This document shows positions 1 to 33,914 of a stretch of 33,914 nt of DNA, piece by piece. Origin of the DNA: Chloroflexota bacterium (lineage in GTDB: Bacteria > Chloroflexota > Dormibacteria > CF-121); the NCBI GenBank assembly GCA_005881215.1, contig VBDZ01000007.1, positions 1 to 33,914 on the forward strand. Reading direction: 5' to 3'. The position numbers and the translations under genes are program-made. Within the stretch, counting starts at the first letter, position 1, and each line of letters begins with the position of its first letter. Below the pieces are notes generated by a model that was not told the DNA's origin, made no database searches, and saw only the letters and a program-made list of their open reading frames with translations.

Positions 1-624
1 TTCCAATCACGAGAAGAGAAGGTGGTCACCCTGGATGCGATCGCCGGTGCTCCCCCCACCGGAACGCAGATCCTGGAGACCGCGGCCGAACTCGGGATGC
101 ACGGGGAGCTGATCAAGACGTTTGACGAATGGCGGCAATGGGCGGCGTCGGTGCTGGAAAGCCACCTGGCATACCCGCCACTGCTGTTCTTCCGGTCGAG
201 TCACGACAACGAGGCCTGGGTCAATTCGTTCGGCGCCGTGATGGATGCGGCCGTTCTCGTAATGAGTACGGTGGCGGACGATTCCGAGGGGCCGGCGCGG
301 TTGATGTACACGGTCGGCAACCATCTTGTTGAGGATCTCGCCTGGTACTTTCAATACCACCGGCTCGACGATCCGATTGTCGAGCGAAGCGAGTTCGACC
401 AGGCGAAGGAGCGTCTCAAGATTGCCGGCTATCGATGCCGCGGCACGGAGGAGGCCTGGCGCGAGTTCGCCCGACTCCGATCAAAATACGCCTCGCCCCT
501 GAACCAGCTGGCGCGTCAGCTGGCGATCATTCCGGCGCAGTGGATCGGCGATCGCTCGTATCTTCCACACCGCGAACGCGAGCTGCCGCTGCGCAAGCGA
601 CGGACCGCGAGAAAGGAGCGCTAG
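1..624 (+). CDS. C-terminal cytoplasmic part of a two-TM potassium-channel-like protein (5' truncated by window edge)
   Basis: The frame is open to the first base of the window, so GTG at 22 is only the first visible start codon and the gene probably begins upstream. The visible 200+ residues are soluble and mostly helical, ending in a basic tail (RKRRTARKER). From memory, the segment ESHLAYPPLLFFRSSHDNEAW, preceded by VTLDAIAGAPPT, resembles the conserved cytoplasmic C-terminal region that follows the pore in bacterial Ion_trans_2 (two-TM) potassium channel family proteins. No pore signature (TVGYG) is visible because that part would lie upstream. The role is therefore inferred from the tail alone; a conserved hypothetical soluble protein is the alternative. 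It converges with ppk2, whose stop lies 1 nt beyond. Confidence 0.55.
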   Translation, partial: FQSREEKVVTLDAIAGAPPTGTQILETAAELGMHGELIKTFDEWRQWAASVLESHLAYPPLLFFRSSHDNEAWVNSFGAVMDAAVLVMSTVADDSEGPARLMYTVGNHLVEDLAWYFQYHRLDDPIVERSEFDQAKERLKIAGYRCRGTEEAWREFARLRSKYASPLNQLARQLAIIPAQWIGDRSYLPHRERELPLRKRRTARKER

Positions 625-625
625 G

Positions 626-1531
626 CTAGCCCTCGGCGAGCAGCTCGCGTCGAGCCGCGGCGAGCTCGCGCCGTTGCTGCGAGGTGGCTTTCGGATATCG
701 CGGATCGATCCTGACGAGCGCATCCACGATCACCGCCGCGGCCGCGATCCGCTCGAACCATTTATGGTCGGCTGGGATCACGTACCAGGGTGCCCACTCG
801 GTGCTGGTGTTGGTGAGGACGTCCGCGTAGGCCTTCTGATACGCGTCCCAATGTGCGCGCTCACGGACGTCGGCCGCAGTGAACTTCCAGTTCTTCTGGG
901 GTTTGTCGATCCGCGCCAGGAATCGCTGGCGCTGTTCCTCGCGGGAAAGGTTCAGGAACAGCTTGACCAGCTGGATGCCGTTCTCGGCCAGGTACCGCTC
1001 CCAGGCATTGATCGCCTTGAAGCGCTGCTTCCAGATGTCGGAGTCGCGATGGTCGGCAGGCAAGTGCTGGGTGTCGAGCAGCTCGGGATGAACCCGAACC
1101 ACGAGCACCTCCTCGTAGTGCGACCGGTTGAAGATGCCGATCATGCCGCGCCGCGGCAGCTTCTGTTCGTAGCGCCAGAGATAGTCGTGGTTCAACTCCT
1201 CGTCAGAGGGGACCTTGAAGGGGTGGACGTCCACCCACTGCGGATTCATGCCACTCATGACGTGCTTGATGGTGCTGTCCTTGCCGGCAGCATCGAGGCC
1301 CTGCAGGACCACGAGCAGGGCGTGCGTGTCCTGGGCGGCCAGCCGGTCCTGGTACTCGGTCAGCAGCGCGATGCCTTGCTGCAGCAGGTCCTGAGCCTTG
1401 CCGGCATCGTCCTTGCCGAAATCGGCCGTGAAGCCCGGATCGAAGTCCTTCGGCAACTTCACGCTCGCGCCAGGCTCGACGCGAAACCGCGCGGTCAGTT
1501 GCCGGAGGCGTTTCAGTCCGGGCTGGGCCAT
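626..1531 (-). CDS. ppk2: Polyphosphate kinase 2 family phosphotransferase
   Basis: A 301-aa PPK2-family enzyme, which transfers phosphate between polyphosphate and a nucleotide in the cytoplasm. The P-loop GLDAAGKDST lies at about residues 78-87. It is followed by the family-typical VHPFKVPSDEELNHDYLWR, the lid/catalytic block FNRSHYEEVLVVRVHPELL, and the C-terminal WYVIPADHKWFERI. Length is normal for a single-domain PPK2. Whether it prefers AMP, ADP or both cannot be decided by eye. ATG at 1531 has no strong Shine-Dalgarno. The 5' region (1532-1640) carries a promoter-like element on the opposite strand, with a dyad-like motif that could also control this gene. Identification of the family is secure; direction of the reaction is not. 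Confidence 0.93.
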   Translation of the reverse strand: MAQPGLKRLRQLTARFRVEPGASVKLPKDFDPGFTADFGKDDAGKAQDLLQQGIALLTEYQDRLAAQDTHALLVVLQGLDAAGKDSTIKHVMSGMNPQWVDVHPFKVPSDEELNHDYLWRYEQKLPRRGMIGIFNRSHYEEVLVVRVHPELLDTQHLPADHRDSDIWKQRFKAINAWERYLAENGIQLVKLFLNLSREEQRQRFLARIDKPQKNWKFTAADVRERAHWDAYQKAYADVLTNTSTEWAPWYVIPADHKWFERIAAAAVIVDALVRIDPRYPKATSQQRRELAAARRELLAEG

Positions 1532-1551
1532 GCACTCAGCCTGTGCTGGCG

Positions 1552-1580
1552 TTGACAGTTACACAAATATGTAGTAGTTT
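1552..1580 (+). promoter_or_regulatory. Sigma70-type promoter TTGACA-N17-TAGTTT reading antisense into the yitJ-like gene
   Basis: TTGACA (1552-1557), a 17-nt spacer and TAGTTT (1575-1580), with a GTG at 1587 at leaderless distance. The spacer carries TACACAAATATGT, closely similar to the spacer of the radC promoter at 9200-9228. No convincing gene lies downstream on this strand; the 246-codon ORF there is antisense to the methyltransferase/MTHFR gene and looks like a shadow. The element lies just upstream of ppk2, so the motif might act on ppk2 instead. Confidence 0.45.
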
Positions 1581-1640
1581 GGGCCCGTGGCCCGAGTCGT
1601 GGGGGGCGGCGAACTCGATCGTCGACCGATGGCGAGGCGA

Positions 1641-3551
1641 TCAGTTCGCTGGACCGGGCGACCCGGCCCCGGTCGCCACCCGTTGCTGGCGAAGCCAGCG
1701 GACCAGCTCGGCGACGACCTCGTAGCGGCCAAAGGACGGCATCAGGTAGACGCCCTGGATCAGGTGGCGCGTATCGTCGAGCAACTCGCGCGATTGCTGC
1801 AGGCCTTCCGCGATGCCGTTTTCGCCGGCCTGGCGCATCCGCTCGCGCAACGGCTGCGGCACGACGATGCCGGGGACCTCGTTGTGCATGAACTCGGCGT
1901 GGCGGAAGGACTGCAGCGGGAGCACGCCGAGCAGGAAGGGAATCGGCAACGGGCCGGTCCGCTCGAAGAACCGCTCCAACGTGCTCAGGTCATAAAGGGG
2001 CTGGGACATGGCGACCTGCGCGCCGGCATCGATCTTCTGCCGAAACCGGTCGATCTCGTGATCGAGGTCCTCGGCCGACGGGTTCACCGCGCAGGCGATG
2101 GTGAAGCTCGCGGGCCGACCGATGGACGTGCCCAACCAGTCGTAGCCGTCGTTGAGCCGCTGGAGGATCTTGATCAGCCCAATGGAGTCGACGTCCCACA
2201 CGCCGGTGGCGGACGGGTAGTCGCCGATGCGGGGCGGGTCACCGGTCAGCGCGATGATGTTCCGGATGCCGAGGGCATGGGCGCCGATCAATTCCGCCTG
2301 CAGCGCCATCAGGTTCTTGTCGCGTGAGGTGAAGTGGATCAGGGTATCGATGCCCACCTGGGACTGGATCATCAGCGCCAGGGAGAGGGCGCTCATGCGG
2401 ACGCGCGCCATCGGGCTGTCGCCGATGTTGATGGCGTCCGCGCCGGCCTCCTTGACGAGTTGGGCGCCGGCGATGCATTTCGACGGATTGAGGCCCCGAG
2501 GCGGATCGATCTCGACGCTGACGACGAACTTGTGATCGGCGAGCCGCTGCGCGAAGGGGGTGGGGGGCAACTGCTCCGCGGGGTTTAGATCGACCGGGAT
2601 GGCGGTTGAGGCGATCGGTTTTCGAATGGGAGTGGTGGCCCCGATCGGCCTGAGGGCTGCGCGCATGGCGGCAATGTGGGCTGGGGTGGTGCCGCAGCAG
2701 CCACCGATGTAGGCCACGCCGAGGTCGGCCGCCTGCCGGGCGAAGGTTGCGAAGTACTCGGGGGTGGCGAAGTAGAAAAACCGCCCCTCGACGCGGGCCG
2801 GCAGTCCGGCGTTTGGCTGACCTGAGAGCGGAAGCCGGGTCTGCTGTCGCATGGCCTCGAGTACCTGCAGCGCGACCTGGGGGCCGACCCCGCAGTTGAC
2901 CCCGATCACGTCGACGCCCGCCCGCTCCAGTGCCTGGACCACCTGGCTCGGCTCTTCGGCGCTGAGGGTCAGGCCGTCCTCCGCAAACGTCATCTGGGCG
3001 ACGATCGGGAGGTCAGCCGTTTTGCGAGCGGCGCTGACCGCGGCCAGCAGCTCGGGCAGGTTGGTGAAGGTTTCCAGCACCAGCAGGTCGGCGCCACCTT
3101 CCAGGAGGGCGGCGATCTGTTCTTCGAAGGCGACGGTCGCCTGGGCGATCGTGATCCGCCCGATCGGCTCGAGTTGCTGGCCGATGGGGCCGACCGAGCC
3201 GGCGATGAAGACCGGTTCACCCGAGATTTCGCGGGCTTCGCGGGCCAGTTTGACGGCGCGGAAGTTGATGTCGCGAACCCGAGTTTCGAGGCCGTGGCGG
3301 GCGAGCTTGATCCGGTTGGCCCCGAAGGTATTGGTCTCGATCAGCTCGGCGCCCGCCGAAATGTACGCTCGGTGAATTTCCTCGACGATCCTCGGCTCGG
3401 TGAGGTTGAGCTCGTCGAAGCAGCGCTCGAAGCTGACGCCCCGGGCGTGGAGCTGGGTGCCCATGGCGCCGTCACCCAGCAGCGGCCCCCGCCGGAGCCG
3501 CTCCAGGAACGGATGGGCGCGCCGGTCTGTCGGAATCGAGCCTGCCGCCAT
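1641..3551 (-). CDS. Bifunctional homocysteine S-methyltransferase / 5,10-methylenetetrahydrofolate reductase
   Basis: A 636-aa two-domain enzyme of the B. subtilis YitJ type, linking folate one-carbon units to methionine synthesis. The N-terminal homocysteine methyltransferase barrel (about 1-300) starts with GPLLGDGAMGTQL and keeps the zinc cysteines in GVNCGVGP and GGCCGTTP. The C-terminal FAD-binding MTHFR barrel (about 340-620) shows VVSVEIDPPRG, GADAINIGDSP, IALTGDPP and the end MPSFGRYE. The ORF track starts at TTG 3560. I prefer ATG 3551 because a -10-like TACTAT (3560-3565 on the minus strand) sits 8 nt upstream of it, the spacing of other apparent leaderless genes here. MetF and methyltransferase fusions are known, so the fusion itself is not new. 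Confidence 0.93.
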   Translation of the reverse strand: MAAGSIPTDRRAHPFLERLRRGPLLGDGAMGTQLHARGVSFERCFDELNLTEPRIVEEIHRAYISAGAELIETNTFGANRIKLARHGLETRVRDINFRAVKLAREAREISGEPVFIAGSVGPIGQQLEPIGRITIAQATVAFEEQIAALLEGGADLLVLETFTNLPELLAAVSAARKTADLPIVAQMTFAEDGLTLSAEEPSQVVQALERAGVDVIGVNCGVGPQVALQVLEAMRQQTRLPLSGQPNAGLPARVEGRFFYFATPEYFATFARQAADLGVAYIGGCCGTTPAHIAAMRAALRPIGATTPIRKPIASTAIPVDLNPAEQLPPTPFAQRLADHKFVVSVEIDPPRGLNPSKCIAGAQLVKEAGADAINIGDSPMARVRMSALSLALMIQSQVGIDTLIHFTSRDKNLMALQAELIGAHALGIRNIIALTGDPPRIGDYPSATGVWDVDSIGLIKILQRLNDGYDWLGTSIGRPASFTIACAVNPSAEDLDHEIDRFRQKIDAGAQVAMSQPLYDLSTLERFFERTGPLPIPFLLGVLPLQSFRHAEFMHNEVPGIVVPQPLRERMRQAGENGIAEGLQQSRELLDDTRHLIQGVYLMPSFGRYEVVAELVRWLRQQRVATGAGSPGPAN

Positions 3552-3612
3552 GGAGCGCAATAGTAAGGTAGCGGGCCGAATTCCGGGTTCGTAGTCGCAA
3601 GGTGAGTTGGGT

Positions 3613-3632
3613 GCAGGGAGTTACTTCTCTGC
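3613..3632 (+). other. Hairpin immediately upstream of the FAD oxidoreductase start
   Basis: GCAGGGA (3613-3619) can pair with TCTCTGC (3626-3632) with one G-T wobble and a 6-nt loop, ending 3 nt before the ATG. It buries the only GGGAG that could act as a Shine-Dalgarno. This may modulate translation or be incidental. Confidence 0.3.
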
Positions 3633-3635
3633 GGC

Positions 3636-5150
3636 ATGCCTGACCCGAGTTCGCCCGGTTCGACCAAGCATGTGGTCGTCATCGGTGCCGGGCCCGCCGG
3701 GTTGTCGGCCGCCTACGAGCTGACCCGGCACCGAACGCCGGTAACGGTGGTCGAAAAGGACCCCCTTACGGTCGGCGGCATCGCCCGGACCCTCGAGTTC
3801 ATGGGCTGCCGGTTCGATGTCGGCCCCCATCGGTTCTTCTCGAAAAGTGCCGAGATCGAGGCGCTCTGGACAGAGATCCTTGGCGATCGGATCCAGCCGG
3901 TTAGGCGGCTGACTCGGATCCAGTATCGAGGGAAGTTTTTTGACTATCCGATCCGGGCGTCCAACGCCTTTTGGAACCTGGGACCGTTCGAAACGGCACG
4001 CTGCCTGGCGAGCTACGCGCAGGCGCGGCTGCACCCGGTAGTCGAGCCCAAGTCCTTCGAGGACTGGGTCTCGAACCAGTTCGGTCACCGATTGTTCGAG
4101 ATTTTCTTCAAGACCTATACCGAGAAGGTGTGGGGGATTTCCACCCGCGAGCTGTCGGCCGATTGGGCGGGGCAGCGAATCCGCGGATTGAACCTGGTGG
4201 AGGTCATTCGGAACGCCCTGCTCCCGGCCGGACTGCGGGGCGGCGGTGAGCAGGCGATTGTGAAGACTCTTGTCGATTCATTCCGCTATCCACGCCTGGG
4301 TGCCGGTCAGATGTGGGAAACCGTCGCGGCCCGGCTCGCCGCCGACGGCCATCCGGTCCGACTGGGCGAGGAGGTGGTCGGCGTTCGGCATGCCGGCGGC
4401 CGGGTGCTATCGGTCGTGCTGCGCGACGGCCGAGGGTCCACCCTCGACCTGCTTGGGTCAGAGTTCATCAGCACGATGCCGATCCGCGAGCTGATCGCCA
4501 AGTTGCAACCGGCCGCGCCGTCGATCGTGCGTGCGGCGGCTGAGGCCCTCGGTTACCGTGATTTCATTACGGTGAACCTGGTGGTGGACCGCGCCGAAGT
4601 CTTTCCGGACCAGTGGATTTATGTGCATGACCCGGGCGTCAAGGTGGGGCGGATCGCGAACTTCAAGAATTTCAGTTCGGCGATGGTGGCGGACGGCGGA
4701 TTGAGCGGGCTCGGCATGGAGTATTTCTGTTTCGAGCACGACGGCATGTGGAGCTGGCCGGACCGGGATCTGCTGGACCTCGGCCGGCGCGAGCTGGTCG
4801 CGCTTGGCATCTGCCGGGCGGACGAGGTGAAGGCCGGCATGGTCTACCGGCAGCCGAAAGCCTATCCCGTCTATGACGGCGAATATCAACACCACCTCGA
4901 GGTGATCCGCGAATGGTTAACGCGGGCGCTGCCGAACCTGTGGTTGGTCGGGCGTAATGGCATGCATCACTACAACAACCAGGACCATTCGATGATGACG
5001 GGGATCCTGGTGGCGCGGAATATCGCGACGGGGACCAGCTACGATCCGTGGCTGGTCAACACCGACGCCGAGTACCAGGAAGAGGAACGGGCGGGGGAGG
5101 GGTCGTCAGTTGAGGGCGGCCGGCAGGTCCCACAGCGAATCGCGAGTTAG
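3636..5150 (+). CDS. FAD-dependent amine-oxidase/UDP-galactopyranose-mutase-like oxidoreductase
   Basis: 504 aa. The N-terminal Rossmann dinucleotide-binding site VVVIGAGPAGLSAAYEL is followed by the FAD-ribose acidic residue in VVEKDP and the family block GGIARTLEFMGCRFDVGPHRF. A mid region (FEIFFKTYTEKVWGISTRELS) and the C-terminal FAD motif (HHYNNQDHSMMTGILVARN) are typical of the protoporphyrinogen-oxidase/UDP-galactopyranose-mutase-like branch often found with sugar-polymer genes. The substrate cannot be assigned. A GT87 membrane glycosyltransferase lies nearby across the tRNA gene on the other strand, which fits a role in glycan or glycolipid modification but does not prove it. The last ~20 residues are low-complexity and poorly conserved in look. 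Confidence 0.8.
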   Translation: MPDPSSPGSTKHVVVIGAGPAGLSAAYELTRHRTPVTVVEKDPLTVGGIARTLEFMGCRFDVGPHRFFSKSAEIEALWTEILGDRIQPVRRLTRIQYRGKFFDYPIRASNAFWNLGPFETARCLASYAQARLHPVVEPKSFEDWVSNQFGHRLFEIFFKTYTEKVWGISTRELSADWAGQRIRGLNLVEVIRNALLPAGLRGGGEQAIVKTLVDSFRYPRLGAGQMWETVAARLAADGHPVRLGEEVVGVRHAGGRVLSVVLRDGRGSTLDLLGSEFISTMPIRELIAKLQPAAPSIVRAAAEALGYRDFITVNLVVDRAEVFPDQWIYVHDPGVKVGRIANFKNFSSAMVADGGLSGLGMEYFCFEHDGMWSWPDRDLLDLGRRELVALGICRADEVKAGMVYRQPKAYPVYDGEYQHHLEVIREWLTRALPNLWLVGRNGMHHYNNQDHSMMTGILVARNIATGTSYDPWLVNTDAEYQEEERAGEGSSVEGGRQVPQRIAS

Positions 5151-5178
5151 CGCCGATATACTGGTTCCCGCCTGGCGT

Positions 5179-5253
5179 TCCGGAGTAGCTCAACGGTAGA
5201 GCAGCGCGCTGTTAACGCGACGGTTCCCGGTTCGAATCCGGGCTCCGGAGCCA
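5179..5253 (+). tRNA. tRNA-Asn (anticodon GTT)
   Basis: A complete cloverleaf can be drawn. The acceptor stem TCCGGAG (5179-5185) pairs with CTCCGGA (5243-5249), with discriminator G5250 and encoded CCA (5251-5253). The D arm is GCTC/GAGC, the anticodon loop CTGTTAA has GTT at 5211-5213, and the T arm CCCGG-TTCGAAT-CCGGG is perfect. The outermost anticodon-stem pair is a G-A mismatch. A -10-like TATACT lies at 5157-5162. Confidence 0.97.
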
Positions 5254-5298
5254 ACCCCTTTCACACCTGCAATCGCGGGTAGGCCAAATCAGCCTGGG

Positions 5299-6549
5299 TC
5301 ACGCGGCGCGCTGTGAAGCGGAGCCCGCCGTGACGGCCTCGCGTCGGACGAGGTAAACCCCGGCGACCACCAGCAAGAGCCCGCCCAGGACGCTGGCATT
5401 GGCGTAGAGGCCGTGCCAGCCGGGGGCGGCTCGAGCCAGCGCGAAATACCAGTCGTCAACCGTCCCCGCGATCCATGAAAGTGCGATGAAAGCGACGGCT
5501 CCGGCAGTCAGCAGCCATGGGTCTCGGCGATGAAACCCGGCCGAGACAACCATCCACAGGAGAGGGAAAGAGAAGACGTAATAGTGCTGCCACGCATTCG
5601 GCACGACCAGCGGCAGGCATGCGAGAAGAAGCGCGTCGTGAAGGCGATCGTTGGGCCTCCCCATGACTGAGACCGCAACACCGGCCACGAGGGCGAGGGG
5701 CAGGACGATGCTGGTCACCGTGGCAAGCGTCGGGGAAACCAACAGCGGCTTCTGGAAGGGGTTCATGGTCAGCGTGCGAACCACGGCCGCCGCGATTGAC
5801 TGGTTTCCCGGCGACGGACTCGTTGCGCCCAGGTGGCCAACCAGGACGCCGGCCACGTATTCGGGCCACAGCGTAGCAACGAATGGCCAGGTGACGACGG
5901 TGGCCCCGCCGATGACCACGATTGCCCAAACCAGCGCGCGCCAACGGCCGCGGAGAATCAGCGAGCCGCCGACCAGCAAGGGAAAGAGCTTGAAGAGGCT
6001 TGCCAGACCGAGGGCCAGGCCGGCCCCAACCTCGGCGCGCTTCGAGGCCAGACGTCCGGCGATCCAGGCCCCGAGCAAGGCGACGATACCGACCTGTCCC
6101 AGGGCGAAGTTCGTCAGCAACGGATAAAAGAACACCGCGAGCAGGGTGACGGCCGCGAGCCGGGTGGGCGTTCGTGGCTTCGCCAGGTCCCACAGGAGCC
6201 ATGCAAGCGCCGCGACTCCGGCCAGCGTCCACAAACTGGCGGCGGCCTGCCGGGGTATATGCGCGAGGGCTAGAGCTAGCGGTAGCGTGAATGGCGGGAA
6301 GACGTAGCCACCGCCGATCTCCCCCGGCCTGTGACTGAGGTAGACGTGGTAAGGATCCAGACCACGCTGCCAGTCGAGTGCCCCGTCAAGGTGCGCATAG
6401 AGGTCCAACAGTGGCAGCGGACTGACCAGATAGCGAAAGAACGCCAGCACGCAGAGGGTTGCCACAAGCGCCGACAGCAGCGCCACGAACTTTGGGTCGA
6501 AGAACGTGCGCACACCCCACGGGGCACGCGGCGCTCCCTCCACGACCAT
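5299..6549 (-). CDS. GT87 (DUF2029) family polyprenyl-phosphate-dependent glycosyltransferase, integral membrane
   Basis: A 416-aa polytopic membrane protein with about ten hydrophobic segments. After the first TM segment comes the family-typical extracytoplasmic loop LLDLYAHLDGALDWQRGLDPY, with acidic residues near where GT87 mannosyltransferases place catalytic aspartates. VFPPFTLPL, the cationic LASLFKLFPLLVGG and a QHYYVFSFPLLW-like segment follow. GT87 enzymes transfer sugars (mannose or arabinose) from polyprenyl phosphates to lipoglycans or glycans outside the membrane. Acceptor and sugar cannot be read from sequence. ATG 6549 lacks a clear Shine-Dalgarno. The C-terminus ends in a single TM segment and a short cytoplasmic tail. 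Confidence 0.8.
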   Translation of the reverse strand: MVVEGAPRAPWGVRTFFDPKFVALLSALVATLCVLAFFRYLVSPLPLLDLYAHLDGALDWQRGLDPYHVYLSHRPGEIGGGYVFPPFTLPLALALAHIPRQAAASLWTLAGVAALAWLLWDLAKPRTPTRLAAVTLLAVFFYPLLTNFALGQVGIVALLGAWIAGRLASKRAEVGAGLALGLASLFKLFPLLVGGSLILRGRWRALVWAIVVIGGATVVTWPFVATLWPEYVAGVLVGHLGATSPSPGNQSIAAAVVRTLTMNPFQKPLLVSPTLATVTSIVLPLALVAGVAVSVMGRPNDRLHDALLLACLPLVVPNAWQHYYVFSFPLLWMVVSAGFHRRDPWLLTAGAVAFIALSWIAGTVDDWYFALARAAPGWHGLYANASVLGGLLLVVAGVYLVRREAVTAGSASQRAA

Positions 6550-6741
6550 TACCCAACTACAACCGGTCGAGTCTGGATAAGGTTCGCGTTTGCCGATTCA
6601 GGACCCAGCATTTCCCGATTCGTGACTCTGCCGTGACGACGCCTCGAACGGCGCGGCGAGCCACCCACCAGCCGGGGTCGGAGACAAACGGGTTTGCCTT
6701 TTCGCGCGAATGGGAACGTCTTATTTAGATGCGCTGTTTTC

Positions 6742-6772
6742 TGCTATAACGCGGGTTGGCGACACGGTCGCC
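6742..6772 (+). promoter_or_regulatory. Extended -10 promoter and short hairpin in the leader of the SPFH operon
   Basis: TGCTATAAC (extended -10, TATAAC at 6745-6750) lies 45 nt before ATG 6795; the -35 (TTATTT region at 6721) is weak. The leader contains GGCGAC-ACG-GTCGCC (6758-6772), then a good Shine-Dalgarno, TTGGAGGTTTAG, before the ATG. The rest of the 245-bp divergent intergenic region (6550-6794) shows nothing else I can support. Confidence 0.55.
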
Positions 6773-6794
6773 GGATCCAGTTTTGGAGGTTTAG

Positions 6795-7898
6795 ATGGGT
6801 ATCTTCGGTCAGGAGGTCCGGCGCGAGTTCATCGCCCGTCCCGATACCGCGAAGGGCCAGATTCTGTTCAAGTGGCCCGACACCAACATCCGCAAGCTGA
6901 CCCAGCTGACGGTCGAGCAGGATGAACTGGCCGTCTTCTTCCGCGACGGTCGGGTGCAGGGCACCATCCAGCCCGGCCGGGTGACACTCGATTCCTCGGA
7001 GATTCCGTTCCTTGGCATCCTGGTCGACGCGGCCAGCGGTGGCAACCTCTTCCGGACAGAGCTCTATTTCATCTCGACCCGCGAGTTCCCAAATCTGCCC
7101 TTCGGTGGCGCGGTCGACAACGTCATGGATCCGCAGACCAACCTGGGGGTGGGCCTGCGCGTCTTTGGCGAGTACTCCCTCAAGGTGATCGAGCCGCAGT
7201 CGTTGATCGTCAACCTGGTGGGAACGCAAAATCTCTCGACCAATGACGAGATCACCGACTGGCTGCGGGAGCAACTGCTCAAGACCCTTCGGACCGACGT
7301 GGTGTCACACGTGGTGAGCAGCGGCTGGCCGCTGCTCGGCATCGCGGCGCATACCGACGAGATCGAATCCGAAACGATCGCCCAGGTGCAACGCAACATC
7401 AATACCTACGGCTTGCAGATCGTTCGACTCGGCAACTTCACCATCACCTTGAAGCCCGAGGACGAGGACAAGCTCAAGAACTTCCTGCATGACGTCCAGT
7501 ACACCAAGCTGGCCGGCGGGTTCCAGCAGTACGCGGCCGGCCAGGCGATGATCGGCGCCGGGCAGGGACTGGCGCAGGGCCCCGGCCAGGGCGGCGGCGT
7601 CAACCCGGCCTTCCTCGGGGTGGGCCTGGGCATGGGCGGACTGGTCGCCGGCCAGATGGGCCAGACGCTGGCGGCGGGCGGTCAGATTCAGGTCCGCTGC
7701 GCCAACTGTCACGCGCTGAACGCGGAGAACGCAAAGTTCTGCAGCAGCTGCGGCCAGGCGCTGTCGCCGGCCCCGGCGCCCGCCGGCGCCACCGTGGCCT
7801 GTCCAAAATGCGGCACCCAGAACGCCGCCAACGCGAAGTTCTGCACCAACTGCGGCCAATCACTCACCGGCGGAGGCACACCGGCTCCGGCGTCGTGA
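6795..7898 (+). CDS. SPFH (Band 7)-domain protein with two C-terminal zinc ribbons (YdjI-like)
   Basis: 367 aa. The N-terminal two thirds matches the SPFH/virion-core-like family that includes B. subtilis YdjI: VRREFIARPDTAKGQILFKWPDTNIR, then FISTREFPNLPFGG and IVRLGNFTITLKPEDE. A glycine/glutamine-rich linker (about 240-290) leads to two zinc ribbons, CANCHALNAENAKFCSSCG and CPKCGTQNAANAKFCTNCG, each CxxC-x(10-11)-CxxC. There is no signal peptide or TM, so it is probably a membrane-associated cytoplasmic scaffold. In B. subtilis the YdjG-YdjH-YdjI set anchors a PspA homologue at the membrane. Here the next gene is a Tim44-like zinc-ribbon protein, so a comparable stress-associated complex is inferred. 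Shine-Dalgarno GGAGG lies before ATG 6795. Confidence 0.87.
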   Translation: MGIFGQEVRREFIARPDTAKGQILFKWPDTNIRKLTQLTVEQDELAVFFRDGRVQGTIQPGRVTLDSSEIPFLGILVDAASGGNLFRTELYFISTREFPNLPFGGAVDNVMDPQTNLGVGLRVFGEYSLKVIEPQSLIVNLVGTQNLSTNDEITDWLREQLLKTLRTDVVSHVVSSGWPLLGIAAHTDEIESETIAQVQRNINTYGLQIVRLGNFTITLKPEDEDKLKNFLHDVQYTKLAGGFQQYAAGQAMIGAGQGLAQGPGQGGGVNPAFLGVGLGMGGLVAGQMGQTLAAGGQIQVRCANCHALNAENAKFCSSCGQALSPAPAPAGATVACPKCGTQNAANAKFCTNCGQSLTGGGTPAPAS

Positions 7899-8821
7899 GC
7901 CTGAAACGCCGATTCGCGCTCGCGGCACTGCTCGCGCTCGCCGTGCTGCTGATGAGCCCGCTGCTGGTTCTCGCCCGCGCCGGCGGCGGCGAGAGTTTTG
8001 GCGGCGGCGGGGGAAGTTTTGGCGGGGGTGGTGGCTACAGCGGCGGATACGGTGGCGGCGGGTTTGGCGGGGGCGGCTTCTTGCTGCCCTTCTTCCTGCT
8101 CGGGGGCGGCGGCGGCGGGTTCTTCGTCTTCCTCTTCATCCTCTTCGCGCTGTTCCAGCTCTATCGGCGGATGAGCTTCGGCAACCCGGTCCAGGCATCC
8201 AACTGGGGGCCGGCCTACGCCCCCATGGCGCAGATGCGTTCCACCGTGACCGAGGACCTGGCCGCGCTTCAGGCGAAGGATCCCAACTTCAACCAGCAGA
8301 TCTTTCTCGATCGCGCCCAGGCCGCCTTCTTCGCGCTGCAAAAGGCGTGGATGGATCGGAATCTCGAGCCCGCCCGGGTCTACATGTCGGATGGGATTTA
8401 CCATCGCTGGAGGACCCAGATCGATGCCATGATCGCGGCGCACAAGCGGAACGTGCTCGACAACCTGGTGATCGGCGGCGTCCAGATCGTCAAAGTGCAA
8501 ACCGACCCCAACTTCGACACCATCACGGTCCGGATCGACGCCAGCGCGGCCGACTACGAGGTCGATGACACGACCGCCAACAAGGTCATCTACGGCTCGC
8601 GCGACTCGAAGCCGTTCACCGAGTATTGGACCTTCATCCGCAGCGGTACCGCGCGGACCAAGGCCGGGGAGGCGGCCGAGGTCACCCAGTGCCCCAACTG
8701 CGGCGCCCCCCTGTCGATCAACGAGTCGGGCGTGTGCAGCTATTGCAAAGCGACCGTGACCAGCGGGCAGTTCGGCTGGGTCCTCGATAACATCACCCAG
8801 GCATCGGAGTGGCAAGGATGA
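7895..8821 (+). CDS. Tim44-like domain membrane protein with Gly-rich region and zinc ribbon (YdjG-like)
   Basis: 308 aa from GTG 7895, which overlaps the upstream TGA (GTGA). The ORF-track start at 7808 reads antithetically through the SPFH zinc ribbons and is rejected. The order is a signal-peptide-like helix (RFALAALLALAVLLMSPLLVLA), a Gly/Ser/Tyr-rich stretch of about 35 residues, a TM segment (FLLPFFLL...FFVFLFILFALFQLY), a Tim44-like alpha/beta domain (RSTVTEDLAALQAKDPNFN to VRIDASAADYEV), and a C-terminal ribbon CPNCGAPLSINESGVCSYC followed by GQFGWVLDNI. It is presumably an envelope-anchored partner of the SPFH protein. It has a paralogue at 10056-10661. Confidence 0.83.
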   Translation: MSLKRRFALAALLALAVLLMSPLLVLARAGGGESFGGGGGSFGGGGGYSGGYGGGGFGGGGFLLPFFLLGGGGGGFFVFLFILFALFQLYRRMSFGNPVQASNWGPAYAPMAQMRSTVTEDLAALQAKDPNFNQQIFLDRAQAAFFALQKAWMDRNLEPARVYMSDGIYHRWRTQIDAMIAAHKRNVLDNLVIGGVQIVKVQTDPNFDTITVRIDASAADYEVDDTTANKVIYGSRDSKPFTEYWTFIRSGTARTKAGEAAEVTQCPNCGAPLSINESGVCSYCKATVTSGQFGWVLDNITQASEWQG

Positions 8822-9174
8822 GCCAGCAAGACCAACCGCCGCCGGAGCCGACCCCGCCGCGCCTCCCGGAGCCGCCGCGGTCCTCGCCGCCACCCGCGGT
8901 GCCGGAACGCGCCGACTCGAGTGGCTGGTCGCAGCCGCCCGCCGCGCAATCGCCCGGGCCGCCCGGAGCGTTTGTCGACCGGCCGGCTGGCCCATCCGGG
9001 CCATCGCTGCCTCCAGGCGCCGGGTCGCCGGTGGCGCCAGGTCCCCCCATGTCGGTGCAGCCGCCCATCCGCGACACGCCGATCAATATGTCGGCCCTGC
9101 TGGCGATCGCGGGAGGCGTGATCGTCCTGATCATCGTCATCGTGGTGCTCGTTGCGGCGCTCCACCCGCGCTAG
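8818..9174 (+). CDS. Small proline-rich protein with one C-terminal membrane anchor
   Basis: 118 aa from ATG 8818, overlapping the previous stop as ATGA. The ORF-track start at 8809 lies further inside the neighbour. About 85 residues are Pro/Ser/Gly-rich and probably disordered. They are followed by one strong TM helix (SALLAIAGGVIVLIIVIVVLVAAL) and a three-residue tail (HPR), so the protein is tail-anchored in topology, with no signal peptide. I do not recognise a family. The tight coupling suggests it is a third component of the SPFH/Tim44 module, occupying the place of other small membrane partners. Confidence 0.7.
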   Translation: MSQQDQPPPEPTPPRLPEPPRSSPPPAVPERADSSGWSQPPAAQSPGPPGAFVDRPAGPSGPSLPPGAGSPVAPGPPMSVQPPIRDTPINMSALLAIAGGVIVLIIVIVVLVAALHPR

Positions 9175-9199
9175 GTTTTCCGATTCAAGCGCTGTGGTG

Positions 9200-9228
9200 T
9201 CGACATATACACAACATTGTGTTAGTAT
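9200..9228 (+). promoter_or_regulatory. radC promoter with a dyad in the spacer; leaderless start
   Basis: TCGACA (9200-9205), 17-nt spacer, TAGTAT (9223-9228), with the GTG start of radC only 8 nt further on. The spacer contains a perfect dyad, ACACAA-CA-TTGTGT (9209-9222). It would lie between -35 and -10 on the DNA and is a plausible repressor site. A related spacer motif is at 1560-1573. Confidence 0.65.
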
Positions 9229-9236
9229 GACCGGCG

Positions 9237-9833
9237 GTGTCGGGAGCCGACGAGCCCGGGCTGCTGGCGACAGTGGTCGGACAACGGGGTGACCTCTCGG
9301 GGGTAAAGGCCCTGCTCGCCGAGGGCGGGATCGTGGAACGGCCGGTGGTCGACCTCCGGGCGTCCGCCCGCCGGCATGGCCTTCGAGCCGGCCAGGTCCG
9401 CCGCCTGCTGGCCGTCCGGGAGCTGGCCCGGCGCTGGCACATACCGGCGGACAGTGCCGCTCCCGCGATCACCTCACCCCGGGAGGCGCTGCTCCAATTC
9501 CAGGATCTTCGCGCCAGTCCGAAAGAGTGCTTTGCCGTGCTCTATCTCAATACGCGAAACCAGCCGGTCGGCTGTGAGAAGGTCGCCGTGGGTGGCCTCA
9601 ATGTGGCGGCGCTTCAGCCACGCGAGGTGTTCGGCCCTGCCCTGACGTTCGGGGCCGCCGCTGTGATCCTGGCTCACAACCACCCGTCCGGCGACCCGAC
9701 GCCGAGCCCGGAGGACCTGGCGGTCACCCGACACCTGCAGGAGGCTGGCCGGCTACTCGGTGTGGAAGTCCTTGATCACCTGGTGATCTGCTCCGAGCGG
9801 TTCCGCAGCCTGCGGGAGTCGGGGGCCCTCTAG
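9237..9833 (+). CDS. radC: RadC-family JAB/MPN+ domain protein
   Basis: 198 aa starting at GTG 9237, directly downstream of the promoter, so probably a leaderless transcript. The N-terminal ~80 residues are a helical domain resembling the usual RadC N-terminus but somewhat short. The C-terminal JAB/MPN+ metalloprotease-like domain keeps the JAMM elements: E in KECFAVLYLNTRNQ, then AHNHPSGDPTPSPEDLAVT (HxH-x-SG...D). RadC proteins were named for a DNA-repair phenotype that has since been questioned; the biochemical role is uncertain. It stands alone with its own promoter between two Tim44-like genes. The 3' end faces the bidirectional terminator at 9991-10020. Confidence 0.92.
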   Translation: MSGADEPGLLATVVGQRGDLSGVKALLAEGGIVERPVVDLRASARRHGLRAGQVRRLLAVRELARRWHIPADSAAPAITSPREALLQFQDLRASPKECFAVLYLNTRNQPVGCEKVAVGGLNVAALQPREVFGPALTFGAAAVILAHNHPSGDPTPSPEDLAVTRHLQEAGRLLGVEVLDHLVICSERFRSLRESGAL

Positions 9834-9859
9834 TCGGCTACGCGCATTACTCCGTTAGG

Positions 9860-9990
9860 TGATATCAGGACTGTCAGACCCCGAACTCGGAGGGACCGGC
9901 AAACCTGGGGCAAACTCCGACGGGCACGGCGGCCCCGGCAGTGAGAGAATATGGGAGCCGCCTGCCGGCGGACGGCCCTGACGGGGCAGG
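9860..9990 (+). other. Structured intergenic stretch, possible small RNA or 3'UTR (unassigned)
   Basis: No ORF is convincing here, but the sequence folds well. TCGGAG (9887-9892) pairs with CTCCGA (9915-9920). GGCGGC (9928-9933) pairs with GCCGCC (9957-9962), or alternatively CCGGCAG (9935-9941) pairs with CTGCCGG (9962-9968); the last two overlap and compete. It is directly followed by a strong terminator. I could not match it to a riboswitch or known RNA family. It may be the radC 3'UTR or an independent RNA. Confidence 0.3.
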
Positions 9991-10028
9991 AAAACCGACC
10001 ACTGAGCGATGGTCGGTTTTCTGTTTTT
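9991..10028. terminator. Bidirectional intrinsic terminator between convergent transcripts
   Basis: A perfect 11-bp stem, AAAACCGACCA (9991-10001) / TGGTCGGTTTT (10010-10020), with an 8-nt loop, followed by CTGTTTTTC on the plus strand. The A- and T-rich stem base gives T runs in both directions, serving radC (plus) and the Tim44-like gene (minus). Confidence 0.88.
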
Positions 10029-10055
10029 CAGGGCAAGAGAGCGAGCCCCAAAAGT

Positions 10056-10661
10056 TCAGATCCGATCAATTCGTGTCAACAACCAGCCGAACTTTCCGCT
10101 GATGACCGCGGCATCACAGTAGGGGCAGATGCTGGTGATGTCGACGTTGACCGAAGCGCCGCAGTTGGGACAACTCTGCGAGGTGATGGTCCCCGGTTGT
10201 CCGGTGATCAAGGTCGACGGTCGCTGGAAGATCCAGTCTTCGGTCCAGTCCCAGGGAATCGTGTCGCCGCGGACCACTGTGCCGGCGCCGTCGAGATCGT
10301 AATCGGCTGAGCTGGCGTTGATCCGCACCGTGACGGTGTCAAAGCCGCTGTCGCTGAGTGCACCGGCGATTACCGCACTGGTGAAGCTCAGCCTGTCGAG
10401 GACATTGCGCCAACCGCGCTGGGCATACGCAGCGACCTGCGCTTTCTGCTCTTCCCAGATGAGGGAGGCCATCACGCCCTGACTGAGTGCCGGTTTCAAC
10501 GCGGTCCACGCCTCGAACACAGCGAAGAACAGTCGCTGAACCTGGGCGAGGAAGACATTCTCGTCGAAGCCCGGATCGTGGGCCCGGATGTCAGCGATGC
10601 CCGCGATCTTGCCTTCGACCCCATCGCTATCGACATTGGGCGCCCAGGATCCGGGCATCAC
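10056..10661 (-). CDS. Tim44-like/zinc-ribbon protein, paralogue of 7895-8821, apparently lacking its N-terminus
   Basis: 201 aa from GTG 10661. The body aligns with the C-terminal part of the Tim44-like protein at 7895-8821: ADIRAHDPGFDENVFLAQVQ, TVTVRINASSADYDLDG, CPNCGASVNVDITSICPYC and GKFGWLLTRID. The signal peptide, Gly-rich stretch and TM helix of the paralogue are absent. The frame stays open for 54 codons upstream of 10661, with plausible coding sequence (DRIKDLTDWLAEGEATASQ), until TGA at 10824-10826, about 33 nt from a palindromic repeat. This suggests loss of the 5' end or a start I cannot identify. It may be a soluble shortened paralogue or a decaying gene. The zinc ribbon cysteines are intact. 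Confidence 0.65.
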   Translation of the reverse strand: MMPGSWAPNVDSDGVEGKIAGIADIRAHDPGFDENVFLAQVQRLFFAVFEAWTALKPALSQGVMASLIWEEQKAQVAAYAQRGWRNVLDRLSFTSAVIAGALSDSGFDTVTVRINASSADYDLDGAGTVVRGDTIPWDWTEDWIFQRPSTLITGQPGTITSQSCPNCGASVNVDITSICPYCDAAVISGKFGWLLTRIDRI

Positions 10662-10859
10662 CTGCCCGTACCACGCGCGGCTCGGTCGATGCGTCGGGCC
10701 CTCGCCGGACGTGAGGTAGCCCTGGCTGGCGGTCGCCTCGCCTTCGGCGAGCCAGTCGGTGAGGTCTTTGATGCGATCAGCCAGGCCGATACCCGGTTCG
10801 ACGCGCCGGGCGGTCCGCTTCTTTCAACATCCCATCCCTACGTTGGGGGTGACATTTTC

Positions 10860-10894
10860 CCCTCCCCCGCTTGCGGGGGAGGGCAGGGTGGGGG
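10860..10894. repeat. GC-rich palindromic repeat, copy A (intergenic)
   Basis: CCCTCCCCCGC (10860-10870) / GCGGGGGAGGG (10873-10883), an 11-bp perfect inverted repeat with a 2-nt loop, then CAGGGTGGGGG. It is the same element as those in aroA and aroE. It ends 3 nt before the stop codon of the minus-strand lipoprotein gene at 10898. Confidence 0.85.
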
Positions 10895-10897
10895 CAC

Positions 10898-12031
10898 TCA
10901 GCTCGTGCGGAAGATCTCGATAATTTGTCCGGTCCCGTAGTCGCCGACCAGCAGTCCGCCGTCCGGGGCCACGGTGATCGCCAGCGGATGCGAAAAACCG
11001 GTCGCGAAGTCGCTCACCTGGCCGTGCTCATCGCCACCGGAGCCCGAGAAGACGACTCGCTCCACCCGACGTCCGGTTGGGCCGCCAACGTTGGCGCCCC
11101 ACTGGGTGACGAAGGCGTTCTCCGCATAATCGGATCCGAACTCGGTCGCCTCGTAGAAGGCGAGCCCATCGGCCGAGCTGTGCGGCGTGAAGACCGCCAC
11201 CGGCGGCGTTACGCCGGCGCAGTTGCCGTGCAGGCTGCCGTCGGGATACGCAGGCCAGCAACGCGGCCATCCGGCATCCTCGCCGTCGGTTACCCGCAGC
11301 AGGTGGTCGGCCGGCTGGCCACCGATGTTGTCCTGGCCGTTGATGGTGACGTAGGCATCGCCGGTCGTGGCCTGCAACGCCAGGCCGTAGGGATTGCGGC
11401 TGCCGCGGACGACGACGCCGGCATAGCTCCAGTCGCTGTGGAAGCGCAGCACCGCGGCGCTGCGCGGATCCCGTTCGCTGCAGACATCGCAGGTCGACCC
11501 CAGACCCAGCAGATAGTCGCCGTTGGGCATCGGCAGGATCCAGTCATTCTGGTGGCGGCCGGTCGGCAGGCCCTGGACCACCGCGCCGCCTCCGGTGAGC
11601 GCCCCGTTGTTGAGCTGATAGGCGCGAACGCTTCCGCGAACGGAGACGAACAGGCTCGTGTCGCGCCAGGCGAGCCCAAGCGCCACCGGCAACCCACCGC
11701 GCAGCACCTGTGGACTGGCCCCCGGTGATGGCACGACCAGCAGGGTTCCGGCGCTGTTGACCACGTAGAGCCGGCCGTCCGGGCCGAAGGCGAACGCGGT
11801 CGCCGTTCCCAGGCCCCGCGCGTAGACATAGGCCGCAAAGCCGGCGGGTACGGCGATGCCGCCGGCCGCGGGTAGGTTGGGCGTCGGCGTTGGAGTGGGC
11901 GGCGGGGTTGGCGTGGGCGTGGGCGTCGCGGTGGTCAGCCGCGGCGACGGCGAGTGCAGTGGGGCCGCGGCCGGCCGGCCGCAGGCCGCCACCGACGCCG
12001 CCAGGATCACGGTCGCCACGATCCGTCTCAC
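10898..12031 (-). CDS. Secreted lipoprotein, glucose/sorbosone-dehydrogenase-like beta-propeller
   Basis: 377 aa from GTG 12031, overlapping the upstream MDR gene stop by 4 nt (GTGA). The signal peptide ends in a lipobox (VAAC), so it is a membrane-anchored lipoprotein. A Pro/Thr-rich spacer (TPTPTPTPPPTPTP) precedes the propeller domain. Repeats such as ATAFAFGPDGRLYVVN, RGSRNPYGLALQATTGDAYVTING and HPLAITVAPDGGLLVGDYG match the GSDH/sorbosone dehydrogenase (PQQ-type quinoprotein fold) family. HSSADGLAFYEATEF is also typical of that family. Actual substrate, and whether a cofactor is bound, are unknown. It is cotranscribed with the dehydrogenase upstream. The downstream end carries palindromic repeat copy A. 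Confidence 0.85.
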   Translation of the reverse strand: MRRIVATVILAASVAACGRPAAAPLHSPSPRLTTATPTPTPTPPPTPTPTPNLPAAGGIAVPAGFAAYVYARGLGTATAFAFGPDGRLYVVNSAGTLLVVPSPGASPQVLRGGLPVALGLAWRDTSLFVSVRGSVRAYQLNNGALTGGGAVVQGLPTGRHQNDWILPMPNGDYLLGLGSTCDVCSERDPRSAAVLRFHSDWSYAGVVVRGSRNPYGLALQATTGDAYVTINGQDNIGGQPADHLLRVTDGEDAGWPRCWPAYPDGSLHGNCAGVTPPVAVFTPHSSADGLAFYEATEFGSDYAENAFVTQWGANVGGPTGRRVERVVFSGSGGDEHGQVSDFATGFSHPLAITVAPDGGLLVGDYGTGQIIEIFRTS

Positions 12032-13065
12032 GACAGCGGAGGAATCGTCAGCACCAGCTTGCCGAATTGCTCGGCTCGCTCCATCCGTTCCTGCGCGGCC
12101 GCGGTTTGCTCGAGAGGGAAGGTTCGGTCGATCACCGGTGCGAAAACACCTGCCGCCAGTAGCCCGGTAACCCGTTCCCAGTCATGACGGGTGCCCATCG
12201 TCGAGCCGTAGATCGTGATCTGCTTGGTGAAGATCCGCCGGATGTCCTCTTCGGGTTTGGGGCCGGTGGTGGCGCCGCAGGTGACCAGCCGTCCGCCCCG
12301 TGCCAGCGCCCGGACGCTTCCCGGCCAGGTGGCCGCCCCCACATCGTCGATCACCACATCGACGCCACGCTTGCTCGTGATCGTCCATACCTCTTTCGAA
12401 AAATCTGCCGTCCGGTGATTGATCAGCACGTCGGCACCCATGTCCCTGGCGCGGCGGAGCTTCTCATCGTGGCTCGAGGTGACGAAGACGCGAGCCCCGG
12501 CGTGTTTGGCGACCTGGAGCGCCGCGATCGCGACCGCCCCACCGATTCCGAGGATCAAGACGGTCTCGCCCGGGGCCACCCGCGCCTTGGTGACCACCAT
12601 CCGCCAGGCGGTGAGAAAGACCAGCGGAAAGGCCGCCGCTTCCTCGAAACTCAGCCCTTCGGGGATCGGCCGGAGGTTGACCTCCGGCATGACAACCGCC
12701 TGGGCGAAGGTGCCATCGCGGTGCTCGCCGAGGATGTCATAGCGGTCGCAGAGGCTGTGCTCGCCTTGGGCGCAGTAATCGCAGGTTCCGTCACTCAGCC
12801 CCGGGTCGAAAAAGACCCGGGTCCCGACGGGGTACTTGGTGGCGCCCGCGCCATTCGCCGCCACGACGCCCGCCCCATCGGCGCCGCCGATGTGGGGGAG
12901 GGGCACTCCCGGGATCACCCCGGTGCGGGCGAACAGGTCCAGGTGGTTGAGGGCCGCCGCCCGCAGTCCGACCAGCACCTCGCCGGGGCCTGGTTGCGGG
13001 GTCGGCACATCCTCGTAGCGGAGCACCTCCGGCCCCCCGTGCTGGTGAAATCGCACCGCCTTCAC
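12028..13065 (-). CDS. Zinc-binding MDR-family alcohol dehydrogenase/quinone-oxidoreductase-like protein
   Basis: 345 aa from GTG 13065. It has a GroES-like N-terminal domain (MKAVRFHQHGGPEVLRYEDVP, PHIGGADGAGVV) and a Rossmann NAD(P) domain with GIGGAVAIAALQVAKHAGARV. The structural zinc lobe reads LSDGTCDYCAQGEHSLC. Compared with the usual SCGxCxxC...C pattern, the first Cys is Asp (about residue 92), leaving three cysteines. The catalytic region is of the NHLD type rather than GxCxSD. It is an NAD(P)H-dependent oxidoreductase of unknown substrate. A -10-like TAGCAT (13074-13079, minus strand) is 8 nt from the GTG, fitting a leaderless transcript shared with the downstream lipoprotein gene. 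Confidence 0.88.
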   Translation of the reverse strand: MKAVRFHQHGGPEVLRYEDVPTPQPGPGEVLVGLRAAALNHLDLFARTGVIPGVPLPHIGGADGAGVVAANGAGATKYPVGTRVFFDPGLSDGTCDYCAQGEHSLCDRYDILGEHRDGTFAQAVVMPEVNLRPIPEGLSFEEAAAFPLVFLTAWRMVVTKARVAPGETVLILGIGGAVAIAALQVAKHAGARVFVTSSHDEKLRRARDMGADVLINHRTADFSKEVWTITSKRGVDVVIDDVGAATWPGSVRALARGGRLVTCGATTGPKPEEDIRRIFTKQITIYGSTMGTRHDWERVTGLLAAGVFAPVIDRTFPLEQTAAAQERMERAEQFGKLVLTIPPLS

Positions 13066-13250
13066 GTCGCGTCATGCTACTCACTTACCGGGCGATGGCG
13101 TCGTCCAGCCCCCGCGGCGCACTCGGCCGAAATCACGACGGCCTCGTATGCTCGCACCGGCGGCATGCGACGCCCGCCCTGTTACGCGCGAAACCGCGGC
13201 GCGCTGAAGCGCGCTTTATCCCCGGCCAAGCGCGGACTCAACTCCGCAAG

Positions 13251-13271
13251 AACGTCACGGACAGTGACGTT
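13251..13271. promoter_or_regulatory. Inverted repeat upstream of the histidine kinase
   Basis: AACGTCAC (13251-13258) / GTGACGTT (13264-13271), a perfect 8-bp dyad with a 5-nt spacer, about 50 bp upstream of the kinase -10. It is a candidate binding site for a dimeric regulator in the 272-bp divergent region. Confidence 0.5.
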
Positions 13272-13287
13272 GCAGTAGCAAAACCTA

Positions 13288-13299
13288 CATTCGCGAATG
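13288..13299. promoter_or_regulatory. 12-bp perfect palindrome at the -35 position of the kinase promoter
   Basis: CATTCGCGAATG is self-complementary over 12 bp and ends at the position where a -35 would fall (13299-13304). It could replace a poor -35 as an activator site or act as an operator. An unrelated GC stem, GCGCGC-TGAA-GCGCGC, lies at 13199-13214. Confidence 0.45.
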
Positions 13300-13322
13300 C
13301 GGTTGTGTCAAAAATCATGACC

Positions 13323-13328
13323 TATAAT
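13323..13328 (+). promoter_or_regulatory. Consensus -10 of the histidine kinase gene; leaderless start
   Basis: A perfect TATAAT lies 9 nt upstream of the in-frame GTG at 13338. No good -35 is seen. This places the transcription start at or next to the GTG and argues against the ORF-track start at 13074. Confidence 0.65.
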
Positions 13329-13337
13329 GTGGCGCAC

Positions 13338-14957
13338 GTGACTGCCGACCCCGAGATTCAATTGCTGAACCGGCTCGGCGGTCTCTTCACCGCATCGCTG
13401 TCGCTGAACGACAACATCGACGCGATGCTGTCGGCGACATCCCAGATGGTGCAGTTCGATGCGGCCACCGTCTTCCTGCTCAACGAGGGCAGTCGCGAGC
13501 TGACCGCCTGCGCCACCTACCCGCACAAAGACGAGGTGCCGCACATCGCCCGATTCGTTTTGGGTGAGGGAATCCTCGGTTACGCCGTCGAGCAACTCGA
13601 GACCCTCAACATCGCGGACGCCACGCTCGACCCGCGCTTCAAGATCCTCGACCAGAGCCGGTCGCCGCGGGCGCTGATGGTGCAGCCGCTGGCCACCCCG
13701 CAGCGGGTGGTGGGCGCCATGACCATCTCCCGCCAGCGCGTCGATCCCTTCACCGAGCTGGACGCGGCCATTCTGAAAGTCATCACGAACCAGGCCGCCA
13801 TCGCGATCGAGAATGGTCGCCTCTACGAGCAGCTGCAAGGCCACCTGGGAGAGCTGGAGACCGCCAACGCGCAGATCGCCGAAGTCAGTCGGCTCAAGTC
13901 CGAGTTCCTGGCCAACATGTCGCACGAGCTGCGGACTCCGCTCAACGCCATCCTGGGATTCTCCGAGCTCCTGCGGGATGACCTGGCCGGAAAGATCACC
14001 GAGAAACAGCGCAAGGACTGCCTCGACAACATCTATAACAGCGGGCGACACCTGCTGTCCCTGATCAACGACGTCCTCGACCTCACCAAGATCGAGGCCG
14101 GCCGCATGGACCTCGTCTACGAGGAGTTCGGCGTCGAGTCGGCCACCCGCGAGGTGCTCAACGTGCTCCGCTCGCTGGCCATCAAGAAGGACATCGAGAT
14201 CACGTCCAGCGTCGAGCCATCGGACGCGCTGCTGATCGCGGACAAGAACAAGTTCAAGCAGGTGCTCTACAACCTGCTGTCCAACGCCATCAAGTTCACC
14301 CCACCGTCGGGCAAGGTTACCGTCCAGGCCCGGGCCCAGGACCAGCTGCTCAAGATCAGCGTCCAGGACAGCGGTATCGGCATCCCCAAGGACTTCCAGC
14401 ACAAAATCTTCGGCGCCTTCTACCAGGTACAGAGCGCAAGCAACCGGGAGTACCCGGGGACCGGCCTCGGCCTGGCGCTAACCAAGAAGCTCGTCGAGTT
14501 GCACGGCGGCAGCATCGGCTTCGACAGCGCCGATGGCCATGGGACGACCTTCACGGTCGAGCTCCCCCTTCGCCCCGGCCCCAGCAAGCGCAACCGGGTG
14601 CTGGTGGTGGAGGACAACCCGTCCAACCTGGACCTGGCCCGGATGGTGCTGGAGGGGAACGGCTTCGCCGTCGACACCGCTTCGAACGGCCAGGAGGGCC
14701 TGGAGAAGGCCCGCCACCTCCGGCCCGACCTAATACTGATGGATATGCAGCTTCCCGGCGTTGATGGATTAGCGGTGACTCGTCAGCTCAAAGCCGACCC
14801 GGCCACGGCGAACATCAAAGTGGTCGCCCTGACAGCGAATGCGCTGAAAGGGAGCGAGGAGCAGGCGCTGGCCGCGGGGTGCTCCGGCTACATCGCAAAA
14901 CCGATCGAACTCAAGAAATTCATGCTGCAAGTGACGAACTTTCTGGAGAAGGAGTAG
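13338..14957 (+). CDS. Hybrid sensor histidine kinase: GAF - HisKA - HATPase - REC
   Basis: 539 aa from GTG 13338 (VTADPEIQLLNRLGG), chosen because TATAAT lies 9 nt upstream. The GAF domain is at about 30-165 (FDAATVFLLNEG, ILGYAVEQLETLNIAD). After a short coiled coil comes HisKA with the phospho-His in NMSHELRTPLNAILGF (His ~196). The ATPase boxes are NLLSNAIKFTP (N), DSGIGIPKD (G1) and GTGLGLAL (G2). The C-terminal receiver has VEDN, LILMDMQLPG (Asp ~469), ALTAN and YIAKPI, all key residues present. There is no TM segment, so it is a cytoplasmic sensor. The adjacent OmpR-type regulator is the natural output partner of the phosphorelay. Confidence 0.95.
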   Translation: MTADPEIQLLNRLGGLFTASLSLNDNIDAMLSATSQMVQFDAATVFLLNEGSRELTACATYPHKDEVPHIARFVLGEGILGYAVEQLETLNIADATLDPRFKILDQSRSPRALMVQPLATPQRVVGAMTISRQRVDPFTELDAAILKVITNQAAIAIENGRLYEQLQGHLGELETANAQIAEVSRLKSEFLANMSHELRTPLNAILGFSELLRDDLAGKITEKQRKDCLDNIYNSGRHLLSLINDVLDLTKIEAGRMDLVYEEFGVESATREVLNVLRSLAIKKDIEITSSVEPSDALLIADKNKFKQVLYNLLSNAIKFTPPSGKVTVQARAQDQLLKISVQDSGIGIPKDFQHKIFGAFYQVQSASNREYPGTGLGLALTKKLVELHGGSIGFDSADGHGTTFTVELPLRPGPSKRNRVLVVEDNPSNLDLARMVLEGNGFAVDTASNGQEGLEKARHLRPDLILMDMQLPGVDGLAVTRQLKADPATANIKVVALTANALKGSEEQALAAGCSGYIAKPIELKKFMLQVTNFLEKE

Positions 14958-14968
14958 GACCCGCCGAA

Positions 14969-15670
14969 ATGCCGTTCCCGAAGACGATTCTCATGATCGA
15001 GGACGACGCCCCGACCCGGGAGGTCGTCCGGATGGCATGTGTGGGTCAAAACCTGAACCTGATCGAGGCCGAGACGGGAGAGAAAGGCATGGAGATGATC
15101 GAGAAGTCCGAGCCCGACCTCGTGATCCTCGACCTGAACCTGCCGGGCGTCTCCGGCATGGATGTCTGCCGCCAGCTGCGGGCCGACGGCACCCAGGTAC
15201 CGGTCATCATGCTGACCGCGAAGAACGACACCATCGATGTCGTCGTCGGGCTCGAGGTGGGGGCCGACGACTATCTGACCAAGCCGTTTGAGGTACGGGA
15301 ACTCCTAGCCCGGGTGGGCGCGCACCTGCGCCGCAGCGAGCAGGCGGTCGCGCAGGCGCAGCCCAAGACGCGCTTCGAGTTCCCAGGCCTCATCATTGAC
15401 ATGAACAGCCGCCAGGTCTGGCGCGAGGGCAAGGAAGTTGCCCTGACGCTGACCGAGTTCAACCTCCTGTCGCTGCTGGCCTCACAGGCCGGCCAGGTAG
15501 TGAGCCGCGGCGAGCTGCTGCGGAAAGTCTGGGGCTATGAGGTGGAGATCGAGACCCGCACCGTGGATGCCCACGTCTACCGGCTGCGCAAGAAGATCGA
15601 GCGCGACTCGGAGAAGCCCCACTACATCCACTCCGTCCCGGGGATCGGCTACCGCTTCGTCGCTGAATAG
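14969..15670 (+). CDS. OmpR/PhoB-family response regulator
   Basis: 233 aa from ATG 14969, 11 nt after the kinase stop; GGAG sequences at the kinase end can serve as Shine-Dalgarno. The longer ORF-track start at 14879 lies inside the kinase receiver. The receiver is complete: acidic pair in MIEDDAP, phospho-acceptor in LVILDLNLPG, Thr in MLTAKND and Lys in YLTKPF. The C-terminal winged helix (about 135-233) shows LTLTEFNLLSLLASQAGQVV, VDAHVYRLRKKIE and the ending SVPGIGYRFV. It is a DNA-binding transcription factor operating with the upstream kinase. Target genes are unknown. The dyads in front of the kinase are candidate autoregulatory sites. Confidence 0.95.
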   Translation: MPFPKTILMIEDDAPTREVVRMACVGQNLNLIEAETGEKGMEMIEKSEPDLVILDLNLPGVSGMDVCRQLRADGTQVPVIMLTAKNDTIDVVVGLEVGADDYLTKPFEVRELLARVGAHLRRSEQAVAQAQPKTRFEFPGLIIDMNSRQVWREGKEVALTLTEFNLLSLLASQAGQVVSRGELLRKVWGYEVEIETRTVDAHVYRLRKKIERDSEKPHYIHSVPGIGYRFVAE

Positions 15671-15731
15671 CGGCAAGGCGCGCGGTCGGCGGTCGGCATC
15701 AGGTTGACGCCTACCGCTCGAGGCACCGATG

Positions 15732-16373
15732 CTACCGGGCGACCGGGGCGGCCACCACGCGCCGCTGGGGAGCGTGATCGGCCACCAACACGAGCGCTCC
15801 CGGCAGGCTGTAGAGGCCGCCGGCGATGGCGCCGGCCGCAGTGGTGCTCAGCAACGACAGCGACCATGGAAATCCCGGATACCAGATGAGCGCGGCCGCG
15901 ACCGCGCCGATGGCAGACGCGGCGACCCAGCGATTCGCCGAGACGTCGGGCTCCTCCATCAACATCCACTGGAGGGCGCCGATGATCCAGCCGGATGCCA
16001 CTGCGGCCACCAATGCGGCGGCCACCGAGCCCAGCAGCCACCCGGTGGTCAGGCTGATCAGGAACTGGGCCGCCATGTAGCCGAGGCCGGCAAAGGGCCC
16101 GATCAGCAGCCAGTCCGGCGGCAGCCGGTACCGCTGGCCGAGAACCAACCAATGGGCGGCCCAGCACACCAGCCCCGTGGCAGCCCACGGCCCGAAGAGA
16201 GCAAACGCCAGGCGCAGTCCAGCCGTAACCGCGCTACCATCGGCGGGTGCCGTGATCGGTGCAGAGTAGTTGGCGAAAAAGAGCCCGCTCACGGCCCCGG
16301 CCGTCACGTTGCCGGCTATCCACAAAACGGGAATGGCGGATCTCGCCCGGCTGGTCGCCGACCTTGCGGTCAT
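15732..16373 (-). CDS. Multi-pass membrane protein of unknown function
   Basis: 213 aa with about five to six hydrophobic segments: IPVLWIAGNVTAGAVSGLFF, LAFALFGPWAATGLVCWAAHW, LLIGPFAGLGYMAAQFLI, VAAALVAAVASGWIIGALQW and a C-terminal pair. The charged N-terminus (TARSATSRARS) should stay inside. I do not recognise a family. GWIIGALQWMLM followed by NRWVAASAIGAVAA resembles a repeated 'GxxxGxxQW...W' pattern seen in small hypothetical membrane proteins. It is convergent with the response regulator and divergent from the small ORF at 16511. No enzymatic motif is visible. Confidence 0.7.
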   Translation of the reverse strand: MTARSATSRARSAIPVLWIAGNVTAGAVSGLFFANYSAPITAPADGSAVTAGLRLAFALFGPWAATGLVCWAAHWLVLGQRYRLPPDWLLIGPFAGLGYMAAQFLISLTTGWLLGSVAAALVAAVASGWIIGALQWMLMEEPDVSANRWVAASAIGAVAAALIWYPGFPWSLSLLSTTAAGAIAGGLYSLPGALVLVADHAPQRRVVAAPVAR

Positions 16374-16472
16374 GCGCTTCTCCCAGGTCCATCATCTCGC
16401 CATTTCCTGCCGCTGGACATTGCGTTTTGACCTGATAGAGGCGGGCTCGGCACCCGATTCGCGGGCTGCGCG

Positions 16473-16492
16473 CGGTACTGTAAGCAGTACCG
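16473..16492. promoter_or_regulatory. Perfect inverted repeat upstream of the small ORF/aldo-keto reductase pair
   Basis: CGGTACTG-TAAG-CAGTACCG, 8-bp arms and a 4-nt centre, ending 18 nt before the TTG start at 16511 and next to GGGAGG. It is either an operator or a 5'-leader hairpin. Confidence 0.5.
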
Positions 16493-16510
16493 AACCGGGA
16501 GGGCGCAATT

Positions 16511-16807
16511 TTGGCGACTGAGGAAGAGCAGATCGCGGCGCTGCTCAAAGAAGCCAGCGAGACGCATCACACCGTCTATCGCATCGTGGACGGCGATGAT
16601 CCGGATTGGGCGTCCTGGTACGCGGACTGGCTGATCCGGCTGTCGGAGCTTCCCACGATCCTGCAGACGACGCCGGTTCGGAGCGAGCTCGTCTACGAGC
16701 TGGTCAGCCTCGACCGCGAATTCAATCGCTCCAAACCCACCGAGCCCTGGGAACGGTTTTACGCCCGCCAGCTCCTGCAGCGCTTTCAGCCCGCTCGCGC
16801 GAGCTAA
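16511..16807 (+). CDS. Small conserved hypothetical protein
   Basis: 98 aa, acidic and helical, with no TM or signal. TTG 16511 is preceded by GGGAGG at a suitable distance. The next in-frame alternatives would truncate the helical N-terminus. [19 protein letters not shown] and [16 protein letters not shown] are the most structured parts and look conserved. I recall similar small proteins in soil bacteria but no function. The stop is 2 nt before the aldo/keto reductase start, so the two are cotranscribed. No metal or catalytic motif is visible. Confidence 0.65.
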
Positions 16808-16809
16808 CC

Positions 16810-17652
16810 GTGGCGCCCATCCCCACGACCCGGCTTCCCGCAGGTGAGGCCGTGCCGATCCTCGGACAGGGGACGTGGCACATGGCGGAACGGCCGCGCC
16901 GCCGGCAGCAGGAGATCGACGCCCTTCGCACCGGGCTCGACCTGGGTTTGACCCTGATCGATACCGCCGAGATGTACGCCGACGGCGGGGCAGAGGAGCT
17001 CGTCGCCGAGGCGATCGCCGGCCGGCGCGACGAGGTGTTTCTGGTGACGAAGGTGCTGCCGTCGCATGCGACGCGGCGTGGAACGGTCGCCGCCTGCGAG
17101 CGCAGCCTGCGTCGGCTGCGCACGGATCGAATCGATCTGTATCTCCTCCACTGGCGCGAGGACACGCCCCTCGCGCAAACGCTCGAAGGCTTCACAACCC
17201 TGTCCCGCGCCGGCAAGATCCGCTACTGGGGGGTCAGCAACTTCGACGTCGCCGACATGGAGGAGCTGGTCGGCCTGCCGGGCGGCGCCGGCGTCGCGAC
17301 CGACCAGGTGCTCTACAACCTGACCCGGCGCGGCATCGAGCACGATCTCCTGCCCTGGTGCCGCCAGCGGCAGATCCCGGTCATGGCCTATTCGCCGATC
17401 GAGGAGGGGCGCCTGGTCCGCCGACGCCCGCTCAAGCCGATCGCCAGTCGTCACGACGCCACGCCGGGGCAGGTCGCGCTGGCCTGGCTACTCCGGCAGG
17501 ATGGCGTGATCGCGGTTCCAAAGGCGGGCACGCCGGAACATGTCGGAGAGAACCGCGCCGCGGTCGACCTGCGTCTTACGAAGCAGGACCTGGCTGACCT
17601 CGACCGTGCCTTTCCGCGGCCAGCCGAGCCCGTTCCGCTCGAGGTGATCTAG
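16810..17652 (+). CDS. Aldo/keto reductase
   Basis: 280 aa from GTG 16810 ([23 protein letters not shown]); the ORF-track start at 16606 overlaps the upstream gene in another frame. It is an NADPH-dependent (beta/alpha)8 barrel of the AKR superfamily. The catalytic tetrad is visible: Asp and Tyr in [16 protein letters not shown], Lys in [11 protein letters not shown] and His in LYLLHWRED. The family signature [19 protein letters not shown] and the cofactor-site block [18 protein letters not shown] are present. It is close to the YeaE/DkgA-like branch by general look. Substrate is unknown. Its stop codon lies 1 nt from the convergent M20 peptidase stop. Confidence 0.93.
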
Positions 17653-17653
17653 G

Positions 17654-19072
17654 CTAGGCGCGGGTTTCGGCTGGAAGACTCGTCGGGGTTCGGTCGGGAA
17701 TTCCGATCGTGGCGATCTCCGACCAGAGCTGGGCGGCGGCCCGCCGACCGAGATAGAAACTATCCAGGTCGAGCCGTTCGTTCGGTGCGTGCGCGAAGCA
17801 ATCCGGCAGGACGAATCCGACCAGCAGGCAATCGGGGGTGAGCCGGCGCGTCATCACGTCGACGGCGCCGATCGACCCGCCAGTTCGAATCAAGGCTGGG
17901 TCTTTGCCGTAGACGCGCTTCAACGCCCGCTGTCCGGCCTGGATGAGCGGGTGGTCAACCGGTGTTACCCACGGCTCGGCTTGACCGCTCAGCTGGGTGA
18001 GGCTGATCCGCACCGTCTTCGGGCTGACCGCCTCGATGTACTCACGAAGGCCCCGGGTGACGGCGCTGGGATCCTGGTCGGGGACGAGGCGGCAACTGAT
18101 TTTCGCCGCGGCCCAGGCCGGGATGATCGTCTTCGCGCCCGGGCCCTGATAGCCGCCCCAGATGCCGTTTACGTCCAGCGTCGGCCGGGCCCAATTTCGC
18201 TCGGTCGGCGTGAAGCCGGCTTCACCGTGCAGCGATTGAAGGCCGTAGGTCTTCTTCACGTCGGCTTCATCGAATGGCACCTGAGCGAACAGTCGCCGCT
18301 CGTCGTCGGTCAATGGCCGCACGCCGTCGTAGAACCCCGGGATCAGGATGTGGCCGGCCGAATCCTTGAGTCGTACCAGGATCTCGGCCAGCGCGTTTGC
18401 TGGATTGGGCGCGATTCCACCCAGCTGGCCAGAGTGCATGTCCATTGTGGCGGCTTCGACCCGGAGCTCGAAATACACCAGCCCGCGCAACGCGTAGGTG
18501 ATTGCTGGAAAGCCTTTGGCGACCATCTGGGTATCGCTGACGACGCCATAGTCGCTGCGAAGCCGGTCGGTGTTGGCCGTCACGAACTCCTCGAAGTGCG
18601 TACTGCCAATCTCTTCCTCGCCTTCCGCGATCACCTTGAGGTTGAGGGGGAGCTCACCGGTTGTCTTCAGCCAGGCGTCGATGGCTTGCCAGTGCAGCGC
18701 GATCTGCCCCTTGTCATCGGATGAGCCACGCCCGAGCAGCAGGCCGTCCTGACGGATGGGCTCGAACGGTGGCGACGTCCACAGATCGATCGGATCAACC
18801 GGCTGCACATCGTAGTGGCCGTAGAGCAGCACCGTGGGTTTGCCGGGGGCCCTCAGCCAATCGGCATAGACGGCCGGATGCCCGCCCGTCTCGATCACTT
18901 CGGCGTTCTCCAAGCCAACCCGCTCGTACTGCTCGGCGAGGTGACCAGCCGCCCGCCGCACGTCATCGGCGCGCTCGGGTTGACTCGAGATGCTGGGAAT
19001 CCGCAGAAAATCCTCGAGTTCCTTGAGTCCCTGCTCGCGGGTTTGCTCGAGGAATTCCTCAGGCGTGGCCAT
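17654..19072 (-). CDS. M20-family metallopeptidase (dipeptidase-like)
   Basis: 472 aa from ATG 19072; a GTG one codon upstream is the ORF-track start. A -10-like TAAGAT (19081-19086, minus strand) is 8 nt upstream, suggesting leaderless translation. Metal-site motifs of the M20 dizinc peptidases are intact: LLYGHYDVQPVDP, GRGSSDDKGQ, the catalytic glutamates in VIAEGEEEIGS, and a dimerisation (lid) domain with MDMHSGQLGG. The end contains GGSIGAVDVM and the metal ligand His in CFAHAPNERL. It is cytoplasmic, without a signal peptide. Family members are dipeptidases of the CNDP type or acyl-amino-acid hydrolases; the precise substrate is not determined. Confidence 0.94.
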   Translation of the reverse strand: MATPEEFLEQTREQGLKELEDFLRIPSISSQPERADDVRRAAGHLAEQYERVGLENAEVIETGGHPAVYADWLRAPGKPTVLLYGHYDVQPVDPIDLWTSPPFEPIRQDGLLLGRGSSDDKGQIALHWQAIDAWLKTTGELPLNLKVIAEGEEEIGSTHFEEFVTANTDRLRSDYGVVSDTQMVAKGFPAITYALRGLVYFELRVEAATMDMHSGQLGGIAPNPANALAEILVRLKDSAGHILIPGFYDGVRPLTDDERRLFAQVPFDEADVKKTYGLQSLHGEAGFTPTERNWARPTLDVNGIWGGYQGPGAKTIIPAWAAAKISCRLVPDQDPSAVTRGLREYIEAVSPKTVRISLTQLSGQAEPWVTPVDHPLIQAGQRALKRVYGKDPALIRTGGSIGAVDVMTRRLTPDCLLVGFVLPDCFAHAPNERLDLDSFYLGRRAAAQLWSEIATIGIPDRTPTSLPAETRA

Positions 19073-19080
19073 CACAACCT

Positions 19081-19086
19081 ATCTTA
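19081..19086 (-). promoter_or_regulatory. -10-like element of the M20 peptidase gene
   Basis: TAAGAT on the minus strand, 8 nt from ATG 19072, the same spacing as for radC, the MDR gene and the yitJ-like gene. No clear -35 is seen. Confidence 0.4.
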
Positions 19087-19124
19087 AGCAGCGCGCGTCG
19101 CCGGCCTGGCCTGGCGGTAGGCGC

Positions 19125-20090
19125 CTAGTAGATGAACCCCAGCAAATCGAGGCCCGCCGTCGACTTGATCGTCCGGTAGTCGACCCGGCCCCAGCCGGCG
19201 TAATTCATCTCCGATACGGTGAAGGACCCGTCGGCGTTCACCGACTCGACGTAGGAAACGTGCCCCACCGGTGATGTCCAGCTGATCCCCTGTACCATGA
19301 TGGCCCCCACCATCGGCACCTGACCCTCGGCATAGCCGAATTGTTGCGCGTTGTACCACCACTGCCAGGCATTGCCGGACCACGGGATGTAGCGTTTGTG
19401 GGCCACCCACCAGGTGCAATACCCGTAGGGGAATTTGCCACCGCTGCCGTATACCGGTGAGGTGCTGTAGGTGATGGTGTAGTTCGTCACCTGGCGGCCG
19501 AAACGATTCCAGGTGACCGTCTTGATGGTCTTTTTGCCGACCCCGCCCGAATCCAGGGCCGGACCGACGCCGTCCGGCAACATCACCATGACGCCGGCCT
19601 TCAGATGATCCGGGTCGCGGATGAGGTTGAAGTCGATGATGTCCTGCAGGTTGACGTGGTATTGCACTGCCAGGCCGCTCAGCTGGGTATTGGGCTGCAC
19701 CTTGACCAGGATGCCGTTCACCGGGGGAATGACCAGTCGCTGGCCTTGCACGACGCTGGTGACGTCGGCGATGTTGTTGGCCCAGCGGAGGGTGTCAACC
19801 GTCAGCCCGAACCGGCCGGCAACGTTCTCCACGGTATCGCCCGGCTTGATCGTGTAGTAGCTCACGTCGCGGCGGACCGGGGTGTCGACGCTGGAGGTGC
19901 TCATCTTCATGATGAAGCCGCCCTGGGCCAGAACCACGTCGTCGACATGCGTGGTCCGCACGGACGTTAGTGGAGTGGAATTTGCGCCGTAGGCTGTATC
20001 GGTGTGGAGTCGGTCGAAGGCTGTCAGTACCGGGATCACGGCCGCCGCTAACAGAACAAGCGTGTGCGTTAAAAACCGGCTCTGTGCCAG
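19125..20090 (-). CDS. Secreted LysM-CHAP cell-wall hydrolase
   Basis: The ORF track starts at GTG 20039, but that cuts a hydrophobic segment in half. The frame is open upstream, and CTG at 20088-20090, preceded by GGGGGAAG, would give (M)AQSRFLTHTLVLLAAAVIPVLTA, a good signal peptide or anchor. No ATG/GTG/TTG exists in that stretch, so a CTG start is inferred (321 aa). Two LysM repeats follow (YTIKPGDTVENVAGRFGLTVDTLRWAN...; VQPNTQLSGLAVQYHVNLQDIIDFN...). The C-terminal CHAP amidase/endopeptidase domain has catalytic Cys in FPYGYCTWWVAHK and His in SPVGHVSYVESV. It likely remodels peptidoglycan outside the membrane. The M23 peptidase gene is divergent across 282 bp. Confidence 0.85.
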   Translation of the reverse strand: MAQSRFLTHTLVLLAAAVIPVLTAFDRLHTDTAYGANSTPLTSVRTTHVDDVVLAQGGFIMKMSTSSVDTPVRRDVSYYTIKPGDTVENVAGRFGLTVDTLRWANNIADVTSVVQGQRLVIPPVNGILVKVQPNTQLSGLAVQYHVNLQDIIDFNLIRDPDHLKAGVMVMLPDGVGPALDSGGVGKKTIKTVTWNRFGRQVTNYTITYSTSPVYGSGGKFPYGYCTWWVAHKRYIPWSGNAWQWWYNAQQFGYAEGQVPMVGAIMVQGISWTSPVGHVSYVESVNADGSFTVSEMNYAGWGRVDYRTIKSTAGLDLLGFIY

Positions 20091-20153
20091 ATCACTTCCC
20101 CCGTGATAGCTCGAGTTGGTTTTTCAGGATGGTAGCACAGGTTAGGCCCCGGC

Positions 20154-20171
20154 AAGTGCCCCCGGGCACTT
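20154..20171. promoter_or_regulatory. Inverted repeat in the divergent region between two cell-wall hydrolase genes
   Basis: AAGTGCCC-CC-GGGCACTT, perfect 8-bp arms, in the intergenic region of the LysM-CHAP and M23 genes. A shared operator or a leader hairpin of the minus-strand transcript are both possible. Confidence 0.5.
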
Positions 20172-20220
20172 CCCTAAAAGGTGAAAGCGGGCAAGGAGTG
20201 ACAAAAATGTGAAAATAGGA

Positions 20221-20372
20221 CACAGTTGAGGCTCCCGCTCCGGGAAGCGGGCCGGGCGGTCGTCGAATACGAAACGGGCAAGAAGGGGCCCGCGGAGGCA
20301 GGGTTATTGGGGTCCGACTCGACAGGTGAAAGACGCCTCAGCCTTAACAGCTGTAAAGACTTTTGTAGAGCC
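20221..20372 (+). other. Likely 5' leader of the M23 peptidase gene, hairpin-rich, no known riboswitch recognised
   Basis: About 150 nt without a convincing ORF of its own. It contains CCCGCT/AGCGGG (20234-20251) and CGGGC/GCCCG (20275-20292). Cell-wall hydrolases are often under c-di-AMP riboswitch control in Gram-positive-type bacteria, but I could not find the conserved ydaO elements (GGGGTGAA, CCGACAGCTAAC). The promoter is not clear. Confidence 0.3.
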
Positions 20373-21806
20373 ATGAATTCCCGACCCTACGTGGCGCGCC
20401 CGGGGCGCCGGCGGCGGGCGGTGGCAATCCTGGGCCTGACGCTCCTCGGGATCCTCGGCCTGATGCTCGCCCCAGCCGGCGCGTTCGCCGCCGTGCCGCC
20501 TCCCACGGTCGCCACCCCCTCTCCGTCCCCGACCCCGAGTCCGAGCCCCACCGGTGGAGTCACATCGTCGCCCAGCGCCAGTCCCTCTCCAACCGTGGCC
20601 GCCTCGCCGAAAAGCCAGTCGCTGCAGAATCAGCAAGCGCAGGGCCAGCTGATCGGAGCGCTCACCGCTTCTGAGGCGCACGCCCTGATGCTCGACAAAT
20701 CGCTCAACCAGTCCGAGCTGGGCCTGATCGCGCTCGGCCAGCAGATCCTCGACGGCGAAAAGCAGGTCTCTGGGCTGGACAGCCGGATCAGCGCCGTCAG
20801 CGCGCTGCACGATCAGGTCAGTGCCCGGCTCCTCCAGGACCGGGCGCAGCTGGCCACCGTGGTGCGGCGGCTCTACAAGCACCAGGACAACTTCTTTGCC
20901 AGCCTGGTGCGGGCGGGCGGCTTCGGCGGATTGCTGGAGACGCTCGGCTACAGCGACGTCATCATCGATCGTGAGCGAAACCTGGTGCGGTCGGTGCAAG
21001 CGGACGATGTGGCCCTGACGCATGCCCAGACCACCCTCGAACGCAGCCGGGCCGCCAAGAAAGACGTGCTATCCCGCCTCGTCGTCGCTCGCACCGCCCT
21101 GGCCGGAGCGATCGCCAACGAGCAGTCGCTCCAGACCCAACTGCAGGGGGCGATCGACGATGCGCTGCAGGCACTGGACGCAATGCAAACCGATTCGCCG
21201 GAGATGGCGGCCAGGCGGGCCAAGCTGGTTCAGCTGAAGACGGACAGCGTCCTCAGCCAGATCGAGCAAGCGGTCTTTGCCCTGCAGAACTTCCCGGGCA
21301 CCGCGCAGTCGATCGCGGAAGACCCGGTGCTGAGCGCGACCGGCAAATTGCTCTGGCCGATCCCCCACGCCACCATCTCCCAGGGATTTGGCCCGACCGC
21401 CTACGTCTTCGAGGCGGCCTACGCCGGGTTCCCGCATTTCCATACCGGTCTCGATCTCGCCGTTCCGCTGGGAACACCGGTCTTCGCCGCGGCCGACGGC
21501 GCGGTGGTGCTCGCCCGCTCGATGACCGATTCCAGCGGTGCCCTGGTCGGGTACGGCAACTACGTCGTCATCCAGCACGACGCCGGGTTGAAGACGCTCT
21601 ACGGCCACCTGTTGATGATCGGGGTCAAGGAGGGCGACCTGGTCAAGCGCGGCCAGCTGATCGGGCTGGTCGGATCAACCGGAAACTCCACCGGGCCGCA
21701 CACGCATTTCGAGGTCCGGATCGAGAACAGCCCGGTTGACCCGTTGCAGATGCTCCCGGCGCTCGCGCCGCAGGCAGCGACGCCGATCCCGGGGATCGCG
21801 AACTAG
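20373..21806 (+). CDS. Secreted M23 (LytM) peptidase with N-terminal coiled coil
   Basis: 477 aa from ATG 20373; the track start at 20226 lies in the leader. A basic N-terminus and hydrophobic segment (AVAILGLTLLGILGLMLAPAGAFA) form a signal peptide. A Pro/Ser/Thr linker (TPSPSPTPSPSPT) leads to a long helical coiled-coil region (about 90-310), as in EnvC/NlpD-like or PcsB-like hydrolases. The C-terminal LytM domain has zinc ligands His and Asp in FHTGLDLAVPLGTPV (~357/361) and HxH in STGPHTHFEVRIEN (~443/445), with YGHL between. All catalytic residues are kept. It is probably a cell-separation or wall-remodelling endopeptidase outside the membrane, paired by location with the LysM-CHAP gene. 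Confidence 0.93.
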   Translation: MNSRPYVARPGRRRRAVAILGLTLLGILGLMLAPAGAFAAVPPPTVATPSPSPTPSPSPTGGVTSSPSASPSPTVAASPKSQSLQNQQAQGQLIGALTASEAHALMLDKSLNQSELGLIALGQQILDGEKQVSGLDSRISAVSALHDQVSARLLQDRAQLATVVRRLYKHQDNFFASLVRAGGFGGLLETLGYSDVIIDRERNLVRSVQADDVALTHAQTTLERSRAAKKDVLSRLVVARTALAGAIANEQSLQTQLQGAIDDALQALDAMQTDSPEMAARRAKLVQLKTDSVLSQIEQAVFALQNFPGTAQSIAEDPVLSATGKLLWPIPHATISQGFGPTAYVFEAAYAGFPHFHTGLDLAVPLGTPVFAAADGAVVLARSMTDSSGALVGYGNYVVIQHDAGLKTLYGHLLMIGVKEGDLVKRGQLIGLVGSTGNSTGPHTHFEVRIENSPVDPLQMLPALAPQAATPIPGIAN

Positions 21807-21822
21807 CGCGGCCGGATCAGGC

Positions 21823-22317
21823 TCAGTACCCGGGTTTCGCCGACGCCGCCGGCGCCGCCGCCAGGTCGGGGGTAGCGGCGAACCATTTGCCGAAGAGGCC
21901 CTGGCCATAGGCATCACCGGAATCCCCATCCTTTGAATAGGTGTAGAGCGGATGGCCGTTGTAGAGGACCTGGCTGCCGTTCGATCCATTGAGCAGGCTC
22001 AGCGTTCCCGGTAAGGCCGGAGTGCTGGTCGGGGCCCCCGATGGGGAGAGCAGGGGCGGCCAGGTGCTGGCGCATCCACCGGTGCAGGCGATCGAGGTCG
22101 CCGTGTCGGGTGTGAAGTAGTAGAGCGTGAGTCCCCTGGCATTCTTCAGCACGGTTTCAGTTTTTCCGGCGACCTTCATGGACGCGGTATGGATCAGCGC
22201 CGAGCTACTCGCCGACGTCGCCGCCCCGGTACCGGCCGAGGTCGTGCCGCCGCAGGCAGCCAGCGAAACGGCCGCTAACCCCAGGATGATGGTGCCCGGA
22301 ATTCGAAGTGTCAGCAT
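21823..22317 (-). CDS. COG4315-type secreted-repeat lipoprotein
   Basis: 164 aa. ATG 22317 is preceded by a strong Shine-Dalgarno (GAGGAGG). The signal peptide has a lipobox (LAAC), so the protein is a membrane-anchored lipoprotein. Two copies of the short 'secreted repeat of unknown function' (Lipoprotein_15) are seen: VLKNARGLTLYYFTPDTATSIACTGGCASTWPPLL and VLYNGHPLYTYSKDGDSGDAYGQGLFGKWFAATPDL. The first keeps the CxxxCxxxWPP pattern. Function is not known for the family. It is convergent with the M23 gene and divergent from the aromatic operon. Confidence 0.88.
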   Translation of the reverse strand: MLTLRIPGTIILGLAAVSLAACGGTTSAGTGAATSASSSALIHTASMKVAGKTETVLKNARGLTLYYFTPDTATSIACTGGCASTWPPLLSPSGAPTSTPALPGTLSLLNGSNGSQVLYNGHPLYTYSKDGDSGDAYGQGLFGKWFAATPDLAAAPAASAKPGY

Positions 22318-22381
22318 GAAGGCCTCCTCGGCGCCAAGCCGGACGCCACAGGTGAATACCCGGGCTGGTTACGTTCGGCTC

Positions 22382-22410
22382 TTGCCAAGCGGACGGGCGC
22401 GTTGTACGAT
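22382..22410 (+). promoter_or_regulatory. Promoter of the aromatic amino-acid operon
   Basis: TTGCCA (22382-22387), 17-nt spacer, TACGAT (22405-22410). Transcription would begin near 22417-22421, at or next to the ATG of the leader peptide. It is the best promoter-like sequence in the 260-bp gap before aroH. Confidence 0.6.
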
Positions 22411-22420
22411 GCCGAGCACG

Positions 22421-22495
22421 ATGATGCGGCGCATTCGATTTGGGTACTTTTACGCCTATCTCGGGCCGGCTCGGGTCCGGCTCGGGATGAGCTAG
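22421..22495 (+). CDS. Putative Phe/Tyr-rich attenuation leader peptide of the aro operon
   Basis: A 24-codon ORF, MMRRIRFGYFYAYLGPARVRLGMS, starting about 10 nt after the -10, so probably leaderless. Residues 7-13 (FGYFYAY) hold two Phe and three Tyr, and both Phe codons are TTT, unlike the TTC bias of neighbouring genes. An upstream in-frame ATG (22409) would add four residues but overlaps the -10. Aromatic-rich leader peptides control pheA- and aroF-type operons by ribosome stalling in other bacteria. Its position 83 nt before a chorismate mutase-DAHP synthase-prephenate dehydrogenase operon fits that role. It has not been demonstrated here. Confidence 0.6.
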   Translation: MMRRIRFGYFYAYLGPARVRLGMS

Positions 22496-22568
22496 CGCCG
22501 CTCCTTCCCAGCATCACCCGACGACCGGCCCTCCTCCAGCAGAGCGATAACGTGGCGCACCCAGGAGG
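22463..22568 (+). promoter_or_regulatory. Possible attenuator with competing RNA pairings and SD sequestration
   Basis: CCTCCT (22530-22535) can pair with AGGAGG (22563-22568), the Shine-Dalgarno of aroH. CCGGCCC (22525-22531) overlaps it and can instead pair with GGGCCGG (22463-22469), just after the leader Tyr codons. CGGGATG (22483-22489) can pair with CAT-CA-CCCG (22512-22520). A 10-nt direct repeat, CCGGCTCGGG, is at 22466-22475 and 22477-22486. No U-tract is seen, so translational control is more likely than termination. Which structure is ON is unresolved. Confidence 0.4.
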
Positions 22569-22577
22569 TAGAGAGGA

Positions 22578-22946
22578 ATGCCGGTTCGAGGGATTCGCGG
22601 GGCAACGACCACACAAGAAGACAGCGAGGTGGCGATCATCGAGGCAACCAGCGAGTTGCTCGCAGAAATCGCGCGCGAGAACGCGCTCGATCCGGATGAC
22701 ATCGCGGCCGCCTGGTTCACGACCACACCCGATCTGACGGCGGAGTTCCCCGCCGCGGCCGCTCGTCAGCTCGGTTGGGGCGATGTGCCCCTGATGTGCG
22801 CGCACGAGATGGCGGTGCCGGCCTCGAATCCGCGCAGCCTTGCCCGTTGTATCCGGGTCCTCCTGCTGGTCAACACCACCGTGCCTTCGTCGGCGATCCA
22901 CTTCGTTTATCTGCGGGGCGCCGAAAAGCTCCGGGTGACGGCATGA
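22578..22946 (+). CDS. aroH: Chorismate mutase, AroH class (monofunctional)
   Basis: 122 aa, the usual length of the trimeric AroH-type chorismate mutase, which converts chorismate to prephenate. Family blocks are clear: VRGIRGATTTQEDSEVAI, the catalytic Arg near the N-terminus, FTTTPDLTAEFPAAAARQLGW, PLMCAHEMAVPASNPRCIR-like region and VYLRGAEKLR. The Shine-Dalgarno AGGAGG is followed by an 8-9 nt spacer to ATG 22578. It is the first structural gene of the operon, downstream of the putative leader peptide, and its 3' end overlaps aroF as ATGA. Placing the mutase with DAHP synthase and TyrA lets the cell coordinate entry into and branching of the pathway. Confidence 0.95.
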   Translation: MPVRGIRGATTTQEDSEVAIIEATSELLAEIARENALDPDDIAAAWFTTTPDLTAEFPAAAARQLGWGDVPLMCAHEMAVPASNPRSLARCIRVLLLVNTTVPSSAIHFVYLRGAEKLRVTA

Positions 22947-23965
22947 TCATCGTGATGCGCCATGACGCGACCTCGGCGCAGGTGGCGGCGGTGGTCGCTC
23001 AGGTCCAGGCGCACGGGATGCGCACCCACCTGAGCGACGGCGACGAGCGGACCGTGATCGGCGTGATCGGAACCAATCCCTTCGCGCTGCGGGATCTCTT
23101 TATCGAGGCCCCCGGCGTGGCTGAGGTGGTTCCCATCACCAAGCCCTTCAAGCTGTCGAACCGCGAGTTCCGGTCGCGCGACACCCGGATCAAGGTCAAC
23201 TCCCACGAAGTCGGCGGCGATCGGATCTGGATCGTGGCCGGGCCGTGTTCGGTCGACAACGAAGAGCTGTACCTCGAAAGCTGCCGGCTGGTGCAGGCGG
23301 CCGGGGCCCACGCCCTGCGTGGCGGTGTCTTCAAGCCACGCACCTCGCCCTACAGCTTCCAGGGGCTGCGCGCGGGCGGGGTCGAGATCCTTCGCGAAGC
23401 GCGCCGCCAGACCGGTCTCCCGCTCGTCTGCGAGGTGCTGGCGCCGGCCGACATCGACACGCTGGCGGAGCTCGCCGACGTGTTACAGATCGGGGCCCGC
23501 AACATGCAGAACTTCGCCCTGCTGTCCGAGGTAGGCCGGCTACGCAAACCGGTCCTCCTGAAACGCGGCATGTCGGCGACGATCGAAGAGTGGCTACTGT
23601 CGGCCGAGTACATCCTGAGCCAGGGAAACTACCAGGTCATCCTTTGCGAGCGGGGCATCCGCACCTTCGAGACCTACACCCGCAACACCCTGGACCTCAA
23701 CGCCATCCCGCTGATCAAGGAGCTGAGCCACCTCCCCATCATCGTCGACCCCAGCCACGGCACCGGCCGGCGTTCACTGGTCACGGCGATGGCGCTGGCC
23801 GGCATCGCCGCCGGCGCCCACGGCCTGATGGTCGAGGTGCACGCCCAACCGGAGGTCGCGCTTTCCGATGGCGCGCAGTCGCTCACCCCCCAGGCATTCC
23901 GGCAGTTGGTCGAGCAGGTCGACGCCGTTGCCGCCGCGCTCCAGCGGCCGGTCGGAGTCTCGTGA
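22943..23965 (+). CDS. aroF: 3-deoxy-7-phosphoheptulonate (DAHP) synthase, type I-beta with N-terminal regulatory domain
   Basis: 340 aa from ATG 22943, overlapping aroH. The N-terminal ~70 residues (MIIVMRHDATSAQVAAVVAQV...GTNPFALRDLF) form the ferredoxin-like regulatory domain known from the Thermotoga-type enzyme. The barrel shows VAGPCSVDNEELYL, RGGVFKPRTSPYSFQG, QIGARNMQNFALL, LLKRGMSATIEEWL, LCERGIRTFE and IVDPSHGTGRR, with the expected metal and substrate residues. It catalyses the first step of the shikimate pathway, PEP + erythrose-4-P. The regulatory domain implies feedback inhibition by an aromatic end product (family knowledge). Residues from the track start at 22775 read through aroH and are excluded. 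Confidence 0.96.
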   Translation: MIIVMRHDATSAQVAAVVAQVQAHGMRTHLSDGDERTVIGVIGTNPFALRDLFIEAPGVAEVVPITKPFKLSNREFRSRDTRIKVNSHEVGGDRIWIVAGPCSVDNEELYLESCRLVQAAGAHALRGGVFKPRTSPYSFQGLRAGGVEILREARRQTGLPLVCEVLAPADIDTLAELADVLQIGARNMQNFALLSEVGRLRKPVLLKRGMSATIEEWLLSAEYILSQGNYQVILCERGIRTFETYTRNTLDLNAIPLIKELSHLPIIVDPSHGTGRRSLVTAMALAGIAAGAHGLMVEVHAQPEVALSDGAQSLTPQAFRQLVEQVDAVAAALQRPVGVS

Positions 23966-24777
23966 TGCGAGTCGGGATCATCGGTCTGGGTTTGATCGGT
24001 GGCTCCCTGGCGCTTGCCCTGCGCCAGCTCGGACGCTCGATCGAAGTCATCGGCGTGGCCAAGCGGGCGGAAAGTGCGGCCGAAGCGACCCGGCGCGGTG
24101 CGGTCGATCGAGCCTCAACGGATCTGGCGGACCTCTCGGACTGCGACATCGTGGTCATCGCCACCCCGATCGAGGAGATTGCCGTTGTGATGGAACGGCT
24201 CGGTCCCCTCGTCGCGACCGAAACGCTCATTACCGATGTCGCCAGTGTCAAGCGGCCGGTTCTCGACTGGGCACAGCGCTTACCGAACCCATCGCGTTTT
24301 CTCGGTGGTCACCCGGTGGCTGGCAAGACGCGAACTGGGCTGGCGGCGAGCGATGCCGCCATCTTTGCGCACGAGCCGTGGATTTTCACGCCGGTCGAGG
24401 GTCAGGATGTCCGGCCGTTCGATACCTGGTTCGAGATCGTGCGCGCGATCGGCGGCACCGTGAGCTTCATGGGCGCCGACGCGCACGACCGGCAGATGGC
24501 CTTTCTCAGCCACCTGGCGTTCGTGGTGAGCGCGGCCTTCTCCGAAACGATCCAGAAAAACGCGGATCCGACGGCCGGCGGGCCCGGCTACCGCAGCCTG
24601 GTTCGTCTCGCCGGTGGGGAGCCTTCGATGTACGAGGCAATCGCGCGGGAAAACCGCGACGCCCTGGTCGACGCGATCGACCGCTTCGACGCCGTCCTGC
24701 ACCGCTATCGCCAGCGAATCGGCGACGGCGCTCGGGTGCGGGAACTGTTCGGCGGAGCCGTGCATGCCGGGCGCTGA
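23965..24777 (+). CDS. tyrA: Prephenate (cyclohexadienyl) dehydrogenase
   Basis: 270 aa from ATG 23965, sharing one base with the aroF stop (TGATG). NAD(P)-binding motif GIIGLGLIGGSLALAL is at the N-terminus, then VVIATPIEEI, LITDVASVK and the catalytic-site signature FLGGHPVAGKTRTG. SHLAFVVSAAF and the C-terminal helical domain complete the TyrA fold. It oxidatively decarboxylates prephenate to 4-hydroxyphenylpyruvate for tyrosine synthesis. There is no ACT domain, so feedback control must come from elsewhere, such as the AroF domain or transcription. Cofactor specificity is not certain. Confidence 0.93.
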   Translation: MRVGIIGLGLIGGSLALALRQLGRSIEVIGVAKRAESAAEATRRGAVDRASTDLADLSDCDIVVIATPIEEIAVVMERLGPLVATETLITDVASVKRPVLDWAQRLPNPSRFLGGHPVAGKTRTGLAASDAAIFAHEPWIFTPVEGQDVRPFDTWFEIVRAIGGTVSFMGADAHDRQMAFLSHLAFVVSAAFSETIQKNADPTAGGPGYRSLVRLAGGEPSMYEAIARENRDALVDAIDRFDAVLHRYRQRIGDGARVRELFGGAVHAGR

Positions 24778-24787
24778 GGTGGACCAG

Positions 24788-26191
24788 ATGGAGCTGGTGC
24801 AGCCGGCATCGCGCATTGCCGGGCAGCTCAGGGTCCCCGGTGACAAATCCATCGCGCACCGGGCGCTGATCCTGGGAGCACTCGCGGACGGCGACTCGGT
24901 GATCAGCGGCCTGCCCGAGGGTGAGGACGTGCGCGCGACGGTTGCCTGCCTGCGAAGCCTCGGCGTCACGATTGCTCCGTCGCCAATCTCTCCCTCCCCC
25001 TTGTGGGGAGGGCAGACAAAAGGTCCCTCCCCCTTGTGGGGAGGGTCGGGGAGGGGGTACAAGATCTCGCCTGCACCCTCTGCTGGAGGAGCCGGTTGGG
25101 GATTCGCAACCCCGCACGGTCCGCTCGACTGCGCCAACTCGGGGACAACGATGCGTCTGCTGGCGGGCGTGCTGGCCGGGAGCCGCGTGTCCGCCACGCT
25201 GGACGGCGATGCATCACTCCGGCGGCGGCCGATGGCTCGCGTCATCGAGCCCCTGCGCCGGATGGGCGCCCGGATCGACGCCAACGACGATCGCGCGCCG
25301 CTGATCGTGACCGGCACTCCACTACAGGGACGACATCACGTCCTCCCGGTGGCGAGTGCCCAGGTCAAGAGCGCCCTCCTCCTTGCGGGCCTGGCGGCCA
25401 GCGGACCCACCACGATCGTCGAACCCATGCCAACGCGCGATCATAGTGAGCGGTTGCTCACCGCCATGGGCGCGGAGCTCCGCGTCGAGGCGGGCACGGT
25501 CGAGTTGCGCCCGTCGCACCGGCCATTGCGTTCGATCGAACTGACGGTGCCCGGCGATTTCTCGTCGGCGTCCTACTGGTTGGCGGCCGCGGCGATGCGG
25601 CCCGGCTGGTCGGTAACGATTCAGGGTCTCGGACTGAATCCGACGCGCACCGCCTTCCTGCGCCTGCTCGAGTCCATGGGTGCCGAGGTCGTCGTCGAGC
25701 TCCGGTCGGGCGAGATCGAACCACTCGGCTCGGTCACCGTCGTGGGTGATCGACTCCGGGCGATCGACCTCGGAGCTGCTGACGTCGCGGCCGCGATCGA
25801 CGAGATTCCGGCCCTGGTCGCCGTCGCCACCCAGGCGAAAGGAGTGACCCGGATCGAGGGCGCGGCCGAACTCCGAGTCAAAGAGAGCGATCGGATCGCC
25901 GGCATGGCAGAGGGATTGCGTCGGATGGGCGCGCGGGTCGACGAGCGACCAGATGGGATCAGCGTCCACGGACCCACCGCCCTGCGGGGCACCACGGTCG
26001 GCTCGAATGGCGATCATCGGATCGCCATGGCGCTGGCGATTGCCGGGCTGGTGGCGTCAGGTCCGACGACCATCGCGGATGCCGACTGCGTCGCCGTCTC
26101 CTACCCGGGATTCTTCAGTGAGCTCCGGAGCATCTCGACCGAGCAGTTTCCCTCCCCCGCTGGCGGGGGAGGGTCAGGGTGGGGGCGGTGA
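24788..26191 (+). CDS. aroA: 5-enolpyruvylshikimate-3-phosphate synthase carrying palindromic-repeat insertions
   Basis: 467 aa from ATG 24788, with GAGGTGG as Shine-Dalgarno; ATG 24764 is an alternative overlapping tyrA. EPSP synthase motifs are intact: VPGDKSIAHRALILGALADG, LDCANSGTTMRLLAG, ASAQVKSALLLAGL, VPGDFSSASYWLAAAA, RVKESDRIAGMAEGLRRMGA and NGDHRIAMALAIAGLVA. Between LRSLGVTI and GPLDCANSGTT, where orthologues have about 20-25 residues, there are about 45: SPSPLWGGQTKGPSPLWGGSGRG...PAPSAGGAGWG. These are encoded by two clear repeat copies plus a degenerate one. The C-terminus also ends in repeat-encoded sequence (FPSPAGGGGSGWGR). Catalysis is probably kept, since all motifs survive. 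Confidence 0.94.
   Translation: MELVQPASRIAGQLRVPGDKSIAHRALILGALADGDSVISGLPEGEDVRATVACLRSLGVTIAPSPISPSPLWGGQTKGPSPLWGGSGRGYKISPAPSAGGAGWGFATPHGPLDCANSGTTMRLLAGVLAGSRVSATLDGDASLRRRPMARVIEPLRRMGARIDANDDRAPLIVTGTPLQGRHHVLPVASAQVKSALLLAGLAASGPTTIVEPMPTRDHSERLLTAMGAELRVEAGTVELRPSHRPLRSIELTVPGDFSSASYWLAAAAMRPGWSVTIQGLGLNPTRTAFLRLLESMGAEVVVELRSGEIEPLGSVTVVGDRLRAIDLGAADVAAAIDEIPALVAVATQAKGVTRIEGAAELRVKESDRIAGMAEGLRRMGARVDERPDGISVHGPTALRGTTVGSNGDHRIAMALAIAGLVASGPTTIADADCVAVSYPGFFSELRSISTEQFPSPAGGGGSGWGR
24992..25057. repeat. Palindromic repeat copies B1 and B2, in frame inside aroA
   Basis: B1: CCCTCCCC (24992-24999) / GGGGAGGG (25005-25012). B2: CCCTCCCCC (25025-25033), TTGT, GGGGAGGG (25038-25045), then TCGGGGAGGGGG. 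The two share the block TCCCTCCCCCTTGTGGGG and are read as SPSPLWGGQ and PSPLWGGSGRG. A decayed third copy may follow at about 25075-25105 (read PAPSAGGAGWG). Confidence 0.88.
26150..26185. repeat. Palindromic repeat copy C, at the aroA/aroE junction
   Basis: CCCTCCCCCGC (26150-26160) / GCGGGGGAGGG (26163-26173), 11-bp arms, then TCAGGGTGGGGG. It encodes the last residues of AroA (FPSPAGGGGSGWG), and its G-rich tail is the only Shine-Dalgarno-like sequence before aroE. Confidence 0.88.
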
Positions 26192-26976
26192 GCTCATCCG
26201 TCCTCCTCTTGGGCGACGCCGTTTCGCGGAGCCTCTCGCCCGCGATGCAGAACGCCGCCTTCGAGGCGCTGCAGATCGATTGCCACTACCTGGTTCGCGA
26301 GGTGGGACGCGCCGGCCTGGCGGCCGCCATCGCGGATGTCCGCGGCGACCATCAGATCCTCGGCGCCAACGTCACCATCCCGCACAAGGAATCGGTCATT
26401 CCCCTGCTCGACGAGCTCGACCCGCTGGCTCGTCGGGTCGGCGCGGTCAACACCGTCAGCCGGCAGGGCGGAAGGCTGAAGGGTTGGAATACTGACGTCG
26501 AGGGTTTCCGGTGCGCACTCGCCGAAATATCGTCCTCCCCCCTCGTGGGGGAGGGTCAGGGTGGGGGGTATGGTCGCGTTGCAATCATCGGCGCCGGTGG
26601 AGCCGCGCGGGCGGTTGCCGCGGCGCTGCCGCCCGCTGCTGAAATCTGGGTGATCGCGCGGAACATTGACCAGGCGCGACGCCTGTGCGACGACCTGAAT
26701 CTCGAGCGCGGCGGGCCGGTCGGCATCGAGGCGATGCAGACAACCGTCGACCGCGCCGAGCTGGTCGTCAACGCCACTCCCGCGGACCTGCCGCCGGCGT
26801 CCTGGCTGCGACCCGACCAACTGCGCTTCGATCTGCGGAGTCGTCGATCAGCCGAGGGCCGGGCCATGCTGCTGCATCAGGGCGCCGCATCGTTCGAGAT
26901 CTGGACCGGGCGGCCGGCGCCGCTCGCCGTCATGCGCGCCGCGCTGGAGCGTGCCGCTCAGGCGGTGCCGGCATGA
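26188..26976 (+). CDS. aroE: Shikimate dehydrogenase with repeat insertion and shortened C-terminal motif
   Basis: 262 aa from GTG 26188, overlapping the aroA stop (GTGA); GTG 26179 is the track start. It reduces 3-dehydroshikimate with NADPH. The substrate domain has SRSLSPAMQNAAF, LGANVTIPHKESV with the catalytic Lys, GAVNTV and GWNTDVEGF. The Rossmann domain has VAIIGAGGAARAVAAAL and VVNATPADL. The interdomain linker contains SSSPLVGEGQGGGYG, encoded by repeat copy D. Near the end the usual DxxYxPxxTxLL...A block is missing: RFDLRSRRSAEGRAMLLHQGAASFEIWTG skips about 16 residues including the conserved Tyr. The enzyme may be active with altered binding, or may be decaying. Confidence 0.9.
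   Translation: MSSSVLLLGDAVSRSLSPAMQNAAFEALQIDCHYLVREVGRAGLAAAIADVRGDHQILGANVTIPHKESVIPLLDELDPLARRVGAVNTVSRQGGRLKGWNTDVEGFRCALAEISSSPLVGEGQGGGYGRVAIIGAGGAARAVAAALPPAAEIWVIARNIDQARRLCDDLNLERGGPVGIEAMQTTVDRAELVVNATPADLPPASWLRPDQLRFDLRSRRSAEGRAMLLHQGAASFEIWTGRPAPLAVMRAALERAAQAVPA
26534..26568. repeat. Palindromic repeat copy D, in frame inside aroE
   Basis: CCTCCCCC (26534-26541) / GGGGGAGG (26547-26554), then GTCAGGGTGGGGGG. It is read as SSPLVGEGQGGG between the substrate and NADP domains of AroE. Confidence 0.88.
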
Positions 26977-28118
26977 CGTTGCGGTTCCTCACCGCGGGCG
27001 AATCTCACGGCGAACGGCTGACGGTGATTCTCGACGGCGTTCCGGCCGGCCTGACTCTTCGCGAGGAGGACCTGGCGGCCGATTTGCGACGCCGGCAGGG
27101 TGGGCACGGCCGGGGCGGAAGGATGGCAATCGAACAGGATGCCGCCCACATCGTGGCCGGCGTTCGAGGCGGCCTCACGCTCGGCTCGCCGATCACGCTG
27201 GAAATCGCGAACCGCGACTGGGAGAACTGGCGGCAGGTGATGGCGGTCGACGCCGCGGAGGTCAAGCGGAAACCGATCACCCGGGTGCGCCCCGGCCACG
27301 CGGACCTGGCCGGCATGCTGAAGTACGGAGCCGATGACGCCCGCGACGTCCTGGAGCGAGCCAGTGCCCGCGAGACCGCGGCTCGGGTGGCGGCGGGCGG
27401 CGTGGCCAAGCTGCTGCTCGGCGAATTCGGCGCCCACGTCCGCAGCTACACGCGGTCGATCGGAGGCATAGATGCTGCCGTGCCGGCTTCGATCGACTGG
27501 GCGGCGGTCGAATCGTCACCGGTCCGATCTCCAGACCCGGAAGCCGGAGCGGCGATGGTGTCTGCGATCGACGCCGCCCGTGAATCTGGCGACACGCTTG
27601 GCGGGGTCTTCACCGTGATCGCCGACGGCGTCCCGCCGGGACTGGGCAGCTACCGGCAGTGGGACACCCGCCTCGACGGCCTGCTCGCCCAGGCGGTGGT
27701 CAGCATCCCGGCGTGCAAAGCGGTCGCCATCGGCGATGGGGAAGAGGCCGCGCGCCGGCCCGGCTCACAGGCGCATGACGTCCCGGTTTACGACGACGGT
27801 CGGTTGCGCCACGAGACCAACCGCGCCGGCGGCCTGACGGGCGGCATCACCAACGGCGAACCGGTGGTGGTGCATGGCTTCATGAAGCCGATCTCGACCC
27901 TGCTCAAGCCGCTGGCGACGGTTGACCTGAAGACGAAAGAGCCCGCCCGCGCCCACTACGAGCGGAGCGACATCTGTGTGGTGCCGGCAGCCGGTGTCGT
28001 GGGCGAAGCCATGGTCGCGCTCGTCCTGGCCGGCGCGCTTCTCGAAAAGTTCGGCGGCGACTCTGTCAACGAGCTCCGGCGAAATGTCGAAGCCTATCTG
28101 CAGCAGGTGCGCCGGTGA
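26973..28118 (+). CDS. aroC: Chorismate synthase
   Basis: 381 aa from ATG 26973, overlapping aroE as ATGA. It is an FMN-dependent enzyme that makes chorismate from EPSP, the last shikimate step. Family blocks: TAGESHGERLTVILDGVPAGL, RRQGGHGRGGRMAIEQD, RVRPGHADLAGMLKYG, DVLERASARETAARVAAGG, SCHAxP-like central region and the C-terminal GGITNGEPVVVHGFMKPIST and SDICVVPAAGVVGEAMVALVLA. Length and motif order are normal. No repeat insertion is seen here, in contrast to aroA and aroE. It overlaps aroKB as GTGA. Confidence 0.96.
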   Translation: MTLRFLTAGESHGERLTVILDGVPAGLTLREEDLAADLRRRQGGHGRGGRMAIEQDAAHIVAGVRGGLTLGSPITLEIANRDWENWRQVMAVDAAEVKRKPITRVRPGHADLAGMLKYGADDARDVLERASARETAARVAAGGVAKLLLGEFGAHVRSYTRSIGGIDAAVPASIDWAAVESSPVRSPDPEAGAAMVSAIDAARESGDTLGGVFTVIADGVPPGLGSYRQWDTRLDGLLAQAVVSIPACKAVAIGDGEEAARRPGSQAHDVPVYDDGRLRHETNRAGGLTGGITNGEPVVVHGFMKPISTLLKPLATVDLKTKEPARAHYERSDICVVPAAGVVGEAMVALVLAGALLEKFGGDSVNELRRNVEAYLQQVRR

Positions 28119-29707
28119 ATAACGTGGTGCTCGTCGGCTTCATGGGGAGTGGTAAGTCCACCGTCGGGCCGATCCTCGCCAGGCTCCGAAACCGGCCATT
28201 TGTCGATCTCGATGATGAAATTGCGCAGGAGGCCCACCGTCCAATCCCGCGAATCTTCGCCGAAGAAGGTGAAGAAGGGTTTCGGCGGCGCGAGTCGCGG
28301 GCGCTGGAGCGCGCGTTGGGCCGCGAAGATTGCGTGGTCGCCGTTGGAGGCGGCGCTCCGAAGAACGACGACAACTGGGAACGCATCCGGAGTGGCAACT
28401 GGGTTGTGGCGCTCACCGCCGAACCGGCAGAACTCGCCCGCCGACTCAGTGGGTCGACTGAACGGCCCCTGCTTCAGCCGGACCCACCGTCCGCGATTGC
28501 TTCGCTGCTACGGGAACGTCTGCATCGCTATCTCGAGGCGGATCTGGTGGTCAGCACCGATGACGTTGCCCCAGAGCTGATTGCCCGGCGGCTGAACGAC
28601 CGGCTGGCCTCTCGTGGAATCGAGCGGGTGCGTATCGAGGTACCAGGCTCGCCGCACGAAGCGACCGTCGGCACGCGACTGCGTCCGCTCATCGCGTCGA
28701 CCCTGGACCGGCTGGCCGTCTCTGGAACCGTTGTCATCGTCAGCGACCCGATCGTGGTCGAGGCACACGGCGCCACCCTGCTTGACGAACTGTCGTCTGC
28801 CGGCATCAACGCCCGGCTGCACCGGGTGCCGGTGGGGGAACCGGCGAAATCACTGGACGTGCTCGCGGGGATCTACGAAGCGCTGGCTGCGGCCGGCGTC
28901 GATCGGGCCGGTGCGCTGATCGCCTTCGGCGGCGGCGCGGTCGGCGACGTCGCCGGATTCGCCGCCGCGACCTGGATGCGCGGCATCCGGTACATCCAGG
29001 TGCCCACCACGCTACTGGCGATGGTCGACAGCAGCATCGGCGGCAAGACCGCGATCAACCTGCCGGCCGGTAAGAATCTGGCCGGGGCGGTCCATCAGCC
29101 CTCGGCGATCTTCTGCGATCTCGACTACCTCGCCACCCTTCCGGATGACGAGTACCGCGCGGCACTCGCCGAGGTCTTCAAGGCCGGCGTGATCGCCGAT
29201 CGCGCTTTCTTCGACTGGCTAACGACCAATCTGGCGGCGTTGCTGGGTCGGGAACCAACCGTTGTTCTCCAGGCGGTGGCGCGCGCCATTCGGATCAAGG
29301 CCGCCGTCGTGGCGAGCGATCCATACGAAACCGGTCCCCGCGCGATCCTCAACTACGGGCACACCGTCGCCCATGCGCTCGAACGGGCGGCCGGGTACGG
29401 TCAGTTGCGACACGGTGAGGCGGTGGCGTGGGGCATGACGGTGGCGGCGCGCCTCAGCGTGCTGGCCATGAACTGCCCAGCGTCGGCCGCCGAAGCGCAG
29501 GACGAGTTGCTCCGCGCCAGCGGTCTGCTCGCGACGCGTCCCACCATCCGGAGCGCCGACCTGGTCGAGGCCATGCGCCACGACAAGAAGTCACGGGATG
29601 GGAGTCCACGCTGGGTCCTGCTGCGCGAGATCGGCAGCGTGGACTATGGCCGTAGTGTCGCCCCGTCGACCGTCGAGGCCGCCCTGGCGGAGGTGATGGG
29701 CGGGTGA
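28115..29707 (+). CDS. aroKB: Fused shikimate kinase / 3-dehydroquinate synthase
   Basis: 530 aa from GTG 28115. The shikimate kinase domain occupies about 1-167: P-loop VGFMGSGKST, shikimate-binding FVDLDDEI and FRRRESRAL, VAVGGGAP, and RPLL in the lid. The dehydroquinate synthase domain, about 170-530, has AFGGGAVGDVAGFAAATWMRG, PTTLLAMVDSSIGGKTAIN, AEVFKAGVIAD, metal-ligand block NYGHTVAHALE, RHGEAVAWGM and HDKKSRDGSPRWVLL. One polypeptide thus performs steps 2 and 5 of the pathway. Such AroKB fusions are known in some bacteria (for example Thermotoga). All catalytic signatures are present. It overlaps aroC and aroQ by 4 nt each. Confidence 0.96.
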   Translation: MNNVVLVGFMGSGKSTVGPILARLRNRPFVDLDDEIAQEAHRPIPRIFAEEGEEGFRRRESRALERALGREDCVVAVGGGAPKNDDNWERIRSGNWVVALTAEPAELARRLSGSTERPLLQPDPPSAIASLLRERLHRYLEADLVVSTDDVAPELIARRLNDRLASRGIERVRIEVPGSPHEATVGTRLRPLIASTLDRLAVSGTVVIVSDPIVVEAHGATLLDELSSAGINARLHRVPVGEPAKSLDVLAGIYEALAAAGVDRAGALIAFGGGAVGDVAGFAAATWMRGIRYIQVPTTLLAMVDSSIGGKTAINLPAGKNLAGAVHQPSAIFCDLDYLATLPDDEYRAALAEVFKAGVIADRAFFDWLTTNLAALLGREPTVVLQAVARAIRIKAAVVASDPYETGPRAILNYGHTVAHALERAAGYGQLRHGEAVAWGMTVAARLSVLAMNCPASAAEAQDELLRASGLLATRPTIRSADLVEAMRHDKKSRDGSPRWVLLREIGSVDYGRSVAPSTVEAALAEVMGG

Positions 29708-30135
29708 GGGTCCTGGTGCTGAACGGTCCGAACCTCGGCTCGCTCGGTCGGCGCGAACCCGAGGTCTATGGCACCCGCACCCTCGCCGACCTGGAAGGGC
29801 TCCTGACGGCTCGCGCCGCGGAGCTCGGCATCCAGCTTCACTGCCTGCAGTCGAACCACGAGGGTCAGCTGATCGATTGGATCGAGCGAGAGGCGGTGGG
29901 AACCGACGCCATCATCATCAACCCGGGGGCGCTGTCCCACACCAGCCTGGCGCTGGCGGACGCCTTGCGCGGGTCCGCAAAGCCGGTGATCGAGGTGCAC
30001 ATTTCCAACGTGTTCGCTCGCGAGCCGGAGCGGCATCGGATGGTGACGGCCGCCGCGGCGAAGGGTGTGATTTCAGGTCTCGGCTTTGACGGATACCTGC
30101 TGGCTCTGAATTTCGTCGCGACCCTGCGCGCGTGA
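29704..30135 (+). CDS. aroQ: Type II 3-dehydroquinate dehydratase
   Basis: 143 aa from GTG 29704, overlapping aroKB as GTGA. It dehydrates 3-dehydroquinate to 3-dehydroshikimate; type II enzymes are dodecamers. The signature RVLVLNGPNLGSLGRREPEVYG includes the catalytic loop with Arg and Tyr. QSNHEGQLIDWI, INPGALSHTSLALADAL, VEVHISN-like (IEVHISNVFAREPERH) with the catalytic His, and GVISGLGFDGYLLAL follow. Length is standard. This completes the pathway set in the operon. Confidence 0.96.
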   Translation: MRVLVLNGPNLGSLGRREPEVYGTRTLADLEGLLTARAAELGIQLHCLQSNHEGQLIDWIEREAVGTDAIIINPGALSHTSLALADALRGSAKPVIEVHISNVFAREPERHRMVTAAAAKGVISGLGFDGYLLALNFVATLRA

Positions 30136-31082
30136 TCGAATTCCCGCTGGTCGGGCCGGCGGGCGAGGTGATTGACCTTCGCCGGGTGTTCGTCTCGCAC
30201 GGCCTGGCGTCGCTGCCGCCGATGCGATTGGACGAGAAGGCGTGGACGTTCGAAATCACGGTTCCGTTAGCTGGCATCGGCGCCCGCACGCTGACGATTT
30301 CCCAGGCGCGGCCGGGTCATGGGCTGATCGCTGTCGCCGGGGGGATTCCAGATGCGAAGGTCGGCGAGGCCGTGATGCGGCAGGTCCGGCACGTCTTGAG
30401 CCTCGACCTGGACCTCATGCCCTTCTACGCGGTTGCCCGCAATGATTCCGAGCTGTCCTGGGTGGTGGACGGCGCGGGCCGAATGGTACGCAGTCCCACC
30501 GTCTTCGAGGATGTCGTGAAGACCATCTGTACGACCAACACTTCGTGGGGCGGCACCACCCGGATGGTCAATGCCCTGGTTGAGCACCTGGGCGTGAAGG
30601 CTCCGGGCGCGCCCGCGAGCGGTCCGTTCGGCCGAGCCTTCCCGACGCCGCAGGCGATGGCCGGCGCGCCACCGACCTTCTATAAGAAGGTTGTCGGCGC
30701 CGGGTACCGCGCCGCCTACTTGAAGACGCTCGCGACCGATGTGACGAAGGGTCGCGTCGATCTCGAGCGCCTTGGCACGGTCTCGCGGAATGAGCTTCCG
30801 GACGATGACGTGGCCAGACAGTTGCAGGCGCTGCCTGGCGTGGGTCCGTACGCCGCGGCGCACATCATGCTGATGCTGGGCCGCTACGACCGGCTCATCC
30901 TCGATTCCTGGACCCGACCCACCTACGCGCGCCTGCTTGGCCGCAAAGGGCCGGTGAGCGATCGAACGATCGTCCGTCGCTTCCAGCGCTACGGGCCCTA
31001 CGCCGGCCTCGCCTTCTGGCTGTTTTTGACTCGAGAATGGATCACGGACGAGGGGCAGGCATATTCTTGGGTACAACCGTGA
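30132..31082 (+). CDS. HhH-GPD family DNA glycosylase (3-methyladenine/8-oxoguanine type)
   Basis: 316 aa from GTG 30132, overlapping aroQ as GTGA. The N-terminal ~120 residues (ITVPLAGIGARTLTISQARPG) resemble the TBP-like domain of AlkA/OGG-type glycosylases. The helix-hairpin-helix is LQALPGVGPYAAAHIMLMLGRYDRLILDSWT, with the catalytic Asp in LILDSW. There is no C-terminal FeS cysteine cluster. It would excise damaged bases in base-excision repair; base preference is unknown. It is translationally coupled to an aromatic biosynthesis operon, which is an odd location. It probably shares its transcript by tail addition rather than function. Confidence 0.87.
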   Translation: MIEFPLVGPAGEVIDLRRVFVSHGLASLPPMRLDEKAWTFEITVPLAGIGARTLTISQARPGHGLIAVAGGIPDAKVGEAVMRQVRHVLSLDLDLMPFYAVARNDSELSWVVDGAGRMVRSPTVFEDVVKTICTTNTSWGGTTRMVNALVEHLGVKAPGAPASGPFGRAFPTPQAMAGAPPTFYKKVVGAGYRAAYLKTLATDVTKGRVDLERLGTVSRNELPDDDVARQLQALPGVGPYAAAHIMLMLGRYDRLILDSWTRPTYARLLGRKGPVSDRTIVRRFQRYGPYAGLAFWLFLTREWITDEGQAYSWVQP

Positions 31083-31723
31083 CTGTGGCGGAGCTCCGGG
31101 TCTTGATCGTCTCTCCCAACCCGCTCGCGCGAGGCGGTCTTACCTCGCTGGTCGAGGGCATGACGGGTGTCAAGGCGGTCGGCGCAGCGGGCGTGGCCGA
31201 GGCGGCGTCGCTCGCCGGCCAGCTCCTTCCCGACGCCGTGCTGCTCGATGCCGGTGACGGGGAGCCGGAGGATCTGGACGCCGTAGCTCGGCTCGCCTCG
31301 GCCCAGCCGGGGCTGCCGATCGTGGCGCTGGCCAGTGACCAGGGGGCGGTCGCTCAAGCGCTGACGTTCGGCGCGTCGGCCTTACTGCCGGTTGGGATCG
31401 ATGCCGAAACCCTGGCCGCGGCATTGCTGGCCTCCGCCAAAGGCCTGGCGACCATCTCCCGGCGCGACCTCGCCATCTTGCTGCCGGAAGAGGAGCGGAT
31501 CGATCCGCTGGTCAAGGCGCCGACCGAAACGCTCACGCCTCGCGAGCTCGAGGTGCTGCAGTTGATGGCGCGCGGGCAGACCAATCGCCAGATCGCCAGG
31601 CGGCTGCAGATCAGCGAGCACACCGTCAAATTCCACGCCGGCGCCGTCCTCGGAAAATTGAGTGCGCGATCCCGGGCCGAAGCCGTGGCGCGCGCCATTG
31701 GACTGGGCTGGATTCTCGTCTAG
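31079..31723 (+). CDS. NarL/LuxR-type regulator with degenerate (pseudo)receiver
   Basis: 214 aa from GTG 31079, overlapping the glycosylase stop (GTGA). The C-terminal LuxR-type helix-turn-helix is complete: LTPRELEVLQLMARGQTNRQIARRLQISEHTVKFHAGAVLGKL. The N-terminal receiver fold (LRVLIVSPNPLARGGL...DAVLLDAGDG...) keeps an Asp in the acceptor position. It lacks the acidic pair (SPN instead of DD) and the conserved Lys (ALLPVG instead of xLLK), so conventional phosphorylation is unlikely. As last gene of the aromatic operon it could be constitutive or ligand-controlled. Whether it regulates this operon is speculation. It converges with the lipoprotein gene at 31733. Confidence 0.88.
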   Translation: MTVAELRVLIVSPNPLARGGLTSLVEGMTGVKAVGAAGVAEAASLAGQLLPDAVLLDAGDGEPEDLDAVARLASAQPGLPIVALASDQGAVAQALTFGASALLPVGIDAETLAAALLASAKGLATISRRDLAILLPEEERIDPLVKAPTETLTPRELEVLQLMARGQTNRQIARRLQISEHTVKFHAGAVLGKLSARSRAEAVARAIGLGWILV

Positions 31724-31732
31724 CCCGAAAGA

Positions 31733-32425
31733 TCAGTCGAGGCGGGGCGTTTCCTGGACCTGCAGCGGGTTCAACTCGATATCCGTGCAGAAGATGAACG
31801 GCGCGCCGGCTGCCGTTTGTGCGGCGATTCTGAGCGCCGCCGTCTCATCGGGCGGCCATATTTCAAGCAACGCCACCGGGTTTTGACTGGTGTCGCACAG
31901 GACGTCATTGGTCACGACGTTGAAGAAAGCGTGCCCGGTTCCTTGCCCCGAGCCGAGCGCGGCGGTGTCCGAGGGAAGCAGGATACGGCTTGGCGGGTCA
32001 CTTCGGCCGAAAGACAACTCGGTCGTCCATTTGATCGTCTGGGCTAGCGCGCGACCGTTAGGGGCGATGGTTTGAAAGCCCACAAAGCCGTAGACCCAGC
32101 ACGGGTTCTTCGATTGATTACGCCATTCGAAGGTGTATGCGATCCTGCCCGCGGCAGCCCCGTCAGACCTGAACGAGACTTCCAACTGGGAGGTGTGACA
32201 CCGCGGAGTCCCAGCAGGAATCGGGAGCCTCGGATAGGAAGTCATTGGAACCGCGGATGCAAAGTTCGAAGGAGGCGGTGATGGGGTCGGCGGGGCGGGG
32301 GCTGAGGCGGCGACGCTCGTCCGCGCGGATGACGGCGACCGGATGGCAGCAGGCGGTGACGATGTACACGCGGCGACGGTCAGGCCGACCAATGCCGAGA
32401 CCATGGCGTTGAAAGTGCGCCCCAT
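31733..32425 (-). CDS. DUF4232-like lipoprotein
   Basis: 230 aa from ATG 32425, with a GGAG Shine-Dalgarno. The signal peptide ends in a lipobox (VAAC). A Ser/Pro/Ala-rich linker to about residue 65 is followed by a globular domain. This shows the DUF4232 layout: CHTSQLEVSFRSDGAAAGRIAYTFEWRNQSKNPCWVYGFVGFQ, with paired cysteines and 'G...N....PC...G' spacing, plus a second Cys pair (CDTSQNP and FIFCTDIELNP). It is exported and anchored to the outer face of the membrane; function of the family is unknown. Confidence 0.75.
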   Translation of the reverse strand: MGRTFNAMVSALVGLTVAACTSSPPAAIRSPSSARTSVAASAPAPPTPSPPPSNFASAVPMTSYPRLPIPAGTPRCHTSQLEVSFRSDGAAAGRIAYTFEWRNQSKNPCWVYGFVGFQTIAPNGRALAQTIKWTTELSFGRSDPPSRILLPSDTAALGSGQGTGHAFFNVVTNDVLCDTSQNPVALLEIWPPDETAALRIAAQTAAGAPFIFCTDIELNPLQVQETPRLD

Positions 32426-32505
32426 CTCAACTGTCTCCTCGCGTGTAACGGACGATGGCCCGGGATCGTAACGCTGGGCTAACTCCTAGACTTTGAGGCT
32501 GACCT

Positions 32506-32952
32506 ATGGGAATAGACGCAGAGGGATACGGGTACCGGGCCGGCGACGAGGGGATCGACCGGCTCTTGCGCGACGGCAGGACGCTGTCGCCCGCCGGCAT
32601 CGAGCGCGCGGCGTGGGGCTGGGACCGGCACGAAGATCCAGCCCTGATGCAACGGTTTCACGATGCCGAACGAGCCGCGCTGCGGGCGCTGGAGCAGGCC
32701 GACCGCAGTTCGACCTGGGACGACGCGCGAAAGCGAATCCTTGACCTCACCGAAGGACGCTCCTCGCTCGTGTCGTGGAAGGCGGAGCACGGCGATATCG
32801 GACACAAGGCGGAGCGCGCGATGCTGGGCGCCGCCCTCGCCCTGTTGACCCGCGACAAGCTGAGTCACGAGCAATACGCCACGCTGGCGCGCCCGATGGC
32901 CGAGGCGCTGCCCTGGCTGCTGCCGGAAGCGCCTCCCGAGCCCCGCCGATGA
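32506..32952 (+). CDS. Hypothetical protein upstream of and coupled to the rhodanese gene
   Basis: 148 aa, soluble, helical and rich in Arg/Glu/Ala, from ATG 32506 with GAGG 8 nt upstream and a -10-like TAGACT at 32487-32492. I do not recognise a family. The most distinctive segments are GIERAAWGWDRHEDPALMQRFHDAE and WKAEHGDIGHKAERAMLGAALALL. No Cys is present, so it is not itself a redox partner. Its stop overlaps the rhodanese start as ATGA, implying coupled translation. Confidence 0.65.
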   Translation: MGIDAEGYGYRAGDEGIDRLLRDGRTLSPAGIERAAWGWDRHEDPALMQRFHDAERAALRALEQADRSSTWDDARKRILDLTEGRSSLVSWKAEHGDIGHKAERAMLGAALALLTRDKLSHEQYATLARPMAEALPWLLPEAPPEPRR

Positions 32953-33392
32953 TGATTCTTGCCCCGCGGGTCGATCCCGCGACCGCGAAGGCGAGGTTCG
33001 ACTCCGGCGCAGCCGTCCCACTCGACGTGACGAGCTCGCTCGTGTATCCAGCGATCAGCCATCGCATTCCGGGCTCCATCCGGATCCCGCCGGAGCCAAT
33101 CATTCGCGGGCTCAACGCGGCCAGACCCGTAGCCCAAATCCTGAAAAACCTCGAGAGCCTGCCGGCTGACCGGGAGATCATCGCCTACTGCACTTGACCG
33201 GACGAAGGCACCAGCGCCCGTGTGGCGCAATTCCTCCAACAGCAGGGCCGCCGCGCGTCGGCGCTGAAAGGCGGGCTGGCGGCCTGGCGGGCCGCCCAAT
33301 TTCCGATGGAATCGAAACACGCCGGGCATGCGCCCGGCCCGGAAGAAGAATGCCCCGACTGCCACGAGGAAGTCGGGGCACACCTCGCCTGA
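32949..33392 (+). CDS. Rhodanese-like protein with in-frame UGA, likely selenocysteine
   Basis: The ORF track stops at TGA 33195-33197, but the frame continues as good rhodanese sequence to TGA 33390-33392, giving 147 residues. Before the stop: IPGSIRIPPE and EIIAYCT. After it: PDEGTSARVAQFLQQQGRRASALKGGLAAWRAA, the C-terminal half of a rhodanese domain. Cys-containing relatives read YCxCPxExxSARVA, so the UGA is residue 83, exactly at the second Cys, giving a CxU pair. A GC hairpin lies at SECIS distance (next feature). The C-terminus adds a CPDC motif. A nonsense mutation (TGC to TGA) is the alternative. No sel genes are in the window. ATG 32949 overlaps the upstream stop. Confidence 0.7.
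33195..33228 (+). promoter_or_regulatory. UGA codon and candidate bacterial SECIS hairpin
   Basis: Downstream of TGA (33195-33197), GCGCC (33214-33218) and GGCGC (33224-33228) form a perfect 5-bp stem with loop CGTGT. The loop begins 21 nt after the UGA and has a G in its second position. This agrees with what is generally described for bacterial SECIS elements: a short stem, a small loop with an early G, within a few tens of nt after the UGA. The stem is short, so it is only moderately specific. Confidence 0.5.
33321..33380. terminator. Two tandem hairpins at the 3' end of the rhodanese gene
   Basis: GCCGGGC-ATGC-GCCCGGC (33321-33338), and TGCCCCGACT / AGTCGGGGCA (33351-33360/33371-33380), 10-bp arms with a 10-nt loop. 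Both are within the coding region just before the stop, between convergent genes. There is no T tract, so terminator function is tentative. Confidence 0.4.
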
Positions 33393-33400
33393 CTGCGGCG

Positions 33401-33914
33401 TTAGTCCGTTAGCTCGTAAACCACCGCGACGTCGACGGTGACGTTCGCCTGGCCGGCCTGGATCGGCGCGCCGCCACCGCCGCCGCAGCCGCCATAGCCG
33501 CCGCATGGCGAGCTGGTCGAACCATTGGACACCACTTCCGAAACCGACAGCACCTTGCCCAGGTGCCGGCCCGCAAGCGTCGCCCACTCTTTGGCGCGAG
33601 TTGCGGCGGCGGCCATCGCGGCCTGGCGGGCGCCCTTGAGCTGGGTCGTGTTGTCGCTCAGCTGCAGCGTGATCCCGTTGAGTTGGATGTCATCGCCGAC
33701 GGCTTTCTGCGCCGCCGCGATCACGCTGCCGACGTTGCTAATGTGATGAATCTTCACATTGACCGAATTCCCCGCCCGGTAGCCAATGGCTCCGTACTGC
33801 GTGTCCTGGTAGACGGAAATGCCGGTGGTCTGGATGTCGACGTCCACCACCCCCTGGCCCTTGATCGCGTTGAGCAGGTTGGTCATCTCGGCGTTGGCGG
33901 CGTTCATCGCGTCC
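33401..33914 (-). CDS. SIMPL-domain (DUF541) protein, N-terminus beyond the window
   Basis: The frame is open to the right edge, so ATG 33907 is probably internal. The visible ~171 residues match the C-terminal two thirds of a SIMPL/DUF541 domain: NAANAEMTNLLNAIKGQGVVDVDIQTTGISVYQ, VNVKIHHISNVGSVIAAAQKAVGDD, and KGARQAAMAAAATRAKEWATLAGRHLGKVLSV. A Gly/Cys-rich insert (CGGYGGCGGGGG) and the end VTVDVAVVYEL follow. Members are usually exported or periplasmic proteins of unclear function; the signal peptide would lie outside the window. Confidence 0.85.
   Translation of the reverse strand, partial: DAMNAANAEMTNLLNAIKGQGVVDVDIQTTGISVYQDTQYGAIGYRAGNSVNVKIHHISNVGSVIAAAQKAVGDDIQLNGITLQLSDNTTQLKGARQAAMAAAATRAKEWATLAGRHLGKVLSVSEVVSNGSTSSPCGGYGGCGGGGGAPIQAGQANVTVDVAVVYELTD

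Follow-up and report, generated by a model that had tools for sequence, protein, structure and literature searches.

Comparative analysis of the region upstream of the aro operon in the window (the whole stretch of 33,914 nucleotides analysed here) reveals a short Phe/Tyr-rich leader ORF embedded in a conserved RNA, which is likely a ribosome-mediated attenuator responding to Phe and Tyr and acting on translation initiation of the operon. We infer four parts of this reading, namely the leaderless start, the response to starvation, the direction of the switch, and a translational rather than Rho-dependent output. More tentatively, and with somewhat less than even confidence, we propose that, in a class of uncultured Chloroflexota, a single transferable, near-leaderless cassette serves three operons with its codons re-tuned, that a pseudoknot assists its sequestration of the Shine-Dalgarno sequence (SD), and that terminator and translational outputs have been swapped at aroH within the phylum.

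The aro promoter is sigma-70-like, with 9 of 12 consensus matches, and the 1-kb region holds two promoter-like sites compared to 0.1 expected (Table 1). Both the TTGCCA-N17-TACGAT promoter followed by an ATG and the five Phe/Tyr residues in seven codons, with TTT used twice, are found in the window as the original prediction had described them. These two TTT codons are unusual, since Phe is mostly encoded by TTC in the genes of the aro operon (22 TTC versus 4 TTT). A search of both strands for ORFs of 10-45 residues with at least five F, Y or W in seven codons returned one in the window, for an expectation of 0.02 per Markov-shuffled window. As expected of an amino acid attenuator, the leader ORF is short and clusters codons for the end products of the downstream pathway. 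The genes follow in the order aroH-aroF-tyrA-aroA-aroE-aroC-aroKB-aroQ; in aroKB, shikimate kinase and 3-dehydroquinate synthase are fused in a single ORF (28115-29707). On the other side, a small divergent Lipoprotein_15 repeat protein (21823-22317, minus strand) starts 65 nt from the aro promoter.

Table 1. Features of the aro leader region and operon, in window positions.
Feature	Position (strand)	Description	Basis
Promoter	22382..22410 (+)	-35 TTGCCA 22382-22387, 17-nt spacer, -10 TACGAT 22405-22410	
Leader ORF	22421..22495 (+)	MMRRIRFGYFYAYLGPARVRLGMS-stop, 24 aa; ATG 10 nt past the -10 box; without SD	
Regulatory codons	22439..22459 (+)	TTT GGG TAC TTT TAC GCC TAT = F-G-Y-F-Y-A-Y	
H1, proposed OFF hairpin	22454..22492 (+)	GCCUAUCUCGGGCCGG 22454-22469 with CCGGCUCGGGAUGAGC 22477-22492	centroid fold, forced-helix energies
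S1:S4/S5 long-range helix, proposed anti-sequestrator (ON)	22464..22530 (+)	S1 GGCCGGCUCGGG (22464-22475) with CCCGA (22517-22521) and CCGGCC (22525-22530)	MFE, covariation
H2 hairpin, leader stop UAG in loop	22484..22509 (+)	arms 22484-22492 and 22500-22509	
GCGCC and GGCGC	22495..22558 (+)	GCGCC 22495-22499 (H2 loop), GGCGC 22554-22558 (just before SD)	near-invariant complementary pair
Anti-SD and aroH SD	22530..22568 (+)	anti-SD CCUCCUCC 22530-22537, can pair with aroH SD AGGAGG 22563-22568	
aroH, type I chorismate mutase, first gene under the proposed control	22578..22946 (+)		PF07736, E 1e-41
DAHP synthase, tyrA, aroA, aroE, aroC, aroKB fusion, type II dehydroquinase (aroQ)	22944..30135 (+)		Pfam matches

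Searching relatives for AroH identified 14 genomes of the same genus, 13 of them with aroH (G001-G005, G007-G014). An intact leader, usually of the form M(T/S)GR(V/I)(R/Q)FA(S/G)FYFYAYLGPARDRLGMG-stop, precedes the gene in 12 of these 13, together with its Phe/Tyr codons and the RNA that surrounds its stop codon; two leaders (G014 and G002) also hold one Trp codon. Across 12 genomes, window included, AroH protein identity averages 85%, and four-fold sites are 95.5% identical in the leader versus 52% in aroH, a comparison that places the conservation of the leader and its regulatory codons beyond neutral expectation. Promoter elements are kept as well, and the spacers and the stretch from anti-SD to SD vary freely. 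The original prediction had looked to the conservation of these codons, and had named loss of the short ORF with preservation of its flanks as the outcome that would speak against it; the reverse is seen, the ORF being kept in 12 of the 13 genomes and the flanks not. The element was not found before aroH in other genera of the family. In the G004 copy (L030/L086), identity is lost inside the element and the aromatic half is gone, by deletion or by an assembly join (chimera); the DNA upstream holds the terminal part of a peptidase M23-type ORF.

A genus-wide DNA search revealed weaker second matches between rplT and pheS, where the sensing codons of the leaders are Phe only (RFIFIGPARGRHELS-stop, RFVFIRPARGRLELS-stop and others; motifs FIF, FVF, FMF and FAF). 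Model R1, a covariance model of 13 aroH and 3 pheS copies, identified four further pheS copies together with copies before a stand-alone DAHP synthase gene (aroF) in two other genera, whose family f1 leaders terminate in AWFTFTGPARGRHGSS-stop and FSFTFTGPARGRHGSS-stop and carry the sensing motif FTF. Counted from the (G/R)PAR codons, positions -2 and -4 are taken by aromatic codons in the aroH, pheS and f1 aroF copies. The search with model R2 added family f3, with the element again before the stand-alone DAHP synthase gene. Inspection of upstream regions revealed five f3 leaders, of which four have a cluster of Trp, Tyr and Phe codons (WRYF or WSYWYSF) and the fifth (G021) has WRYFAF; the f3 sequences include WRYFFGFTGPAGG, WRYFEFAFTGPAGG and VWSYWYSFTEPAG. 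Several f2 leaders were recognised by inspection (HFYFYFEY, RFYFWFEY, HFYFYFYAGPA and RRYFARPAGRLP), and their peptides have little in common beyond the aromatics and a PA(x)RLP stretch. The codons thus track gene function, with Phe and Tyr at aroH, which belongs to the Phe/Tyr branch, Phe at pheS, and Phe or Trp, Tyr and Phe at aroF, whose product catalyses the first step common to all three amino acids.

In phylum-wide searches with models R2 and R3, strong matches were confined to two families of the class, f1 and f3. Weak matches (L095-L100, L103/L168, L104, L169-L173) lack an aromatic leader and were taken as chance, and a second element was not found in G000, an uninformative result since its assembly is without pheS. 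In the pheS leaders of G010 (L090) and G013 (L092), small deletions shift the frame after PAR; both ORFs still stop near the conserved site, with TGA replacing TAG. As these indels alter the C-terminal peptide yet spare the RNA, they indicate constraint at the RNA level.

A TANNNT -10 box ends 8-11 nt upstream of the start codon in all 29 non-pheS leaders examined (aroH and aroF, three families), and 8-10 nt upstream of the ATG in 13/13 aroH copies. The -35 element is recognisable in f1, where the aroF promoters read TTGACA-17-TACGAT, and poor in f2 and f3. Owing to the few nucleotides between the -10 box and the start codon, the non-pheS leader transcripts are probably leaderless or nearly so, which supports an earlier suggestion for the window leader, with the transcription start placed by spacing. 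The pheS leaders differ in this respect, their first ATG lying 1-2 nt after the rplT stop codon.

Comparison of the copies also reveals a conserved RNA fold. Covariation scores are 0.143, 0.159 and 0.196 on 16, 22 and 27 sequences, respectively, and none of 500 shuffles reaches any of them; on the 27 sequences, shuffled alignments give 0.078 and the best slid control 0.086. The element copies are phylogenetically related, so that covariation counts do not represent independent events. The best covarying helix is H2, with AU/CG/UA, AU/GC/GU and GC/AU pair types. The S1:S4/S5 helix links the PAR codons to the CCCG..CCGGC strands adjoining the anti-SD; since helix 1 of S1:S5 is almost invariant, its support comes from the neighboring pairs and H2. 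The compensatory base pairs that the original prediction had asked about are hence found in two helices, H2 and S1:S4/S5, which covary far above the controls. H1, whose 5' arm includes the last Tyr codon of the leader and which competes with both of these helices, was rejected as a covarying helix for lack of compensatory changes, and is retained on energetic grounds as the proposed OFF structure.

Next to one partner strand of these alternative pairings lies CCTCCTCC, which is complementary to the aroH SD; a pyrimidine stretch after CCGGC is present in 13/13 aroH copies and in most other f1 copies. The element thus holds a strand that can pair with the SD of aroH or be captured by an alternative partner, as expected of a translational attenuator. 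The H2 loop AGCGCC is conserved in 21/22 f1 copies across aroH, pheS and aroF, and the invariance of GCGCC and GGCGC, without covariation, makes a pseudoknot or kissing contact between them plausible. The fold energy of the window copy resembles that of shuffled sequences (z -0.11), and single-sequence folding z-scores are uninformative; the case for an RNA element is a comparative one. An Rfam search of the window returned only a tRNA elsewhere, and no T-box or other catalogued cis-regulatory RNA.

To describe the effect of a translating ribosome, its footprint was masked codon by codon along the leader, and the energy cost of SD opening was calculated for each position. In most aroH relatives, this cost is high without a ribosome and drops sharply once the A site occupies the Phe and Tyr codons at -6 to -4: from 9.6 to 2.2 kcal/mol in G003, 10.1 to 2.6 in G009, 9.9 to 2.7 in G011, 9.8 to 4.1 in G001 and 8.5 to 3.1 in G010. 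In the shuffle comparison of six copies, none of 40 shuffles matches the effect in each of G003, G009, G011 and G001, and the effect is not seen in G014 and the window copy. The cost in the latter is about 3 kcal/mol at any ribosome position; G005 and G013 are similarly flat, G014 is weak, and the pheS and aroF copies are mixed. With one or the other helix forced, SD opening costs less in the S1:S5 than in the H1 form in 15/21 copies, with one tie; both aroF copies favor S1:S5, and the window copy does not. The window copy has an extra C between CCGGCC and the anti-SD, owing to which both pairings coexist in its calculation. It may rely on the GCGCC:GGCGC contact, which lies outside the model, or be less tightly controlled. 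Mutually exclusive pairings exist as had been proposed, one partner strand lying next to the strand that could hide the aroH SD, but the ribosome-position switch is absent from the folding calculation for the window copy itself.

The best reading of these models is that H1 is the OFF state, S1:S5 with H2 the ON state, and a ribosome waiting on the Phe/Tyr codons the switch. Transcription would begin a few nucleotides from the leader ATG, and ribosomes would load on an essentially leaderless ORF. With charged Phe-tRNA and Tyr-tRNA available, they would move past the aromatic codons; after their release the leader would form H1, leaving the CCGGCC-CCUCC strand free to mask the aroH SD. When either charged tRNA is scarce, a ribosome stalled on F-Y-F-Y would cover the 5' arm of H1, so that S1 could pair with S4/S5, H2 could form at the leader stop, and the SD would be freed. 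The Phe-only version of the cassette would control pheS, and the version with Phe or with Trp, Tyr and Phe would control DAHP synthase.

The same starvation sensor could act instead through premature transcription termination upon full leader translation, either Rho-dependent or at an unrecognised intrinsic terminator. Transcriptional attenuation of aroH probably does exist in the phylum. In distant Chloroflexota, Phe/Tyr-rich leaders (L009-L012 and L014, about 200-330 nt before aroH; L016, 1310-1500) encode peptides such as SFYFYYYFGN (SFYFYYYFGNSTE) and RYFFAYFYYGF. Downstream of the SFYFYYYFGN leader, terminator prediction identifies a site (CGGGGTTCCC..GGGACTCCGGGCCTTTTTC in L012, also in L014), and in L016 a GGGCGAGG..CCTCGCCC-ATTTTT hairpin, beyond the loop limit of the prediction, is seen by eye. 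Judged from their sequences, these leaders have the layout of classical transcriptional attenuators, and the sensor appears widespread in the phylum while its output differs. A Rho-dependent output is also compatible with the sequence of the element described here. However, no terminator-like site was found at 22000-23000 of the window, and the aroH and aroF copies show none on the plus strand and no T-run above 3, the sole match being on the other strand; the intrinsic terminator between leader and first gene that marks transcription attenuators of the trp/pheA/AroR type is thus lacking. The conserved strand by S5 complements the SD, and conservation continues as far as the SD. We regard termination as an unlikely output. 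The original proposal of starvation attenuation, possibly translational rather than terminator-based, is largely supported: the element lacks a terminator and its codons fit the downstream genes, and the translational output is the part that we infer.

The conservation of GPARxR and the C-terminus in most f1 copies might suggest an arrest peptide of the TnaC or ErmCL kind, through which free Phe, Tyr or a metabolite of the pathway would halt the ribosome, making the peptide sequence and not codon starvation the sensor. This reading was set aside as very improbable, given that the two frame-shifted pheS copies end in other residues and keep the RNA, that the f2 peptides share so little, and that aromatic identity tracks gene function. 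The strongly covarying fold and the near-invariant GCGCC/GGCGC pair could likewise be taken for a small-molecule or protein site (a riboswitch or repressor site) with an incidental ORF. The element has no Rfam match, its aromatic codons show nucleotide-level conservation and differ according to the gene that follows, and f2 and distant Chloroflexota still have aromatic leader ORFs despite a different fold, all of which leave this explanation scarcely credible. Finally, many short ORFs arise in GC-rich DNA, but a chance ORF without regulatory role in a conserved promoter region is refuted by the comparative data, its probability being negligible for an ORF so rarely expected per window and recurring at three genes in several families.

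Leader-peptide attenuation is textbook knowledge in a few groups of bacteria, where it usually acts through terminators, and E. coli pheL-pheA and pheST are controlled by transcription attenuation via terminators. In comparison, the attenuator proposed here uses one recognisable RNA cassette for aroH, pheS and aroF without a terminator, although it resembles the E. coli systems in placing a Phe leader on a biosynthetic gene and on Phe-tRNA synthetase genes (PMC11802643). The nearest described case is AroR of Corynebacterium glutamicum, a Phe-Tyr-Phe leader before aroF that is described as acting by transcription attenuation and responding to Phe and not to Tyr (PMC11802643, citing Neshat 2014; PMC4046766). 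Both systems have an aromatic leader at a DAHP synthase operon, and stalling on AroR under Phe limitation is reported to raise expression (PMC11802643, PMC4046766). Unlike actinobacterial AroR as described there, the present element has no terminator, an SD-complementary strand and a different RNA, and is found at aroH and pheS too.

Other likenesses are partial. The Cys-rich uORFs of mycobacteria are also leaderless short ORFs rich in the amino acid made downstream and proposed as attenuators (PMC4633059); they differ in concerning cysteine and another phylum, and the comparison is one of ORFs, not of RNA. The trpL ORF of Sinorhizobium meliloti starts at the transcript 5' end, as may the leaders here, but it senses Trp through transcription attenuation, and its leader RNA and peptide act also in trans (PMC7298713). 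Ahead of an amino acid gene, the LEU element of Actinobacteria combines leader codons, SD sequestration and a candidate pseudoknot; it differs in that the run of Leu codons is itself the pairing partner of the SD, and mutation of these codons reportedly left regulation unaffected (PMC1262725). The literature searched, with most subscription journals outside its coverage, yielded no Chloroflexota leader-peptide attenuation, nor this element.

The contrast with the aroH leaders of distant Chloroflexota, also Phe/Tyr-rich but followed by a terminator-like hairpin and T-run, suggests how an attenuator may keep its sensor and switch to another output. The cassette yields direct predictions of Phe/Tyr-dependent translation control in uncultured soil bacteria, and its homologous copies, present at three genes and each with the codons that suit the gene, amount to a natural codon-swap experiment. 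At pheS, five loci of the same genus that have no pheS leader (L137, L138, L139, L141 and L144) carry a remnant-like (C/T)TAGCGC right after the rplT stop codon, as though everything but the H2 loop had been deleted from the cassette.
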